Below the pieces are notes generated by a model, which was given only the letters and a program-made list of their open reading frames with translations, was not told where the DNA came from and made no database searches. Of a DNA stretch of 64,000 nt, positions 1-64,000 are shown piece after piece; position 1 is the first letter of the stretch, and each line of letters begins with the position of its first letter. A program made the translations under genes and the position numbers. Source of the stretch: an uncultured archaeon (GTDB taxonomy: Archaea; Thermoplasmatota; Thermoplasmata; Thermoplasmatales; Thermoplasmataceae); the NCBI GenBank assembly GCA_000965745.1, contig CP009479.1:444457-508456 (forward strand), in the 5' to 3' direction.

Positions 1-1
1 C

Positions 2-1420
2 GATTACACCTACGAAATACCAGTTACATATGACAATTATATGAATGTTCCAGGCCTTGTTTATTCCAGCCCAAAGCTCCTCGGGGACGTGCTGGATGAT
101 AACGCCTTGCAGCAGGTTGTCAATGTTGCGACACTGCCGGGGATCGTGAAAGCTTCCATTGCGATGCCTGACATACATTGGGGCTACGGGTTCCCGATAG
201 GTGGCGTTGCTGCCTTCGACTATGACGAGGGACTTGTATCTCCCGGTGGAGTCGGGTATGACATAAACTGTGGTGTATCGCTTCTGAGAACGGACCTGAA
301 GGTTGATGACATAAAAGGGAGCATCAAGGATATAGTCAACAACATTTACGACCTGGTTCCGGCAGGGCTTGGATCCAGGAAGAAGACAAGGGTGAGTGAA
401 CAGGCACTTGAGCAGGTTCTATCCACTGGGGTAAAGTGGGCAATATCCGAGGGTTTCGGGACAGAGAGGGATGCAGAGTACACGGAAGCGGACGGTTCAC
501 TGCCATTGGCTAACCCATCAAAAGTTTCAGATCAGGCAAGGAGGAGGGGTTTAAGCCAGCTCGGGACACTAGGTGCAGGAAACCATTTTCTTGAGATACA
601 GAAAGTTGATGAGATATACGACCGGGAAATGGCGGGAAAATTTGGGATAACCGGAAAGAATCAGATCACCATCATGATACACACAGGTTCCAGGGGCCTT
701 GGGCACCAGGTGGCCACAGATTATCTTAAGATTCTGGGCACAAGCCCCGATTCTGTCCAGAACGTCAGAGACAGGCAGCTCATGTCTGCCCATATCAAGA
801 CCAGGACAGGCCAGGACTATCTGGGGGCAATGAATGCCGCTGCCAATTTCGGGTTCGTTAACAGGCAGATAATTGTCCACAATGTTAGAAAAGCCTTTTC
901 AAAGGTTCTGGGAAGCGATTTTGAGTCGCTTGGAATTAGGCTGGTCTACAGCCTTGCACACAACATAGCCAAAGTAGAGGAGCACCAGGTTGGCGGAAGA
1001 AGGATGAAGCTGGTAGTGCACAGAAAGGGGGCAACCCGGGCATTCCCCGCAGGAAGGCCAGAATTGGGGGAAGTGTTCAGGGAGACCGGGCACCCTGTCC
1101 TTATTCCGGGAGACATGGGGAGCGCATCATATGTTCTTGTTGGAAACAGGGAAAATCTGGAAAGATCCTTCGGGTCAAGCTGCCATGGTGCTGGAAGGGT
1201 ACTGAGCAGAAAAGCGTCACTTCGCACTTTTACCACTAGTGATGTCATGTCAAAGCTGGAAGATTATGGAGTATATGTGAAGGCTGCCAGCAGACGCGTC
1301 CTGGTGGAGGAAGCCCCAGGGAGTTACAAAAATATTGATGAGGTCATTGAGGCCGTCCAGGGGGCGAGACTTGCCGACCCTGTGGCGAGACTTGTTCCGA
1401 TTGGAGTTGTAAAAGGCTGA
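2..1420 (+). CDS. rtcB: RNA-splicing ligase RtcB (5' end outside window)
   Basis: RtcB joins 2',3'-cyclic phosphate and 5'-OH RNA ends using GTP and Mn2+, and in archaea seals tRNA exons after intron removal. The frame is open to base 2: the codons before the ATG at 41 read DYTYEIPVTYDNY, which matches the usual RtcB N-terminus (W-E-I-P before the VPG motif), so the true start lies left of the window and the ATG at 41 is internal. Metal-site signatures are visible: GYDINCGV (Asp/Cys ligands), GAGNHFLE, HTGSRGLGHQ and AHNIAKVEEH. The His of SSCHGAGR at 1184-1186 is the expected guanylylated residue. The C-terminus RLVPIGVVKG is typical of the family. No inteins or frame breaks are seen. Confidence 0.96.
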   Translation, partial: DYTYEIPVTYDNYMNVPGLVYSSPKLLGDVLDDNALQQVVNVATLPGIVKASIAMPDIHWGYGFPIGGVAAFDYDEGLVSPGGVGYDINCGVSLLRTDLKVDDIKGSIKDIVNNIYDLVPAGLGSRKKTRVSEQALEQVLSTGVKWAISEGFGTERDAEYTEADGSLPLANPSKVSDQARRRGLSQLGTLGAGNHFLEIQKVDEIYDREMAGKFGITGKNQITIMIHTGSRGLGHQVATDYLKILGTSPDSVQNVRDRQLMSAHIKTRTGQDYLGAMNAAANFGFVNRQIIVHNVRKAFSKVLGSDFESLGIRLVYSLAHNIAKVEEHQVGGRRMKLVVHRKGATRAFPAGRPELGEVFRETGHPVLIPGDMGSASYVLVGNRENLERSFGSSCHGAGRVLSRKASLRTFTTSDVMSKLEDYGVYVKAASRRVLVEEAPGSYKNIDEVIEAVQGARLADPVARLVPIGVVKG

Positions 1421-1540
1421 CCCTTGTGTGACCATTGGGATGGCCCTGTAGTTGTCAAATTTCCCCTGTGGGATGAATCAATTCAGAGTCTGCATCAATC
1501 AAAGATTTTACCCTGGCCAATAACTATACAGTTTTACGAT

Positions 1541-1552
1541 AATATTTATAAG
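1541..1552 (+). promoter_or_regulatory. Box A promoter for the surface protein gene
   Basis: AATATTTATAAG is an archaeal TATA-like element centred about 45 bases before the GTG start at 1592. It predicts transcription from about 1570, leaving a leader of about 20 nt that holds the purine-rich GAGAGGAAG ribosome-binding site. Confidence 0.55.
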
Positions 1553-1591
1553 ATTCGGTTTCTTTAGGCGGCTATCGAGAGGAAGATAACA

Positions 1592-4504
1592 GTGAATAGA
1601 ACAACAGCATTTGCAATTCTGATCTCACTCGCCATGGTGGGAGGGAGTTTCCTAGTGGTGGGAGAGAGTCAGGCATTGACTCCTCAGACAGGGATAGTGA
1701 ACGTGACAATTTCGTACGGTGGGACGTTTGGACCTGCCAACAATTCTACCGTGTTTACAATTAATGATTTTTCAGGCAGTGTCATTAAACATGGCAATGG
1801 ACCCACAGGGCAATTTACATTACCCTATGGGAATTACTACGTGGATGTAAGTCCGTTATACACAGTATCCTCTTCTGGAGGTAACATAATAGCGAATGGG
1901 ACGGTGAAGAACTTTACAGTTGATTCCTCTACACTTACATCAGGCTCAATGCCGCTTCCTGTTGTACTGAGTGCCTCTAAAACAACGCAGAGCAACTTGA
2001 GCATGACTGGAATCGCTTCAGGCTCATCAGTTTCCGTTTCACTCATAACGCCAACCGGATTCACTTTCGAGAAGTTCTCCTTAAGTTCTTCCAAAAACTA
2101 CAACAACACTGTTAGATTTCCTAACGGTTACTTCTATGTTAAAGTGAATTACGCTGGAGCAACCTATACCAACCTGGAGCACGGAACTGCAGCGGTAAGT
2201 ATTCCACTATCAAGCACTTCGAATGTGTATGGGTTCGTTACATCGCAGACCGGAGCTTCAATTTCCAACGTGAATGCAGTAATATATGATATAGGAACCC
2301 AGAGCTATACAGTAAGTCATTTCACGGCAGGATTTTATAACCTACATACCTCGTCTTGGACTGGAAAATATGTGTTCATAGCTTCACCGGGATATGCAGC
2401 CAAGCAGCTAACATCAACTCAACTGAACAGTGGAAATGAACAGGATGTTATATTACAGAAGGCAAACAGCTCTGTATACTACAATTATTCCCTTTCATCT
2501 GATCTTCATACATTGAACCTCAAAGTAACTTACAATCTTGGAAATAGCACTGCACTTCCATACTATTTTGGTAATTCAACCATTGGTTCCCTATACATGC
2601 AGGAATCCATGGATGGGTTAGACACGACCCCCTCCAAAGTTTCCAACTTCTTACAGGCCCTGATGGCAAATTACACGACAAACATGATCAGCGTGGCTGG
2701 AAAAGCCTATAACATATCTTATCTTGGCACACCTGTTGTAACAACAAGCAGTGGCGGCATACTTCAGGCAAACGTCAACGCCACATATACTAGTAATGAA
2801 GTTGCATCTTCGCTCGGTTCAACAGGATATTCTGTTGAGTTGTATGCTCTTGGAACTCAAACCACGCCTGGCTCACTGTATTACCATTACAACTTCACAT
2901 ACAGCAACCCCGGACTTTCGCTGTCCAGCAGCTCTTCATCAACAAGCACTTTCAAGAGCCCGATACTCCTGAATCCAGTAACATCCAGCCAGTGGGTTAC
3001 ACTCACACTTAAACCGGTCAAAGAGCCGGCGGTCGTGGATTCAGAGATAAACCTTTTCTGGACAGGCATCACCTCTAACAACTACGTCCTTAACACAAGC
3101 GCGACAAACACGGCTTTCATAGCACCAAATGGAGTACCCGTTAGCCTGAATGCGTCAAATGCATACTTCAACCCGGTAACGGGAACAAACGACTACCAGT
3201 ATGCAACCTTCACCTGGCAGGTAGTTGGCGGAAGCATGTACACCGGATACAACACCACCATAACATTCAACGCACCATCTACAAAGGTGATTCTGAATGC
3301 AACAAGCCCGTCCGGTTCAACCAACACTTCAACATTCACAGTGATAACATCGACTGCAAACCCATCGGCCAACTATTCAGTTTCACTGGCAGGTAAAACT
3401 CTGAGTTCGGGACCCGGAGCACCTTCGCCAGTTTCAATAACAGTTCCCCAGTCGTCACTTGTTACATACAGTGCATACCTATCTTCGCTGAATGTCAGTG
3501 GATACAGCGTCCCGCTTGAGTATCACTGGTATATGCCGGGATACGCCAGCGCGGCACAGAACATAACTTATGCTTTCAGCAAGCCATACATCGCAACAGG
3601 TGTTGGGCTCCAGACTGCATACCTGAATGTGTCCACTGTGTTTGGAACATACAAGAATGTAACATTCAGTGTTAACGTGACAGATACAACACCGCCGGTT
3701 CCGTCAATGAAGCTTACAAATGCAGCCGGATCTTCAATCTCACAGCCTACTGCGGGAGCACCAACAGTATTCTCTGCAAATACGTCGACGGATCCATACT
3801 ACGCGACCAGCCAGCTTACCTATAGCTGGGCAGTGAAATATCCAAACGGAACTGCAGTGAAGAACGGCTCTTCAACATACAATGTAGTAGGCGGCTCAAT
3901 GACTGGTTCATATGTGATGTTGAAGTTCAACACTCTAAGTACAATGGTAGTGTCGCTTAAGGCTACAAACCCATCCAATGTATCTGCTTACAACAACAAG
4001 ACCGTCAACATGATAGTCAACACGCCAAGAATTGTCGTGAACAGCATATACGTCAAGGACAACCTTACACAGGGCAGTCAGTCAACAATATACATAAACG
4101 TGTCAAACAATGGAACAGTGACAGCGAACGACTTCTCAATTGCAATACTCATAAATGGAAACCCGGTTGCTTCCCAGACATATGCAAGGAACCTGACTGT
4201 TGGCCAGAGCGCAAATGTGAGCTTCAACTACACTCCAACAACCTCAGGCAAGGTAACACTGGTATTCCAGGCCAACAACTCATCAGAGCCTGCCTTCATG
4301 GCACCACTTGGGAGCTACACAACAACATTGACAATAAACGCACCAGCATACAAGACTCCACTGATAATCGGCTCGATTATTGCTGTGATTGTAATAGTTG
4401 GTTTGGTTTACTACAGACTTAGTTCAGGGAAAACAACGAAGAAGCCGAAACAGCAACCAAAGCCAAAGACAGAACTGAAGAAGCCGGCTGAAAAGAAGAA
4501 ATAA
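1592..4504 (+). CDS. Large secreted, membrane-anchored surface protein
   Basis: This 970-residue protein has a signal peptide at residues 1-30 (a hydrophobic stretch ending near ESQALTP), a long Ser/Thr/Asn-rich extracellular region with many N-x-S/T sequons, a single transmembrane helix near residues 925-945 and a basic tail rich in Lys, Pro and Gln. The segment at about residues 800-910 (from PRIVVNSIYV to TLVFQANNSS) resembles a CARDB/Ig-like adhesion domain; earlier segments look like repeated beta-sandwich domains. The GTG start is chosen because GAGAGGAAG precedes it and the signal peptide follows at once. It is probably a cell-surface or S-layer-like glycoprotein. The ligand is unknown and no catalytic motif is seen. 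Its 3' end converges with argS only 6 bases away. Confidence 0.75.
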   Translation: MNRTTAFAILISLAMVGGSFLVVGESQALTPQTGIVNVTISYGGTFGPANNSTVFTINDFSGSVIKHGNGPTGQFTLPYGNYYVDVSPLYTVSSSGGNIIANGTVKNFTVDSSTLTSGSMPLPVVLSASKTTQSNLSMTGIASGSSVSVSLITPTGFTFEKFSLSSSKNYNNTVRFPNGYFYVKVNYAGATYTNLEHGTAAVSIPLSSTSNVYGFVTSQTGASISNVNAVIYDIGTQSYTVSHFTAGFYNLHTSSWTGKYVFIASPGYAAKQLTSTQLNSGNEQDVILQKANSSVYYNYSLSSDLHTLNLKVTYNLGNSTALPYYFGNSTIGSLYMQESMDGLDTTPSKVSNFLQALMANYTTNMISVAGKAYNISYLGTPVVTTSSGGILQANVNATYTSNEVASSLGSTGYSVELYALGTQTTPGSLYYHYNFTYSNPGLSLSSSSSSTSTFKSPILLNPVTSSQWVTLTLKPVKEPAVVDSEINLFWTGITSNNYVLNTSATNTAFIAPNGVPVSLNASNAYFNPVTGTNDYQYATFTWQVVGGSMYTGYNTTITFNAPSTKVILNATSPSGSTNTSTFTVITSTANPSANYSVSLAGKTLSSGPGAPSPVSITVPQSSLVTYSAYLSSLNVSGYSVPLEYHWYMPGYASAAQNITYAFSKPYIATGVGLQTAYLNVSTVFGTYKNVTFSVNVTDTTPPVPSMKLTNAAGSSISQPTAGAPTVFSANTSTDPYYATSQLTYSWAVKYPNGTAVKNGSSTYNVVGGSMTGSYVMLKFNTLSTMVVSLKATNPSNVSAYNNKTVNMIVNTPRIVVNSIYVKDNLTQGSQSTIYINVSNNGTVTANDFSIAILINGNPVASQTYARNLTVGQSANVSFNYTPTTSGKVTLVFQANNSSEPAFMAPLGSYTTTLTINAPAYKTPLIIGSIIAVIVIVGLVYYRLSSGKTTKKPKQQPKPKTELKKPAEKKK

Positions 4505-4510
4505 TTTTTT

Positions 4511-6166
4511 TTACATTTCTTCCAACAATTTTATTCCAATAATTTTGCAGGAATCCTGCAGTATATTTTTGTACATTTTTACAAGTTCAAGACGCCTGTT
4601 TCTGACATCGCTGTCTTCATCGAGAACAGTGCAGTTTGAATAGAAATCATTGAATTTCTTGACCAGGGACAGCGAATAGTTTGCGATTATATCGGGCCTC
4701 AAGGATTTTGTAGCCTGTATCAGGTGGTAAGGGTAGAAGTACATCTGGCGCAGCAGATCTCCCTCGTATTTGTTGAATTCAATTGAAACAGGCTTCTGCG
4801 AGCCTTCAACCTTCCTGAGAATGCTTGATGCCCTTGCATATGAGTACATTATGAACGGTGCAGAATCTCCCTCGAAATTCAGGGCTTCTGACCATTTGAA
4901 TATCATGGACTTGTTTGCGCCCACACGAATTATGTTGAACCGTATTGATGAGGCTGCTACTGCTTCCGATATTGATTTAAGAGTTTCTTCCTCAAGGTCT
5001 GGCCTTTTTTCTTTTACAATGTCGTATGATTCTTCATTCATTCTTTCAATCAGGCCTGGGAGAGATACAACGTTACCTTTCCTTGTGGACATCTTCCCCG
5101 ATTCAAGCCTCACGAACCCGTAGTATGTGATGTCGATTCTGTTCTCAATGTCAAGCATGTTCCTGAGCACGTATTGCAGCGATGTCCCATGAAGCTTATG
5201 GTCCTCGCCCAGTATGTTTACAAGCCAGTCATAGTTCTGAAGCTTGTAGAGATGATAAGCAATATCCCTCGCAAAATATAGTGAGGTGCCATCCCTCCTT
5301 TTGAGAAAGATCTTCCTTTCGTTTGGAAGTTCAACGTACAATGCGCCATCCTCGTCCTTGAGGTGCTCTTCCATTCCCTCTAGAATATGATCTATCTCCC
5401 CGCTTCTTATGAAATCGGACTCGAATGTGTAATCGTTGTGCTCTATGCCAATGTCCTTGAGTGATTTTTTTATTCCTTCCAGCATGATTGACGCAATCTC
5501 ATGTATCTCGTCTATCAGTTCGTTGTCTCCCTTCTCATACCTTTCGGTCAGGGACTTGATTGAGTCTTCTATGCCTGGGTCTTCCCTGACCTTCGTGTAG
5601 ATCTCCCTGTAACCTTCCAGCAGTGCGTTCTCGTTCAGTTCCTTTGAGAAACGCTTGTGCCCCTCGTACAGGAAAAGCATCTGCTTTCCGGAATCGTTTA
5701 TAAAATACTGGGTTGTAACGCGGTATCCGTATCTCTCAAGGAGCCTGGCAGTTGAATCGCCAATTATGGAATTGCGTGCCCTTCCCACATGCAGCGGCCC
5801 GGTTGGATTTGCGCTGGTATGTTCAACCGACACCCTTTCCGGGTCCTGGAAAATGTCAGGGTACTGTCCCTTGACCTGAAGAGATTCTTCTATCTCTTTG
5901 AAATAGGTCTCCGGCTTGATTGAAAAATTGACGTAATTGCCCACTCTGGCAATGCCGCCTATGAATTCCAGCCCATTGAGGGCGTTTCTGATCCTGTCGT
6001 ACAATTCTTCGGGAGATTTGTTGTACTGTTTGGATATTCGAAACAGCATCAGGGAAAAATCAGCATGTCCGGATTTGTCTATGTCAATATCCCTTTTCTC
6101 CAATCCAGGGACAGCCTGTTTCGCTGCCTCGAATATTTTCTCCATGAGATCGTTGAACAGGAGCAT
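4511..6166 (-). CDS. argS: Arginyl-tRNA synthetase
   Basis: This class I aminoacyl-tRNA synthetase charges tRNA-Arg. The 551-residue protein has the N-terminal Add-1 domain (residues 1-90), the HIGH-type signature as HVGR at about residue 126 within TSANPTGPLHVGRARN, the KMSKS-type loop as KMSTRKGN, and a C-terminal DALR anticodon-binding domain (SYARASSILRKV onward). Length is normal. The start at 6166 is favoured because a box A lies about 23 bases upstream, so the mRNA is probably leaderless; an internal Met at 6145 is the alternative. It lies downstream of aroA on the same strand but seems to have its own promoter. Confidence 0.96.
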   Translation of the reverse strand: MLLFNDLMEKIFEAAKQAVPGLEKRDIDIDKSGHADFSLMLFRISKQYNKSPEELYDRIRNALNGLEFIGGIARVGNYVNFSIKPETYFKEIEESLQVKGQYPDIFQDPERVSVEHTSANPTGPLHVGRARNSIIGDSTARLLERYGYRVTTQYFINDSGKQMLFLYEGHKRFSKELNENALLEGYREIYTKVREDPGIEDSIKSLTERYEKGDNELIDEIHEIASIMLEGIKKSLKDIGIEHNDYTFESDFIRSGEIDHILEGMEEHLKDEDGALYVELPNERKIFLKRRDGTSLYFARDIAYHLYKLQNYDWLVNILGEDHKLHGTSLQYVLRNMLDIENRIDITYYGFVRLESGKMSTRKGNVVSLPGLIERMNEESYDIVKEKRPDLEEETLKSISEAVAASSIRFNIIRVGANKSMIFKWSEALNFEGDSAPFIMYSYARASSILRKVEGSQKPVSIEFNKYEGDLLRQMYFYPYHLIQATKSLRPDIIANYSLSLVKKFNDFYSNCTVLDEDSDVRNRRLELVKMYKNILQDSCKIIGIKLLEEM

Positions 6167-6183
6167 GAGAAACGATTGTCACA

Positions 6184-6193
6184 GCGTATAAAA
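6184..6193 (-). promoter_or_regulatory. Box A promoter for argS
   Basis: Read on the minus strand the element is TTTTATACGC. Its centre is about 23 bases before the ATG at 6166, the spacing expected for a leaderless archaeal transcript. Confidence 0.6.
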
Positions 6194-6211
6194 CCGTTTG
6201 CTGAAACAAAA

Positions 6212-7495
6212 TCAGGAAACAGGCTCGATTCTTATTGTTGCGCCGACCCTCTTCAGGTCATTGAGAAAAGAAGGGTAACTCTTATTGATCCTCTCCACAT
6301 TTTCATACTCAATTTCATAACCCGAAGCCAGACCGGCAACTATCGCGCTCATGACCATCCTGTGATCGCTGAACGAGAGTTTTTCAGGGTTGAGTATCTC
6401 CTGGCCCCTCCGGATGGTGAGATAATCCTCTCCCTTTTCTATTCTCGCGCCGAAGCTCTCAGCAAGCCTTATGATCTCACTGTACCGATCAGTTTCCTTA
6501 ATGCTCAGGCGAGACGGGTTCCTTATCGTAACTCCATCCTTTGAGAATATTCCAAGGACTGAAACCGGAGGTGCTAGATCGGGAGTAATATCTGCGTCTA
6601 TTTCCACATGCATCACATAGCTCTTGATTGACCTTGCTATGATCTTGCTTTCTGAAAAGACAACCGATATGCCTTCGCTTGAAGTCTTGAGCGTATCAAC
6701 TATTACAGCATCCGCCTGAAGCGAATTATCCGGAAGCCCTTCGATGCTGATGCCCTCATCGGATGCAAGAGCGCCCAGAATGAGGAAGAATGCAGCCGAT
6801 GAATAATCACGCTCAACGTAAAGGTCCTTGACGGGCTCTGCGTTTGTTCTTGCCACGGTGAAGATGTCGTTTTCACGGTTCACGTCGAATCCCATTGTTT
6901 TAAGGCATGAGACTGTGATATCAACGTAGCCCTCTGATGACTTTGTGCCCCTGACCTCAAGCTTCTTTCCCTCATTGTTGCAGAATGCGAGAAAAAGGAG
7001 CAGGGAACTGACATACTGGGAGCTCCTGGTCTGGTCAACCCTGACGTCACCGATTTCAATTTCACTTGCGTCGAGATTGATGAAGCCATCCTCCTTCACG
7101 GTTATTCTTGCGCCAAGTTCCCTCAGTGCATCTAAGAGCTCGTTTATGGGCCTCCTGGCAAGTTCCGGCCTTCCGATGAATTCCGTTCTGCACTTCTTTG
7201 CTGCCAGCATTCCGACACTGATGCGGTATGAAGTGGCCGACTCCCCGACGTCCACATATTTTGGGCATCTGAAATCAGGCTCTATCTTGACAGTATCCCC
7301 ATCGAAGGTGATGGCAGCGCCTGAGCTTCTTACTATTCCAAGGGCAACCTGCTCATCTTCTGAAAAATAAACTCCGTGCACTGTTACGGGCGAGTTTCCC
7401 ATGCCGGCCATGAGGATGTATCGCTGTGAATAGCTCTTGGAACCGGGAGCGCGCAGTGTACCTGTTAAATGTTCACGGAAAATCTTGGCATTCAT
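6212..7495 (-). CDS. aroA: 3-phosphoshikimate 1-carboxyvinyltransferase (EPSP synthase)
   Basis: The enzyme condenses shikimate-3-phosphate with PEP to give EPSP, the sixth step of chorismate synthesis. The 427-residue length is normal. The N-terminal LRAPGSKSYSQRYILMAG carries the substrate-binding Lys, and VDQTRSSQYVSSLLL and YVERDYSSAAFFLIL are conserved shikimate/PEP loops. ITPDLAPPVSVLGIF and NPSRLSIKETDRYSEI carry the usual acidic and Arg/Lys residues of the second domain. It is last in the aroB-aroE-aroK-aroA cluster, 89 bases after aroK. An AT-rich TTAAATAG stretch about 25 bases upstream may give it an additional leaderless promoter. Confidence 0.94.
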   Translation of the reverse strand: MNAKIFREHLTGTLRAPGSKSYSQRYILMAGMGNSPVTVHGVYFSEDEQVALGIVRSSGAAITFDGDTVKIEPDFRCPKYVDVGESATSYRISVGMLAAKKCRTEFIGRPELARRPINELLDALRELGARITVKEDGFINLDASEIEIGDVRVDQTRSSQYVSSLLLFLAFCNNEGKKLEVRGTKSSEGYVDITVSCLKTMGFDVNRENDIFTVARTNAEPVKDLYVERDYSSAAFFLILGALASDEGISIEGLPDNSLQADAVIVDTLKTSSEGISVVFSESKIIARSIKSYVMHVEIDADITPDLAPPVSVLGIFSKDGVTIRNPSRLSIKETDRYSEIIRLAESFGARIEKGEDYLTIRRGQEILNPEKLSFSDHRMVMSAIVAGLASGYEIEYENVERINKSYPSFLNDLKRVGATIRIEPVS

Positions 7496-7584
7496 CTGAC
7501 TGTTTACAACATTATCACATTACTATTTAATTCTGTCAATTCTTCCCGTCACCGGATAGCTACAATTCGGCCGGGCCGCACAAA

Positions 7585-8424
7585 TCATAACTCCGTGACC
7601 ATGCTCTCCCTGCCGGAGAAGAGAGACTTCCTGTACTTCACCCCGAAGAATTTTGTGAGCCCTTTGCCTGCAGAAAGCAATTCCTCTTCGTTGTCGAATA
7701 TGCCGAAAACCGCGGGCCCTTTCCCGCATTGTGCCGAATACAACGCGCCTGATGAGAGCAGATACCTGATCAGGTCACTGTTCTGCCCGTAAATGTATCC
7801 CAGAAGGTTCCCGTTTAGGGTCATGGCCTCGTAGAACTTTCTTTCCTTTATGAGGTCCTGTATTATCTCAGCGTGCCTGGAAAATCTCTTCATGTCGCTC
7901 AGATCCACCGATGAGCTTGCTCTTCTTGCCTTGTTGAACGCCACTATCACCGGCTTCCCGTCAACTTTCTCCCGGAATATGAGGTTTCTTTCGGTGTTGT
8001 TGGTGAAGCATGCGCCACCATAGTAGGAGGAACAGAGATCGTCATATGCCCCGGTTGACGATGTGCCGTTGCCGATCGAGAGCTCCGCACTCAAATCCAG
8101 CAATTGCTTTTCGCCCATAGATATACCGTTAAGTTTCAGGAATCCCAGAGTCAGGGACAGTGTGAGAGCGCTGCTGCTCTTGAGCCCCTTGCCCCTGGGA
8201 ATTGCCTTTGAGACTGTTACTTTGAAGCAGTCCTGCACATCAAACCTCTTCTTCAGTAGGTCCAGTGTTTCCGAGATTGTTCCCTGGTTTGAGGCTGGAG
8301 TGCTGTCGGATCTGGAAATTGTCAGTTCGATCGGGAGATCGAGTGCAACGGATGACCCGAATCCAGTGAAGAAAGCAGAAAGAGCTGATATTCCCCCATT
8401 GGAGATTACTTTCACCTTATCCAT
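7585..8424 (-). CDS. aroK: Archaeal shikimate kinase (GHMP family)
   Basis: This enzyme phosphorylates shikimate at the 3-OH with ATP. It belongs to the GHMP kinase fold used by archaea, unrelated to bacterial AroK. The ATP-binding motif is the Ser-rich loop PRGKGLKSSSALTLS at about residues 76-90, and the C-terminal segment with GALYSAQCGKGPAVFG is the third GHMP motif. Length 279 aa is typical. It overlaps the end of aroE by 8 bases, so the two are translationally coupled. The family assignment is supported by both motifs and by the aro context, which argues against homoserine or mevalonate kinase. Confidence 0.93.
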   Translation of the reverse strand: MDKVKVISNGGISALSAFFTGFGSSVALDLPIELTISRSDSTPASNQGTISETLDLLKKRFDVQDCFKVTVSKAIPRGKGLKSSSALTLSLTLGFLKLNGISMGEKQLLDLSAELSIGNGTSSTGAYDDLCSSYYGGACFTNNTERNLIFREKVDGKPVIVAFNKARRASSSVDLSDMKRFSRHAEIIQDLIKERKFYEAMTLNGNLLGYIYGQNSDLIRYLLSSGALYSAQCGKGPAVFGIFDNEEELLSAGKGLTKFFGVKYRKSLFSGRESMVTEL

Positions 8425-9256
8425 TTACGATGCTCTCCCTGATTGCTATATCTGCAGTGCTTCTGAACAGTTCCTCATCTACAGATCTGCCAAAGAATAG
8501 CTTTAGAGACTCGTATCCCTGGTCTATGAAGAAACCGTCTCCACTGACCGCCTTCTTCCCGAGTTCCCTGAGCCTTTTTATGAACAGGGTATCAACCGGG
8601 TTGTACACAAGGTCTATGCCTGCCTGGCAGTTGAGAATGGCTGACTCTATGAATGGGGACTCGCCCGTCTCAGGCCACATTCCTGAAGGTGAGCAGTTGA
8701 TCAGTATGTCGAAGCTGTCCCTTTGAGACATTTCCTTTGTGCTGAGGATTTCGTAGCCTTTTTCGAGCACGTATGAAGGAAGTTTTACCGCGGCTGCATC
8801 AGGGTTCCGGGAGAAGATTGTGACCTCAGCCTCCGGGTGGCGCCTGGCCATATAATAAAGAACGGTTCTTGACACACCTCCTGTTCCAGCCACCGCAATG
8901 CTGGAATTTTCGAAGTTGAGCCCTCTTCCTGAGCCAAGCTTCTCCATTGCCAGGTAATCGGTATTGTAGCCCCGGGACTTCCCGTCACAATTTCTTACAA
9001 GATTTACCGCGCCAATTTCAGAAGCTGCAGGATCCATGCTGTCCAGGTACTTCATTATCTGTACCTTGTGCGGTATAGTGACGTTGTAGCCTGAGAAATT
9101 TTCCTTTGACAGTTTAACAAATCTCTCCAGGTTTTCAGTCATAACGTCAATTGAGAGGTACATGCTCTCAATCCCGGAGGATGAATAGAACCTGTTATAG
9201 ACTGTCTGGCCGATTGAGTGTGATACCGGCCTGCCGATAAGACCTGTGAGCAGCAT
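8417..9256 (-). CDS. aroE: Shikimate dehydrogenase
   Basis: AroE reduces 3-dehydroshikimate to shikimate with NADPH. The N-terminal GLIGRPVSHSIGQTVYN is the shikimate-binding signature. The catalytic Lys is in GYNVTIPHK (about residue 64), the paired Asp is in GYNTDYLAM, and the Rossmann glycine loop is AVAGTGGVSRTVLY. The C-terminal GFFIDQGYESLKLFFG is the usual substrate-closing helix. Length 279 aa is normal. It sits 12 bases after aroB and overlaps aroK by 8 bases, consistent with one operon. Confidence 0.95.
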   Translation of the reverse strand: MLLTGLIGRPVSHSIGQTVYNRFYSSSGIESMYLSIDVMTENLERFVKLSKENFSGYNVTIPHKVQIMKYLDSMDPAASEIGAVNLVRNCDGKSRGYNTDYLAMEKLGSGRGLNFENSSIAVAGTGGVSRTVLYYMARRHPEAEVTIFSRNPDAAAVKLPSYVLEKGYEILSTKEMSQRDSFDILINCSPSGMWPETGESPFIESAILNCQAGIDLVYNPVDTLFIKRLRELGKKAVSGDGFFIDQGYESLKLFFGRSVDEELFRSTADIAIRESIVNG

Positions 9257-9268
9257 GCAGTATGGTAT

Positions 9269-10382
9269 TCAGTTCCCTAAATTATAACTGTCTGTGAAGG
9301 ACTTCATGTATGAGAAGATATCCTTGACTGAAGCGCGTATTTTCTGCGATTTTCCGATCTCCTCAGGTATAACCATGCTCACGTGCCCGTCTGAGGCCTT
9401 CTTGTCGTTTGAAATGTACTTGATCATGTTCTGGAGGCCGAGTGAGTTCAGAGGTGCCAGGCTTATTGAAAACTTTCCAATCACTTCCTGTATTTTCAGC
9501 CTCACTTCCCTGCCTGTTATTCCCATCTTCTCCCCAATGTATGCCTCCGCGAGCATGCCTGTGGCCACTGCGTTTCCGTGTGTCACCTCATTCTTTGAGG
9601 CTGATTCTATGCCGTGTGCGATTGTGTGCCCAAAATTGAGCACGTTGCGTTCTCCTTTCTCGTCGTAATAGTCGCTTGCAACTATATCCCCCTTTGTCCT
9701 GATGCATTTCGATATTATCCTGGTGAGGGAGTCTCCGTTCATCAGGTCATGTATGTCCATCTGGGAATCAAGCATGCTCATTATTGTGTGGTCGCAGACA
9801 GCCCCGTACTTTATGATCTCGGATATTCCGTCCCTTACTATGGAAAGATCAAGCTTTCTGAGAAAGCGGGTATCTGCGAGTATCATCCTTGGGTTGTAGA
9901 AGCTCCCTATGACATTCTTCACGCCAGAGAAGTTGATGCCATTCTTGCCTCCAACGGCGCTGTCCACCTGGGCAAGAAGTGTTGTCGGGAGGGCGATCAT
10001 GTCAATCCCGCGCTTGTATGTTGATGCAATGTATCCGGCGAGGTCTCCAACCGTTCCCCCGCCTGCATAGATAAGAAGGCTGCGCCTGCTTACCTGCCTC
10101 TCCACGAGAACTCTCATGATCTTCTGGTAGTTTCTGATGTTCTTCAGCGATTCGCCATCAACAAGTGATATTTTTGTGACGTCTCCGCGGACGGAGTTCA
10201 GTTTAGGGATGATGTCCTGATATTTCTGCTCGACGTTTTTGCTTACCATAAAAACAATTTCACTGTACTTGTCCACCTCGGACATTAAGTGATCAACTGC
10301 TCCTTCACCGACTACGACAGGAATTTCATCGTTATCAATCTGGAGTGTTATTCTCTCATTTGTGCTTTGTATCTAGACTCAC
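9269..10382 (-). CDS. aroB: 3-dehydroquinate synthase, with an apparent +1 frame break near its start
   Basis: AroB converts DAHP to 3-dehydroquinate with catalytic NAD+ and a metal. Family motifs are GGGTVGDLAGYIASTYKRGI, LPTTLLAQVDSAVGGKNGIN and the metal-site FGHTIAHGIES. The first ATG in frame is at 10285, but the same frame codes sensibly upstream (ERITLQIDNDEIPVVVGEG, the expected first strand of the NAD domain) and has no ATG, GTG or TTG before a stop at 10375. A GTG at 10382 sits about 25 bases after a strong box A and reads VSLDTKHK then TGA (10358-10356). Skipping the T of that TGA continues straight into ERITLQ. This is either a single-base indel (natural or assembly) or +1 recoding. 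If neither holds, the product starts at 10285 and lacks its first strand. Confidence 0.9.
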
Positions 10383-10400
10383 CGTCCATATAATTGACCA

Positions 10401-10412
10401 TTAAATATATAA
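10401..10412 (-). promoter_or_regulatory. Box A promoter for the aro operon
   Basis: The minus-strand TTATATATTTAA is a strong TATA element. Its centre lies about 25 bases before the GTG at 10382, predicting a leaderless aroB message beginning there rather than at the ATG at 10285. Confidence 0.6.
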
Positions 10413-10606
10413 CTTTGTTGATAGAGATTGCGGAAATCTACCTTGTGTCAGGATAAAAGACATATTCTGCACTCCTCTATTAACATTAGGTCAGCTGATG
10501 CCTTCAGGCTCATTCCTTCAGGTAGCTGAAAACGGGCTACATACATAATTTCCCGCATACGAATATTCAAATACAAAGCCTCGATCAAACCGAACGTGGG
10601 AGACTC

Positions 10607-12466
10607 ATGGGCTTCAAAGGGTTGCTGAGGCTCGAAGACGTAGAGGTCGACGGCTACAGTAAGATAGGAAATCATGGACTTATTGCGAACAACAGAACAG
10701 CGGCTCTTGTCAGCATGAATGGGACGATAGACTGGGCCTGCCTTCCCAATTTCAACTCCAATCCAGTTTTCAGCTCGATCCTTGACAGAAACAGGGGTGG
10801 GTATTTTTCAATCTCTCCCGCCGAGAAAGAGGATGTTTTTGTGCACCAGACGTACAAGGAGTACACCAATATCCTGATTACTGAATTCATCAGGAATAAC
10901 AAGACCATATTGAGGCTGACTGACTTTCTCCCCACTACAGAATATCCAACCATCAGTTTCCCCGAGATCCACAGATATGTCGAAGCCCTTTCAGAGGATA
11001 TTGATATTTCCCTGAGATTCAAGCCGATCCTCGACGCCGGAAAGGAGAAGCCCCATATTGACAGGAGAAAATTCGGTTACATCTACAGCACAAGGGAATC
11101 AAATATAGGGATTGTAAGCGAGTTCAAGCTCAACAACAGCGATGGCACCATATCGGGAGACCTCAAGCTCGACAAGAGGTCCTCAAACTGGGTAGTTGCA
11201 TTGTATGGCATAACCCACCTCGATCGTATTACTGACTACAAGTCCTATGAAAGGCTTGAGGATACTTTTGAATACTGGCTGAAATGGAGCGGGCAGAATA
11301 CGTACAGAGGGACTTACCAGAGCGATGTCATCAGGTCCGCGCTTACGCTGAAGGCGCTTTTCTATGAGCCAACCGGGCTTATGGTCGCTGCACCCACCGC
11401 CAGCCTTCCTGAATGCATTGGCGGAGAGAGGAACTGGGACTACAGGTTCACCTGGATCCGTGATACTTCCTACGTGATTGAGGCTCTCGCGATGCTTGGG
11501 TACAAGCGTGAGGCCACGAAGTTCCTCTACGATATCATGGAAATAATCTCCAGGGAGAAGAAGGTCAGGACAATATACACCATAAACGATTACGGCGATG
11601 TTGATGAGTTTGAGGCGGATTTTGAAGGCCACAGGGGTTCCAGGCCGGTACGGTTTGGCAACAAGGCTTCAGATCAGCTTCAGATAGACCAGTTCGGTTC
11701 CATCATAAATGCAATATATGCCCTCCATGAGGTGGGTGGAATAATAAATTCATACCTCTGGGATTTTGTTGAGGAGACCCTTGAAAATATAGGCCATACC
11801 TGGAAGTACCCTGATTCCAGCATATGGGAGTTCAGGACAGAGCCGAGGCATTATGTTTACTCGAAATTAATGTGCTGGGTGGCTTTCACGAGGGCTATCG
11901 ACATAGGAAGAGATCAGGGTTTTTCGGGTCCATACAGGAAATGGCAGGAAATTGCCGACGAGATAAAGAATGACATTATAGAGAAAGGGTTTGACAAAAA
12001 ACTGAACTCCTTTACACAGTATTATGGCAGCCCCGGAACGGATTCTGCCCTTCTCAGGCTTCCCCAGCTTGGATTTCTTCCCGGAAATGACAGCAGGGTA
12101 AAGGGAACCATAGAGAGAATCGAGAAGGAACTCATGACCCCAGATTACCTGTTCAAGCGGTATCTTGAAGATGACGGGCTGGACGGGCGTGATAACGCCT
12201 TCCTGCTCCTGTCGTTCTGGTATGTTGAGGATCTGATTCTGATGAGGAAGCTGGCAAAGGCTAAGGAAGTATACGATTCCCTTCTCGACAGATCAAACCA
12301 CCTCGCCCTGTTTGCGGAAGAGATAGACTTTGAGAATGGTGATCTCATAGGAAACTTCCCGCAGGCGATAACACATCTCGGGGTCATAAGGGCGGCCAAG
12401 AAGCTTACCGATGAGGTTAAGGAAATTTCAAGGAACGGGCAGACAATAAAGCATTATTCCCTCTGA
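10607..12466 (+). CDS. GH15 glucoamylase/trehalase-like glycoside hydrolase
   Basis: This 619-residue protein belongs to glycoside hydrolase family 15, inverting enzymes that release glucose from maltodextrins or, in some Thermoplasma members, hydrolyse trehalose. The N-terminal beta-sandwich begins at YSKIGNHGLIANNRTAALVS. The (alpha/alpha)6 barrel carries GGERNWDYRFTWIRDTSYV. The likely catalytic acid is Glu408 in SSIWEFR and the base is Glu571 or Glu572 in LFAEEIDF. There is no signal peptide, so it acts in the cytoplasm. A weak box A at about 10563-10573 and a GGGAG site precede the ATG. It faces a sugar ABC importer, which suggests joint use of an imported oligosaccharide. Glucoamylase and trehalase cannot be told apart by eye. 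Confidence 0.9.
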   Translation: MGFKGLLRLEDVEVDGYSKIGNHGLIANNRTAALVSMNGTIDWACLPNFNSNPVFSSILDRNRGGYFSISPAEKEDVFVHQTYKEYTNILITEFIRNNKTILRLTDFLPTTEYPTISFPEIHRYVEALSEDIDISLRFKPILDAGKEKPHIDRRKFGYIYSTRESNIGIVSEFKLNNSDGTISGDLKLDKRSSNWVVALYGITHLDRITDYKSYERLEDTFEYWLKWSGQNTYRGTYQSDVIRSALTLKALFYEPTGLMVAAPTASLPECIGGERNWDYRFTWIRDTSYVIEALAMLGYKREATKFLYDIMEIISREKKVRTIYTINDYGDVDEFEADFEGHRGSRPVRFGNKASDQLQIDQFGSIINAIYALHEVGGIINSYLWDFVEETLENIGHTWKYPDSSIWEFRTEPRHYVYSKLMCWVAFTRAIDIGRDQGFSGPYRKWQEIADEIKNDIIEKGFDKKLNSFTQYYGSPGTDSALLRLPQLGFLPGNDSRVKGTIERIEKELMTPDYLFKRYLEDDGLDGRDNAFLLLSFWYVEDLILMRKLAKAKEVYDSLLDRSNHLALFAEEIDFENGDLIGNFPQAITHLGVIRAAKKLTDEVKEISRNGQTIKHYSL

Positions 12467-12484
12467 AAAAGCATATCCGCAATA

Positions 12485-13531
12485 TTATTCAATGCCATTC
12501 AACCTGCCAACCTGTTCCCCTTCGGAGTTAAACACGTAAATATCTGAGGGATTCACGTAAAGCTCAATTTCCTCCCCCTCGACCAGTTTTTCTGCGTTGG
12601 TGTACATGGTGAAGAAATAGATATACTCTCCACTTAGGCTAACTTGTGTCAATATGTCGTTTCCAAGCATGTTTACACCTGCAATAGTGCCCTTAAAGGA
12701 AACATCCCCATCATCGTTTGTTATATGAATAGGCCTAGGCCTGATTCCAACATAGCAGTTTTCTTTCACATTGAGTGCCTTCAGAACTTCATCGGAATGG
12801 ATTATGTTCATGGCAGGTGTGCCAAGGAATGATGCGATGAAATCGTTGGAGGGCTCATGGAACAGTTCTACCGGGGTTCCCGTCTGCATTATATCTCCCC
12901 TGTTCATCACAGCGATCCGGTCGCCTAGCGTCATAGCTTCGATCTGGTCGTGGGTAACATATATCGTGGTAACTCCTGTTTCTTTGTGAATCCGCTTGAG
13001 TTCAAACCTTACAATATCTCTCAGCTTCGCGTCCAGGTTGCTAAGCGGCTCATCCATCAGCAGCAATTTGGGCTCTTTTACAAGCGCCCTTGCCATTGCA
13101 ACCCTTTGCCTTTCCCCCCCGGATATGTTTGAGGGTTTCTTCTTCAGCAGGTGATCTATACGGAGAAGCTGAGCAGTTTCCCTCACTTTCTTGATAATGT
13201 ACTTATTTTTCTTGTGTGCAACCCTCAGAGGAAATGCTATGTTCTCGAATACAGTCTTGTGCGGATACAGTGCATAATCCTGGAAAACCATTGCAATCCC
13301 CCTCCTGCTCGGGGATATGTCGTTGACTACTTTCCCGTCCATCATGACCTTACCTGATGTTGGGTCAAGAAGGCCGGCTATTATCCTCAGTGTCGTTGTC
13401 TTCCCGCACCCTGATGGCCCGAGAAATACAAAGAATTCTCCATCTTCTATATTCAGGTCTATGCCCTTGAGTATATCCTGGTTTCCAGCTGTAAATCTCA
13501 GCTTATCAAGTTCCAGTTTTGACATGTTCAA
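12485..13531 (-). CDS. Sugar ABC transporter ATP-binding protein (MalK/UgpC type)
   Basis: This is the energising subunit of a carbohydrate importer. It has Walker A GPSGCGKTT (residues 38-46), a Q-loop in MVFQDYALYP, signature SGGERQRVAM (about 137-146), Walker B LLLMDEP (about 156-162) and the H-loop in VTHDQIEAM. The C-terminal 110 residues form an MOP/TOBE-type domain (CYVGIRPRPIHI), diagnostic of the MalK/UgpC subgroup and often the site of regulation. It follows the MalG-like permease by 7 bases and is last in the four-gene transporter operon. The ATG at 13531 or the one two codons later can serve as start. Confidence 0.93.
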   Translation of the reverse strand: MNMSKLELDKLRFTAGNQDILKGIDLNIEDGEFFVFLGPSGCGKTTTLRIIAGLLDPTSGKVMMDGKVVNDISPSRRGIAMVFQDYALYPHKTVFENIAFPLRVAHKKNKYIIKKVRETAQLLRIDHLLKKKPSNISGGERQRVAMARALVKEPKLLLMDEPLSNLDAKLRDIVRFELKRIHKETGVTTIYVTHDQIEAMTLGDRIAVMNRGDIMQTGTPVELFHEPSNDFIASFLGTPAMNIIHSDEVLKALNVKENCYVGIRPRPIHITNDDGDVSFKGTIAGVNMLGNDILTQVSLSGEYIYFFTMYTNAEKLVEGEEIELYVNPSDIYVFNSEGEQVGRLNGIE

Positions 13532-13538
13532 TATTCAC

Positions 13539-14333
13539 CTACTTTAGCGCTCCTGCCAGCACGTCACTTCTCAGGTACTTCTGCAGCACCATTACAATGA
13601 TGATGACGGGTATGATCATCATAATCGCAAATGCATCTGCGGCTGCGAGCCCGCCCTGCCCCCTGGTGCTATAGTAATATATTGCAACTGGCAGGGTCTT
13701 GTAATACGGAGAGAGTACCTGCGCCAGTATGAACTCGTCCCACGAGAAGAGCCATGCGAGTATTGCTGCCACTGAAATTCCTGTAAGTGCCAGTGGAAGT
13801 TCGATTGACGTGAATGACTTTAGCTTCGACGCCCCGTCTATCCTGGCCGATTCTCTGAGCCTCGGAGGTATGGTCCTGAAGGTCCCTACCATAACGTATG
13901 TGATCATCGGGAGGATTATTGATGACTGCGCCAGTGCTATTCCTTCTGCCGTATTGTCAAGTCCAAGTCTTACCATGACGCTCGCTATGGGAACTGCTAT
14001 CTGTATCTCCGGCACCATCTCTGTTACAAAAAGGAGGATCACTATAGCATATGCCACCTTATGTGGTAGCCGGGATATTGTGTAACTCGCAGGCACCCCG
14101 AGGATCAGGCATATGCCCATTACGATGAATGCCGTCTCCAAGCTTAGAAACAGGCTTGAGGTTATGTTGTAGTGATGCAGCACGAAGATAAAACTTGAGA
14201 GTGATACGCTGGATGGTATAAGAGCCGGATTGCTCCTGAATATCTCAGACGATGGTGCCAGTGCAACTATAAAAAGCAGATAAATCGGGAACAGGATGAA
14301 TATTGAAATTATAGCGAGAGCCAGATACCACAA
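13539..14333 (-). CDS. Sugar ABC transporter permease (MalG type)
   Basis: This inner-membrane subunit has about six transmembrane helices and the binding-protein-dependent permease EAA loop as SARIDGASKLKSFTSIELPLALTGI, followed by AWLFSWDEFILA. The start is uncertain: the annotated codon is TTG at 14333. The same frame reads GITNPKKDV just upstream without an ATG or GTG, overlapping the stop of the preceding permease at 14354. It pairs with the MalF-like subunit directly upstream. Confidence 0.9.
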   Translation of the reverse strand: MWYLALAIISIFILFPIYLLFIVALAPSSEIFRSNPALIPSSVSLSSFIFVLHHYNITSSLFLSLETAFIVMGICLILGVPASYTISRLPHKVAYAIVILLFVTEMVPEIQIAVPIASVMVRLGLDNTAEGIALAQSSIILPMITYVMVGTFRTIPPRLRESARIDGASKLKSFTSIELPLALTGISVAAILAWLFSWDEFILAQVLSPYYKTLPVAIYYYSTRGQGGLAAADAFAIMMIIPVIIIVMVLQKYLRSDVLAGALK

Positions 14334-14353
14334 TACATCTTTCTTGGGGTTCG

Positions 14354-15217
14354 TTATTCCTCGCCCCCTGTTACCCTATTTGAAATTGTGACATACACGA
14401 TAATGAAAATCATAACTATCGCCAGCAGCACTGTGGCCGCTGCGGAAGACAGATTCTGCGAACCCAGGACAAACGTCTCATAAATGCTGAAGGAAAGAGT
14501 TCCGAGGAATGCGGGCGTATAACCAACCAGCACCAGTGGAAGGGCCAGTATGTTGAATTCCTGGACGGCCCTGATTATAAGAGCTATCATTATGAACGGA
14601 TAGATTCCAGGAAGAGTGATGTGCCGGAACTGCTGAAGGGATGAGGCACCATCCACTGCCGCAGCTTCATACTGGCTCTCCGGTATGCTCTGAAGCCCTG
14701 CAAGAAGTATCAGCATAACAATTGGAAATGTTTTCCACGAGTCGGCGATTGCGATGGAGAGAAATGCAAGTGGCCCTCTTACCCAGTTGATCTGTGTGTG
14801 TGCCAGGCCAAGCACATTAAAGATCTCGTTCAGATACCAGCCGGTCGGGGCAAATATGAATGTGAATGCTATGGCGGAAACCACCGTTGATACTCCGTAA
14901 GGAAGAATCACGATTGTCCTGAAAATTGATCTTCCCCTTATAGCCCTGTTAAGAAGAAGCGATGTGGCAAGAGCGAGCGCAAATTCTATCGTCAGAGCCA
15001 AGGCTGTCAGGAGGACAGTGTTCCCTATTACACCATAGAGATTATTATTTCTTACGAGAATCTGATAGTTTAGAAGCGAATATCCACTGGGCAATTTAAA
15101 ACTAGAGATTATTGCTGCGAATATAGGGTAAATGTTTATGAAACCTATAAAAATAAGAAGCGGGAGTATAAAAGCTATTTCAAGCTTATTACTCCCGATT
15201 GTTTTTGCCAGTCCCAT
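14354..15217 (-). CDS. Sugar ABC transporter permease (MalF type)
   Basis: This 287-residue integral membrane protein has six predicted helices and an EAA-type loop at YEAAAVDGASSLQQFRHITLPGI, which contacts the ATPase. It starts with ATG 21 bases after the solute-binding-protein gene. It probably forms a heterodimeric channel with the next gene. The substrate is not readable from sequence; the neighbouring GH15 enzyme suggests a glucose-containing oligosaccharide. Confidence 0.92.
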   Translation of the reverse strand: MGLAKTIGSNKLEIAFILPLLIFIGFINIYPIFAAIISSFKLPSGYSLLNYQILVRNNNLYGVIGNTVLLTALALTIEFALALATSLLLNRAIRGRSIFRTIVILPYGVSTVVSAIAFTFIFAPTGWYLNEIFNVLGLAHTQINWVRGPLAFLSIAIADSWKTFPIVMLILLAGLQSIPESQYEAAAVDGASSLQQFRHITLPGIYPFIMIALIIRAVQEFNILALPLVLVGYTPAFLGTLSFSIYETFVLGSQNLSSAAATVLLAIVMIFIIVYVTISNRVTGGEE

Positions 15218-15238
15218 CTATTTAGGCACCATCCGATC

Positions 15239-16711
15239 CTATACCCCGCCTGATCCGCCAGTAGGTCCAATGTAGTTCCCGGACGGGTAGATCATTCCGT
15301 TTTCGTACTCCTTGGCCTGGCTCGGATAATAGATCTGAAGATACTGTGCCAGGGATTCGTGTGCCTGTGTCAGTGCGCTTGCTACATTGACGTTCTGGCC
15401 GATTATTTCAGCCCATGCAGTGTCAAACACATTCTGCCATTCCCCGATCCACGGGACTGCTGGCCTGAATATGCCATGCTCCTCCTCGAACTGGATCACA
15501 GAGAATGTGCTCGCAAGACTGGATGAGAGGTTCTTGTAAGCGAAAGTGTTGACTACCGGCCATGTAAGGTTCTGCAGCAGTTCCTTCTGGACTGATGCTG
15601 AATCCAAATAGTGCATGAAGTCCAGGGAAGCCCATGTGTTCTTTGAGCCTTTCACTATTCCCAGGACATCTCCGCCTACAACGTACTGGGCTCCCTTTGG
15701 ACCCATGAACACCTTGTTTATCCCTAGATTGTGCGTTTTGCTATTAGTGCTGTTGTTCCACTCGTAGTTCTTCTCAAGCAGGCTTTGAACATACGGCCAC
15801 TGGTCTATATACTGATATGTCGATCCGAGCGACTTGTAAGTGCCCCAGTATCCAGTCTTGTTGGCGGGAGACATAAGGCCCTGCTTGCTCATGTCCTGCA
15901 GGTAGGTGAGGGCTGCGATATCGCCTGAATCGTTAAGGTACATCGGGTTACCTCCAAATCCAGCCATCCACTGGAATACCTGTGTTGGCGTACTCGCTCC
16001 GCCGTGTCCCTGCATGTTGAATGGCCCGCTGTAGCCTGCCTTCTTAAGTGCCTTCATGTCATTCATAAGGTTTGTTGTGTTTGTTGGAGGTGCCGTTGCT
16101 CCAGCTTTGTTGAACGCGCTCTGATTATAGAATGCAAGCTGGACGTTTCCTCTCCACGGCATGAAGTAGTACGTGCCGTTGAAGTAGCCTTCCTTGTAAT
16201 ATGCTGGAATTATTGTTCCGTTTGCTGAAGAGCCGTAAGTTGAAGAACTGTTCATCGGCTCGAAGTGGCTTCTGTATTTGTTCAGCGGTGTGACTATGTT
16301 CTGGGTTACCAACGCACCCATGTAAGAGTTGTCCGAACCTATTACGTTAATTTTTATATTCCCTGAAGCAACTTCAGACTGGACCGTCTGTATAACCTGC
16401 GTTGGAGACTCTGTTATGAAGTTGACCGATATGTTTGTATAGTTCTGTTCAAACTGTGGTATTACTGTATCGTTTACGTACTTGTATTCCGAGCCTGCAA
16501 GTGCATCATCAAAGGTTATTGTCGTTTTTCCACTGCTTGTACCCGTACTCGGCTGAGTTGCGCCTGATGTGTGCATGGAGTTGACTATTACTGCTGTTCC
16601 TGCGCCTACAACAATAGCCGTTATGACTATGGATATGATCATCGAAGACATTTTCACCTCTCTTTGCGAGAATGAGATCACGTCTTTCTCGTCATTTCCT
16701 TTCTGTTCCAA
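15239..16711 (-). CDS. Extracellular solute-binding protein, membrane anchored
   Basis: This is the first gene of the importer operon. A short cytoplasmic segment (residues 1-22) is followed by one hydrophobic helix at about 23-46, then a Ser/Thr/Gly linker and a family-1 type solute-binding domain beginning TITFDDALAGSEYKYVNDTV. The long N-terminal anchor replaces a lipoprotein signal, as is common in archaea. The C-terminal Gly/Ser tail is short. The start is TTG at 16711 with GGTGAT about 6 bases upstream. Many aromatic residues (WPYVQSLLEKNYEW, AVPWIGEWQNVF) would suit stacking against sugar rings. The substrate is unproven. Confidence 0.9.
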   Translation of the reverse strand: MEQKGNDEKDVISFSQREVKMSSMIISIVITAIVVGAGTAVIVNSMHTSGATQPSTGTSSGKTTITFDDALAGSEYKYVNDTVIPQFEQNYTNISVNFITESPTQVIQTVQSEVASGNIKINVIGSDNSYMGALVTQNIVTPLNKYRSHFEPMNSSSTYGSSANGTIIPAYYKEGYFNGTYYFMPWRGNVQLAFYNQSAFNKAGATAPPTNTTNLMNDMKALKKAGYSGPFNMQGHGGASTPTQVFQWMAGFGGNPMYLNDSGDIAALTYLQDMSKQGLMSPANKTGYWGTYKSLGSTYQYIDQWPYVQSLLEKNYEWNNSTNSKTHNLGINKVFMGPKGAQYVVGGDVLGIVKGSKNTWASLDFMHYLDSASVQKELLQNLTWPVVNTFAYKNLSSSLASTFSVIQFEEEHGIFRPAVPWIGEWQNVFDTAWAEIIGQNVNVASALTQAHESLAQYLQIYYPSQAKEYENGMIYPSGNYIGPTGGSGGV

Positions 16712-17038
16712 AAAATCACCAGAGCTTTAAACATAATTATTATATTAAAATTTTACTCTAAGGGAGTTTTGTGTTAAATATGGCTATATTAAGAATTAGT
16801 GCGTGTTTTTGCTGTATTATGGTCATTTTTGTGCATTAATGTTGATTTTTTAGCTGTAAAGGGGCAGATGCACCAATAGCCTGTTTCATTAAATTAGCCG
16901 GATATGATATATAAACACTTTTTGCGGTATTGTTACCTTAAACATCGCTACTGCATACCGTTTCACAGGGATGCCTCCTCATTTCCTCATTTTCCGGCCT
17001 ACAGGTTAAACTTTAGTTGTATAGTTCACTGATAAAAC
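16712..17038 (+). other. Divergent intergenic region, 327 bases
   Basis: It holds the promoters of two divergent operons and no gene. Minus-strand TTTTAATATAATAA at about 16738-16755 is a likely box A for the sugar importer. On the plus strand TGTATAGTTC near 17018-17027 lies about 17-20 bases before the GTG at 17039, and a stronger GATATATAAAC lies near 16905-16916. No convincing operator palindrome was found. Confidence 0.5.
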
Positions 17039-17503
17039 GTGCGCAGTTATCTCAGGATTTTCAGAACGGGCTCGTTTGATTTTGATGAGCTCTACGCCTT
17101 CATGGAGAAAGTCCATGAATACGGGAAGATGCATTTCCTGATTTCAGACGGCATAATGCTTGATCTGCCGCAGACATTTCCTGAAGGCTCCGGCCTGGAC
17201 ATCAGGATTCAGCGAATACTTACGTCATACCAGCTGCAGAGAATACTGCTTGAATCGGATAACAGCCCCCACTTCATTGCCGTTGTTTCCGGGGTGATAT
17301 CCTCGTGGGCAATGGAATCAGTTGAGAGTTTCTACGAGATAATGAAGATAAAATCGTACTACCACAGGTGCCCCATATCCATGAACATAGTTGGGAAGGG
17401 AGGAGTGTACGAGAACTACCTCGGAAAGAGGGTACTTGAGCCACCGGAAAGAAGGGTGGTCGAAGGAGGTCTATACCAATGGGAAGAACAACACCCACAG
17501 TAA
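17039..17503 (+). CDS. Uncharacterised protein, first gene of the PolB2-like operon
   Basis: I do not recognise this 154-residue protein. It is mixed alpha/beta, soluble, with no signal peptide or transmembrane segment. The middle (SGLDIRIQRILTSYQLQRILLES, then SPHFIAVVSGVISSWAMESVESFYEIM) looks helical, and the C-terminus is Glu-rich and acidic. It begins with GTG, and its end overlaps the next gene by 25 bases, so the two are probably translated together. Its place ahead of a divergent family B polymerase suggests an accessory replication or lesion-tolerance factor, but that is inference from position only. Confidence 0.7.
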   Translation: MRSYLRIFRTGSFDFDELYAFMEKVHEYGKMHFLISDGIMLDLPQTFPEGSGLDIRIQRILTSYQLQRILLESDNSPHFIAVVSGVISSWAMESVESFYEIMKIKSYYHRCPISMNIVGKGGVYENYLGKRVLEPPERRVVEGGLYQWEEQHPQ

Positions 17504-17715
17504 GGCAGAAGATGGAGATCATAGCACAGAAATACGGAAGGATGAGATCGATCATGAGGGCGGAGGATGTTGAGATATTCGACAGAATTATGCTCATGGG
17601 CAGAAAACATTCGCCCGAGATATCAATGGCAGGCATTGATCCTGAGACGGGGTTCCTTATGTCCGTGATTCTTGAAATGATGAAGCTTTTTCGGCAGGGC
17701 GAAGAAGAGGAGTGA
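17479..17715 (+). CDS. Small uncharacterised helical protein in the PolB2-like operon
   Basis: This 78-residue protein has no recognised family. It appears all-helical and amphipathic, with a basic N-terminal half (VRQKMEIIAQKYGRMRSIMR) and an acidic Glu-rich end. A strong GGAGGT ribosome-binding site 8 bases before the ATG at 17479 supports the start despite the 25-base overlap with the preceding gene. Seven bases separate it from the polymerase gene. It could be a small partner of the polymerase; nothing in the sequence proves this. Confidence 0.7.
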   Translation: MGRTTPTVRQKMEIIAQKYGRMRSIMRAEDVEIFDRIMLMGRKHSPEISMAGIDPETGFLMSVILEMMKLFRQGEEEE

Positions 17716-17722
17716 GGATCCT

Positions 17723-19744
17723 GTGGACCCGATCATCAATGGAACTGGGGATGACAGGATTTCGCTGTGGTACCTCAGAAACGGGAAGATAATAAAGAGA
17801 AGGTACTGCAACAGGACCTGGGTATTCGTCTCCGGCGATCCCTTTGATCTTGATTTTCTCGCCAGGCAGCTTGATGTTTCCGATTTTGGGTACAACTGGT
17901 CGTCCAGAAGCGATGTTTATGGCAGCATGGACGGCATAGAGATCGCCGTAAACCCGTCACGGACGAAAGATCTTATCAGATCCGTCGAACGTATTGGGCT
18001 CAACAGGAAGTTCAGGGTTTTCAACGGCGACCTTGATCCTGTTATGCGGTTCATGACCGAGAATGGTCTGGAATTTTTCCATCTTGATTCCCCCTATGAC
18101 CATGACCCTCCTGTGGAAAGCCTTCTGGTTGGCGGGAAGGTGAGGGGACGCGATATAGCGGGAGTAACCATGGACGGGGAATCATACCTGCCGGAGAGGA
18201 TGGTCCTCATGGATCTTGAAGAGAGAATCAGTGATAGCCCGATGATCATTTATGACAACAGCTACGAGGCTTTCAAGCTCATTTTGTACAAAATGAGAGA
18301 TCTGGGTCTGAAAATACCCCGGGTGCGGACACGTACTGGATCAACGTACCAGTCATACGGGCAGATGCATTACAAAAGCCCTACAGTGCATCTATCAGGA
18401 AAAATATGCATTCCGTCCGATTCGTTCATTTACGCAGAAGCGGGCCTCCCTGGAATTTATGAGATCTCCAGAACCTCTTCCCTCCCTCCTGCAACAGCAG
18501 CGATGGTGACTCCTGGAACAGCTGTATCGACAATGGAAGAGACTGTTGCAGTAAAAAATGGAGTGCTCGTACCGCTTTACAAGGACGATCATGAGCTGGA
18601 GAAGAGCGTTGAAGAGCTGTCACTTACAGACAGAGGGGGAATCGCCCTTCAGCCGGAGCCCGGCCTTTACGAGGATGTGTATGAGATCGATTTTTCTTCC
18701 ATGTACCCAAGCATAATAGTGCGCTACAATCTTTCCCCGGAAACCATAGGAAAAACCCATGGTTATGTAGTTCCAGATACGCCCTACAGGGTCAATACTG
18801 AAAAAACAGGCTTTCTTTCACAGGCCCTGGGAAATCTTCTCGAGAAGAGGCTTTTCTACAAGTCAATAAAGTGGGAGGATGAAGTTTACAGAAGCAGGGA
18901 TACTTCCCTGAAGTGGATGCTGCTGACATCCTTCGGATATACAGGCTACAAGAATGCAAAATTCGGCAAGATAGAGGCCCATGAGAGCATAACGTCCATC
19001 GGCAGGTCTGTTCTGTCAAAGGCCATGAAGCTGGCGGAAAGCATGGGCTTCAGCGTGATACATGGAATTGTGGACTCCCTCTGGATCAAGGGGGATGGTG
19101 ATGTTGAGGAACTCATGAGGCGCATAAAGCAGGATACGAAGATAGACATAGTCCTTGACGGGCATTACAGGTGGATTGTATTCCTGCCAGCTAGATCCGG
19201 CCTCGGATCGCTCAACAGGTACATAGGCATGAGGATGGATGGGGCGTACAAGATAAGGGGCATTGAGCTGAGAAGAAAGGATGTGCCTGAGATCTCAAGA
19301 AAATTCCAGCTTGAGGCCCTGAAGATCTTTGAAGGCTGCGAGAGTGTTTCTGACATTGGGAGCAAGTATTTGGAACTGCAGAGCCTTGAAAACAGGTACC
19401 TGAAGACTATGCATGAATTCCCCAGAGAATATTTTTGCATTAACATGAAGATAACCAGGAGGCCGGAGGACTACAAAGTGAGGAATATGCAGAAGATTGC
19501 ACTGGAAGACCTTCGCAGGCAGGGCATAGAGGTGAGCCCTGGAGAGCGCATACCCATGGTCGTAACTGACAGGAAGCGTGGAATCATCGATATGGAGGGC
19601 AATTATGAGGGCATTGATGCGGATTTTTACAGGCATCATCTGTACCGGGCATTCGAATGCTTTGACTTCCTCGTGTCCCGGGGAATGTCGGAAAGAAAGA
19701 ACAGGGTGAGAAAACTCACAGACCCATTATTCCAGTCCGCATGA
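17723..19744 (+). CDS. Divergent family B DNA polymerase (PolB2-like)
   Basis: The 673-residue protein contains the family B palm. Motif A is EIDFSSMYPSII with its catalytic Asp at residue 323. Motif B is degenerate (KWMLLTSFGYTGYK from Lys397; the usual NS before YG is TS, and Tyr is Phe). Motif C, normally YGDTDS, reads HGIVDS at 447-452, so the first Asp is Ile and only Asp451, the metal-binding one in the family, remains. An ExoII-like stretch IIYDNSYEAFK lacks the Asp of FD, so proofreading is probably absent. These changes and the short length fit PolB2, a group once predicted inactive but with lesion-tolerance activity reported for Sulfolobus Dpo2. The start is GTG with GAGGAT upstream, 7 bases after the small gene. 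Confidence 0.85.
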   Translation: MDPIINGTGDDRISLWYLRNGKIIKRRYCNRTWVFVSGDPFDLDFLARQLDVSDFGYNWSSRSDVYGSMDGIEIAVNPSRTKDLIRSVERIGLNRKFRVFNGDLDPVMRFMTENGLEFFHLDSPYDHDPPVESLLVGGKVRGRDIAGVTMDGESYLPERMVLMDLEERISDSPMIIYDNSYEAFKLILYKMRDLGLKIPRVRTRTGSTYQSYGQMHYKSPTVHLSGKICIPSDSFIYAEAGLPGIYEISRTSSLPPATAAMVTPGTAVSTMEETVAVKNGVLVPLYKDDHELEKSVEELSLTDRGGIALQPEPGLYEDVYEIDFSSMYPSIIVRYNLSPETIGKTHGYVVPDTPYRVNTEKTGFLSQALGNLLEKRLFYKSIKWEDEVYRSRDTSLKWMLLTSFGYTGYKNAKFGKIEAHESITSIGRSVLSKAMKLAESMGFSVIHGIVDSLWIKGDGDVEELMRRIKQDTKIDIVLDGHYRWIVFLPARSGLGSLNRYIGMRMDGAYKIRGIELRRKDVPEISRKFQLEALKIFEGCESVSDIGSKYLELQSLENRYLKTMHEFPREYFCINMKITRRPEDYKVRNMQKIALEDLRRQGIEVSPGERIPMVVTDRKRGIIDMEGNYEGIDADFYRHHLYRAFECFDFLVSRGMSERKNRVRKLTDPLFQSA

Positions 19745-19753
19745 GTGCCGGAG

Positions 19754-20908
19754 CTAGGCGATCTGGCCGAGCATAAGCTCTATCTTCTCACTCAATACAG
19801 CCACGGGGACGTCGCTAATGCTGATCACCTTCCGTACGCCTTTCTTGTCTCCACCGCTCACCGTTTTGCTGTCCAGGAATCCTACCACTTCAAGTTTCTT
19901 GAGTATCCTGTAAATGTCCTTGCGGTCCATCCCTTCCATGCTGTACTGCTCGGCGAACGCAGGGGCGTTTTCAACAAGGCAGTCGAGCTGGGTCTCCGTG
20001 GCATTCTTAAGGCAGCTGCATACCGTGAGGAGAAGAACAAGTTCTTCCTTTTCAAGTTCGCCAAGCTTGCTTTCCGTTACATACGGGTTTATGAGCGATT
20101 TTGCAGCCCTTATGTCTTCCCCCTCTATGGTATCAGAGGATCTGTAGTCTGCAATGTGTGATGCCTTCTGCAGAAGTTCAATCGCAACACGTGCACTTCC
20201 GAAGTGTTCTGCAATTTCAGAAATATAGTCGAGTATTGAAGGCGTGTAGGCCGAATCTTCCAGTGACACCTTGCACCTGTCATCTATAATCCCGTACAAT
20301 TCATCACGCGTGTATTTGCTGAACTCAAGGGCAGAGAATACGCCGAGGGATTTTCTGTCCCTTTCCGTAAAATAGATAGTGGGGTTGTCAATAGATACAA
20401 GTATGGTTGACATCCCTGTCTCGTAGATCTCGTTGGACCTGAAAAGGTTGTAGAATCCGTCAGGGTCCCTTCTTGCTATGTTTGAGGCCTCATCAATAAC
20501 AAGGACAAGCGATGTACCCCTCTTCTTCATTATTGTGTTAATGGCCCCGAAAATCTGGTTATAAGACGCAGCACGGCTCGGAAAGACCTTCCCCAGCTTG
20601 TTTATGACATCGCTGAGAAGAGTGCGGATATTGCCGAAGGACAGTGCGTTTTCATAAATTATGGTGGGAGATTTTTCTTCCCTCAGCAGAAGCTTGATTG
20701 TCGCTGTTTTTCCGGTGCCTGAGGCACCATATATCACAAGGTTTGGGAAAATACCATTTCTCACCGGCTGGAGTACGATCTCCCTTATCTTCTTGAGCTG
20801 CTGCTCCCTGAACCTGAGCCGTTCCGGGACATAAGCGAAATCTAGCGGGTCTGGATTCTTAATTATCAACTTGCCTGTGATATTGTTTCTAGTATATTTA
20901 GGTACCAC
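19754..20908 (-). CDS. Orc1/Cdc6-type AAA+ ATPase
   Basis: Archaeal Orc1/Cdc6 proteins bind origins and load the replicative helicase; some paralogues act as DNA-damage regulators. Walker A is YGASGTGKTAT (about residues 60-70), Walker B is LVLVIDEAS (Asp139-Glu140), sensor 1 lies in TILVSIDNPT, and sensor 2 is the ARVAIELLQKA helix. The last 100 residues form the winged-helix domain (KDIYRILKKLEVVGFLDSKT). The start is GTG, only 2 bases after the DsrE-like gene, so they form an operon. It converges on the PolB2-like gene with 9 bases between them. Whether it is the main initiator or a paralogue cannot be told from this window, and no origin repeats were found beside it. Confidence 0.93.
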   Translation of the reverse strand: MVPKYTRNNITGKLIIKNPDPLDFAYVPERLRFREQQLKKIREIVLQPVRNGIFPNLVIYGASGTGKTATIKLLLREEKSPTIIYENALSFGNIRTLLSDVINKLGKVFPSRAASYNQIFGAINTIMKKRGTSLVLVIDEASNIARRDPDGFYNLFRSNEIYETGMSTILVSIDNPTIYFTERDRKSLGVFSALEFSKYTRDELYGIIDDRCKVSLEDSAYTPSILDYISEIAEHFGSARVAIELLQKASHIADYRSSDTIEGEDIRAAKSLINPYVTESKLGELEKEELVLLLTVCSCLKNATETQLDCLVENAPAFAEQYSMEGMDRKDIYRILKKLEVVGFLDSKTVSGGDKKGVRKVISISDVPVAVLSEKIELMLGQIA

Positions 20909-20910
20909 GA

Positions 20911-21255
20911 TCAGAAGGACACAACACTATATCCGCTGTTGATGAACCCAGGAATGGTGTCGCTCACGTTCTCAAGCTTTACTCCCAATTTTGCGATTCC
21001 CTCCGACAGGTCGTTTGCGGCGGCATACCCGTTGCATGCGATAGATGTAACATTATGCTCAACAAGCTTGCTGTAAAGGTCCCTGACTTCCTGGTCATCA
21101 CCTGCAATGGCTTTCTCGCTTGGCCCGAAGAAAACTACTTTCACGTCTTCGAGATTATTCTTCCTGGCGGAATTCATTGCAAATCTCATGCCCACGAGCA
21201 GTTTGTCCCTGTTTTCAAGCCCAGATGTTATAAGTACAAGCATTTTTCCAGTCAT
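20911..21255 (-). CDS. DsrE/DsrF-like small protein
   Basis: This 114-residue alpha/beta protein has the DsrE-fold pattern: first strand MLVLITSGLENRDKLLVGMRFAMNSAR, second DVKVVFFGPSEKAI, and a late VTSIACNGYAA carrying the single Cys at the position used in sulfur-relay DsrE proteins. It may handle sulfane sulfur or act as a small regulatory subunit; the activity is not established. A paralogue at 46249-46590 shares the D-V-K-V-x-x-x-GPSEK segment and the Gly-Tyr near the C-terminus. It is co-transcribed with the Orc1 gene. A TATA-like AGAATTATT about 26 bases upstream suggests a leaderless message. Confidence 0.75.
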   Translation of the reverse strand: MTGKMLVLITSGLENRDKLLVGMRFAMNSARKNNLEDVKVVFFGPSEKAIAGDDQEVRDLYSKLVEHNVTSIACNGYAAANDLSEGIAKLGVKLENVSDTIPGFINSGYSVVSF

Positions 21256-21512
21256 GCTTTCAGGAAGGCGTGGATCAAAATAATTCTTTCTAACCCTGCT
21301 GTTAACAAACGAGCGATTCAGGGAAAAGGGAACAATACGGTCCCTAGTTGGAATCGTGTACTGCGCCTTCCCAGATCGAGTGATATTCGGCGATCAAACA
21401 GCCTTATACCTCAATTCAATATCACACATATATACTAGTTTACAGAAATACGGAATGACCTAATTATTAAGTGATTGCAAAAATTTAAAAACATAAACTG
21501 TGAGGAATGACT

Positions 21513-21523
21513 TTTATAAAATA
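21513..21523 (+). promoter_or_regulatory. Box A promoter for the DUF981-like gene
   Basis: TTTATAAAATA predicts transcription from about 21544. A GGTGA ribosome-binding motif directly before the poly-A stretch precedes the ATG at 21553. The rest of 21256-21507 shows no gene. Confidence 0.6.
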
Positions 21524-21552
21524 TAGTGTGATTAAATCCTTGGTGAAAAAAA

Positions 21553-22170
21553 ATGCCGTTCGTTGATGATCTCGCCGTAGAGTTGTTCGTGCTGTCTCTA
21601 GTAGGGGTCGTTTCGCTCTACATGACCGGGATGGCTTATGTAGAATACAGAAAAAATGGTGTAAAAAACGTAGAAAAAGTCCTGAGACCTGGTGCATTTC
21701 CTTTAGGTATGCTGGGTTTATTCATACTGGTAATGGGGTACTATGGTGAGATGGTTTGGCCACTGCCTGGAAGTTACAACATACTGTTTGGGGATCCCTT
21801 TATACTGATGGGAATTGTGATAACCTCACTGGCTGTCTCACTCGCTTTAAAACAGAAACTCCAGTTTGTCGGAATAGTTGCTGCTTTCTCCGGGTTAATT
21901 TCAGTTTACTACGGGTATCACGCCTATATTCAGGGAATGACGTCCGAGCCGCTTGCAATGTTTGGAATGTATCTCGCCTTCGGCCTTACAGGAATATTCA
22001 CATTCCCGGCCACACTGATTTATGACAAGTTCCCTGAGAAGGGTGGAAAGCCTTCAAATCTGTGGACAATTATACTGATAATATTCTGGATAGGCCTGAT
22101 AGTTTCAGCAGTACTTGCAGCCTACACAGCACTCAATGCAGTGCCGCAGCACCTGCTCAAACCGCCATAA
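21553..22170 (+). CDS. Six-helix membrane protein, DUF981-like
   Basis: The 205-residue protein has about six transmembrane segments alternating with short loops; the end is AVPQHLLKPP. Features such as YMTGMAYVEYRK, MGYYGEMVWPLPGSYNILFGDP and GIFTFPATLIYDKFP match the archaeal DUF981 membrane family as I recall it. Conserved Glu and Asp residues inside or beside helices could bind ions or protons, but the function is unknown. It is a single gene with a clear promoter and a hairpin terminator. Confidence 0.75.
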   Translation: MPFVDDLAVELFVLSLVGVVSLYMTGMAYVEYRKNGVKNVEKVLRPGAFPLGMLGLFILVMGYYGEMVWPLPGSYNILFGDPFILMGIVITSLAVSLALKQKLQFVGIVAAFSGLISVYYGYHAYIQGMTSEPLAMFGMYLAFGLTGIFTFPATLIYDKFPEKGGKPSNLWTIILIIFWIGLIVSAVLAAYTALNAVPQHLLKPP

Positions 22171-22174
22171 TATT

Positions 22175-22199
22175 GGAGGGTTTCCCTCTTTTATTTTTC
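22175..22199 (+). terminator. Hairpin plus T-run after the DUF981-like gene
   Basis: GAGGG-TTT-CCCTC (22176-22188) forms a small stem and is followed by TTTTATTTTTC. It lies 5 bases after the stop codon of the preceding gene. Confidence 0.5.
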
Positions 22200-22314
22200 T
22201 TTATAACACCGTTCGCCAACCGTCTCGAATATTTTTGATTCTTCGGGAATTAACCGGAAAGAATGATGTTAAAGCGCAAAATATAAGAAAAATGTTGAAA
22301 AATTGGTTTGGGCC

Positions 22315-23994
22315 CTATGCCCTAGCGAGTGCGGCCTGAGATGTTATCTCTTTCTTGTTTTCGAGGCCGTATTCCTTGACTTTGTCTACATCGACCCCGC
22401 GCTTCCTCGCGATTTTCTCTACAGTTCTAAGCATTAATCCCCCACCAAAGGAGATAATGCCTCCTGTTCCGAGCTTCACAACCATGTTGCCTCTCGCGTC
22501 CCTGTAACCGTTTCTCTTTGCCATCTTTGCCAGATGCCTGTAAGACGCGTAGTATACCGCGAGCATGCTCTCGGTGAGCATTTCCCTGTTTAGCTCTCTC
22601 GACTTGATCCTTCCGAGTGGGACGTTAAGGAGAGGAGTTGCAGTGAATTCGAACGCCCTGCCTTCGACATAAGAGTTGCTCAACCGGTTTATCATTGCTA
22701 CTGTGTCCCAGTTGTCCTCGTCAGTCTCTCCTGCCTGCCCAACCTGCAGAGTGAAAGCAGGCCTCCAGTAATTCTTGGTCTCGACTGCAACACCCTGCCA
22801 CACAATATCCTGCCATGAGCCGTCCGGCCCAATCTTGAGAGGAAGTGTCTTGTTGGGCATGTGCTGTTTCGCAAGAGAATCGCTGCCTGTTTCAATTCCG
22901 GTCTGGACTCCGATCCAGTTGTCCGGGCCACCTTTGAGAACCTTCGTCAGGTGCTCCATCATCTCTGGATAGCCTGCTGGTATGGAGATTCTCCCGTGTG
23001 TGGGGTTTGATGTTTTCACACCCTTTATGCCCATGACAGTCGAGAAGAGTTCTGAAAGGGCGTCCTCGTTTGGCGTGAACATGTTTCCATGCTTGTACCC
23101 CCATATTTCATCAGAGTGCAGCCACGCGTTGGTCTGTCCTGCCTTGAGGTTTATTTCAACCTCCTTGACTATGTTCTCTATGGGAACGTACCTGAGCGGC
23201 CTCAGGGTTACCTCACAAAAATCGCAGCCTACACCGCAACCCCTCATAACCTCAGTCATCCCTTTCATTGCCGGGTTGACGATTGGTGGCATTTCCTCAA
23301 GTTTTGGATAAGCGGCGAATGATACCCCTCTTGCGAGGAATTTCTCGTCTTTCTGCACTATTTTTCTGAATTTATCGTCGTAGGTCATGTAGCCGCTGTG
23401 GAAAAGCGACGGATCAATGCTGCCACTGACAATCTGGTCGAAAAGTATCGGGGCGATATCATCGGCTTCTCCCTGAAAAACGTAATCGATATTGTACTTG
23501 TCAATGGCGTCCCTCATTAATGTGAACTCCCAGACACCGGGTCCACCAACAACCAGTTTAGCCTTTTTCCCCCGCCTGACACTGTTTATCTTCTCCATCA
23601 GTAAGTCCCATTCTCTCCATACCCATGCATATAGCTCTCCGCCGAATAATGCATAGTAGGACATTGTTACTGGCCCAAGGCCAAGAGGGTCCATTGTGGA
23701 CACAGCAATTATCTCGGTATCGTCTGTTATGTGCTGTGCCAGGTACTCCTCCTGGATTACTGCAACGTCCTTTCTTTCAAACCTTGTCAGAAGAGAGGCC
23801 TCGAGCTTTCTTATGGAGTACGGCGCCAGGTCTACTCTTCCATCTGGCGCAGTTGGGGGTGCGGGACCTTTAAGAAAACGGTAGATGGGACCGGGTATCG
23901 CTCTTGACGGTGCGCAGGGCAAAAAGTCCAGTAATGGAAAATCTCTGTATTGGTATCCTAGAGTCGAGTCTGAAATCAATACATATTTTGTCAT
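22315..23994 (-). CDS. B12-binding-type radical SAM protein
   Basis: The N-terminal 200 residues look like a cobalamin-binding Rossmann domain (IIAVSTMDPLGLGPVTM, KLVVGGPGVWEF, VFQGEADDIAPILFD). The radical SAM domain has the CxxxCxxC cluster motif in RGCGVGCDFCEV, followed by WLHSDEIW. These enzymes use SAM and B12 for methylation or C-C bond chemistry. In thermoacidophilic archaea one such family (Grs) forms the cyclopentane rings of GDGT lipids, and this gene is a reasonable candidate on lineage and architecture only. The start at 23994 (MTKYVLISDSTLG) fits the domain; an in-frame ATG at 24036 would add 14 residues. Confidence 0.8.
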   Translation of the reverse strand: MTKYVLISDSTLGYQYRDFPLLDFLPCAPSRAIPGPIYRFLKGPAPPTAPDGRVDLAPYSIRKLEASLLTRFERKDVAVIQEEYLAQHITDDTEIIAVSTMDPLGLGPVTMSYYALFGGELYAWVWREWDLLMEKINSVRRGKKAKLVVGGPGVWEFTLMRDAIDKYNIDYVFQGEADDIAPILFDQIVSGSIDPSLFHSGYMTYDDKFRKIVQKDEKFLARGVSFAAYPKLEEMPPIVNPAMKGMTEVMRGCGVGCDFCEVTLRPLRYVPIENIVKEVEINLKAGQTNAWLHSDEIWGYKHGNMFTPNEDALSELFSTVMGIKGVKTSNPTHGRISIPAGYPEMMEHLTKVLKGGPDNWIGVQTGIETGSDSLAKQHMPNKTLPLKIGPDGSWQDIVWQGVAVETKNYWRPAFTLQVGQAGETDEDNWDTVAMINRLSNSYVEGRAFEFTATPLLNVPLGRIKSRELNREMLTESMLAVYYASYRHLAKMAKRNGYRDARGNMVVKLGTGGIISFGGGLMLRTVEKIARKRGVDVDKVKEYGLENKKEITSQAALARA

Positions 23995-24212
23995 AATACT
24001 CAGTCCGGTAGGATTAGTTAGAAACTTAACCTTCATAAAGATTTTGTTCGGGAGGCATATGAAATGTTCTTTGATACAAAGCTCCAGAGTCGATTCCAGT
24101 TTTCTTGCTCCAGAGATAAATACTCATGCTTTTCAATATGCCATGAGTTTACAGCACAATGAAAATAACTTCTATCCGGGAAAAGTTAACCATATACCCT
24201 GTCATAAAGACT

Positions 24213-25661
24213 TTACCATGTTATATCAAGTACCCCCGATGAGGCTTTTCGCATTCTTTCAATGCAATAATTCCTGAAAGCATGGCTGTTGTAGACTGCA
24301 AATGGCATGAATGATCCTTCAGGAAGGATCCCGGAGGTTATTCTGCGGCTCATGGTGTTGCTGAGTGCTGAAGACGTATCCTCGTTTGTCAGGCCCAGGC
24401 TTGCAAGCCTCTCCTGCCAGTTATGCATGTAAGTTTTGTAATTTAGGATGGTGTCCCATATCACAAATTTCTTCAGTTCATTCTTGTTGTAGCTGTCTCT
24501 GAATGAGGACAAGCCCAAGATCTTTGCCAGGTGGGAAACCGGGATGTATATTCTTTTTATTCCCCTGTGCCCCTTCACACCAATACCGATTTTCTCGAAC
24601 CTCTCAAAAAACTGGTGCAGCAGGTTATTGATCTCAGGGTATGTGGCCAGAGTATTGATCCTGTTCCACTCCATTGTGGTTATCCCGGTGATGTTCACAA
24701 TCTCCCGCATTGTCTCAACCAGAAATGTGTTTTCAGACTCGAACGTGGTTCTCATGACGCCAAGAAGGTACGAAGCCGACCTTTCAGGGGGCAATGCCTG
24801 CTTAGGGGCAAAGATTCCAATTGAGCCAATAAGAGCCACGAAAGAGAACTGTTCAGGGTACGAGTACAATATGTCAAGGATGCGGTTCTTCTTCGATTCT
24901 ATCGCTTCAACTATGATCTGGTTTGCTAGCTTGGTGGTGTTCTCGCTCTGGTCCAGCGTGAGATAGACTGTTCTCTCCTCAGGAAAGGTTGATGACTGGG
25001 TCCTTTCACTTTCCTTGAGAATCCCGAGTGCTTCCAGGAAAATAGCTTCCCTGGAAAGGTTCTCGTTTCTCCGCGTTATCATGTTTCCGAGGTGGCTTAT
25101 CCTTTTCCCTGATTCTATGTTGAGGCCACCCACTGCTGCCTGATAGACAAGCCTTTTGGAGGTGTCCAGTGACAGGCCCTGCGAATTAATCTGTTCCATG
25201 AACCTGTCAAGTTCCTGTGTGTCCAGCTTGATTAAAGGCTCTTTTACTGTGACTTCCTCAAAGAAAGCCTTCTGCGATGATTTGCCCGTGAGTTCCCTGA
25301 TCTTGTCCTCCAGATCCGTGTTCTCGCTTGAAGGCAGTGGGAGGATGAACACATCCTTTTCCAGGAGGCTGGTTGTTGCAGGGAGCTTGTCTTTTACCTC
25401 CTTCAGCAGATCCTGAGTGGTAAGAAAGATTACATACTTGAGTGAGGGGTAATTCAGGGCACCGAAAAATTCCGAGGGCCTGGGCTTCCTGCCCAGGAGC
25501 TTGATCCCTATGTCAGGCTCGGGCTGACCACTTATGGACGCGACAATATCCACCATCTCAGGTGACCTCATTTCCATGGACTCTTCTATGTTTTCAACCC
25601 CGTAGAAATTGAGCATGTTTGCCACAAGCCTTTTGGTGCTGTCCAGGGAATCCTTCAGCAT
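24213..25661 (-). CDS. Hypothetical protein, 482 residues
   Basis: I do not recognise a family. The protein is soluble, mostly helical, with no signal peptide or transmembrane segment. It has a Rossmann-like N-terminal stretch (LKYVIFLTTQDLLKEV, KDVFILPLPSSENTD) and a long helical C-terminal half. The segment VYQAAVGGLNIESGKRISHLGNMITRRNENLSREAIFLEAL could be a winged-helix or four-helix unit. No nucleotide-binding motif is seen. It lies upstream of the radical SAM gene on the same strand with a 176-base gap, and diverges from an acetyltransferase gene. Confidence 0.75.
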   Translation of the reverse strand: MLKDSLDSTKRLVANMLNFYGVENIEESMEMRSPEMVDIVASISGQPEPDIGIKLLGRKPRPSEFFGALNYPSLKYVIFLTTQDLLKEVKDKLPATTSLLEKDVFILPLPSSENTDLEDKIRELTGKSSQKAFFEEVTVKEPLIKLDTQELDRFMEQINSQGLSLDTSKRLVYQAAVGGLNIESGKRISHLGNMITRRNENLSREAIFLEALGILKESERTQSSTFPEERTVYLTLDQSENTTKLANQIIVEAIESKKNRILDILYSYPEQFSFVALIGSIGIFAPKQALPPERSASYLLGVMRTTFESENTFLVETMREIVNITGITTMEWNRINTLATYPEINNLLHQFFERFEKIGIGVKGHRGIKRIYIPVSHLAKILGLSSFRDSYNKNELKKFVIWDTILNYKTYMHNWQERLASLGLTNEDTSSALSNTMSRRITSGILPEGSFMPFAVYNSHAFRNYCIERMRKASSGVLDITW

Positions 25662-25850
25662 GCTTTCATATTTGAGGGTATGATTAATTCTTTTCGCCTA
25701 GTGCTGGAAAGCGATTTTCGTTGTGATTCCCTGCTGCCTGTTCATGAATTCCACGCCGGACCCTCATGCCCGGTGATGGGTGGCATATTCCTCGAATTTG
25801 ACTGGCACTCAAACAATCAAGTATTTTTACCTTGCAGCATATCCGGCATA

Positions 25851-26543
25851 ATGATCTTCAGGGAGGCCACCAGGGAGGACTGGCCCGCCATAAGTGATAT
25901 ATCGAGAAGATCAGGCTATGAAGATTACATAAACCGCCTGGGGCCCTCATACCTGGATGAGGGAACCGTCCTGATAGCTGAGGATGGCGTTCCTGTTGGA
26001 TTCTCCAAGGTTGAGATGATGGCAGACGGTGCCACCTGGCTAAGCGGCCTGCGTGTGGATCCGGACCACTGGAGAAGAGGCATAGGATCTCAGCTTACCC
26101 GGAATGGGGTGGACATATCGAGGCGGATGGGTGCGTACGCCGCAAGAATGCTTGTGGAAGCGTCAAACTACAGGTCACGTGCACTTTCTGAGAAGATGCT
26201 TTTCAGGGAAGCCGAATCGTGCAGGTTCTATGAGCAGGGCGTTGATCTGGACGGATATTCCGAAGCCAGATTCAAAGATTCAACGTATGTTGCAGCAGGA
26301 TGGAAGTTCATGCGTGCAGATAGGGCGCCCGATATTCCCGGCCGGTTCTTTTCAAATGGGCCAAACCTTGTTTTTGCAGCCGATGACGGCAGGTCCTTTC
26401 ATGTCCTTTCTTCCGGGGAGCCCGTCAAGCCTGCGGATGAGGGGATGACCATATGCAGTTCCGGGATTCGGGAAGACCTGTTTGCGCGGTTGAGGAGAAT
26501 GGAGGATTTTCCCTCCGCAATAGTTTATGAAATGATTCTCTGA
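25851..26543 (+). CDS. GNAT-family N-acetyltransferase
   Basis: The fold starts MIFREATREDWPAISDISRRSG. The acetyl-CoA loop is seen as LRVDPDHWRRGIGSQLTRNG, followed by the NYRSRALSEKMLF helix typical of GNAT enzymes that modify amino groups. The C-terminal 90 residues form an extra domain, as in two-domain archaeal GNATs. The frame is open from 25680, but AGTATTTTTACC at about 25820-25831 lies about 26 bases before the ATG at 25851, so a leaderless start there is chosen. The substrate is unknown. Confidence 0.85.
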   Translation: MIFREATREDWPAISDISRRSGYEDYINRLGPSYLDEGTVLIAEDGVPVGFSKVEMMADGATWLSGLRVDPDHWRRGIGSQLTRNGVDISRRMGAYAARMLVEASNYRSRALSEKMLFREAESCRFYEQGVDLDGYSEARFKDSTYVAAGWKFMRADRAPDIPGRFFSNGPNLVFAADDGRSFHVLSSGEPVKPADEGMTICSSGIREDLFARLRRMEDFPSAIVYEMIL

Positions 26544-26551
26544 TTCTGCCC

Positions 26552-27268
26552 CTAGTATCCGGCAAAGCTCTCTATACGGATATTATCCGGGTTTACGCCT
26601 GAGTCGAGCAGCCAGTTTCGCACCGATACGGCATTAGCCGGAATACCGGAAACATAAAAAACGGAGTTCAAGAAGTCGCCTCCCAGTCTGTTCATCACAT
26701 AGTTGCAGGTGCTTTCACATTCTATCTCGGCCGAATCATCCTGTTGGATCATGGGAATCACGTTTATGTTGCCATTCTGCCTGCTGAATTCCACTGCGTC
26801 CTTATACAGGCAATTCTCTTCTGGAAAATTGTCCGAATGGAATATGTAAATTCTGTGTCGCAGCCCCTTCACCGTTGCGTCCTCAATTATGCTCCTCGCT
26901 GGTGTTATCCCGATACGGTCCGTTATGAAGACTGCAGGCAGAGAAGGATCGGGATGCAACGTAAACCTGCCTCTTGGGCCTTCGACCAGGACAGAAAGGC
27001 TGTCGCCTGCTGACATTATGCGCTTCTTGAATTGCGATCCCCTCAGGGTTACTGCAAACTTCAGCAGCCTCCTGTTTGCAGGTGAGGATGCCATTGAGAG
27101 AAACCTGTAATCCTCCTCATGCCTCCGTTTCTCTTCTGGCAGAGTCAGCTTGACGTATTGGCCCGCTTTGAAGTCAAAGGGCCTGTTTAGCTTCACCTCG
27201 AATAAGAGAATCTTCTGGTTGGTCGCCTGTCTGACTCTTATTGTCCCGGTAAGGAGCTTAACCATCAT
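26552..27268 (-). CDS. Ferredoxin-NADP reductase-like flavoprotein, second copy
   Basis: The 238-residue protein has an FAD-binding barrel (FKAGQYVKLTLP, YRFLSMASSP, with the RxxS flavin motif) and an NAD(P)-binding domain. The pyridine-nucleotide loop reads TDRIGITPARS where the neighbouring paralogue has TSGIGITPVAS: the first Gly of GxGxxP is Arg, so nucleotide binding may be altered. There is no 2Fe-2S domain. The C-terminus ends FAGY, with a terminal Tyr of the kind that stacks on the flavin. It lies 34 bases after its paralogue in the same direction. The electron partner is unknown. Confidence 0.87.
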   Translation of the reverse strand: MMVKLLTGTIRVRQATNQKILLFEVKLNRPFDFKAGQYVKLTLPEEKRRHEEDYRFLSMASSPANRRLLKFAVTLRGSQFKKRIMSAGDSLSVLVEGPRGRFTLHPDPSLPAVFITDRIGITPARSIIEDATVKGLRHRIYIFHSDNFPEENCLYKDAVEFSRQNGNINVIPMIQQDDSAEIECESTCNYVMNRLGGDFLNSVFYVSGIPANAVSVRNWLLDSGVNPDNIRIESFAGY

Positions 27269-27302
27269 GTTTCATTTGCACGATTGTTTAAGCCACTTTT
27301 GT

Positions 27303-28025
27303 TCAATATCCAGAGAATTTCTCTGTCTTTATGCTTGCAGATGCTATCCCCTGGGACAGGAGTGCATTCCTTGCATCGTGTACGAACCTGGGCTTTCCCG
27401 AAACGTAGAATATTGCGCGGCCTGTATCGATGTCTGGTGCATACGTATCCAGTTTCACACGGGAAAAGGTGAGGCTTGGGCTTTCATCACTGTCTCCCGT
27501 GGTAATCCTGACAATGCTGAAATTCTTGAGTCTTGACGCAAGGCCTTCCAGTTCTTCCATAAACAGTTCCTCCTCACTATTTTTGTTTATGTAGACGAGG
27601 CAGATTCTCTGGCCTATCCCTTCATCTGCACACCAGTTCACTATACTGGCCACTGGCGTAATGCCTATCCCTGAAGTAATGAAGATTACAGGCCTCTGCC
27701 TGTCAGATATGAGGAAGAATCCTCCAAGCGGCGGGGAAACGTCCACCTGTTCCCCCGGCTTCATGCCTGCAAGCTTCTTCTTGAAGTCAGAATCCCCTAT
27801 CTCGGTCGCGAATCTCAACACATCTGACCTGTTTGGAGAGGATGATATCGAGAAAATTCTTCTTATGTCGAAATTTCCGTTGTTTCCGGATGAAAGGGAC
27901 AGTGTTGCATGTTTTCCAGCCCTGAAGGAGTAATGGGATTCACTGGAATCAAGGTATATGATGATGTACCTCCCTTTAGCCACTTCAGCCTTCAACAGCG
28001 GAATTCTTGCATGACCGGTTTCCAC
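27303..28025 (-). CDS. Ferredoxin-NADP reductase-like flavoprotein, first copy
   Basis: The FAD domain motifs are FRAGKHATLSL and RRIFSISSSP. The intact NAD(P) loop is TSGIGITPVAS and the later FYVSGKPRFVHDARNALL is the cofactor-clamping segment. Like the second copy it ends in a flavin-stacking aromatic (FSGY) and has no iron-sulfur domain. The start is GTG at 28025. The two copies are about the same length and align end to end, so this is a tandem duplication with divergence. It may reduce a ferredoxin, a haem protein or oxygen; the partner is not in the window. Confidence 0.88.
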   Translation of the reverse strand: METGHARIPLLKAEVAKGRYIIIYLDSSESHYSFRAGKHATLSLSSGNNGNFDIRRIFSISSSPNRSDVLRFATEIGDSDFKKKLAGMKPGEQVDVSPPLGGFFLISDRQRPVIFITSGIGITPVASIVNWCADEGIGQRICLVYINKNSEEELFMEELEGLASRLKNFSIVRITTGDSDESPSLTFSRVKLDTYAPDIDTGRAIFYVSGKPRFVHDARNALLSQGIASASIKTEKFSGY

Positions 28026-28155
28026 AATAGAATATCACTTTTGCTGCTTAATTAAGTTTCTTTCAGGGGCAAATGGAAAACCAGAGCCTTTTCATGAGGG
28101 GCAGCAGTCTACTGAAAACAATAATATTGAGCAACACCCTTAGCCAGTTTAAGTA

Positions 28156-29817
28156 GTGAAATTCATGGAAAAAATCAGAATATTGTGGGATCAGAGGATC
28201 CCGATGCGGGACGATGTGGAGATCTCTGCCGACGTCTATTTTCCTGAGGACGATGGAAAGTTCCCTGCACTGGTAATCAGGACTCCTTATGGAAAAGGGG
28301 AATCCGGCAACATAGAACAGGGCAGGTATTTTTCTGACAATGGCTATGTAGCGGTGATCTGTGATGTAAGGGGCAGAGGCGATTCCGATGGAACATTTGT
28401 TCCCTATGTCAACGAAGGCCGGGACGGCCATGATGTGATAGAATGGGCCGCCAGGCAGGAGTGGTGCACAGGTTCGGTTGGAACACTGGGAGCTTCATAC
28501 CTGGCACGCATTCAGTGGACTACCGCCCTGGAAAATCCCCCTCACCTGAAAACAATGATATCGACCGTTTCCCCTTCTGATCAATTTGTTGAGAGCCCCA
28601 CGGGAGTGCCTGATCCAATTCACATTTCATGGAGCTTTCTTGTGAGCGGAAGGTCACTCCAGAATGTCGATTATGTGGACTGGGAGAAGGTGTACAGGCA
28701 CCTTCCCCTGATAGATATGGAAAGGGCCACAGGCAGGGCAATAACGGGATGGAAAGAATCCTTTGACCATACGACCTTTGATGATTACTGGAAGCAGACA
28801 GCATACCAGACGAGATTCTCGGAGATTGATCTCCCGGTGATGCACATTTCAGGATGGTACGATGACGAGCAGATTGGCACCCCGATGAACTTCCACGGGA
28901 TGAGGCAGCACGCAAAAACTGAATCTGCCAGAGAAAACCAGAAACTTGTGATGGGGCCATGGCCGCACGGAATAAACAAGAGCCAGACCCTTGGAAACAT
29001 AGATTTTGGGCCCACTTCACTGATTGACCTTCTTGATCTGGAAAAAAGGTGGTTTGACAGATGGCTCAAGGGAGACAGGAACAGCATTGACGATGAAAAC
29101 AGAGTTTCAATATTTGTGATGGGGGAGAACAGGTGGAGGTACGAAAAGGACTGGCCCCTTCCGGATACAGATTTCGTCCCGTATTACCTGACGAGTGGTG
29201 GAAGGGCAAACAGCAGATTCGGTGATGGGAAACTGGTTGACGTGGTGCATGATATGGGTTCCGGTAAAGACAGCTATACCTACGATCCCGAAAACCCGTT
29301 CCCATTCATTACGGAGCAGACCTCTGCCCAGATAGGAGGTCCTGATGATTACGCAGCCGTGGAGAGAAGGGATGATGTGCTTGTATACACTTCAGAGCCC
29401 CTTAAGGAGAGCCTTGAGGTAACCGGCCCTGTGAAGGCAGAGATCTATGTATCCTCAGACGCAGAAGATACTGATTTTGCGGTAAAGCTTCTCGATGTAT
29501 GGCCAAACGGATTCGCGCAGAGGCTTTGCGACGGAGTGGTAAGGGCAAGATACAGGGAGGGCATGGAGAGAGAGATACCGATGGAGCCCGGGAAAGTCTA
29601 CAGCATGACAGTGGATATGTGGAATACAAGCCAGGTTTTCCGCCCAGGGCACAGGATCAGGGTCGAGGTTGCTTCAAGCGCTTTTCCGAAGTACAGCAGA
29701 AATCAGAACGTTTGGGAAAAACTTGGAAGAAGTGATAAGGTGAAGATAGCAGACCAGACCCTGTATCACGGGAAGGATTACCCGTCAAAAGTCATTCTGC
29801 CGATAATAAGGAAATAA
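28156..29817 (+). CDS. CocE/NonD-family serine hydrolase
   Basis: This 553-residue alpha/beta hydrolase resembles Xaa-Pro dipeptidyl-peptidase, cocaine esterase and glutaryl-7-ACA acylase. Catalytic residues are the nucleophile Ser114 in GTLGASYLA, an Asp in HISGWYDDEQIG and a His in MGPWPHGINKS. The C-terminal jelly-roll domain starts around DVLVYTSEPLKESLEVTGPV. There is no signal peptide, so it is cytoplasmic and may trim proline-containing peptides or cleave esters or amides. The GTG at 28156 and the ATG at 28165 (MEKIRILW) are both possible starts. A hairpin terminator follows. Confidence 0.9.
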   Translation: MKFMEKIRILWDQRIPMRDDVEISADVYFPEDDGKFPALVIRTPYGKGESGNIEQGRYFSDNGYVAVICDVRGRGDSDGTFVPYVNEGRDGHDVIEWAARQEWCTGSVGTLGASYLARIQWTTALENPPHLKTMISTVSPSDQFVESPTGVPDPIHISWSFLVSGRSLQNVDYVDWEKVYRHLPLIDMERATGRAITGWKESFDHTTFDDYWKQTAYQTRFSEIDLPVMHISGWYDDEQIGTPMNFHGMRQHAKTESARENQKLVMGPWPHGINKSQTLGNIDFGPTSLIDLLDLEKRWFDRWLKGDRNSIDDENRVSIFVMGENRWRYEKDWPLPDTDFVPYYLTSGGRANSRFGDGKLVDVVHDMGSGKDSYTYDPENPFPFITEQTSAQIGGPDDYAAVERRDDVLVYTSEPLKESLEVTGPVKAEIYVSSDAEDTDFAVKLLDVWPNGFAQRLCDGVVRARYREGMEREIPMEPGKVYSMTVDMWNTSQVFRPGHRIRVEVASSAFPKYSRNQNVWEKLGRSDKVKIADQTLYHGKDYPSKVILPIIRK

Positions 29818-29821
29818 ATCA

Positions 29822-29869
29822 GACCAGGGGGGAGCATCAAGCGCCCCTCCTGGTCACAGTTGTTTTTTC
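29822..29869. terminator. Bidirectional hairpin terminator between convergent genes
   Basis: GACCAGG and CCTGGTC are exact inverted repeats, with G-rich and C-rich inner arms that extend the stem (29822-29855), followed by TTGTTTTTTC. It sits between the stop of the hydrolase gene at 29817 and the stop of the DUF1059 gene at 29884, so it could end both transcripts. Confidence 0.6.
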
Positions 29870-29883
29870 AGTGTTTTTACGGA

Positions 29884-30066
29884 TCAATGCTTCATTTTTA
29901 TTGCGTCTGTAACCTTCTGCTTAAGATCCTCGGAAATCTCCTTCATTCCATGAGCAGTTTTTGCATGATCCACTATCTTCGGCATGAGCTCGTCCATGCT
30001 CTTTGCCTCGGTAGAGAACCCGCAGTTCATTCCAATATCCTTGCAACTAAAGCTGTAGCTGGCCAT
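29884..30066 (-). CDS. DUF1059-family small protein
   Basis: This 60-residue protein starts MASYSFSCKDIGMNCGF and contains DHAKTAHGMKEIS. The two Cys and two His residues match the small DUF1059 family, common in archaea and bacteria, probably a metal-binding or redox-linked protein of unknown role. GGTGT lies 5 bases before the ATG at 30066, which decides this start over the in-frame ATG at 30084. Confidence 0.85.
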   Translation of the reverse strand: MASYSFSCKDIGMNCGFSTEAKSMDELMPKIVDHAKTAHGMKEISEDLKQKVTDAIKMKH

Positions 30067-30204
30067 TTTTACACCTGAAAACATTACGGATTCGCCCGTA
30101 ATAAAGAGTTAACTTTACATCTGATGAGTATCCTGCCAATGGGTGACAGAACCCGGTTGAGCGAAACAATGGAAAGCTTGTGCACAAATTCGACCCTCAA
30201 AGTA

Positions 30205-30747
30205 TCATGCGGGCCTGCGGGAATACCATTCCATGGCTTCTTTCTGGAGTTCTGTGACAAACTTTTCCTTTCCGGATATGTAAGCCTCGTTGTCATTCGG
30301 ATGCTTTGCTGCGACCTCTGCCTTGAGTTTTCCATATACTTCCGCTTTACCGGGGTGGGCCTTCAGAAATTCCCTGACTGCCAGATGCCTCCTCAGATTC
30401 TCCTTGTCGTCCCTGAAAAAGACATGGACATGAACACTATGCACCCAGTTTTCCGGGTCCACGAACCTGACCTTCTTGAAGAACCTCCTGCCGGGGATTC
30501 CATACTCCCCGAGTGCTTCAAAACCCGCCTTTTTCATTTCGCTGTTCACTTCATCCACCGCAAGAAGGCTCTCGACTGAGACCATTATATCTATTGTAGG
30601 CTTGGCCTTGAGACCTGGTACTGATGTGCTCCCTATATGCTGTATATCAACAATATTCGAGCCGAATATCCCTCTAATGGTCTCCGCTTCGTTTTCGTAA
30701 CTCTCCGGCCACCTTGGGTCGTAATCAACAACTTCCAGGATTCTCAT
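30205..30747 (-). CDS. GrpB/UPF0157-family nucleotidyltransferase-like protein
   Basis: The 180-residue protein starts VVDYDPRWPESYENE and contains DIQHIGSTSVPGLKAKPTIDIMV. The H-IGSTS-VPG-L-KP-IDI signature is typical of the GrpB (UPF0157) family, which has a nucleotidyltransferase fold; some members are fused to CoaE. The C-terminal half contains VHVFFRDDKENLRRHLAVREFL, as expected. Substrate and role are unknown. It is a single gene. Confidence 0.9.
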   Translation of the reverse strand: MRILEVVDYDPRWPESYENEAETIRGIFGSNIVDIQHIGSTSVPGLKAKPTIDIMVSVESLLAVDEVNSEMKKAGFEALGEYGIPGRRFFKKVRFVDPENWVHSVHVHVFFRDDKENLRRHLAVREFLKAHPGKAEVYGKLKAEVAAKHPNDNEAYISGKEKFVTELQKEAMEWYSRRPA

Positions 30748-30788
30748 TGCTCTTGCTTCGATATCGGAACCTCAGAGTTAAAAGTGAG

Positions 30789-32063
30789 TCATGCTGACCT
30801 TGCATCCGGCACCTCACCCTTCCATTCTGAGCTTGAACGGCTTCTTCTTCCCTGCCCTATGGCCACCGAAAAATAAGCTGCTGCGAAACCGAACTGGGCA
30901 AGGTATGGAAGAGTATTCAACCAGCCGTAGAGATAGTAGGTGTTGCCGTATAGAAACCCGAAGAATATTGTGTTATAAGGGGGAATGAAGGGGAGTGGGA
31001 ACACCACTGGAATCCCTTGATAAGTCAGATTGATGTTCAGCAGATTCTGTGAGGCAAGAGCATCCATTGCCACCAGGAAAGCTAGAGCCAGGATGAAAGA
31101 GGCTCCGAGGCATGCCTTCTGAATCCTGGTTGACTGCATGAAGGGGATGAGGAGGAATGATACAGCTGCGGCGCTCTGAAAAGCGAGGAATAGCGTAGAG
31201 GGCAGCATATAATTCCCAAGAGCCGGTGAACTGTATAACTGCTCATTCATGGACAGTACTCCGGTTATCAGCAGAAACAGCGGGATTATGATTTCCGCGA
31301 GAAACATTGCCATTCCTGCTGCCAGCACTTTCTTTGCCGTCCCTGACAGGCCCCTTGCAAAGGCGAAGAGCAGGACGAGCCCCGCTACACTTAGCAGTAC
31401 CGGAGCAACGAAAAGGGCCGGATAGGCAAATGACTGGAATATGGAAAACCCAATTGTGTTAAGTGCGAAAGGATCACCATTCACGGTGAAATACTGCCTT
31501 ATCGGTGAGAGAAGAAAGGACAGGGCAGGAAAAATGAAGGCATACCAGTACCTGTTTCCCTGTTTGTTGGCCTTAAACCTGTTGGGAGAGAGCTTCTTGC
31601 TTCCAGAATTTTCCACTGAGTCCAGATCGATTGATCTCCCCAGGCCATCCTTGAATCTTGATTCGTATGTATCCTGGCAGATGGAGAGGAAAATGGCGTG
31701 ATTCTTTCCGTAATTACTTCTCAGATAGTCCATGATCCTGCTTACCCTTTCAGGATCTGGTTCCTCGACTTCAGGGGTGTTATCCCTTATCTGTTCCTCA
31801 TCAAGAAGGAAGACAGGATAGGCGCCACTTCTCCCTGTAGTTTTGTCAGGATACTCAAAGCTTGACACAGGCACTACATCCGAGCCTGATTTCAGAAGCT
31901 TCATGGCTGTCAGGAATGCAATCCTTCTCACCTGCTCCTTCTTTCTTCCAGCGATAATGTGGACGTCGCTTGACCTGCTCCCCTCGTGGGATCTTATCCT
32001 TTCAGAAAGTTCGACGACCTTTCTGTCCTCATAAGCATTGTGGGGTATTTCGCCTTTAGGCAT
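30789..32063 (-). CDS. Hypothetical polytopic membrane protein with a cytosolic N-terminal domain
   Basis: I do not recognise this 424-residue protein. Residues 1-165 are hydrophilic with an alpha/beta pattern (DVHIIAGRKKEQVRRIAFLTAMKLL, YPVFLLDEE, HAIFLSICQ) that looks like a signalling or NTPase-like domain without a Walker A. Residues 170-405 hold about seven transmembrane helices, and the tail is short and basic. The frame is open for about 20 more codons upstream of the ATG (ending in DEESLREYYG) but has no ATG, GTG or TTG there. It could be a transport or sensory protein. Confidence 0.7.
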   Translation of the reverse strand: MPKGEIPHNAYEDRKVVELSERIRSHEGSRSSDVHIIAGRKKEQVRRIAFLTAMKLLKSGSDVVPVSSFEYPDKTTGRSGAYPVFLLDEEQIRDNTPEVEEPDPERVSRIMDYLRSNYGKNHAIFLSICQDTYESRFKDGLGRSIDLDSVENSGSKKLSPNRFKANKQGNRYWYAFIFPALSFLLSPIRQYFTVNGDPFALNTIGFSIFQSFAYPALFVAPVLLSVAGLVLLFAFARGLSGTAKKVLAAGMAMFLAEIIIPLFLLITGVLSMNEQLYSSPALGNYMLPSTLFLAFQSAAAVSFLLIPFMQSTRIQKACLGASFILALAFLVAMDALASQNLLNINLTYQGIPVVFPLPFIPPYNTIFFGFLYGNTYYLYGWLNTLPYLAQFGFAAAYFSVAIGQGRRSRSSSEWKGEVPDARSA

Positions 32064-32215
32064 GCCGTAATACTCCCTTAGTGATTCTTCATCCTGTTCC
32101 AGAACAATCGACCCCGTGATTAGAATGGAAGTTTAGTTGGCCTCCAGACAGGTGAGATATTGTTCTAAGTTGATAAGAATATTCCCGGTAAAAATGAATA
32201 AAGTGGGATTGAGGC

Positions 32216-33466
32216 CTAATACAGTCCCCTAAGTTTCATGGCGTCGGCTACTCTCTTGACGGAGACGACATATGCTGCGGTTCTTGGTTCAACCTTGTAC
32301 TGGTCAACGGCGGAGAACACTGCCTTGCTTGCTTCAGTCATCTTCTTGTCAAGCTTCTTGTGCACCTCCTCCTCTTCCCAGTAGTCTCCGGTCTGGTTCT
32401 GCACCCACTCGTAGTAGGATACTGTCACACCACCGGCGTTTGCAAGGAAGTCCGGAACAAGAAGCACTTTGTTCTTGTGAAGAATATCATCGGCTTCAGG
32501 AGTTGTCGGGCCGTTTGCCAGCTCGAGCACGACCTTTGCCTTGACGTTTGCCGCATTCCGTGAAGTAAGCTGGTTCTCTATTGCAGCCGGGATCAGGACA
32601 TCCACATCGAGTTCAAGAAGCTCCTCATTGGTTATCGGTTTTGATCCGGGATATCCCTGAACGGTTCCCTTGCTCTTCTTCTGCTCCATGAGTTTATCGA
32701 AGTCGAGCCCGTCTTCAAGATATGCGCCACCCCTGGTATCGGAAACCGCGACTACCCTGGAGCCGTAGAGTTCCTTTACAAGCTTTACAGCGAACTGGCC
32801 GGCATTGCCAAATCCCTGTATTGCAACCTTTGCCTTGGAGAGATCCATTCCCGTTCTCTTTGCTGCTTCCCTGAGGACATACATCCCCCCTCTTGCAGTG
32901 GCATCTCCTCTTCCGAGGGATCCGCCGTTTTCAATAGGTTTCCCGGTAATAACCCCGGGAGCGGAATGCCTGACTATGTTCTCATACTCGTCCATCATCC
33001 AGGCCATTATCTGTGGAGTAGTGTATACATCAGGAGCAGGAACATCCTTCTCGGGGCCTATAAGGTCTGCCACTGCTTTTATGTAACCTCTGCTCAGCCT
33101 TTCAAGCTCGCCCGTGCTCATTTTCCTGGGATCGCATATTACTCCGCCTTTTCCCCCTCCGAGGGGTATGTCAACGACTGCGGTCTTCCAGGTCATCCAC
33201 GCGGCGAGTGCCTTTACTGTGGACAGTGATTCTTCCGGGTGGAACCTTATGCCACCTTTTGCAGGTCCTCTGGCGTTGTTGTATCTAACCCTGAACCCAG
33301 TGAAAACCTCGGTTTTTCCATTATCCATCCTTACGGGTATACTAACCTGCAGAATTTTCATTGGCTGGCTCAGAAGCTTCAGCGCTTGCTCGTCTAGCTT
33401 CATAACCTTGGCGGCTTTGTTAAGCTGTTGCAAGGCTATATCAAATGGGTCTAGGTCTTCTGCCAT
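32216..33466 (-). CDS. gdhA: Glutamate dehydrogenase
   Basis: The enzyme interconverts glutamate and 2-oxoglutarate plus ammonia with NAD(P). Signatures are [10 protein letters not shown] (catalytic Lys), [19 protein letters not shown], and [16 protein letters not shown] for the dinucleotide loop. Length (416 residues from 33466) is normal for the hexameric archaeal enzyme. The start MAEDLDPF at 33466 is chosen because GGTGA directly precedes it; the in-frame ATG at 33514 is probably in the leader. It provides the main link between carbon and nitrogen metabolism. It is monocistronic and divergent from the YggU-like gene. Confidence 0.95.
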
Positions 33467-33619
33467 CTTTTCACCTGATGTCTTTAAAAAAAGACGGTCA
33501 TTAATCACTTTCACGTATTTTATGGTTCTTTGATACTGTTTAAGCTATTTCGGTATGAGACGGTGTGGCAGGCAGACGAGACAGTATTTAAGCCACTGCG
33601 GCATTTTCAATGCGCAGAC

Positions 33620-33838
33620 ATGATGATCGAGGTGAAGGTGAACTTTGGAAAAAGCCCGCCTGTTGCCACAGATGACGGCCTGATAATATACACAACCGCA
33701 AAAAGGGAAAACAACAGGGCAAATCTGGACATAATAGGGCAGATTGCTGACTATTACAGTATAGATACTTCTCGGATCAGGCTGGTCCGCGGAAGAACTT
33801 CAAGGAAGAAGACTTTCTCTGTTGAGATCGAAGAGTAG
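33620..33838 (+). CDS. YggU/DUF167-family small protein
   Basis: The 72-residue protein starts MMIEVKVNFGKSPP and contains TTAKRENNRANLDIIGQIADYY and IRLVRGRTSRKKTFSV. The A-x-x-G/N-x-AN-x-x-L pattern followed by V-x-GxxSRxK is the DUF167/YggU signature, a widespread small alpha/beta protein of unknown function. AGTATTTAAG at about 33584-33593 lies near 30 bases before the two adjacent ATGs (33620 and 33623), so the message is probably leaderless and the longer reading frame from 33530 is not used. Confidence 0.85.
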   Translation: MMIEVKVNFGKSPPVATDDGLIIYTTAKRENNRANLDIIGQIADYYSIDTSRIRLVRGRTSRKKTFSVEIEE

Positions 33839-33842
33839 GATT

Positions 33843-34373
33843 TCAGATCTCTGGTTCATCGGTGAGGTTAAGAAACAGCTTGTTCAGGAGAAGCTTGAAC
33901 TGCACCTGCTCCTCGATGCTGAATTTTCCGAGGGTCCTTCGCACAAACTCCAGGTGCAGACCCCTGGCGTCATGGATCGTATCGAGCCCCTTTTCTCCAA
34001 CCTCAATCTTTATGATCCTCCTGTCCTCATCACTTCTGGTTCTTCTGACCATCTCCTTTTTCTCGAGACGATCCACCATGCTCGTTATCCATCCCTGGGA
34101 GACGTCGATGGATGATGCGAGCCTGGCCATTGGCGTGGGGCCATGCTCCTGCAGATAAGTCATCATCCTGTACTCAGGTATCGATATGTCGAGGAGGGAG
34201 ATGTTCTCCTCCGCTTTCCTGTACCACTTCTTCCAGGTGGTGGCAAACATCCTCCACAGCTCAACGAGGTTGTCCCCCTGTATCTCCTCAGTCAACCGTA
34301 TCACTTCCTGAAGTTCTTTCACCTTCTCTTGTTGCCTCTTCTTCTGATCCTTCGGGGCTGTGCACGTATTCAC
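33843..34373 (-). CDS. MarR-family transcriptional regulator
   Basis: The winged-helix core is [20 protein letters not shown], then [41 protein letters not shown], the classic MarR recognition helix and D-x-R-D-R-R wing. It is dimerised by N- and C-terminal helices. It overlaps the end of the drug-exporter gene by 86 bases as drawn; a GTG at 34304 inside the N-terminal helix would reduce this to about 17 bases. It probably senses a small aromatic or toxic compound and represses the exporter operon. Confidence 0.9.
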
Positions 34374-36099
34374 CAGCTTTCAGGCGTTCAACTTCACCGT
34401 CATCTTTCTCATTACCCTGCGGAGTCACAACGTCCTCGTGGATGTAAATCCCTCCTCTCATGTAGGACGTTGCGGCCGCAATTCCGGCCAGAAGCATGCC
34501 GATAAAGAAAGCGATGTGAAGTGCGCTCATGAATGCGGGGGCTATTGCGTGGGGGAACCATGTCTTGCTTGTAAGGAGCGTTAAGGTAGAAGAGCTGATA
34601 TGTGAAGCCACTGCGGGGCTTAGGCTGCCAATTATCGTGCTGACGGGGTTGATTCCAAGGAAAGCAGAAAACATTGCTGCCGTAGGCGGAATATTGTTGA
34701 AGTACTTCGTGAGCTCTGGAGCGCCCGCATTTGTCAGTGAAGTGGAAAATGCGCTTGGAAGCCCTGAAGATAGCGCAACAATGACCACTGTAAAGAACAG
34801 GCCTATACTTACCGTCATTCCTGCATTCATCAGAGTCGCCCTCATCCCGGATGATGCCCCCCTTGTCTCGGCTGGAACAGAGTTCATGATAGCTGCTGCA
34901 TTGGGAGCTGCAAACATGCCGTTTCCTACACCCATTGTGAAAAGCATTATTGCGAACCATGGGTAATAGAACAGATATGGAAGCGTTGTCAGTGCGTAGA
35001 ATGAGCCAAGGACTATAACCATTCCAACGGTTGCCAGGAATTTTGCCCCGTACTTGTCTGAAAGCTTTCCCCCAATGGGGCTCATGAGCATGAATCCTGC
35101 CGTGAGCGGCACCATGTAAATGCCCGCCCAGAATGGGGTCACTGCAAAGTCGTATCCCTTAAGCGGCAGGTATATCCCCTGAAGCAGGATGATAAGCATG
35201 ATCATTACTCCCCCTCTTGCCATGGCGGAGAGAAGCCCTGCTATATTTCCCATTGAAAAAGCCCTTATCCGGAACAGGGACATCCGGAACATCGGGAATT
35301 TCACTTTCATCTCCACGAACGGAAACGCGATCATTGAAGCCGCCCCTATTGCGAATGACGCCAACACAAGGGGGTTCTGCCAGCCCATGGTGGAATTTCC
35401 GTATGGGAGAAGCCCGTATATTATCCCAACCAGGATAAGCGTCAGTCCGCCGGCGAAAAGGACGTTGCCTATGTAATCAATCTTCTGGGTCCTGTCCCTC
35501 TTTGAGGTGTCTTTAAGCTTCAGGTAGGACCATACTGTTCCCAGTGCCCCCACGGGAACGCTCACCAGAAATACGTATCTCCAGTCGTAAACTGCCAGTA
35601 CGCCTCCAAGGATGATTCCGATGAAGGAGCCGCCTATGGCTGCAATTGAGTTGATCCCGAGTGCGGTTCCACGCTCCCTGCTCGGAAAGGCATCCGTGAG
35701 GATTGCTGCACTGTTTGAGAAAAGGAATGCTGCCCCGAATCCCTGTATGAGCCTTCCGACTATCATGTACTGTGCCGCGGGTGGACCCTGCCACGGGGTG
35801 AAGTAAAGCATTATTGACCCGGCTGTAAATATGGCAAATCCCATGTTGAAAAGCTTGATTCTCCCGAACATGTCGGACAACCGCCCGAAAGTGAGCAGCA
35901 GTGTTGCCGTCACTATGTTGAAGCCCAGCAGTATCCAGAGAAGGTACTGGAAGTTCCCGGCAACGAAAGGGTTCAGTCCGATGCCCCTGAATATATCAGG
36001 AAGTGCGATCAGAAGTATCGTCTGATTTATGGTAGCCATGAATACACCCATTGTAGTGTTTGAAAGCGCTACCCATTTGTAATGTACCATTATTATCAC
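34288..36099 (-). CDS. MFS multidrug exporter, DHA2 (14-TM) type
   Basis: The 603-residue protein has about 14 transmembrane helices. Motif C-like and EmrB/QacA signatures include [19 protein letters not shown] near the N-terminus, [16 protein letters not shown] (motif A) and [29 protein letters not shown]. It exports drugs or other lipophilic compounds by proton antiport. The tail from residue 560 is acidic and cytoplasmic. The ATG at 36090 (MVHYKWVAL) is an alternative start; the box A lies near 36116-36126. A MarR gene overlaps its 3' end, so it is probably regulated by that protein. Confidence 0.93.
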
Positions 36100-36115
36100 A
36101 CGGTAATTTAATACT

Positions 36116-36137
36116 CTTATAAAATGTTTATTAGTAA
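36116..36137 (-). promoter_or_regulatory. Promoter and possible MarR site of the exporter operon
   Basis: Minus-strand ATTTTATAAGAG is a box A about 25 bases before the start region. Next to it, TTTA-N4-TAAA (36126-36137) is a short near-palindrome overlapping the upstream edge, where a dimeric repressor could sit. The operator assignment is inference. Confidence 0.4.
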
Positions 36138-36346
36138 AGTAATTTCAAGGCGTTCTTTATTTCAGGGCTTTGATGAGGAATTTTCAGTGTATCTTTGGGG
36201 CCCATGTTTTTCGCGTCTAGATATACCCATGGTCAATGGAATGCTCTGCGGGCATACTGGATGCCAGATGCGAAACAAATTCATGCACAATGATAAATGA
36301 CAAAGAAAATTACTAGCTTACGCAATCATATGATGAGTGAAAATAG

Positions 36347-37339
36347 ATGGATGTTATAGGCATTGATCTTGGCTATGGGGAGACCAAGGTTATCTGTCCG
36401 GATGGTTCAAGGATCAAGTTTCCCTCGAGATGGAAAATGCATGACAATGAGTCATGGGGGTTCGGAGGCATGGTCTCCGTACTTTCCCTTGACGGTGGGC
36501 AGCGTTTTACTTTCGGAGACGCTGCAATTGGCGAAAATACAAGGGAACCACTCGGCGACGGAAGGCTCTCTGACAGGGACTCTCTGCCATTGCTGGCAGC
36601 TGCTTTGTGGAGCAGTGGCGTGGGAAAAGAGGGAGGATCCTCAAATGTTGTGCTTGGCAGCGGGACACCGCTGGGAAGATTTCACCTTGAAGCTTCAGGT
36701 GCCAAAGCCACTCTCGCAAACAGAAGTTTCGTTATTGAAAGCAAAGACAACGAGTCCAGGGAAATCAAGATTTCACAGCTTGTTATGAGGCCACAGGGAG
36801 TAGGTGCTGCCCTGCATCTTCTCGACAGAGGGCTCATACATCAGGAGATAGGCTATGGCCTTATCATAGACATAGGATCAAGAACTACTGATGTTCTTAC
36901 TGTAAATCTAACAGACATGGAGCCCGTTGTTGACATGTCTTTCAGCATGCAGGAAGGTGTAGGTAACGCGGTAGCGAGCATGAACCGCCTTATTGCCAGG
37001 GAGACTGGATACACTGCCCCTTCGGATGTTGCCCTTTCCGCACTGGTACGCGAGGTCGCTTACAGGCAGCGAGTTGTTGGAGGAGGGGAGAAGGCCAGGC
37101 CCATACTTGACGTTCTGGCAGGCAAGATAGTCGACAAGATCAGGACCACCATGAGGGGAGAACTCGACCGGGTGACTGCACTCGTCCCCGTAGGCGGAGG
37201 ATCACGACTTATTGGCGATGATCTGGAAATACTTGCCCCAGGGACTCTTGTTGAAGTCGAGGAGGAAGACAAGCAGTTTGCAAACGCCCTGGGGTATTAT
37301 GATGCTGCAAAAAGGTCTATGAATACAGCATATTCATGA
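36347..37339 (+). CDS. Actin-like ATPase of the Ta0583 type
   Basis: The 330-residue protein is a ParM/actin-fold ATPase. Phosphate-1 motif is VIGIDLGYGETKVI at residues 3-16, phosphate-2 is IIDIGSRTTDVLTVN, and the adenosine motif is LVPVGGGSRLIGDDL. From memory of Thermoplasma acidophilum Ta0583, long stretches match (GSGTPLGRF, MRPQGVGAALHLL, SRTTDVL, FANALGYYDAA), so orthology is likely. Ta0583 has a known actin-fold structure and forms filaments; its cell role is unresolved. GTGAAA precedes the ATG. A coiled-coil-like gene follows 21 bases later and is probably co-transcribed. Confidence 0.92.
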   Translation: MDVIGIDLGYGETKVICPDGSRIKFPSRWKMHDNESWGFGGMVSVLSLDGGQRFTFGDAAIGENTREPLGDGRLSDRDSLPLLAAALWSSGVGKEGGSSNVVLGSGTPLGRFHLEASGAKATLANRSFVIESKDNESREIKISQLVMRPQGVGAALHLLDRGLIHQEIGYGLIIDIGSRTTDVLTVNLTDMEPVVDMSFSMQEGVGNAVASMNRLIARETGYTAPSDVALSALVREVAYRQRVVGGGEKARPILDVLAGKIVDKIRTTMRGELDRVTALVPVGGGSRLIGDDLEILAPGTLVEVEEEDKQFANALGYYDAAKRSMNTAYS

Positions 37340-37360
37340 GAGTAGAGACGATGGGATTCC

Positions 37361-37726
37361 ATGGGGTTAACAGAAGAGGGGGGAAACGAGGACTTTGAGT
37401 ATTCGGGCGATTCAACCAGGGAAATAGTTGTACCACTTAACAGCCTGGAACTTGCCTCTCTCAGGCTGAAGCTCCAGGATGGGGAATCCGAAGTAGCCGG
37501 AATCAGAAGGATTATTTCCGAGTCCTTTGAAAGAGATGCCATAGAGAGCGCCCTTTCGAAATTCATAGAGATTCTGGAGAAGCTTATAGCTCTAGAGAAG
37601 AAGCTTAACCGGCTCGGCATCGACAGCGATGAGGAATCCGCAGAAAAGGTGAAGGAACTTACAGCTTCAGTGATGAGTGTTTCGTCCCTGAAGAAAAAAC
37701 TGGAGAGGAAGTGGAGATCAATCTGA
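37361..37726 (+). CDS. Small acidic/helical protein downstream of the actin homologue
   Basis: The 121-residue protein is not recognised. It has an acidic disordered N-terminus (EEGGNEDFEYSGDSTRE) and then about 90 residues that look helical with heptad-like hydrophobics (FIEILEKLIALEKKLNRLGI, VMSVSSLKKKLERK). It starts with ATG 21 bases after the actin-like gene. Partner genes of bacterial ParM-like actins often encode small DNA-binding or adaptor proteins next door. This one could be an adaptor or filament regulator, by position only; no helix-turn-helix is evident. Confidence 0.75.
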   Translation: MGLTEEGGNEDFEYSGDSTREIVVPLNSLELASLRLKLQDGESEVAGIRRIISESFERDAIESALSKFIEILEKLIALEKKLNRLGIDSDEESAEKVKELTASVMSVSSLKKKLERKWRSI

Positions 37727-37740
37727 TCGCCTTAATGACT

Positions 37741-38595
37741 TCATCCTAAACAACTTCCCGCCAGGCTTTCCATTGTAAGGAATACTGTATCATCTCTTTT
37801 CAGTATATGATTCACAGTATTTTCCAGTGCTTCCATCCTGTGGCCCCTTCCAATAACATGGGGATGAGTTGTAAGTGTGTACACTCCCGTATCCATGTGT
37901 TTGGTCATGTAATCAAAATCAGCTATCCAGTTCCTCTGTACAGATCCTGCCTCTCTCAAGCCCATGCCCGGTGCCTCATCATCGAACTCAAAGACAGGAT
38001 AATCCTCAAGAGACCAGCTTATGGGTATCTCAATCATTCTGGTGTTCTTGCCGAACTTGAATCCTCCATCCTCATCGGGAACATCACCTGTTCTCACATA
38101 ATATGGAAGGTAATCATGTGCCATCAGGCTGCTGTCGTAAACGAACCCCTTTTCAAGAATAAGGTCAAGCGTGTTTGCACTCAGGTCCCAGGAAGGTGAT
38201 CTGTAACCCCTGGCCTTCTTTCCCGAAACCTTCTCTATTATGCTGTTCGCCTTGTCTATGATTTCATTCTCCCTGTCCCTTTCAAGCTCCACCGGAGTTT
38301 CATGGAGGTAATTGTGGTGGGCTATCTCATGGCCCTTGGAATGTATCTCCTTCACAGTATCCTCATAGGACTCGATCGTGTATCCCGGGATGAACCAGGT
38401 GGAAGGCAGATCATGGGTGGAAAGCATGTCCAGAATCCTGTGTGCCCCTACTTCGCCAAACTCGCCCCGTGATATGAGGGTGGGAGAATAATGCTTCATT
38501 CTTCCTATCCTGAAGCTGAAGGTGTCGAAATCAAAGGTCAGGCATACTGCATACTTCTTTCCCTGAGGGAGCTTCGGTTTTATTGTCGTGATCAT
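37741..38595 (-). CDS. Polysaccharide deacetylase (NodB/CE4 family)
   Basis: The 284-residue protein has the NodB motifs: VCLTFDFDTFSF with the metal and catalytic Asp, STWFIPGYTIESYEDTV, HEIAHHNYLHETP with the metal-binding His pair, and GYRSPSWDLS. It removes acetyl, or in related archaeal members other N-linked groups, from sugars or small amides. There is no signal peptide, so it is cytoplasmic, resembling the PuuE-like/allantoinase subgroup (HxxxxH arrangement) rather than cell-wall deacetylases. Convergent with the coiled-coil gene, 14 bases apart. Confidence 0.88.
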   Translation of the reverse strand: MITTIKPKLPQGKKYAVCLTFDFDTFSFRIGRMKHYSPTLISRGEFGEVGAHRILDMLSTHDLPSTWFIPGYTIESYEDTVKEIHSKGHEIAHHNYLHETPVELERDRENEIIDKANSIIEKVSGKKARGYRSPSWDLSANTLDLILEKGFVYDSSLMAHDYLPYYVRTGDVPDEDGGFKFGKNTRMIEIPISWSLEDYPVFEFDDEAPGMGLREAGSVQRNWIADFDYMTKHMDTGVYTLTTHPHVIGRGHRMEALENTVNHILKRDDTVFLTMESLAGSCLG

Positions 38596-38674
38596 GGATA
38601 TATATTCCGGGAGCCCATTATTAAGATTTCCAGAATTCTTTCATATTGGCTGAAAATATGAGTAATAGGATGTT

Positions 38675-39964
38675 TCAGTGGTAATTTTTGACACGCGATA
38701 TGAAGGGAACGATCATTTCATCCCTGCTCAGGCCGCCGTGTACACCCACGAGCGATGAAATGTCCATCCCGGGGTCAAGAATATTGAGGCGTGAGTCGAT
38801 CATTCCGGTCCTCCCCCTGGGCAGGAGAACAATGCCCCCAAACCTGTCCCTTGAATCGTAATTCCGATCAGAATTTCCGAAATAACCCTTCTTCAGCATA
38901 TCATGCCCATACCTGACAAGGAACTCGCCCCCGTACCTGTACTGAACATATTCAAAGGCGTCCTGAAGTAGGCCGGGCTTTATTCTGAGAAATGGTGCCC
39001 TCATATCACCCACCACAGGCGTTCTCATGTATGAGGCAAGCCTTTCATCAGATGCCGCGTCCTTCACCGATTCTATGGGAACAGTGGTATGCCCGTGATC
39101 TGCCGAAATCATGACCCCCAGAGATCCATTTATCCTGAGTTTTCCAGTCAATTCCTTTTCAATAAGATGGAATATGTTGTCCATGTCCACTGCGACTTCC
39201 TCAGAACCTGGGCCTATCCTGTGTGATATGGTGTCAATTGTGGATATGTAGCAGAAGTGGATGCCGCCGGAGCCTGATGATTCTATGTTCTTGCGCAGAG
39301 CGGAAAACATCTGTGGAACAGAGTAGTAGCCAGTAATGTTAGCCCCTCTTCCGGTGATACGGGTCAGGCCGCTGTTCTTTATTGCTGATGGAAGGTACAG
39401 GTATGAATCCAGGGATTCCTTTCCGATTGCTGAATAGAGAGTTTCTCCTCCCAGCAGCCCTTCATCGGACCATCCATCGTCTAGAATTGATTTTCCCCTG
39501 TTTCCCAGAGGGGTGAGTGAAATCATGTTGCAGATGGCACCTATCTCTGACATATATGCAGTATATCCGATTATGCCGTGCTGTACGGGCTCCCTGCAGG
39601 TCTGGACAGTTACAGTGGCTGTTGAAGTTGTTGATGGAAATACGCTCGTTATTGGGGTGTACGCCGATTCAGAAAGAAATTTCTCGACTTCTCCGGGGTG
39701 AAACCGTTCTATTGCGCCCCTCATGGTGCTGTGGCCGAAACCGTCGAGAAGGAAGAATACCAGATGATCCACCTGTTCGTATGTGCCCCTGAGTACTTCA
39801 GGCACATTCTGACCTCCACCTAGTCCGAGAGCATGCATGAATACCTCTGGAAGGTCAGAGATCGAGCCTTTTCCAAAGGATGGCTTCACTATGTCATTTT
39901 CACTATCAGCAGAATACCTTTCCATAAGGGTTTCCAGATCACTGTCCGTATACTGGGAGATCAT
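38675..39964 (-). CDS. Alkaline-phosphatase-superfamily phosphodiesterase/nucleotide pyrophosphatase
   Basis: The protein has the metal and nucleophile region HLVFFLLDGFGHSTMRGAI followed by TPITSVFPSTTSTATVTVQTC (nucleophile Thr or Ser), and later the metal ligands in MISADHGHTTVPI and GGLSRDEMIVPF. This matches the type I phosphodiesterase/nucleotide pyrophosphatase branch. It hydrolyses phosphodiester or pyrophosphate bonds; the substrate is unknown. The chosen ATG at 39964 overlaps the TGA of the HAD gene (ATGA) and is preceded by GGTAGG, so the longer frame from 40024 is rejected. Confidence 0.88.
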   Translation of the reverse strand: MISQYTDSDLETLMERYSADSENDIVKPSFGKGSISDLPEVFMHALGLGGGQNVPEVLRGTYEQVDHLVFFLLDGFGHSTMRGAIERFHPGEVEKFLSESAYTPITSVFPSTTSTATVTVQTCREPVQHGIIGYTAYMSEIGAICNMISLTPLGNRGKSILDDGWSDEGLLGGETLYSAIGKESLDSYLYLPSAIKNSGLTRITGRGANITGYYSVPQMFSALRKNIESSGSGGIHFCYISTIDTISHRIGPGSEEVAVDMDNIFHLIEKELTGKLRINGSLGVMISADHGHTTVPIESVKDAASDERLASYMRTPVVGDMRAPFLRIKPGLLQDAFEYVQYRYGGEFLVRYGHDMLKKGYFGNSDRNYDSRDRFGGIVLLPRGRTGMIDSRLNILDPGMDISSLVGVHGGLSRDEMIVPFISRVKNYH

Positions 39965-40722
39965 CCTACCATTGCCTCTTCCACAATCTGGCAATTTCTC
40001 CAATGTCGTATGCCCACTGAACATTCGAACAAAGATGGCACTCCGGAACCACTGCTGTTTATCCAGATAGGGGTTATGCCGGAGTTTATTGCGCCCGCGA
40101 CATCATATTTCCAAGAGTCACCGATCATGATGGTATTGTCTCTTTTCGCCCCAGTCATCTCAAGGGCTTTCTCAAACATGGCCGCACCGGGCTTCAGCTC
40201 TCCCGAGTTAGATGGAATCAGCATTGTATCAATATAATCTCCGATTCCGGTCTCAATCAGAGTGCGTTCCTGTATCTCCCTGTTTCCGTTTGATATGGCC
40301 ACAACAGGGATGCCCACGCTTTCGCAAAGCTCAAGGAACTCAATTGCTCCTGTTGAAGGCCTCCTGTTGCTCCAGAACACGTGCTGGAACAGTTCATCAT
40401 AGAATGAGAGTTCAAATTTTTCAGCCCTCTTCCCGTACCGCCTAAGCACCGCATCAAGCCTTAATAAGCGTTCTTTCTCGACTGTGATTTCATTGTCAAA
40501 TATTTTTGGGAGATTGTCCCGCAGTATTCCGTGAAAATCGGCTTCAAGGGTGTCAATTCCAACTTTTCTGATGCCCGGCACCAGCTTTGCTATTTCCTGA
40601 AGGCCAAGCCTGCACGGAATCCTGTAATCAACAAGCGTATCATCAAGATCTACGAATAAGGCATCAAGGGTCTTAAAATCGAATCCGGGAATCAGCCCTG
40701 GAGTGACCTGCTCGAAATTCAT
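39961..40722 (-). CDS. HAD-superfamily hydrolase
   Basis: The N-terminal DALFVDLDDTLVDY carries the nucleophile Asp and the general-acid Asp. VVAISNGNREIQERTLIETG is motif II, the Lys lies in SGELKPGAAMFEKAL, and MIGDSWKYDVAGAINSG is motif IV with acidic metal ligands. The cap between them is helical (C1 type), as in haloacid dehalogenase-like phosphatases. The substrate is unknown. It is translationally coupled to the phosphodiesterase gene by an ATGA overlap, so they probably act on related phosphorylated compounds. Confidence 0.9.
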   Translation of the reverse strand: MNFEQVTPGLIPGFDFKTLDALFVDLDDTLVDYRIPCRLGLQEIAKLVPGIRKVGIDTLEADFHGILRDNLPKIFDNEITVEKERLLRLDAVLRRYGKRAEKFELSFYDELFQHVFWSNRRPSTGAIEFLELCESVGIPVVAISNGNREIQERTLIETGIGDYIDTMLIPSNSGELKPGAAMFEKALEMTGAKRDNTIMIGDSWKYDVAGAINSGITPIWINSSGSGVPSLFECSVGIRHWRNCQIVEEAMVG

Positions 40723-40802
40723 TGGAACATCATCGTCTAAGGTGGATTTTAACTTGGCCTATATAGTAAATATATCATACAGACCCATCTATATACGTTT
40801 GT

Positions 40803-40812
40803 ATTTTATATA
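40803..40812 (+). promoter_or_regulatory. Box A promoter for the ECF transporter operon
   Basis: ATTTTATATA gives predicted transcription near 40834 and a leader of about 23 nt before the ATG at 40857. The 134-base gap has no TPP or cobalamin riboswitch core that I could see. Confidence 0.55.
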
Positions 40813-40856
40813 CAGAACTTTCTTATTTCTATGTATTTTTTTCCCACCGAGACAAT

Positions 40857-41597
40857 ATGGGTTTCAACGGAATTGGTGGGTTCCTGAGTGCTCCCGGCAT
40901 GATACCTTGGTACATAATGGTCCTTTATTTTGTTGGGGCAGCAGTTTTTGCTGTCTTTTACGGGCTTAACCATGGTGGAGCATCCAGGTTCAAAACAGTT
41001 GATTTTGTTTATATCGGAGTTGGGGCAGCTTTCACTGTTGTTTGGGAATTTTTTGTAGGGCCTTTCCTGAACAAGTTTGTGCCAGGCGGCGCAGTGCCAT
41101 TCATAGATTTTGGCTTCTTCGGAAGAGTGCTTATACTCCTCATAGTAGCAGGAGTTGTAAGGAAGGTCGGAGTGGGAATGTTTTCAATGTTCATATTCAA
41201 CATTCTCGGTGATATATTTCATTACGGGTTCAGTGGAGAGCCAATGTATACGATTTACGAGACTCTCACATACGGGCTCCTCATTGACGTCGTAATTGCA
41301 TTCACCAGGGGGCATCTCTTTGGAATAGGCATAGAGCAGGAGAATGGAAGGCTGGCACAGCTTCAGCAGAATTACAGAGCCTTGGTTCCTGCAGTGACAG
41401 GTGCAATAATCGCTTTCCTATGGACAATACCTGACAATGTGATATATGCAGGATTCTTCAGCCCCTTCCTCTATGGCGGAATTGTAAACTGGCAGAAAAT
41501 AGCATTCAACTTTGGTGCAGCCCTGCCCGGAAACATAGTGTTCGGGGTGATAGCAGCTTTCATCGCGATAAGGGTGACAAGGGTGCTGGGCCAATGA
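40857..41597 (+). CDS. Probable ECF transporter substrate-binding (S) component
   Basis: The 246-residue protein has about six transmembrane helices (FGRVLILLIVAGVVRKVGV, GMFSMFIFNILGDIFHYGF, LPGNIVFGVIAAFIAIRV). Its place directly before a double ABC ATPase and a T permease, with a 4-base overlap to the ATPase gene, makes it the likely S subunit that selects the vitamin or metal. The layout resembles YkoE-YkoD-YkoC (HMP/thiamine precursor). No riboswitch supports a specific ligand, so the substrate is open. Confidence 0.8.
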   Translation: MGFNGIGGFLSAPGMIPWYIMVLYFVGAAVFAVFYGLNHGGASRFKTVDFVYIGVGAAFTVVWEFFVGPFLNKFVPGGAVPFIDFGFFGRVLILLIVAGVVRKVGVGMFSMFIFNILGDIFHYGFSGEPMYTIYETLTYGLLIDVVIAFTRGHLFGIGIEQENGRLAQLQQNYRALVPAVTGAIIAFLWTIPDNVIYAGFFSPFLYGGIVNWQKIAFNFGAALPGNIVFGVIAAFIAIRVTRVLGQ

Positions 41598-43141
41598 AGG
41601 CTGTTGAAGTCAGTAACCTGAAATACAGCTATCTGGGCTCAAGAAACCATGCCATAAACATTCCCCATTTTTCTATTGATGAAGGAGAGTGCGTCCTGAT
41701 CACTGGAAGGTCAGGATCCGGGAAATCAACGCTTATTCAGTGCATAAATGGAATTATTCCGCATATCATAAATGGAAGCTACAGCGGAGAGGTAAAGATT
41801 TTCGGCAAATCGACCAGGGAAATGAGAGTTGCAGAGATTGCAGGGATGGTAGGGACACTCCTTCAGGACCCTGAAAGGCAGGTCATTAACTACAAGGTTG
41901 AGGAGGAGATCGCATTTGCTCCAGAAAACTTCAATATAGACAGAGAGGAAATTCTTAGGAGGATCGACAGCAGCATTGAAGCGGTGGGAATAGAGAACCT
42001 GAGGGGAAAAGAGACCGGCAAGCTCTCCGGAGGGGAGCTGCAAAGGGTGGCTCTTGCAGCTGTCCTTACCATGAACCCCAAGGTTCTGATACTTGATGAG
42101 CCCACATCAAACATCGACCCTGAAGGAACCGGGAAGATTTTCGAGTTCCTGACGAGGATCAAGGGAGAGAGGACTGCCATTATCGTGGAGCACAAGGTAG
42201 AGAGGGTGCTCCCCTTAGTTGATCGGATAGTGGTTGTAGACAATGGGGGGATTGCCCTCAACATTCCAAAGGAAGATATATATGAGAATACTGGAAAACT
42301 CCTTGAAATGGGGATAGAGATGCCTGAACACCTTATTATTACCAACAGGGACTGGGCAGCTGGACCCAAAGAGAAGAAACGGGCAGAAATAACTAATGTG
42401 TCCATGAAGGCTGATGTCTCTGTGCAATACAGGCAGGGCTTCTCACTCAAGGCATCACTCGAGATTGGTGAGGGAACAATAACTGCTATAATGGGCAAGA
42501 ACGGAGCAGGCAAGAGTTCACTGCTCAAGGGCCTTATAGGATTCATTGACCAGGATCAGGGCGAGTTGTCAACGAAAATCAGTATTGACGGTAATGATTT
42601 CGTTGATCCTGACCTGAACACGAGAGGGCGTTTCATAGGATATCTGCCTCAGAGTTTTGACCTTATGCTGATAAACAAATCCGTGCAGAAGGAGATCAAC
42701 TACTCCACTAAGGTCAGGAAACTCAAGGGAATGGAACCTCTTGTGGAACGCCTCGTGGATCTTTTCAGCCTGAAAGACTATCTGGGGTCGGACCCGCTAA
42801 CCCTGAGCCAGGGGCAACGAAGGCGGGTTGCCATGGCATCGACCATAGCAGGCGGCCCCAGGGTAATAATGATGGACGAGCCAACTTCGGGGCAGGATTA
42901 TTTCCACAAAAGAAATCTTGGCCGTGAGTTGACTCTGCTTAAGTCCCGGGGATACAGCTTCCTCATCGTTACACATGACTCCCGTTTCGTGTATAATTAT
43001 TCCGACAGGATCCTCCTCATGAATGAGGGGGAGGTAATCGTGGAAGGCACACCTGAACAGGTGTTTGCACAGTCAGAGAAATACGGAGTTATACTTCCTG
43101 AAGAGTTTCTTTTGAGGTGGAAAAATGAACTTCCTGCTTGA
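41594..43141 (+). CDS. ECF transporter fused double ATPase (EcfA-EcfA')
   Basis: Two complete ABC modules lie in one 515-residue chain. Module 1 (residues 1-240) has Walker A GRSGSGKSTL, signature LSGGELQRVALAA and Walker B LILDEPT. Module 2 (residues 270-500) has Walker A GKNGAGKSSLL, signature LSQGQRRRVAMAS and Walker B VIMMDEPTSGQD, with the Q-loop in IGYLPQSFD. The fusion replaces the usual EcfA1/A2 pair. It overlaps the S component by 4 bases and EcfT by 17, so it is a tight operon. Confidence 0.93.
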   Translation: MKAVEVSNLKYSYLGSRNHAINIPHFSIDEGECVLITGRSGSGKSTLIQCINGIIPHIINGSYSGEVKIFGKSTREMRVAEIAGMVGTLLQDPERQVINYKVEEEIAFAPENFNIDREEILRRIDSSIEAVGIENLRGKETGKLSGGELQRVALAAVLTMNPKVLILDEPTSNIDPEGTGKIFEFLTRIKGERTAIIVEHKVERVLPLVDRIVVVDNGGIALNIPKEDIYENTGKLLEMGIEMPEHLIITNRDWAAGPKEKKRAEITNVSMKADVSVQYRQGFSLKASLEIGEGTITAIMGKNGAGKSSLLKGLIGFIDQDQGELSTKISIDGNDFVDPDLNTRGRFIGYLPQSFDLMLINKSVQKEINYSTKVRKLKGMEPLVERLVDLFSLKDYLGSDPLTLSQGQRRRVAMASTIAGGPRVIMMDEPTSGQDYFHKRNLGRELTLLKSRGYSFLIVTHDSRFVYNYSDRILLMNEGEVIVEGTPEQVFAQSEKYGVILPEEFLLRWKNELPA

Positions 43142-44084
43142 TAACATTATCAGCTGGATTATCTTTCTGTTCGGCGTCACTGCTCCAGTCTACCTTATAC
43201 TTGGAGCAATAGGAATTCGTGGATTCAAGGAAATAACAGAATTTGAACCTCACACCTCACTCTTCTACCGCATGAATCCCCTTGTGAAGATGTTCCTCTC
43301 CTTCTCGGTAATGGTAGTTTCAGCTATCACCATATGGTGGATCGGGGCAATACTGACCCTGCTCATACTCCTATGCTACCTTACCTTGAAAGACGGCACG
43401 AGGAAGTTCTACATAGGAACCTTGTTCATGATCTCCACAGTCATAGGGACAGCTTGGGGCTATGCACCCTTTGCACCCAATGCAATTCTCTCCATAGCGT
43501 TTCCAGGATACTCTCCTGTGGCAATCTGGGTATGGCCTTCCTACTTCAGCATAATGGGATACCAGCATGTACTCACGTTTCAGGCCGTTGAGTACGGCCT
43601 TCAGATATCCTTCAGAACCGCTGCCATTATGTCGTCCGCACTTCTCCTTGTAATGACCAATACACCTACCCAGATACTCAGAACACTTCACAAGGTTTCA
43701 GTGCCGGACTCAGTGATATTTTCACTTATGGTTGGGATGAGAAGCATACCTTCCATTTTCAGCTACCTTGATGAGTCTGTGAAGATCCAGGTAATGAGGG
43801 GGCTCGGATCCGGGAAACCCCGTGTACTGCGGCCTGTATACATGCTGATTGCCGGAGTGAACGCGATCGTTCCCACCATGATTCATCTTCTCCGGGGCGC
43901 AAAGGATACAGCAATCTCTGCAGACACCAGAGGGTTCAGGGCGACTAAAAAGAGGAGTTATGTGGAGACCATGCCCATAACGAGGCTGGATTACTATGCA
44001 TTTGCCCTCATTCTTTCGCTGTTTGCTGTGGCAGCAGCCGTGATCCTCTTGGGTTTTGGCAGGACAATACCATATGTAACCTGA
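43125..44084 (+). CDS. ECF transporter transmembrane (T) component
   Basis: The 319-residue protein has about six helices. The T-component signature near the C-terminus is visible: SLMVGMRSIPSIFSYLDESVKIQVMRGLGSG followed by LLRGAKDTAISADTRGFRATKKRSY, containing the two Ala-Arg-Gly type coupling motifs that contact the ATPases. It links the S subunit to the double ATPase. It is the last gene of the operon; a T-rich tract follows at about 44155-44180. Confidence 0.92.
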   Translation: MNFLLDNIISWIIFLFGVTAPVYLILGAIGIRGFKEITEFEPHTSLFYRMNPLVKMFLSFSVMVVSAITIWWIGAILTLLILLCYLTLKDGTRKFYIGTLFMISTVIGTAWGYAPFAPNAILSIAFPGYSPVAIWVWPSYFSIMGYQHVLTFQAVEYGLQISFRTAAIMSSALLLVMTNTPTQILRTLHKVSVPDSVIFSLMVGMRSIPSIFSYLDESVKIQVMRGLGSGKPRVLRPVYMLIAGVNAIVPTMIHLLRGAKDTAISADTRGFRATKKRSYVETMPITRLDYYAFALILSLFAVAAAVILLGFGRTIPYVT

Positions 44085-44280
44085 TACGGTAGAACTAAAC
44101 TTGCATTCTCCCAAAATCCATATTTTACAGCACTGCCAAGTTCCTGTGGACGCCATTTCTTTTCTTCTTTTTTTGGTAATTTTGTGCTCGTAAACTGGTC
44201 TTAAGCAAGTTAGTTTGATACGAATATCGGATAATTTATACGAACTCATCATAACATTTATCAGCTATCGCATGTTCCAG

Positions 44281-45675
44281 ATGAACATGGCAGAATCCAG
44301 CAAGCAGCTAAACAAAGGTGTTGTGACGTACCTGGAACTGGTGTTCCAGTCGATTTCATTTACAGCTCCTGCTATTGCCGTAACAGCAACCATGACCGGG
44401 GCAGCCGCATTTGCATATGGAGCTCTGCCCCTAACGTACATACTGGCAGTTCTCGCAGTATTCAGTGCAGGTTTCGTCATTTACGTGTTCTCCAGGAAAG
44501 TTGCCTCCAGCGGAGGTTACTACAGATATATAGAAAGAGGGTTCGGAACCCGTGGAGGAGGGTTCGGCGGATGGGTTTATATGCTATATACAGTCATTGG
44601 GGCCACACCGTTCATCTATTTCGAAACTTCACTCGCCACGCAGTACGGCCTCGGGATATTCGGCGTTAACCTGCCCTCCTGGTCCTGGTACCCGATAGGC
44701 CTTGTCGTGGCCCTTGCAGCGTATGGGCTCGCATATTCAGGCATAAAGAATTCCCTGAGATACAGTGTTTTCACCGGAGTTATAGAAATGGCAATCCTGT
44801 TGATTGTAGCTTTTCTGATACTTGGAAAATCTCCAGATCCGGTTAACCTTAAGGTATTCACGCCCGCATATTCACCAACGGGCTGGAATGGGGTTGCACT
44901 GGGCCTTGTGTTTTCATTCACTTCCCTGGCTGGATGGGGTTCCATGACGTTCCTTGGAGGGGAGGCCAGGCAGGCCCACTTCAACATAAGAAAAGGTGTG
45001 ATAGTAACAATAGCCGTTCTGGGCGCATTTTTCCTGTTCATGAGCTACGCTATGACTATAGGATGGGGGCCGGCAAACATGGGCACATACTTCCAGAACT
45101 TCCTGCCTGGCCTGATCCTTGCAGTCAAGTATGGCGGTGTGGGCGTTGCAATACTCATGTTTGTATTCCTCGTTAACAGCGGGTTTGTTGACACACTTGC
45201 CATCATAAATGCGGGATCAAGAGACCTTTACACCATGGCGAAGGACGGATTTCTCCCTGATACCCTCTCCCTTACACATCCGAGGCACAAAAGCCCGCAC
45301 AAGGCGCTTCTGTCCAACACCATCATAGGGATAGTGCTGTTCACCGTAACGGGATGGACCATGGGGCCATTAAACGGGTTTCTGGTAACAGGAGTATGGA
45401 CGGGTGCAGGAACAATCATAGAGCATATAATGCTGAACACATCCCTGCCGCTTTACTTCAGGAAACTGAAACAGTACAAGGCACAATACGCAATCGTACC
45501 GGGAGTTGCAACAATCCTCTACCTCTTTGCCCTCTACGGGTCATTCCTGTCCATTGACATATATGTTCTCATAGCCGTCGCATTCATAGTGGTGTGGCTG
45601 GCCTTTGGTGCAATATACTTCTCTGTCAAACCGGTGAAGGAGATTGTTCTGGAAGAAGGTGAAGAGATAGGATAA
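44281..45675 (+). CDS. APC-family amino acid permease
   Basis: The protein has about 12 transmembrane helices. The N-terminal TYLELVFQSISFTAPAIAVTATMTGA is the first-helix substrate region of amino acid/polyamine/organocation transporters, and ARQAHFNIRKGVIVTIAV follows a GGEARQ loop typical of the family. It imports an amino acid by cation symport or exchange. The start is uncertain: ATG at 44281 is taken since ATTTAT at 44256-44261 sits about 22 bases before it, but ATG 44272 is possible. The upstream frame from 44215 contains the likely promoter. Confidence 0.88.
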   Translation: MNMAESSKQLNKGVVTYLELVFQSISFTAPAIAVTATMTGAAAFAYGALPLTYILAVLAVFSAGFVIYVFSRKVASSGGYYRYIERGFGTRGGGFGGWVYMLYTVIGATPFIYFETSLATQYGLGIFGVNLPSWSWYPIGLVVALAAYGLAYSGIKNSLRYSVFTGVIEMAILLIVAFLILGKSPDPVNLKVFTPAYSPTGWNGVALGLVFSFTSLAGWGSMTFLGGEARQAHFNIRKGVIVTIAVLGAFFLFMSYAMTIGWGPANMGTYFQNFLPGLILAVKYGGVGVAILMFVFLVNSGFVDTLAIINAGSRDLYTMAKDGFLPDTLSLTHPRHKSPHKALLSNTIIGIVLFTVTGWTMGPLNGFLVTGVWTGAGTIIEHIMLNTSLPLYFRKLKQYKAQYAIVPGVATILYLFALYGSFLSIDIYVLIAVAFIVVWLAFGAIYFSVKPVKEIVLEEGEEIG

Positions 45676-45682
45676 TACTATA

Positions 45683-45722
45683 TCTCAGCCAGAAATTTAT
45701 ATTCAGGCTGATCCTTTTTCTT
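45683..45722 (+). terminator. Hairpin terminator after the permease gene
   Basis: TCAGCC (45685-45690) and GGCTGA (45706-45711) are exact inverted repeats with a 15-base loop, followed by TCCTTTTTCTT. Confidence 0.5.
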
Positions 45723-45888
45723 ACAATATTTCACATATTTTATAATTTTCATAAGAAATGTTGATTTTTTCTGATGCTCTGCACGTTCAAGATGGAGGAT
45801 TTTGTGGTGGAGAAACCCCTAAGTGCAGGAACTAGTGAGGCTCGCCGAAGGTGCTCGGGATTTCATCCACCACTTCTTTTGTTCAGAT

Positions 45889-46080
45889 TCAGTGGCTCCA
45901 AGGCATTTTCTGGTTCAGATGGCTCAGTACAGCATGCGCGTGCGTCCAGGCGGGTACATGCTGCATAGCCTCCACGAGTACATGAGCGTTTCCTGTAGCT
46001 ACTGCCGTAGCCCCTGCTGCGGCTGCGATACCTACTCCACTTGCTACAACCTTAGCAAGGGCCAAACCTGTCAGAGTCAT
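45889..46080 (-). CDS. Small His-rich membrane protein (candidate)
   Basis: The 63-residue reading frame starts MTLTGLALAKVVASG. It has an Ala/Gly/Val-rich hydrophobic stretch at about residues 5-30 that can span the membrane, then AMQHVPAWTHAHAVLSHLNQKM with several His residues and a short end. TTTACATTTT lies about 20 bases before the ATG at 46080, allowing a leaderless start. No family is recognised. The opposite strand has an overlapping Cys-rich frame, judged to be its antisense shadow. The rest of 45676-46248 holds only a terminator and no gene I can support. Confidence 0.45.
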   Translation of the reverse strand: MTLTGLALAKVVASGVGIAAAAGATAVATGNAHVLVEAMQHVPAWTHAHAVLSHLNQKMPWSH

Positions 46081-46248
46081 ATTCCAAAAAATGTAAAGCA
46101 GATGAAATGTCTTGTGGTACAAATTGACGGAACGCCCGATACATGGACTTTCTCTTGACTCCTGTGGCAATGTTGTTGTGACCTCTTCCCCCATTTCCCG
46201 AAGTGGGCTTCCCCTGGAGTTAAAAATGCATGCTGATCCGTTACAGGA

Positions 46249-46590
46249 TCAGAATGATATCGGAATATATCCATCATTGACAAAGGCTGCCAGCCTCTCG
46301 CCCGATGGTTTCAGTTCCACGCCTCTGGCAACAATCGACTCATCCATGGACGCTTTCTTGGCAAAATTGCTGCAGGCCGAATCTATGAGTTTGTTTGTTA
46401 TGAGGTAATCGATCACCGATCTCACTTCCGGGGTTTCATCGAAAACAAGCTTTTCACTTGGTCCCTGAAGAATTACCTTAACGTCTTCAAAGCGCTTGAA
46501 CTCGTGCGATCTTCGCGCAACGTTCAGACCCATGATAGCTCTCTTCAAGTCATCCTCTACCGCGATTATATAGAAAAGTGCTTTTTTCAT
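46249..46590 (-). CDS. DsrE/DsrF-like small protein, paralogue
   Basis: The 113-residue protein starts MKKALFYIIAVEDDLKRAI and shares with the protein at 20911-21255 the order of strands, the DVKVILQGPSEKL segment and the end FVNDGYIPISF (there FINSGYSVVSF). A Cys in DSACSNFAKK is near the position of the first copy's Cys. It is a probable sulfur-relay or redox-sensing subunit of unknown role. It stands alone here. The ATG at 46590 is chosen since TATA-like AGTATTAACAC lies about 30 bases before it; GTG at 46599 is in frame. Confidence 0.75.
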   Translation of the reverse strand: MKKALFYIIAVEDDLKRAIMGLNVARRSHEFKRFEDVKVILQGPSEKLVFDETPEVRSVIDYLITNKLIDSACSNFAKKASMDESIVARGVELKPSGERLAAFVNDGYIPISF

Positions 46591-46698
46591 TGCGATCACA
46601 GGATAATGGCAGATGTGTTAATACTTTTGAGACTCCGCGCCATTCAGGCGGCTGTGGATTATGAAAAAAGTTAAACGTTTTCTTCAATGGGCATGAGT

Positions 46699-47130
46699 AT
46701 GATATATTTTGCATTCGGCTCGAATATGAATTTGGAACAGATGAGTGAAAGGTGCAAAAACAGCAGGTTCATTTCTTCAGGAGCCCTGGAAAAATTCAGG
46801 TTCGTGTACGATGGTTACTCGACCAGATGGCACGGGGCCGTGGGGAATATAGTGCCTTCCAACGGGCACAGGGTCCTTGGAGGCCTCTTCGAAGTGACCG
46901 AGGAAGATCTGGATGCCCTTGACTGTTATGAGGGATATCCCACCCGATATCAGAAAATAGAACTGCCTGTCACTTCAAAGGATGGCACTGAGATGAAGGC
47001 GATTGCATATTTCAGGGAAGGTGAAAAGGAGGGCTTGCCATCAGAGGATTACATGAACGCAGTTATGCAAGGTGCGGTGGATTGCGGCCTTCCAGAAGAA
47101 TATATAGAGGAGTTCCTCAGGAAAAATTAG
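46699..47130 (+). CDS. Gamma-glutamylcyclotransferase-like protein
   Basis: The 143-residue protein starts MIYFAFGSNMNLEQM, the Y/F-GSN-L substrate-loop motif of the AIG2/GGCT fold, and has GGLFEVTEEDLDALDCYEGYPTRY with the conserved catalytic Glu (EGYP). Members cyclise gamma-glutamyl amines to 5-oxoproline. The ATG at 46699 is preferred: TTAAACG at 46671-46677 lies about 25 bases before it. Two in-frame ATGs at 46687 and 46693 would only add MGMS. Confidence 0.9.
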   Translation: MIYFAFGSNMNLEQMSERCKNSRFISSGALEKFRFVYDGYSTRWHGAVGNIVPSNGHRVLGGLFEVTEEDLDALDCYEGYPTRYQKIELPVTSKDGTEMKAIAYFREGEKEGLPSEDYMNAVMQGAVDCGLPEEYIEEFLRKN

Positions 47131-47185
47131 GCTGGACCTTTTCCCTCACGAATGCTTGAAAAAGTAGCATTGTTAAGTTTGGGCA

Positions 47186-48184
47186 TCAGTCCATTGCCAT
47201 ACTTTCAAAAGAATCCACGTTATGAATGTCCATCTCCCAGTTTTTAAATTCCCTGATCATCTCATACGCTACAGCGAAGAATTCTGGAAGGATCATATCC
47301 GGGACGACTGTTGCAATTGAGAAAGTGTTGCCGTGGAGTTTTTGCGGCATTCCCATTGTGACCACTGAATTATCCGAAGTGTTGCTTACCAGATACTGTA
47401 TGATAGGGTTGGTAAAGGACGTCTCATATATTCTGGAATCCTTGGATATTTCGTTGAGCCAGTCTTCCTTTGCTCGAAGTAGGGCATTTCTGTCATAGTA
47501 TACAGCCCTTATCTCATCCTCAACCAGGTATTTCATCTCCCTGGTCCAACTTACACCCAGATTCATGAGGACAGGATCGTCGAATACTCTCATGAAACTT
47601 GGAGGAACTGTGCCGTTAATCTCCACGTAGCTAAGGGGAACCATTGTTGAAATTTCCCTGAATGTTGATACGATTCCGGGGCTCTTTCCAAGAAACCTTA
47701 TGGCAAAGCGGTCGAATCCAACAATATCAGATCTGAGTGCCGATGTCAGCTTTGCCTCGTCAGCTGAATGGAACCTGAAATAAATGTAATAGTAGCCTCC
47801 GCTGAAGATTACGGCATCCATCACTACAGAAGGGACCTTGTTTAAAGACTTGAAGCCTGCAAGGAAATAAGGGCTTGGCGAGTCCACCTTCAGAGTTACT
47901 GCGTCCAGGGTAACGTTAGGGCTGAACTCCTTGAGAGATTCCTGGATCTCCGCCTTGGTAAAGTCCTCGTTCTCAATGTTGAAAATTGCGTAACCGCCAT
48001 CTTTGGTTACCCTCATCCTGACAATCGCAGTCAGATCGTTGTCAGTCAGAAATTCCTCAATCTTTGTACCAGCAGTAAATGATATTATTCCCTGCCTGTC
48101 AAGCATGTTGTTGATGTCTTTTATTATCATACAAACAGAACGTGGATTAATGGAATATAGTTTTCGAATTTCAGATCTGGACAA
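47186..48184 (-). CDS. Hypothetical protein with a possible N-terminal helix-turn-helix
   Basis: I do not recognise this 332-residue protein. Residues 1-30 (SRSEIRKLYSINPRSVCMIIKDIN) resemble a helix-turn-helix, followed by two repeated alpha/beta units near 40-110 and 110-180 that look like Lrp-type effector domains (LTAIVRMRVTKDGGYAIFNIE; YYYIYFRFHSADEAKL). The C-terminal half is unlike known families. The start is TTG at 48184 and the same frame codes FSEERSH before it, so the HTH may begin earlier without an ATG or GTG. It is a candidate transcription regulator. Confidence 0.6.
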   Translation of the reverse strand: MSRSEIRKLYSINPRSVCMIIKDINNMLDRQGIISFTAGTKIEEFLTDNDLTAIVRMRVTKDGGYAIFNIENEDFTKAEIQESLKEFSPNVTLDAVTLKVDSPSPYFLAGFKSLNKVPSVVMDAVIFSGGYYYIYFRFHSADEAKLTSALRSDIVGFDRFAIRFLGKSPGIVSTFREISTMVPLSYVEINGTVPPSFMRVFDDPVLMNLGVSWTREMKYLVEDEIRAVYYDRNALLRAKEDWLNEISKDSRIYETSFTNPIIQYLVSNTSDNSVVTMGMPQKLHGNTFSIATVVPDMILPEFFAVAYEMIREFKNWEMDIHNVDSFESMAMD

Positions 48185-48204
48185 GTGAGATCTTTCCTCC
48201 GAAA

Positions 48205-48462
48205 ATGCCTAGGTATGCAATGGGAATGATTGGAGCATTCAATCCCACGACTGTATCTTTTATAGTTTCCGACTGGCCTCCACCTGGAAACATCGCTTTT
48301 TTGGGCGGAACCACAACATTATCGGGCTCATCACCATCATTCTATGAATGGGTCGGAGCATGTTTTGCAGCAGGAGCTGTTGAATGTGTTGCCGCTGCAG
48401 CGTTGGCAAGGAGGAACGGGAGAACAGCCCGTAGGCTTCAGAAGGTCAGTGGTTTGCTTTAG
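48205..48462 (+). CDS. Short ORF of doubtful coding status
   Basis: The 85-residue frame starts MPRYAMGMIGAFN. The C-terminal half has a hydrophobic run (FYEWVGACFAAGAVECVAAAALA) followed by a basic end (RRNGRTARRL), like a short membrane protein. A TATA-like CTTTTATAG lies inside it at about 48256-48264 rather than before it, and no ribosome-binding site precedes the ATG. It may be a remnant of a larger gene in this rearranged stretch. Low confidence. Confidence 0.3.
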   Translation: MPRYAMGMIGAFNPTTVSFIVSDWPPPGNIAFLGGTTTLSGSSPSFYEWVGACFAAGAVECVAAAALARRNGRTARRLQKVSGLL

Positions 48463-48625
48463 AGAACGTTTAAACACTAATCCGCAGGCTGCCTGAACTG
48501 TTCTCAGATGGCCAAATCATTCTGATATCCAGTATAACCTGATCAAACACTTTCTGCAACTCGAACCTTTCCAGGAAAATCCAAAGAAGTATATGCAATC
48601 CTACATTGCTTCTCCTTGCCGGTAT

Positions 48626-49213
48626 ATGAATGAAAAGAATCCTAAGGTCGATGAATTCATAGGCAGGGCCGATAAGTGGCAGGAAGAATTTGGGAAGCTG
48701 AGATCGATTGTTCTCGACTGCCAGCTATCTGAGGAATTAAAGTGGGGCGTTCCGTGTTACACGGTCCGGGATAAGAACGTCGTCCTGATCCACGGCTTCA
48801 AAGATTACTGCGCGCTTCTTTTTTTCAAGGGAGCGCTGCTGCACGATCCGAAGGACATCCTGGTACAGCAGACGGAAAATGTACAGGTTGCCCGCCAGAT
48901 AAGATTCACGGGCGTCCATGATATAGATTACCTGGGGGCGGACTTGAAGGAATACATAAGAGAAGCTGTTGAAGTGGAAGAATCAGGTTTGAAGGTGGCG
49001 CTTAAGAAACCTTCAGAGTTCAAGGTCCCGGATGAATTTCAGAGCAAATTGAATGAGATTCCGGGCCTGAAGGCCGCTTTCGAAGCGCTGACGCCGGGGA
49101 GGCAAAGAGCCTACCTTTTCTATTTTGCTGTTCCAAAACAGTCCAAGACAAGAGAGTCAAGGATTGAGAAGTCCATTCAGCGGATTATGGATGGGAAGGG
49201 ACTCAATGATTGA
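48626..49213 (+). CDS. YdeI-like (DUF1801/OmdA) protein
   Basis: The N-terminal half matches DUF1801 (KVDEFIGRADKWQEEFGKLRSIVL, SEELKWGVPCYTVRDKNVVLIHGFKDYCALLFFKGALL) and the C-terminal half is the OmdA/YdeI-type basic domain (ALTPGRQRAYLFYFAVPKQSKTRESRIEKSIQRI). These small cytoplasmic proteins occur widely in bacteria and some archaea and have no firm function. The ATG at 48626 is chosen since AGTATATGC at about 48588-48596 sits about 34 bases upstream and the fold starts there. Its end overlaps the next frame by 4 bases. Confidence 0.82.
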   Translation: MNEKNPKVDEFIGRADKWQEEFGKLRSIVLDCQLSEELKWGVPCYTVRDKNVVLIHGFKDYCALLFFKGALLHDPKDILVQQTENVQVARQIRFTGVHDIDYLGADLKEYIREAVEVEESGLKVALKKPSEFKVPDEFQSKLNEIPGLKAAFEALTPGRQRAYLFYFAVPKQSKTRESRIEKSIQRIMDGKGLND

Positions 49214-49527
49214 GCGATTTTATATTTGCGGATCTTCCTGAAATTTCTCGTTCCATTAACAAATCCTCAAGCAGCAATGAGATCTCAGTGTACTTGACCA
49301 ACGGCACCTACCCATATTCGGTAACGGCGATTCCCAACTATTCTTCCACTAAAACATCGGGATACATCACTGTCAACGGCTCAAGTTTGACCGATTCCAT
49401 AAATTTCTCCAGAGCCGGGGCAATTCCATTTTCCAGCCTGCTAAAGGAAGAAGCCCTTTCGCTGACCTTCACTGCCGCACTGGTATTCCTCACTGTCATG
49501 ATTACAAGAAAAAGACAGAGAAGGTGA
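49210..49527 (+). pseudogene. C-terminal remnant of a surface protein
   Basis: The 105-residue frame starts with a doubtful TTG and contains LTNGTYPYSVTAIPNYSSTKTSGYITVNG, a beta-sandwich repeat of the kind found near the end of thermopsin-like or other archaeal surface proteins, followed by a transmembrane helix (ALSLTFTAALVFLTVMI) and the stop-transfer RKRQRR. There is no signal peptide or N-terminal domain, so most of the gene is gone. It ends 12 bases before a truncated transposase, which suggests rearrangement at the IS insertion. Confidence 0.65.
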
Positions 49528-49530
49528 TGA

Positions 49531-50650
49531 AGCAGGGAAGTGATGGATCAGATCAGGGCGGAGTGGTATGAAAGATCTGAGCAGAGGAAAGCACACAGGA
49601 ATGGCAAGAGGAAGAGATCACTGAAGACATCGGACGGCGATCTGATGCTGGAGAAGCCCCAGATACCTGAGTTTCCATTCGAAACACAGGTATTTGACCG
49701 GTACAGCAGAGTCGAGAGAGCAGTTGAATCAGCAATCCTGGAATCGTACATACAGGGTGTCTCAACAAGGAGAGTGAAGAGCATTGTTGAGACCCTTGGG
49801 ATACGAAAAGTATCCCCGTCCTATGTCTCATCACTCTCCTCCGATCTGGATCAAAAGGTGAAGGAATTCCTTGAGCGTCCCATAGAAAAGGAGATCAGGT
49901 ACATGTATGTGGATGCCACATACATCAAGGTACGCCAGGATTCAAGGTACAAAAGCATGGCGCTGTACATTGCTGCTGGCGTGAGAGAGGATGGATACAG
50001 GGAAATCCTGGGAGCAAGGCTTTATGACTCTGAGACAGAAATCGACTACGAATCATTCTTCGATGATCTTAAGGATCGCGGTCTGAGAGGCTTAGAGCTG
50101 GTGATATCAGATGGCCATAAGGGAATCAGGGAGGCTGTACTCCGATCTTTTCCGGGTGCATCATGGCAGTTCTGCCATGTGCATTTCATCAGGAACCTGA
50201 TGAAGAAGATTCCAAAGAAAAGATGGGGGTCAGTATCACTCATAGTGAAGGAATCACTTGAGAATCCTTCACTCATGCCTCTGGCACAGCAGGCATTGAT
50301 GGATCATGGAATGGACAGGGCTGCTGAGATGTACGAGCGATGGTCGGATTCACTGTACAACTATCAGTCCTGTCCACAGCAGCACTGGCGCAGGATAAGA
50401 ACAACAAACATGATGGAGCGTCTCAATTACGAGATCAAGCGTCGTACAAAGAAAGTGGGTGCGTTTCCATCTGAGAAAGCGTTGATCAGGTTGGCAGGAG
50501 CGGTGTTGATGGACGTGAATGAGGAGTGGATCACTGGGCGAAAGTATTTGAGAATGGAGGAGTTGCACGGTGGGGGAGTCCCTCTTTAATTTACAGCACT
50601 TGGTGCACATGACCAAAATGTTAAAAGTTATTAGTGATATTTGTACCAGT
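49531..50650 (+). mobile_element. IS256-family element, 5'-truncated
   Basis: The element is defined by the transposase gene. The left end is missing: the transposase lacks its first 50 or so residues and abuts a surface-protein remnant. The right terminal inverted repeat probably lies within about 60 bases after 50589 but could not be verified without the left copy. The right boundary is therefore approximate. Confidence 0.55.
49540..50589 (+). CDS. IS256 (mutator) family transposase, N-terminally truncated
   Basis: The 349-residue product has the DDE motifs of IS256 transposases: first Asp in RYMYVDATYIKVR, second Asp in LVISDGHKGIREA, the CH-x-x-H-like QFCHVHFIRNL, and the Glu in NMMERLNYEIKRRTKKVGAFPS. 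Full IS256 transposases are about 400 residues; this one begins at AEWYERSEQRKAHRNG, near residue 50 of the family, and a TGA lies four codons before its GTG. It is probably inactive for transposition in cis unless a full copy elsewhere supplies enzyme. Confidence 0.93.
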   Translation: MMDQIRAEWYERSEQRKAHRNGKRKRSLKTSDGDLMLEKPQIPEFPFETQVFDRYSRVERAVESAILESYIQGVSTRRVKSIVETLGIRKVSPSYVSSLSSDLDQKVKEFLERPIEKEIRYMYVDATYIKVRQDSRYKSMALYIAAGVREDGYREILGARLYDSETEIDYESFFDDLKDRGLRGLELVISDGHKGIREAVLRSFPGASWQFCHVHFIRNLMKKIPKKRWGSVSLIVKESLENPSLMPLAQQALMDHGMDRAAEMYERWSDSLYNYQSCPQQHWRRIRTTNMMERLNYEIKRRTKKVGAFPSEKALIRLAGAVLMDVNEEWITGRKYLRMEELHGGGVPL

Positions 50651-50999
50651 ACTATTGTTGTTAAGTCTGGTAGGATATCCGATAGGGAGCAAAGAGTCTG
50701 GTCGGGCATTCGATGATCTTATTCACCTGGACTCGTCCATGATCAAAATCCTTCTCTCATTTCCTCCTTTCCCGACTATCAAATTCGCTGTTAGCAATGT
50801 TAAGAATGCTGAAGGCGTGTTAGGAATCCCTGTAAAAAGAATGGTGGATGGAAGAGAGGGTTCTGAAGAACAGAAGTGAGCCGGCGAAATGAATATATTT
50901 CTTAAGAAGAGCGCGTTTATTAAGAGTAATTGGAATCCATCGATTGTAGTTTCAACATAGCAACGGAATCTGAAAACCCAAACACAGAAGTGGAGAATA
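50590..50999 (+). other. 410-base gap between transposase and PEP carboxylase
   Basis: It probably includes the right end of the IS element (first 60 bases). The 81-residue frame at 50634-50879 (MIFVPVLLLLSLVG onward) has no recognisable domain and is probably not a gene. TATTTCTTAAG at about 50894-50904 may be part of the PEP carboxylase promoter, but the distance to its ATG is over 90 bases. Confidence 0.4.
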
Positions 51000-53756
51000 A
51001 TGAAAATGACGCAAACTAACAGCCTCTTGCGCCGAGATGTCAGATTACTCGGAAACTTGCTTGGAGAGGTCATAATTTCACAATGCGGACATGAGGTCTT
51101 TAACGATGTGGAAACGATTCGGCTCGCAGCCAAAAATTTGCGCAGCAGAAAAGATGAGGCAAGCCGCCGTTCGTTTGAAGAGAGAATAGGGCACATTCCC
51201 ATGGAACACAGGGGGAAGGTTATCCGTGCGTTTTCGCTTTACTTTGAACTTGTCAACATTGCAGAACAAAATCATAGGATTCGAAGGCGAAGGGAATATG
51301 AGTTTGAATTTGAAAAACAAAACGTATCTGCCTCGTCCCGTGGAACTTTCGGGAATGCCCTGAGCAGGCTTCGCCAGGGTGGTTTCAATGACGAGCAGAT
51401 TGAGGAGTTGCTGCAGAATTTGGGGCTGGAACTGGTTTTTACGGCACACCCTACAGAAGCAATGCGTCGTACCGTACTGAACAAACACCGAAAAATTGCC
51501 ACCATCCTCCAGACTTTTGATGACCCTTTGCTGACGAGTCGTCAGAGGTCAGAGGCAGAGAAGCGGCTGAGAGCTGAGATTGTTGGTCTATGGCAGACAC
51601 GTCCTGTTCGCAAGCGGCGCATAACCGTTGACGATGAAGTCAAGAGTGGTTTGTATTTCCTTGGTGAAATACTGTTTGATGTACTTCCTTCCCTTCATCT
51701 CGAATTGGAGGAACAGCTGGCGGCCTATTATCCGGATCGTGAGTGGGAAGTTCCGCCTTTGGTGCGATTTGGATCCTGGATGGGGGGAGATCGTGACGGA
51801 AATCCGTCTGTCACAGCGGATGTGACCCTTCAAACTCTGATGCTTCACTTCGGTCTGGCCATGGACAAATACAGTGAGCGATTGAAATCGTTGCGGGATG
51901 ATTTGAGCCAATCTTACGAGCTGGCAGGAGCGAGCAGCGAGCTGATCACATCGTTGCAGGAAGAAGCTGTGCCGGATGAGCCATACCGAGCCAAGATTGA
52001 TGCTATGCTTTCCAGGCTGGAAGCTACTAGATTGCTGCAGCATAGTGGTGGCCAGGAGCACCATAATGGAAATCCGTATCCTGGACCGGAATCGCTTCAG
52101 GCAGACCTGAAAATTCTGTCAGACTCACTTTATTCCAACAAGGGTGAGCTGGTTGCCGAAACAAAGGTCAAACCACTGCTGCATCAGGTTGAGGTATTCG
52201 GCTTTCATATTGCGACTCTTGACATACGCCAGCACAGTGAAGTTCATGAGAATACGATAGCCGAATGGATGCAGTTGGCACGCATCGGGGATTACCACGC
52301 CCTGAGCGAGAAAGAAAAAATTTCAGCCCTCACACGTTATCTCGAGGATCCAAGGCCACTCATAAGCCCCTTTGTTCAAGTAAGCGATGACAGCAAGGAG
52401 ACGTCTGAAGTCTTTAACGTAATCAGGCAGGGCCAGGACCTGTTTGGATCCCAATCTGTCCAAAACTACCTTATCTCAATGACACGAGGACTTAGTGACG
52501 TAATGGAGGTGCTCCTGCTCGCGAAGCATGCCGGGCTCTTTAACTGGGTTTCAAAGCAAGATGTTATGAGCCGCATCAACGTTGTTCCGCTCTTTGAAAC
52601 CATTGAAGATTTGCGTGCGGCCCCGGGTATTGTAAAAAGTATGTTCGAAAATACTGTCTTCATGGGCCACATTAGGGCTCGGGGAAACAGTCAGGAGATT
52701 ATGCTTGGGTATTCTGACAGCAACAAGGATGGTGGTTACCTGACGGCAAACTGGGAGCTGTATAAAGCGCAGAAGAGCATCCTTCAGGTAGCAGAACGCC
52801 ATGGCGTAAAACTCAAGATCTTTCATGGCCGAGGGGGTGCCCTGGGGCGTGGCGGAGGCCCCCTTTGGAGAAGCATCATGTCACAGCCCCCTGAAGCATC
52901 TGGGGGGCCTTTGAAAATCACTGAGCAAGGGGAAGTCATCTCCCAGAGATATGGGCACCCGGATATCGCCCGAAGGTCCCTCGAGACCGCAGTATCCACG
53001 CTTCTCGTAGGTGTTTTGAACAGGCAAGAAGAACATATGCGGGATAAGGAGAAGGAATGGTCTGGAATTCTGGACAAGGTCTCACAGCTCTCGTATGAGG
53101 CATATCATCACTTTGTTTATGGCAATCCAGATTTCCTCACATATTTTCACGAGGCTACCCCTATAGCAGAGATAGGCAAGCTGAATATTGGGTCACGCCC
53201 CTCCAGGCGCAAGGATTCCCCCTTGATCCAGGAATTGCGTGCTATCCCCTGGGTGTTTTCCTGGACGCAGAACAGGCATCTGCTGCCGGCCTGGTATGGC
53301 TTTGGCACAGCTCTAGAAAAGGCTACAGATGGTGGTAAGATAGATAGAAGAGCATTTGCTGACATGTACAGGGATTGGCCATTTTTCAAGTCCCTCATTG
53401 ACAACCTCCAGATGGCTCTGGCCAAGGCTGACTTTCTGATTGCGCCAGAATATATTAGGCTGGTCTCGGATCAGGGTCTTACCCAGAGGGTGTTCACGAA
53501 AATCAGGGAAGAATACGATCTGACAAAGGCATGGGTTCTTGAAATAACCGGCCTCAATGAACTTTTGGACAACGAGCAGGTAATTCAGGACTCCATCAGG
53601 CTGCGGAACCCGTATGTGGACCCATTGTCTTTCCTCCAGGTACTTTTGCTGCAAGAGGTTCGGAAGATAGAAGATGTTAAGGAAGAATCCGAGGAAATGC
53701 AAGAGGTGCTGCTTACCATCAACGGTATCGCTTCAGGAATGCGAAATACGGGCTGA
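51000..53756 (+). CDS. ppc: Phosphoenolpyruvate carboxylase, bacterial type
   Basis: The enzyme carboxylates PEP with bicarbonate to oxaloacetate, refilling the citric acid cycle. The 918-residue length is that of the bacterial/plant tetramer, not the shorter archaeal PpcA. Motifs are LVFTAHPTEAMRRTVL (catalytic His), GSWMGGDRDGNPSV, GYSDSNKDGGYLTANW and FHGRGGALGRGGGPL, plus the C-terminal MRNTG. Arginine codons in its first half are often CGT, CGC or CGA (for example at 51600-51620), whereas neighbours mostly use AGG and AGA, a sign of lateral acquisition. It lies next to an IS256 remnant. Which aspartate or acetyl-CoA regulation applies is not readable. Confidence 0.97.
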   Translation: MKMTQTNSLLRRDVRLLGNLLGEVIISQCGHEVFNDVETIRLAAKNLRSRKDEASRRSFEERIGHIPMEHRGKVIRAFSLYFELVNIAEQNHRIRRRREYEFEFEKQNVSASSRGTFGNALSRLRQGGFNDEQIEELLQNLGLELVFTAHPTEAMRRTVLNKHRKIATILQTFDDPLLTSRQRSEAEKRLRAEIVGLWQTRPVRKRRITVDDEVKSGLYFLGEILFDVLPSLHLELEEQLAAYYPDREWEVPPLVRFGSWMGGDRDGNPSVTADVTLQTLMLHFGLAMDKYSERLKSLRDDLSQSYELAGASSELITSLQEEAVPDEPYRAKIDAMLSRLEATRLLQHSGGQEHHNGNPYPGPESLQADLKILSDSLYSNKGELVAETKVKPLLHQVEVFGFHIATLDIRQHSEVHENTIAEWMQLARIGDYHALSEKEKISALTRYLEDPRPLISPFVQVSDDSKETSEVFNVIRQGQDLFGSQSVQNYLISMTRGLSDVMEVLLLAKHAGLFNWVSKQDVMSRINVVPLFETIEDLRAAPGIVKSMFENTVFMGHIRARGNSQEIMLGYSDSNKDGGYLTANWELYKAQKSILQVAERHGVKLKIFHGRGGALGRGGGPLWRSIMSQPPEASGGPLKITEQGEVISQRYGHPDIARRSLETAVSTLLVGVLNRQEEHMRDKEKEWSGILDKVSQLSYEAYHHFVYGNPDFLTYFHEATPIAEIGKLNIGSRPSRRKDSPLIQELRAIPWVFSWTQNRHLLPAWYGFGTALEKATDGGKIDRRAFADMYRDWPFFKSLIDNLQMALAKADFLIAPEYIRLVSDQGLTQRVFTKIREEYDLTKAWVLEITGLNELLDNEQVIQDSIRLRNPYVDPLSFLQVLLLQEVRKIEDVKEESEEMQEVLLTINGIASGMRNTG

Positions 53757-54250
53757 TTACGCCAGATTTAAGTGCTATGATTGGGAAGTGAAGCTCCGCT
53801 TTGGGCCGAGATTCTACCCGTTATTGAAATATCCTATCAGGTCGATACCCCGAACAAACTTGAAGAGGTGACAGCTTAATGGGTTTTTCTCATCGAGATG
53901 AGCTTAAAGCTGATACTGTTGAATCAGGGATTTTCCAAGGTTCCAACCCATTTTTTGACAGGGGTTCAGAGAGCATTGTGATTCAAAACGTGGTTGTCAA
54001 TAACGATTTACAACACATCATGAAATGCGCAAATCTGCTCTGAAACCTCGGAGTTTTAGGCTTTCTTCTGTCACTGTTGGCTGGTTCCGTCAGTAGTCAT
54101 CATATAAATTATTCCATCGCCCCCCCCACCTTTACTTCATATCCCCAACACAGTCCCTTCTGTGTTGTTATAAAAATATCTAAAAATTGAAAACTATTAT
54201 AGATATCCGCCCTGCATGGATACTTTTTAAACGTCCGCCAGTTATATTGA
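53757..54250. other. 494-base intergenic region between ppc and kdpC
   Basis: No gene is supported. It contains a run of eight or more C at about 54120-54127, and an exact 8-bp stem (CAACACAG and CTGTGTTG, 54146-54167) with a 6-base loop followed by an A/T-rich tract, which could terminate the Kdp operon or ppc. A TTTTTAAA stretch lies near 54224-54231. The two genes converge here. Confidence 0.45.
54146..54167. terminator. Perfect hairpin between convergent ppc and kdp transcripts
   Basis: CAACACAG-TCCCTT-CTGTGTTG forms an 8-bp stem with no mismatch, flanked on the right by TTATAAAAATA. It could terminate either transcript; the strand is not decided by sequence. Confidence 0.45.
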
Positions 54251-54718
54251 TCAGGAAGCCGTTACGTTCCTGTACATTCTCCCATACTGGCTAATGCTTT
54301 TGTGATAATGTCTTATTAGATGCAGGTTCAGCGTCAGTGCATTCACATAACCTGTTCCGAAGAAGAACATGGTGAACTTTGTGTCGTTATTAATCTGCCT
54401 GTTGAAATATGCCATTGATATACCAGTCTCGTTGTGTATCCTGTGCGCTTGCATACTGGCGTTTGCCACTGTTATGTCCGGATCTATCCCTGAAGCCGAA
54501 TCGGCCCTGATGTGGAACAAGTAGGGCGAATCTGTGGACTGCCCAACCAGGTATGATCCAACAGTAGTGTTGCTAAGGGTGGCTAGTGAGCCGTTGGCTT
54601 CATAATTGAAAGCTCCCTGGCCAACTCCCGTTACCACAACGGGAAATATGAATCCGCATATCATCACCATGGTTATAGCCAAGCCGAGCGGCCCCCTTAT
54701 TATATCTTTTATTTTCAT
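54251..54718 (-). CDS. kdpC: Potassium-transporting ATPase subunit KdpC
   Basis: KdpC is the single-span assembly subunit of the high-affinity K+ pump. The N-terminal helix follows MKIKDIIRGPLGLAITMVMICGFIFP, and the extracellular domain has VGSYLVGQSTDSPYLFHIRADSASGIDP, matching the family's G-S-x-L-x-GQ motif. Length 155 residues is a little short but complete. The ATG at 54718 overlaps the kdpB stop (ATGA), so it is translationally coupled; the longer frame from 54730 is not used. Confidence 0.93.
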   Translation of the reverse strand: MKIKDIIRGPLGLAITMVMICGFIFPVVVTGVGQGAFNYEANGSLATLSNTTVGSYLVGQSTDSPYLFHIRADSASGIDPDITVANASMQAHRIHNETGISMAYFNRQINNDTKFTMFFFGTGYVNALTLNLHLIRHYHKSISQYGRMYRNVTAS

Positions 54719-56319
54719 AATACGCCCCATGCAAATGTTAGCAGGATTGCAATTGCCTTTATAGCCACGAATGGGAGTAACATGCCCCCTAGGCCGAATA
54801 TTGTGAGGTTCTTCAGAAATATCCTGATAGTACTTTGGGGCCTGAATCTCGTTCCCCTTATGGCCAGAGGTATGAGTGCGGGTATGACCGCCGCATTGAA
54901 TATGAGTGCCGAGAGCACGGCTATGTGCGGGCTGAGATTCAGTATATTCAGTGCACTAAGGGCCGGTACACTGGCAAACATTACGGGTACTATGGCGAAA
55001 TACTTGGCCACATCGTTGGTAACGCTGAATGTTGTCACTGCCCCCCTTGTCATGAGGAGCTGCTTTCCCAGCATCACCACATCAATGATCTTGGAGGGAT
55101 TGGATTCCAGATCAACTAGATTGGCGGCGTCCTTTGCTGCAAATGTTCCAGAAGCCATTGCAAGGCCAACGTCCGCGGCAGCAAGAGCTGGAGCATCGTT
55201 TGTGCCGTCCCCGATCATCGCCACTATCCTCCTCTGTGCCTGCTCCTCCTTAACCCTGTTGAACTTTGTCTCGGGCTTGGCCTGGGAGACAAACTCATCA
55301 ATGCCGACCTCGTTTGCAATGTTCTTAGCAGTGAGCGGATGATCCCCTGTGACCATCACGGGAATGATGCCCATAGTCTTGAGTCCTTCTATTCTCTCGC
55401 GTATGCCTTTCTTGATGATGTCCTTGAGGAACACCACACCGAGGATCTCTCCGTCCTTCGAGACAGCAATGGGGGTTCCACCCGTAGAGGTGATTGAGTT
55501 AACCGCCTCATCATATCCCATAGGAGTGAAGTATGCATCTCCCTTTATTGCCTCGGTGGCACCCTTGTGGATCACGGTCTCGTCAGTCATGCTGGTTTCG
55601 AGCTCGAATTTCTTCCTAAACCTGTGCCTCTGGTAGAATTCCCTTCCGCCTTTCGGAAGTGTGAAATCGTCGGAATCAACTAGGGTGACTCCGCTCCTCC
55701 TTGTTACTGCACTGAATTCCTCATGAGTCCCCTCTCTAAGGGCATCATACTCTTTTGGAACGAAGCCCATCCTGAATGCAAGGTCCACTATGCTTCTCCC
55801 CTCAGGAGTGTCATCATACCATGACGAGAGAAATGCGGCCTCCGCCAGCTCCTTTTCAGTGTGACCGCCAACGGGGATAAACTGTGTTGCGAGTCTGTTG
55901 CCGCTTGTGATCGTACCGGTCTTGTCCAGCATTATGACATTGGCATCCCCTGCTGTCTCTATTGCCCTGCCGGATTTTGCGATTATGCTGTTCCTGGACA
56001 ACCTATTAATTCCAGATATTCCAATAGCCGGAAGCAGTGCTCCAATGGTTGTGGGAAGAAGGCACACATACAAGGCAATGAGCACTGAAAGATCAGCGCC
56101 CAGATTCAGGAGCAGCGATACTGAAATCAGCGATAGGAGTATTATAGTGAATACACCAGTAAGTCCAAGCAGAAGAACGGAGAGGGCCATCTCGTTAGGC
56201 GTCTTCGGTCTCTCTGATGATTCTACCATGTTGACCAGCTTCCTTATGTAAGAATCCTCAGGGTTCACGTTGACCTGGGCAACAACTGAGTCGCTTATTA
56301 TTGTGGAACCTCCGATCAC
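54715..56319 (-). CDS. kdpB: KdpB, C-terminal portion (P-type ATPase core)
   Basis: This frame holds most of KdpB after the actuator domain: membrane helices, the phosphorylation site LDKTGTIT (Asp at residue 132 of this frame), the nucleotide domain, MVTGDHPLTAKNIA, and MIGDGTNDAPALAAADVGLAMA. It begins MIGGSTIISDSVVAQV with GTG at 56319, overlapping the TGA of the upstream fragment (GTGA). In intact KdpB the two parts are one protein; an extra G in the five-base run at 56325-56329 would join them as TRGDTVIGGST. It may be translated from a coupled start, or by frameshifting, or the break may be an artefact. Confidence 0.92.
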   Translation of the reverse strand: MIGGSTIISDSVVAQVNVNPEDSYIRKLVNMVESSERPKTPNEMALSVLLLGLTGVFTIILLSLISVSLLLNLGADLSVLIALYVCLLPTTIGALLPAIGISGINRLSRNSIIAKSGRAIETAGDANVIMLDKTGTITSGNRLATQFIPVGGHTEKELAEAAFLSSWYDDTPEGRSIVDLAFRMGFVPKEYDALREGTHEEFSAVTRRSGVTLVDSDDFTLPKGGREFYQRHRFRKKFELETSMTDETVIHKGATEAIKGDAYFTPMGYDEAVNSITSTGGTPIAVSKDGEILGVVFLKDIIKKGIRERIEGLKTMGIIPVMVTGDHPLTAKNIANEVGIDEFVSQAKPETKFNRVKEEQAQRRIVAMIGDGTNDAPALAAADVGLAMASGTFAAKDAANLVDLESNPSKIIDVVMLGKQLLMTRGAVTTFSVTNDVAKYFAIVPVMFASVPALSALNILNLSPHIAVLSALIFNAAVIPALIPLAIRGTRFRPQSTIRIFLKNLTIFGLGGMLLPFVAIKAIAILLTFAWGVL

Positions 56320-56864
56320 GGTATCCCCCTTGTCTTCCTCACTCCCGCAGATTCCCCTGTGAGAAGGGATTCATCCACCATGGCGATCCCCTCAAGGACC
56401 TCGCCATCTATGGGGACCTGGTCCCCGTTCTCAATAAGGATTAGATCGCCTTTCTTCAGGGTTGATGATCGGATGATCTCAATTTTGCGTGCCCCATCTG
56501 CCTCAACGATCTTCCTTGCGTCTGATTCCTGCTCCAGCTTCTTTAATCCCTCAGCGGTTGCCCTGGATCTTGCCTCCGCTGAGGAGTCTGAGATTGTGCT
56601 GAACCAGACCGTAACGAACAGGATTACTGCAACCTCTGCGTAGAACATCCGATCGGCTGCATGTGCCAGTCCAGGCAGTGTGTTGGGGAACAGTGCCATG
56701 TAAAGAACAACGAAGAATGACAGCTCAACAACGAACATGACCGGATTTGAGATCAACCTTGCGGAATTAAGGCGCGATATAGAATCTGTCAGTATCCCTT
56801 CCCACATTCCCTCCTGGCTGCCATCCTGCCAGGTCTGCTTCTTTTCAGTATTATCAAAGGACAC
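56316..56864 (-). CDS. kdpB: KdpB, N-terminal portion (ends at the TGES loop)
   Basis: The 182-residue fragment covers the first two membrane helices and the actuator domain of KdpB, ending MVDESLLTGESAGVRKTRGIP and a stop just after the dephosphorylation loop TGES. Family members continue with V-I-GGT-x-I-x-SD, which is exactly what the next frame supplies. It starts with GTG at 56864, overlapping the end of kdpA by 11 bases. See the next kdpB entry for the break. If untranslated beyond here, the pump would have no catalytic core in cis. Confidence 0.9.
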   Translation of the reverse strand: MSFDNTEKKQTWQDGSQEGMWEGILTDSISRLNSARLISNPVMFVVELSFFVVLYMALFPNTLPGLAHAADRMFYAEVAVILFVTVWFSTISDSSAEARSRATAEGLKKLEQESDARKIVEADGARKIEIIRSSTLKKGDLILIENGDQVPIDGEVLEGIAMVDESLLTGESAGVRKTRGIP

Positions 56865-58512
56865 TCTTGATCCCCTCCAGATGCATCAGAATAGGCCCTA
56901 TTGCCAGGAACGGGAAAAACGTGAGAACTGCCAGTATAAAGATGCTCACAATAAGGATCGACGGGAAAATAAAGTTGTCAGTTCTCAAAGCAACTTCGCG
57001 GCTTCTCTTCCTTCCATGCATCCTTCCCGCTATGGCGAGCATTATCGCGATTGGGGTGAACCTGCCTATCCACATAACTATCCCTGTTGAAACGTTGAAA
57101 TATACGGTGTTTCCTGTACTTCCCAGGAAGTCCGACCCATTGTTAGCTGCCGCTGATGTGTATTCGTAAAGAATCTGTGTGAAGCCCTTTGGGCCTGTGC
57201 CTATGCCGATACCATGCACAGCCCCTATGCCGTAAGCGATCAGTGTTGGAACGAGTATCAGTATAGGATGAGCAAGGAATGCAATTACTGCAAGCTTAAC
57301 GTCACCCTCTGTGATCTTAGCCCCCAAGTATTCAGGGGTGCGCCCTGCCATGAGACCCACAATGAATACAGTTATGACCATGTACATGAGCATATACATG
57401 GCTCCGACGCCAATTCCGCCGGGAGTCGCCTGTATCATCATCCCCAGGAATGCTGCAAGAACGACAAGGGGGTGCATGCCCGCAAGCGCTGCGTTAACAG
57501 AACCTGTTGTGAACGCTGTTGTTGTCACAGTGTAAAAAACTGCTGCAGGCCCTCCGAACCTGACCTCCATTCCGGCTGAGATGACAGTAAGGGGAACGAA
57601 AGCTATTGCCAGATCTATTGCATAAAGCCCGTAGGATGCAATCAGAACGGTTCTGCCTTCATTCCTCCTTCTCAGCATTCTTCCGAACAAGAATGGCATT
57701 GCGGTGGGGATGAGCATCATCATACCCATCTGCATGAAATCTGTGAGTGGGCTGGGATTCTCAAATGGAGTGTAGTTGTTTGAGCCAAAGTATCCTCCGC
57801 CGTTTGTGCCAATCTGCATTATTGACTGCATTGAGGCAATTGGCCCCACCTTAATTGTCTGGAATGCCCCCGTAAACGTTCTGACAACTTCATATCCAGA
57901 AAGTGACTGCGGGACCCCAAGTGCTATAAGGATTATGGCGGAAACAAATGATAGTGGAATGAGAACACGTGTTATTGTCCTTACAAAGTCGAAGTAGAAG
58001 TTCCCTATGCCATCATTACCATTCTTCTTTCCTGCAAACCCCCTGAATATGGCCAAGGCCACAACAACACCGTCTGCAGCGGAAATGAACTGGAGAAACT
58101 GTATGGCCATCATCTGGCTGAAATATGACAGTGTAGATCCGCCACCATAATGCTGGAGATTGGTGTTGGAGGAGAATGACAGGACCGTGTTAAGGGCCAG
58201 AGACCAGTTCAGGTTGTGGAATCTCATTGGGTTAAGGGGAAGGTATCCCTGAAAAACAAGCACTAGATACGCAAGGATTGCTGCGAATCCAGTAAAGAAA
58301 AAAAGTGCCAGAAAATACTCCTTCCAGCTCATCTGCCTTGTGGTGTCAACACCAAGCACCCGGTATATGAGTTTTTCAACGGGCAGAATGAACATGTCCC
58401 AGGTGCTCTTTTCATTCTCATACACATTGAGGAGATAGCTGGAAAGAATCCATCCCAAAATCAGTACTATTACCCCCAACAGGATAAAGAGAAGAATAAA
58501 TAGCCCAATCAT
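56854..58512 (-). CDS. kdpA: Potassium-transporting ATPase subunit KdpA
   Basis: KdpA is the K+ channel-like subunit. The 552-residue protein has about ten transmembrane helices. The selectivity-filter region reads GTNGGGYFGSNNYTPFENPSPLTD, and further filter-type loops are FSSNTNLQHYGG and ATPGGIGVG, as in the family. The start ATG at 58512 overlaps the end of a 54-residue ORF (ATGA). Together with KdpB and KdpC it scavenges K+ when it is scarce. Confidence 0.95.
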   Translation of the reverse strand: MIGLFILLFILLGVIVLILGWILSSYLLNVYENEKSTWDMFILPVEKLIYRVLGVDTTRQMSWKEYFLALFFFTGFAAILAYLVLVFQGYLPLNPMRFHNLNWSLALNTVLSFSSNTNLQHYGGGSTLSYFSQMMAIQFLQFISAADGVVVALAIFRGFAGKKNGNDGIGNFYFDFVRTITRVLIPLSFVSAIILIALGVPQSLSGYEVVRTFTGAFQTIKVGPIASMQSIMQIGTNGGGYFGSNNYTPFENPSPLTDFMQMGMMMLIPTAMPFLFGRMLRRRNEGRTVLIASYGLYAIDLAIAFVPLTVISAGMEVRFGGPAAVFYTVTTTAFTTGSVNAALAGMHPLVVLAAFLGMMIQATPGGIGVGAMYMLMYMVITVFIVGLMAGRTPEYLGAKITEGDVKLAVIAFLAHPILILVPTLIAYGIGAVHGIGIGTGPKGFTQILYEYTSAAANNGSDFLGSTGNTVYFNVSTGIVMWIGRFTPIAIMLAIAGRMHGRKRSREVALRTDNFIFPSILIVSIFILAVLTFFPFLAIGPILMHLEGIKSVL

Positions 58513-58673
58513 GAGAGTTTGCCCTCCTCTCGCGAATAGAGCCGATTGATCGACTGTGAGTCGACGTAATAATCAGCCTTTAGACTGCTCAAATAACGCT
58601 GCCATAAATAGATAAATGATCGCACACTGGCTTTTTTGACGATGCTACTATCCCATGAACATACATTTTCCAT
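58509..58673 (-). CDS. 54-residue ORF ahead of kdpA
   Basis: This small ORF (MENVCSWDSSIVKKASVRS onward, ending RLYSREEGKLS) is not KdpF, which is short and hydrophobic. It is polar with aromatic residues and has no transmembrane helix. A strong GGAGGAGGT site lies 8 bases before the ATG at 58673, and its TGA overlaps the kdpA ATG (ATGA). This tight coupling suggests it is translated and may set kdpA translation or regulate the pump. No family is recognised. Confidence 0.7.
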   Translation of the reverse strand: MENVCSWDSSIVKKASVRSFIYLWQRYLSSLKADYYVDSQSINRLYSREEGKLS

Positions 58674-58731
58674 AACATAACCTCCTCCTGCAATCACACA
58701 TTACAACGAATTGCACCAGAGATATGGTGCT

Positions 58732-59046
58732 CTATTCTTTCTGACTTTCTATTGAGATCTGATCGGCACGTTGTCCCTTGGCAGCGCTTAGAACAATTGA
58801 GCTGACAACGCTTTTCACGCCGGATATTTTCATTATTTTATTCTTCAGTGTGTCACGGAACTCATCTATATCCTCTGTCCTGACAACTGTAGCAATATCA
58901 AATTCACCTGTCACTTCGTAAACCTCTTCAACAGCGTCGAGCAGACACAGTTCCTTGACAACTTCTTCTTCCTTGAGAGTGTCTACAAAAATATCGACTA
59001 TAGCCGTGATGGTTTTCTGGTTCGAGTTAAAATCTTCGACGTTCAT
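58732..59046 (-). CDS. Stand-alone Lrp/AsnC-type effector (RAM) domain protein
   Basis: The 104-residue protein starts MNVEDFNSNQKTITAIVDIFV and has the alpha/beta RAM pattern with LLDAVEEVYEVTGEFDIATVVRTEDIDEF and the last strand MKISGVKSVVSSIVL. The G-x-x-D motif (TGEFD) is the ligand loop of Lrp-family regulators. There is no helix-turn-helix. Such proteins bind amino acids or modulate a full-length Lrp partner. It is 58 bases upstream of the 54-residue ORF with no visible promoter between, so it may be the first gene of the kdp operon. A box A about 26 bases before 59046 supports this start. Confidence 0.85.
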   Translation of the reverse strand: MNVEDFNSNQKTITAIVDIFVDTLKEEEVVKELCLLDAVEEVYEVTGEFDIATVVRTEDIDEFRDTLKNKIMKISGVKSVVSSIVLSAAKGQRADQISIESQKE

Positions 59047-59069
59047 CGCTCTGCCGCCCCATCTGAAAA

Positions 59070-59081
59070 GCATATTAAAAG
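59070..59081 (-). promoter_or_regulatory. Box A promoter for the RAM-domain gene and kdp operon
   Basis: Minus-strand ACTTTTAATATG is centred about 27-30 bases before the ATG at 59046, fitting a leaderless transcript. The stretch 59082-59358 further upstream shows no gene. Confidence 0.5.
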
Positions 59082-59358
59082 TTTACCAGCAATTATCATA
59101 CCAGTATGTTTTTAGAAACTCGTATTTAAGGGAATATGAACAGCATTAGGAAAATATACCATATACTTTAGATGTACTATACTATGGCCATGCTGGATCC
59201 AAAAATGACTCGACATGGTCATAACGCATTACCAATTGTATCAAAATGCTACGACCTAGATGGCTGGAAATTTTTCAAATCCAGACCAAACTTATGTGTG
59301 AAGTCATGATAGTGGATATCATGGATTTCTATAATTTGGATTCGGAATCGTATGTTAA

Positions 59359-59433
59359 TGCTCCGACCGGGATTCGGACCCGGGTCGTCGGCTCGAAAGG
59401 CCGAAATGCTTGGCCGGACTACACCATCGGAGC
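59359..59433 (-). tRNA. tRNA-Glu (anticodon TTC)
   Basis: The 75-base gene folds into a full cloverleaf. The acceptor stem GCTCCGA pairs with TCGGAGC, discriminator A. The anticodon stem TCGGC/GCCGA encloses loop CTTTCGA with anticodon TTC. The T-arm is CCGGG-TCCGAAT-CCCGG. No intron and no encoded CCA. A box A about 27 bases upstream of the 5' end supports it. Confidence 0.96.
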
Positions 59434-59454
59434 GAACAAACCCATAAGCTGGCA

Positions 59455-59464
59455 GATTATATTT
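59455..59464 (-). promoter_or_regulatory. Box A promoter for tRNA-Glu
   Basis: Minus-strand AAATATAATC is centred about 27 bases before the first base of tRNA-Glu at 59433. Confidence 0.6.
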
Positions 59465-59515
59465 ACCTTTTCTTGCCAATGGGCGGTCCCTGATTATTCC
59501 AAAGAGATATATTAG

Positions 59516-60565
59516 TTACTGTTTTGGCATGGGAAATCTCAATATTGCGCAGTACCCTCCGAATTTTTTGACAGAAAGGCCTGAGTCGTCGTGGACGCTG
59601 AATATGTGAACTCTCGAACTGAAGTTCTTGGCAAGTTCAAGAAGTTCTCTTGACTCATTTGATCTGAATTTTTCCTCCGTCATGATCAGATCCTCCACTG
59701 CCCCTGTTTTGAGAGCTTCCTTAACCGCATCCTTTCCATAAACAGACAGGTCATTTGTTTTGAGATTCTTGAAGAACTGTTCGAGCAGCTTTCTTTCATT
59801 GACCATTCTCGATGCGGAAAATATCTTCTCGCTCTCTTCCTTTGACAGGAATTCATATATCCCGCCCTCGTCAGATCGTGCGGTAGCATAGGAAAATATC
59901 TGCCTTCCGGAAAAAGCAGGATCTGATTTCAGCATGTTGACCAGCTTTTCCCTCGTGAACCCTGCACCCAGAACTATGACTGGAATATCCGGGGATATTG
60001 TTGTTCTTATCGTTTTGATCACTTCCAGAAGATATTCCTTTTCTGAGTAGTGGGTCTCATAGTCCTTTCCGGATTTCCCGGCACTCACTTTTCCCATGCC
60101 CTGAATCCCGTATGACCTCAGGATGAAGACAGAAGCTTCTTCATCATCTATCCCGACAAAACAGTACCCTTGCCCGAATGTTGATTCTGAGCCTTCCCTG
60201 AGCATTTCCTTCTGCTCATCGGACCATGCGGCCTTGATGAGTTCGAAGGTGTCTTCAGTCCCAATCATGAATGATTGATGTTCACCAATCAGGCCTTCTT
60301 TGCCCTCTACAATTGTCCCGAGAACCTTTATTTTGCTGGAGAATTCCTGAAATTCAACATCTGAAACTTCAACTGTCAGAAGCATAGGTTTTCTTGACTG
60401 TTCCTTGGACCTTGTCATATCATCCTGTTTGTCCTGCCGTCTAAGAACAACCATCCGGACTCTGTCACCCGGCGTGATAATGTTGTGTATATACCATAGG
60501 TCGTCTATGTTCTGCACGTGAATAGACAGCGATTGTTTCTCTTTGTCCTCTTCCAGTATTCTCAC
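59516..60565 (-). CDS. pelA: Pelota (Dom34) ribosome-rescue protein
   Basis: Pelota with aIF1/EF1A-type GTPases and ABCE1 splits stalled ribosomes in no-go decay. The three domains are seen: N-terminal Sm-like (MRILEEDKEKQSLSIHVQNIDDLWYIHNIITPGDRVRM), central eRF1-like domain 2 (RSYGIQGMGKVSAGKSGKDYETHYSEKEYLLEVIKTI with no GGQ), and domain 3 (DAVKEALKTGAVEDLIMTEEKFRS). Length 349 is typical. The start is GTG at 60565, overlapping the stop of the Mut7-C gene (GTGA), so the two are coupled and may share an RNA-quality-control role. Confidence 0.96.
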   Translation of the reverse strand: MRILEEDKEKQSLSIHVQNIDDLWYIHNIITPGDRVRMVVLRRQDKQDDMTRSKEQSRKPMLLTVEVSDVEFQEFSSKIKVLGTIVEGKEGLIGEHQSFMIGTEDTFELIKAAWSDEQKEMLREGSESTFGQGYCFVGIDDEEASVFILRSYGIQGMGKVSAGKSGKDYETHYSEKEYLLEVIKTIRTTISPDIPVIVLGAGFTREKLVNMLKSDPAFSGRQIFSYATARSDEGGIYEFLSKEESEKIFSASRMVNERKLLEQFFKNLKTNDLSVYGKDAVKEALKTGAVEDLIMTEEKFRSNESRELLELAKNFSSRVHIFSVHDDSGLSVKKFGGYCAILRFPMPKQ

Positions 60566-61026
60566 TTTATTTCCTCTTCGAATTTCCTGATCTGCTGCAG
60601 TATCCTATAGTAGTGGGATCCATGCCAGTAGACTTTACCGCATTTGCTGCACACCCAGATATCCTTGCCTGAAGACTTGACAGAGTCCGGTACGCCTGCG
60701 ACCGGCCCCGGCTTGCCAGACTTCCCGAGTATGCCATTGCATTCAGTGCACCTTGTGAAGTATTTCTGTTCGTCCGGGGGGAATTGCTCTATGAACTGCA
60801 ATACCTGATCCTTGAAGTCCTCCGATCTAATAAGTATGCTTCGGGGAAACCTTGCATAAAGCTCCTGATCTCTTGTCAGCAGTATCCTGCTCTCTTTCTT
60901 GCAGGATTCGATAATCTCACTGTCCGAAATCCCCTTCTCCGGGTATTCCACATCAAATCCCATCATTCGAAGCCACTTGCCCAGCCTGCGCAGCATGTGG
61001 TCTGCATAGAAGAGCTCGTCTGTCAG
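60562..61026 (-). CDS. Mut7-C RNase-domain protein with a zinc ribbon, apparently starting at CTG
   Basis: The PIN-like Mut7-C (DUF82) domain starts TDELFYADHMLRRLGKWLRMMGFDV, with the acidic residues of ESRILLTRDQELYARF; a C-terminal zinc ribbon has the pairs CTECNG and CSKCGK. It is a predicted ribonuclease. The only in-frame ATG is at 61185, inside the upstream gene and giving an N-terminus unlike the family. A GGGAGGT site (61040-61034) sits 7 bases before a CTG at 61026 at the correct place, so CTG is proposed as the start. It overlaps pelA by 4 bases, so both are one operon. Confidence 0.82.
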   Translation of the reverse strand: MTDELFYADHMLRRLGKWLRMMGFDVEYPEKGISDSEIIESCKKESRILLTRDQELYARFPRSILIRSEDFKDQVLQFIEQFPPDEQKYFTRCTECNGILGKSGKPGPVAGVPDSVKSSGKDIWVCSKCGKVYWHGSHYYRILQQIRKFEEEIK

Positions 61027-61129
61027 AAGAAAACCTCCCGAAAATGGATCTGTGAAAGGTGATACGAAATCGTTATTATCCCAATTAAAAAAGTAAAATG
61101 AAGTTTTGGCTTGTTTCAGGATGTGAGAA

Positions 61130-61687
61130 TCACTTCTTCCTGTTAAAGACGAAGTATAGCACGAAGGTCGCGGCAATAAGCGCAATGATTATTCCGGCAT
61201 AGTAATAATTCTGAGTGGGAGTGTGAATCTTCGGTTTGGACCAAGAGAACGCCGGATATGCGCCCGCATTGAGTGCCTGATGGTTCGTAAGGCCGTTTAC
61301 TGAAGAGGTCTTGTTAGCTACTGCCCAGAATGCCTTCGTGAAGTTGGCGACGCTTGGGAAACCGATGCCGCTTAGTGCATTCACAAGTTGCAGGCCATAG
61401 CTGTTTATTCCGAGGTATGAAAGATCGAACACTATCAGTTCCTGTGTGGCATTGGAGCTCCAGTTGTAACTTACTATCGACTTGTTGTCGATAACGCTTG
61501 AGAAGAAAGCGTTCCATTCGGTTGTTGTTATAGTATAGTGATTGTCAGAGGTGTAATAGGTAACGGCCGGCAAAGAGCTGGGGGGCGGATTCAACTGGGG
61601 AGTTGCTGCGCTTGCTGCTGCCGGAAGCAGACCGACTGCAAGAAACATTGACAATACTGTAACCACTATGATAGCGTTTTTTTGCAT
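61130..61687 (-). CDS. Small secreted, membrane-anchored surface protein
   Basis: The 185-residue protein has a signal peptide (MQKNAIIVVTVLSMFLAVGLL, cleaved near AASAATP), an extracellular domain of about 125 residues with several N-x-S/T sequons (NKSIVSYNWSSNATQE), a transmembrane helix (YAGIIIALIAATFVLYFVF) and an RKK end. No family is recognised. It is the third protein of this layout in the window. Confidence 0.75.
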   Translation of the reverse strand: MQKNAIIVVTVLSMFLAVGLLPAAASAATPQLNPPPSSLPAVTYYTSDNHYTITTTEWNAFFSSVIDNKSIVSYNWSSNATQELIVFDLSYLGINSYGLQLVNALSGIGFPSVANFTKAFWAVANKTSSVNGLTNHQALNAGAYPAFSWSKPKIHTPTQNYYYAGIIIALIAATFVLYFVFNRKK

Positions 61688-61816
61688 GATACTGCCCTTA
61701 TAAGACTCCAGATGAATTTATTCTTAAAAACATTGTCTATCTACTCTTCTGATTCTTTTCAGCGCTTCCCTTCCAGTGTCCAGATATGAGATAGTGCATC
61801 GCACAGAATGTCGGCT

Positions 61817-64000
61817 TCACTTGCCCTGTCCCATTATGTAGTCATGGCCATCCGGATCCTTCTCGACCTTCAGGAGCCCTTCCCTCTGCATTTTTGATAT
61901 CTGGGACTTCATCCTTGACGCTGGTATCCTGTTGCGCCTTCCCTGCCTCAATGCCTCCCTTACAGGCCTTCCGGTGTTATCCATAACCACCCTTCTGATC
62001 TCCTCCACATTTCTGTTCGTGCCAAACATCCTGTACCCGACTATTGACGCTGCTACTGCCGGACCGGCTATGTATGGTATAAGCCCGACGAAAATGATTT
62101 TCCTGCTGAGGTGAATAGTCTTTCCCTGATACGTAAGAGTAGCACTGATTGTGTGCACGCCATACGTCAAGGATTGATTGAAGCTCAATCCGGTGGAAAC
62201 CTTCTTGCCATCAACATACCATTCAACGTGTACACGGCTTATGCCGTTTCCCTGCCCGGTGATAAGGAAATGCCATGTGCTCCCGGATTCGTATGCTTTT
62301 ATTTCAGGAGAAGCCAGGTGGATGTAATATGAAACGTTTACAGTGATGTTGCCCGTGCTGTTGCGATTTCCACATTCATCTGAAACGAAGAGCGATATGC
62401 TGTAATTCCCGTTGTGAGGGAACCGGATCAGCTCAGAGCCATTTGACGTGTTAAGAGACTCGTTGATGCCATTGACATCAAGGATGATCCTGGTCACTTT
62501 TGCCTCGTCCGAAATGCTGTAATTTAGGAATGTGTAATTCCTGCCCACAGCATTCTTTGCTATTGTATAGCTTATAGCTGGTGTCGCGTTGTAATACGAT
62601 ATCGTGACTTCACTGAAGTTGTGGTTTCCGCTTTTCGAGTACGCTGTAATATTGAGGGTGTAGATTCCCTGGCCAAAGAGGAGTGTGAAGCTTGTGAGAT
62701 TTTCTGGTGATATAAGCTCACTTTTTGCGCCTGATGTGAGAAGGATGCTATAGCCCATTCCGGCCTTCTCCACCAGACTTATGTGAGCATGGGAAGAGTT
62801 TGTGTAGAACGATGTGCCGTTCGTCTCCGGTGCTCCAGGTATTGTGTTGTTCACCATAAATGTGAACACGGATTGCGCCCATGTTCCACTCATTGTGGTT
62901 GCACGCACCTTTACCACATACCTCCCATTGAGTGAGAGATCACTGATGAAGTAGGAGGAGTCAAAGACTATTCTGTCTTCTCCGGACGTGTTGTATACCG
63001 TCATGTTATGAGGGCCGTATAGCGACAGTTGCATTTCTGCTGAAATATTGCTCGTGATTTCTGTGATGAAGTGGTTTTCGTTGGAGTTTCCCATGAATGA
63101 GTATTCACCAGACGGTTCACCTGTTATGTTAAGAGAAGGGGAAAATGCAATGACTGTTACATTTGCATCAGCCAACTTTACCGTCTTGTCGTCCAGGAGC
63201 CTGGCAAAGAGAGTTACACTGTGATCGCCGTTTCCAAGATTAAGAATCATATAATCATGGCTGGTCGTGAAGTTTCGGGATGAGTTGTTCGAACTGACCA
63301 TTACATCGTAAGTGGTTGCGTTCTTTTCAGGAGCCCATGAAACATTCACACTGGATGAGTTCAGGAATTCACCGTTCCAGATGCTGAGACTTGAAGTGGT
63401 GTTATAACCCACAACATAGTATATGAAATGAGCCCGGAACTCCATACCGAACCGGTCCGTTACGTTCATTTTAATATTTATTTTTCCGGTGACGTTTCCA
63501 GTTTCTATGTAAAAAGATCCGTTGCCAGTGTCGAAGGAGAGATTGCTTGAAAGATAAGTGATGTGTACAGCCTTCACTCCTATAGTGTCGTTTACACTGA
63601 ATGATTCCCGTGTACTGTTTGAAATATAGGTTCCATTCCTGATGCTGACAGACACAACTGGAATGGCGTTGTCAACCTCCAGGGTTATCGTTTCATTTGA
63701 AGAGAAGCCTGCTTGATTGGTGGCATTTACGTATGCTGTATCAGCCCCTTCCGGCAGAAGTGTTGAGTTGAAGTGAAACGAGCTTCTGTTTTTCAGGGTG
63801 AGAGAAAGTCCAGAGACCTGGAGGGATATCTTGTACTGGAGTGATGATTCGACTGATAAGTTAACATAGGATTCGCCCCTGGCTAAGTAGGTTCGGTTCC
63901 CCGTAATCTTTATTTTTGAATTTGAGAGGGGCAGGGATGATCCACTGTAGTAAACTGTGATTTCATTCCCGTGCAGAGACAGAATTACAGAATTGTTGGC
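61817..64000 (-). CDS. Large surface protein with a cytoplasmic winged-helix-like tail (5' end outside window)
   Basis: The frame is open to the right edge; the apparent GTG at 63655 is internal. Beta-sandwich, Ig/PKD-like repeats of about 90 residues fill the extracellular part (for example SMSGTWAQSVFTFMVNNTIPG, then another starting IPGAPETNGT), with dense N-x-S/T sequons. One transmembrane helix (LIPYIAGPAVAASIVGYRMF) is followed by about 65 cytoplasmic residues that look like a winged helix: EEIRRVVMDNTGRPVREAL, ASRMKSQISKMQREGLL, then KVEKDPDGHDYIM as a wing. It could be a membrane-bound one-component regulator linking surface sensing to DNA binding; this is inference from the domain order. 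Confidence 0.75.
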   Translation of the reverse strand, partial: ANNSVILSLHGNEITVYYSGSSLPLSNSKIKITGNRTYLARGESYVNLSVESSLQYKISLQVSGLSLTLKNRSSFHFNSTLLPEGADTAYVNATNQAGFSSNETITLEVDNAIPVVSVSIRNGTYISNSTRESFSVNDTIGVKAVHITYLSSNLSFDTGNGSFYIETGNVTGKINIKMNVTDRFGMEFRAHFIYYVVGYNTTSSLSIWNGEFLNSSSVNVSWAPEKNATTYDVMVSSNNSSRNFTTSHDYMILNLGNGDHSVTLFARLLDDKTVKLADANVTVIAFSPSLNITGEPSGEYSFMGNSNENHFITEITSNISAEMQLSLYGPHNMTVYNTSGEDRIVFDSSYFISDLSLNGRYVVKVRATTMSGTWAQSVFTFMVNNTIPGAPETNGTSFYTNSSHAHISLVEKAGMGYSILLTSGAKSELISPENLTSFTLLFGQGIYTLNITAYSKSGNHNFSEVTISYYNATPAISYTIAKNAVGRNYTFLNYSISDEAKVTRIILDVNGINESLNTSNGSELIRFPHNGNYSISLFVSDECGNRNSTGNITVNVSYYIHLASPEIKAYESGSTWHFLITGQGNGISRVHVEWYVDGKKVSTGLSFNQSLTYGVHTISATLTYQGKTIHLSRKIIFVGLIPYIAGPAVAASIVGYRMFGTNRNVEEIRRVVMDNTGRPVREALRQGRRNRIPASRMKSQISKMQREGLLKVEKDPDGHDYIMGQGK

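Follow-up and report, generated by a model that had tools for sequence, protein, structure and literature searches.

A tandem box upstream of the PolB2 mutasome operon in Thermoplasmatales and a candidate Orc2-controlled damage regulon

Analysis of a 64,000-nucleotide stretch of archaeal DNA, in the following called the window, identified a conserved tandem box just upstream of the TATA box of an operon encoding the polymerase PolB2, and the same box recurred before genes of the same small protein families elsewhere in the Thermoplasmatales. Judging from the sequence comparisons, we consider it probable that the operon is induced by DNA damage under the control of the Orc1/Cdc6 paralogue encoded beside it, and that the boxed genes make up a candidate Orc2 damage regulon. 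The three-gene operon itself is the already known iRadA–PPB2–PolB2 system, the "mutasome" (PMC11791011, PMC4104785), as the RecA-fold iRadA, the PPB2 protein with its MGRT start and PolB2 all match the published operon. Also the arORC2 neighbour is known: orc1/cdc6 genes are enriched beside archaeal polB2, and the arORC2 gene has been reported at this place in many euryarchaea (PMC11791011, PMC4104785). The promoter box, its spacing, the box-sharing small-protein genes and the match to the Sulfolobus element were, as far as we searched, not described in the literature.

The window belongs to a complete genome of 2.23 Mb (below, the host genome). The host's family, within the Thermoplasmatales, has Ferroplasma, Acidiplasma, Cuniculiplasma and E-plasma among its members. 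The original prediction, made from the letters of the window, had described a three-gene operon ending in a PolB2-like polymerase with an altered motif C and facing an Orc1/Cdc6 gene coupled to a DsrE-like gene, and all five ORFs were found in the predicted places (Table 1). The iRadA and PPB2 ORFs overlap by 25 bases, the convergent PolB2 and Orc genes are separated by nine bases, and the gap from DsrE to Orc is two bases.

Table 1. Genes and promoter elements of the PolB2 locus, with positions in the window.
Feature	Position	Strand	Basis
iRadA gene (154 aa, GTG start)	17039..17503	+	AF2 fold match, position in relatives
PPB2 gene (arCOG07300, 78 aa)	17479..17715	+	MGRTTPTVRQ start
PolB2 gene (Dpo2-type family B polymerase, 673 aa, GTG start)	17723..19744	+	NF004416, alignment
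arORC2-type Orc1/Cdc6 paralogue gene (384 aa), candidate damage-response regulator	19754..20908	-	
DsrE-like gene (114 aa), local insertion upstream of Orc	20911..21255	-	weak Pfam DsrE
Tandem box CTCATTTC-CTCATTTT	16978..16993	+	15/16 match to CTCATTTTCTCATTTT
Likely TATA box TTAAACTTTA	17006..17015	+	-33..-24 of iRadA start codon; sequence

PolB2 was a full-length member of the NCBIfam family NF004416 (643 bits, cut-off 516) and also passed the Pfam DNA_pol_B cut-off. Its motif C reads HGIVDS, with the first catalytic Asp of the DxD substituted. Residues H447, G448, V450, D451 (the second motif C Asp) and S452 were invariant in an alignment of 13 diverse relatives from several families, as was D323 of motif A. 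No conserved exonuclease carboxylates were present in the N-terminal half of the same alignment, in agreement with the degenerate exonuclease that had been predicted. Since no Y-family polymerase was found in the complete host genome, the archaeon probably has no dedicated lesion-bypass polymerase other than the PolB2 complex. Y-family polymerases were absent from 55 of the 61 Thermoplasmatales genomes searched, while Ferroplasma, Acidiplasma and the genome G018 have one. Leptospira phages (KF114878-KF114880, KX656785) encode a PolB2-like polymerase with 36% identity.

The two small genes of the operon received no name from Pfam or NCBIfam and had been called unrecognised in the original prediction, a description that did not hold: the first is recognisable by fold and position as iRadA and the second by its MGRT start as PPB2. 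The AF2 model of iRadA, built from an alignment of 28 sequences, reached a pLDDT of 85, and its best matches among solved structures were RecA-fold proteins (BcsE, RecA, KaiC; probability 1.00, query TM 0.5–0.58). Walker A is absent from iRadA. iRadA is identified as a degenerate RecA-fold partner of PolB2 with a dead ATPase site. At one methanogen locus (L146) the gene equivalent to iRadA matches Pfam Rad51. The MGR[T/S/N] start of PPB2 was invariant in 36 relatives, and a fusion of iRadA and PPB2 into one gene was seen in a single case among the 29 relatives (L054). The window PPB2 also matches phrog_30126 weakly.

The order iRadA–PPB2–PolB2 converging on Orc was found in all 29 PolB2-positive family genomes fetched, with iRadA and PPB2 at the same place in every one of them, so that the conservation of the small genes with PolB2 was supported. 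The convergent order was also seen at named family loci, including those of Ferroplasma and Acidiplasma, where the contig was complete enough; these loci were found by searching genome contigs with an alignment query, a single-protein query having given no match. Of the 37 family genomes, 31 have PolB2 together with this Orc and six have neither (Fisher test, 4e-7). Five of these six are incomplete MAGs (59–85%), and because adjacent genes go missing together with a lost contig only the double absence in G018 (99% complete, six contigs) is firm. G018 lacks PolB2 and Orc but carries a Y-family polymerase.

The DsrE gene, originally counted as part of the module, was rejected as a member of it. 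No DsrE was present beside Orc in any of the 29 family relatives, and compared with these only the window has, in the gap from Orc to the radical-SAM gene, an insertion with DsrE and DUF981; the Pfam DsrE match itself was weak (17.0 bits, cut-off 22.7). The B12-binding radical SAM protein (22315-24036, minus strand) is about 70% identical across the family, and its gene lies directly before Orc in most relatives. Also this gene was rejected as a functional partner of Orc and the adjacency treated as positional, because it sits elsewhere in some relatives and has been kept in G018 and G035, which are without PolB2 and Orc.

The window Orc matched Cdc6_lid (3.5e-16) and reached 157 bits with TIGR02928, under the cut-off of 181 bits, and 24.7 bits with Cdc6_C, slightly below the cut-off of 25.1. 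Walker A (G61, G64, G66-K67-T68) and Walker B (D139-E140) were conserved in at least 95% of 30 aligned rows. Four Orc-like genes were counted in the host genome, including an initiator-type gene at C1:1354179 (403 bits, above the cut-off); the window gene is thus a second paralogue, as had been supposed, and not the sole initiator. With both Walker motifs conserved, this paralogue appears to be equipped for ATP-dependent DNA binding. The other Orc-like genes, at C1:398378 and C1:612028 (L003, L004), look plasmid-type and were set aside as not relevant here; around the one of them that was inspected, ParA and a serine recombinase mark a plasmid-like island.

When the operon promoters were aligned, CTCATTTT-CTCATTTT stood out as a direct repeat that most relatives carry shortly before the TATA box. 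The window copy reads CTCATTTCCTCATTTT and ends 45 nt before the GTG of iRadA. The mean best score of the box over the 29 family loci was 13.5 of 16, compared with 10.3 ± 0.3 (maximum 11.7) for 300 shuffled motifs. A score of at least 13/16 was reached at 18 of the 29 loci, the corresponding number for the shuffled motifs being on average 0.5 and at most 3. At all 27 family sites scoring at least 11/16, an in-frame start was located 44–49 nt past the box. When the promoters are aligned, the box lies at about -62 to -46 and the TATA box at -27 of the start codon; because of this distance, and of the 100% A/T at -27 and -26, the operon transcript is predicted to be leaderless, with its TATA box at about -27.

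Variation between families and genes was also seen. In the sister family f3 there are three repeats, with their end at a similar distance from the start, and family f4 has kept PolB2 with a single Orc and no box. The box was not found upstream of the DsrE, Orc or radical-SAM genes of the window. In a single clade, that of L042, L043, L085 and L086, a box scoring 13/16 precedes the Orc gene by 47 nt.

The exact pattern YTCATTTNYTCATTTT was present at 45 sites in 61 genomes, and its reversed control at one. When one mismatch was allowed, 32 sites were found in 17 Orc2-positive genomes (control 1) and one in six Orc2-negative genomes (control 1). The host genome had five sites scoring at least 15/16, compared with 0.23 expected from shuffles. 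Sites scoring at least 13/16 showed no excess there (61 vs 46.5 ± 10), and weak sites were for this reason dropped. The score scan covered the host genome outside the region 1,642,701-2,040,700, and a search allowing up to two mismatches covered all of it.

Beyond the operon, the box was repeatedly located before genes of small proteins of 60–75 aa, divided into family A (C1:1999147 and C1:204474 in the host genome) and family B (C1:1414807 in the host genome, box at 66 nt). A profile search for family A that took no account of the box yielded matches in 17 genomes; some 14 of the 20 separate loci had a box of at least 13/16, for the most part 45–48 nt before the start. Neither Pfam nor PHROGs gave a family for the boxed small proteins. 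An AbrB-like protein (L215, L272) was boxed at like spacing, and at L218 (G031:C3:3576) an exact box preceded a short leader ORF by 48 nt. Downstream of this leader there are a 5-cytosine methyltransferase and an endonuclease III/MutY-like glycosylase. Genes of family A adjoin, in two genera, a protein with repeated KQ(L/I)xFIKKL motifs (G000:C1:203740-204708; L215 1274-2055), and a version with one repeat (L209) has an exact box of its own.

Also mobile elements carried the box. It was present before the transposase gene of IS605-type TnpB elements (L207 and L211-L214 in G015, L170 in G054), with a distance of 46 nt in L212 and L213, and transposition may thus be damage-induced. A provirus- or plasmid-like island, L219 (G010:C1:129089), has a 58-aa gene with an exact box 46 nt ahead of it and is possibly a mobile element that uses the damage signal of its host. 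No gene with the right spacing was found for the boxes near L216/L217 or for those within genes (L224, L258), which were left out. The 28 scattered exact matches obtained from a huge collection of viral contigs were judged to be chance.

The Orc1-2 protein of Sulfolobus activates damage genes via the motif ANTTTC (PMC9738581). The window box includes ATTTTC, and ANTTTC was literally present in 13 of the 29 family boxes, compared with 6.7% of control genes. In methanogen-type PolB2 operons, ACTTTC or AGTTTC was found at the corresponding place, 54–71 nt before iRadA, at all 14 loci whose start was usable (L135-L137, L140, L142, L144, L146, L147, L150-L153, L155, L156), a count that overstates independence because many of these loci are related; among the controls, genes in the same loci, the proportion was 6%, and three of the 14 loci were looked at after the pattern had been stated. 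The Archaeoglobi, which have PolB2 and a neighbouring Orc, showed neither form of the box (ANTTTC 0/4). A wider interpretation, which we put forward tentatively as possible rather than probable, is that an ANTTTC-type damage box, read by Orc2 and controlling PolB2, is ancient in archaea (Sulfolobales, methanogens, Thermoplasmatota) and was doubled to CTCATTTT-CTCATTTT and joined by small effectors in the Thermoplasmatales.

If the operon is damage-induced under Orc2 control, the iRadA, PPB2 and PolB2 genes would be transcribed as one leaderless operon, whose tandem box (with CTCATTTT twice) stands directly upstream of BRE/TATA, where an activator would aid the recruitment of TFB. Upon DNA damage, the arORC2-type AAA+/winged-helix protein would most likely bind this box and turn the operon on, and PolB2, held by the RecA-like iRadA and a PPB2 trimer, would then extend past lesions. 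The same Orc would also switch on a few other genes, among them those of the new small proteins, in the manner of Orc1-2 in Sulfolobus. The damage-tolerance module suggested originally is favoured by the co-inheritance of its genes and the shared promoter box, with DsrE not included in it.

It is less likely, though conceivable, that the mutasome operon stands as described while another activator, such as a TFB paralogue or an unknown factor, reads the box, and that the Orc acts on replication, for instance by holding back origin firing during the work of the mutasome. Such a role would be in line with the initial proposal of Sulfolobus Orc1-2/Cdc6-2 as a replication repressor (PMC6934391), with the role in origin regulation suggested by Makarova 2014 (PMC4104785), and with the Orc operon of the window having no box. 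However, the box, PolB2 and the second Orc vanish together, family f4 has PolB2 with neither the second Orc nor the box, and one clade has a box before the Orc gene itself.

Archaeal promoters can have T-rich upstream elements, and the box could be a constitutive element of this kind, belonging to a small gene set and unrelated to DNA damage. We find this improbable, as the box is rare in the host genome, the counterpart dpo2 operon of Sulfolobus is induced about 20-fold by NQO (PMC10470591), and the box is nearly co-located with the Sulfolobus UV box, defined by experiment at -44 to -39, upstream of the BRE (PMC5817253). Even with the first catalytic Asp replaced and the exonuclease motifs lost, PolB2 is very unlikely to be an inactive structural relic with a regulatory role only, since the S. 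islandicus PolB2 has likewise lost the first Asp (IID), yet is active and needed for mutagenesis (PMC11791011), and here both motif A and D451 of motif C are invariant.

A regulated damage response similar to SOS is documented in Sulfolobales, and none was found for Euryarchaeota or Thermoplasmatota in the literature searched. With a box named, a regulator proposed and a few targets listed, the question can be put to a direct test in Ferroplasma, Cuniculiplasma or methanogens. Control of the operon by Orc2, if true, would explain how mutagenesis is controlled in archaea without Y-family polymerases, and damage might induce the boxed small protein families as effectors, for example to put a brake on the cell cycle. 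If also the ancient origin of the Orc2/ANTTTC system were true, archaea would have in it their counterpart of LexA/SOS, in which an origin-recognition protein has become the regulator.

Compared with the published PolB2 mutasome operon (Makarova 2014, Timinskas 2025), the window has the same gene content and order, the same MGRT start of PPB2 and the same arORC2 neighbour, and shares the loss of the first motif C Asp and the RecA-fold iRadA without Walker A. It differs in that the Orc gene is convergent and not inside the operon, and it adds the conserved promoter box and the box-sharing gene set, in a genome without a Y-family polymerase. The Orc1-2 regulon of Sulfolobus resembles the window in having an AAA+/winged-helix Orc paralogue distinct from the initiator; in the window this paralogue is the candidate regulator. 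Also the DDRE/UV box of Sulfolobus has the PolB2 operon as its target and is a T-rich box right upstream of BRE/TATA, and the likeness extends to the ATTTTC inside the window box and the ACTTTC of the methanogens. The Thermoplasmatales box is, in contrast, a tandem 16-bp box located somewhat further upstream, its regulator is a candidate only, and its companions are small proteins, whereas those in Sulfolobus are ups, ced and tfb3. Without any evolutionary relation being claimed, the bacterial SOS response (LexA box, ImuABC or Pol V) has in common with the present case a damage-type box controlling an error-prone polymerase complex, a RecA-like subunit, small proteins and mobile-element genes, while the archaeal case is without LexA and has as its candidate an Orc paralogue acting as an activator.
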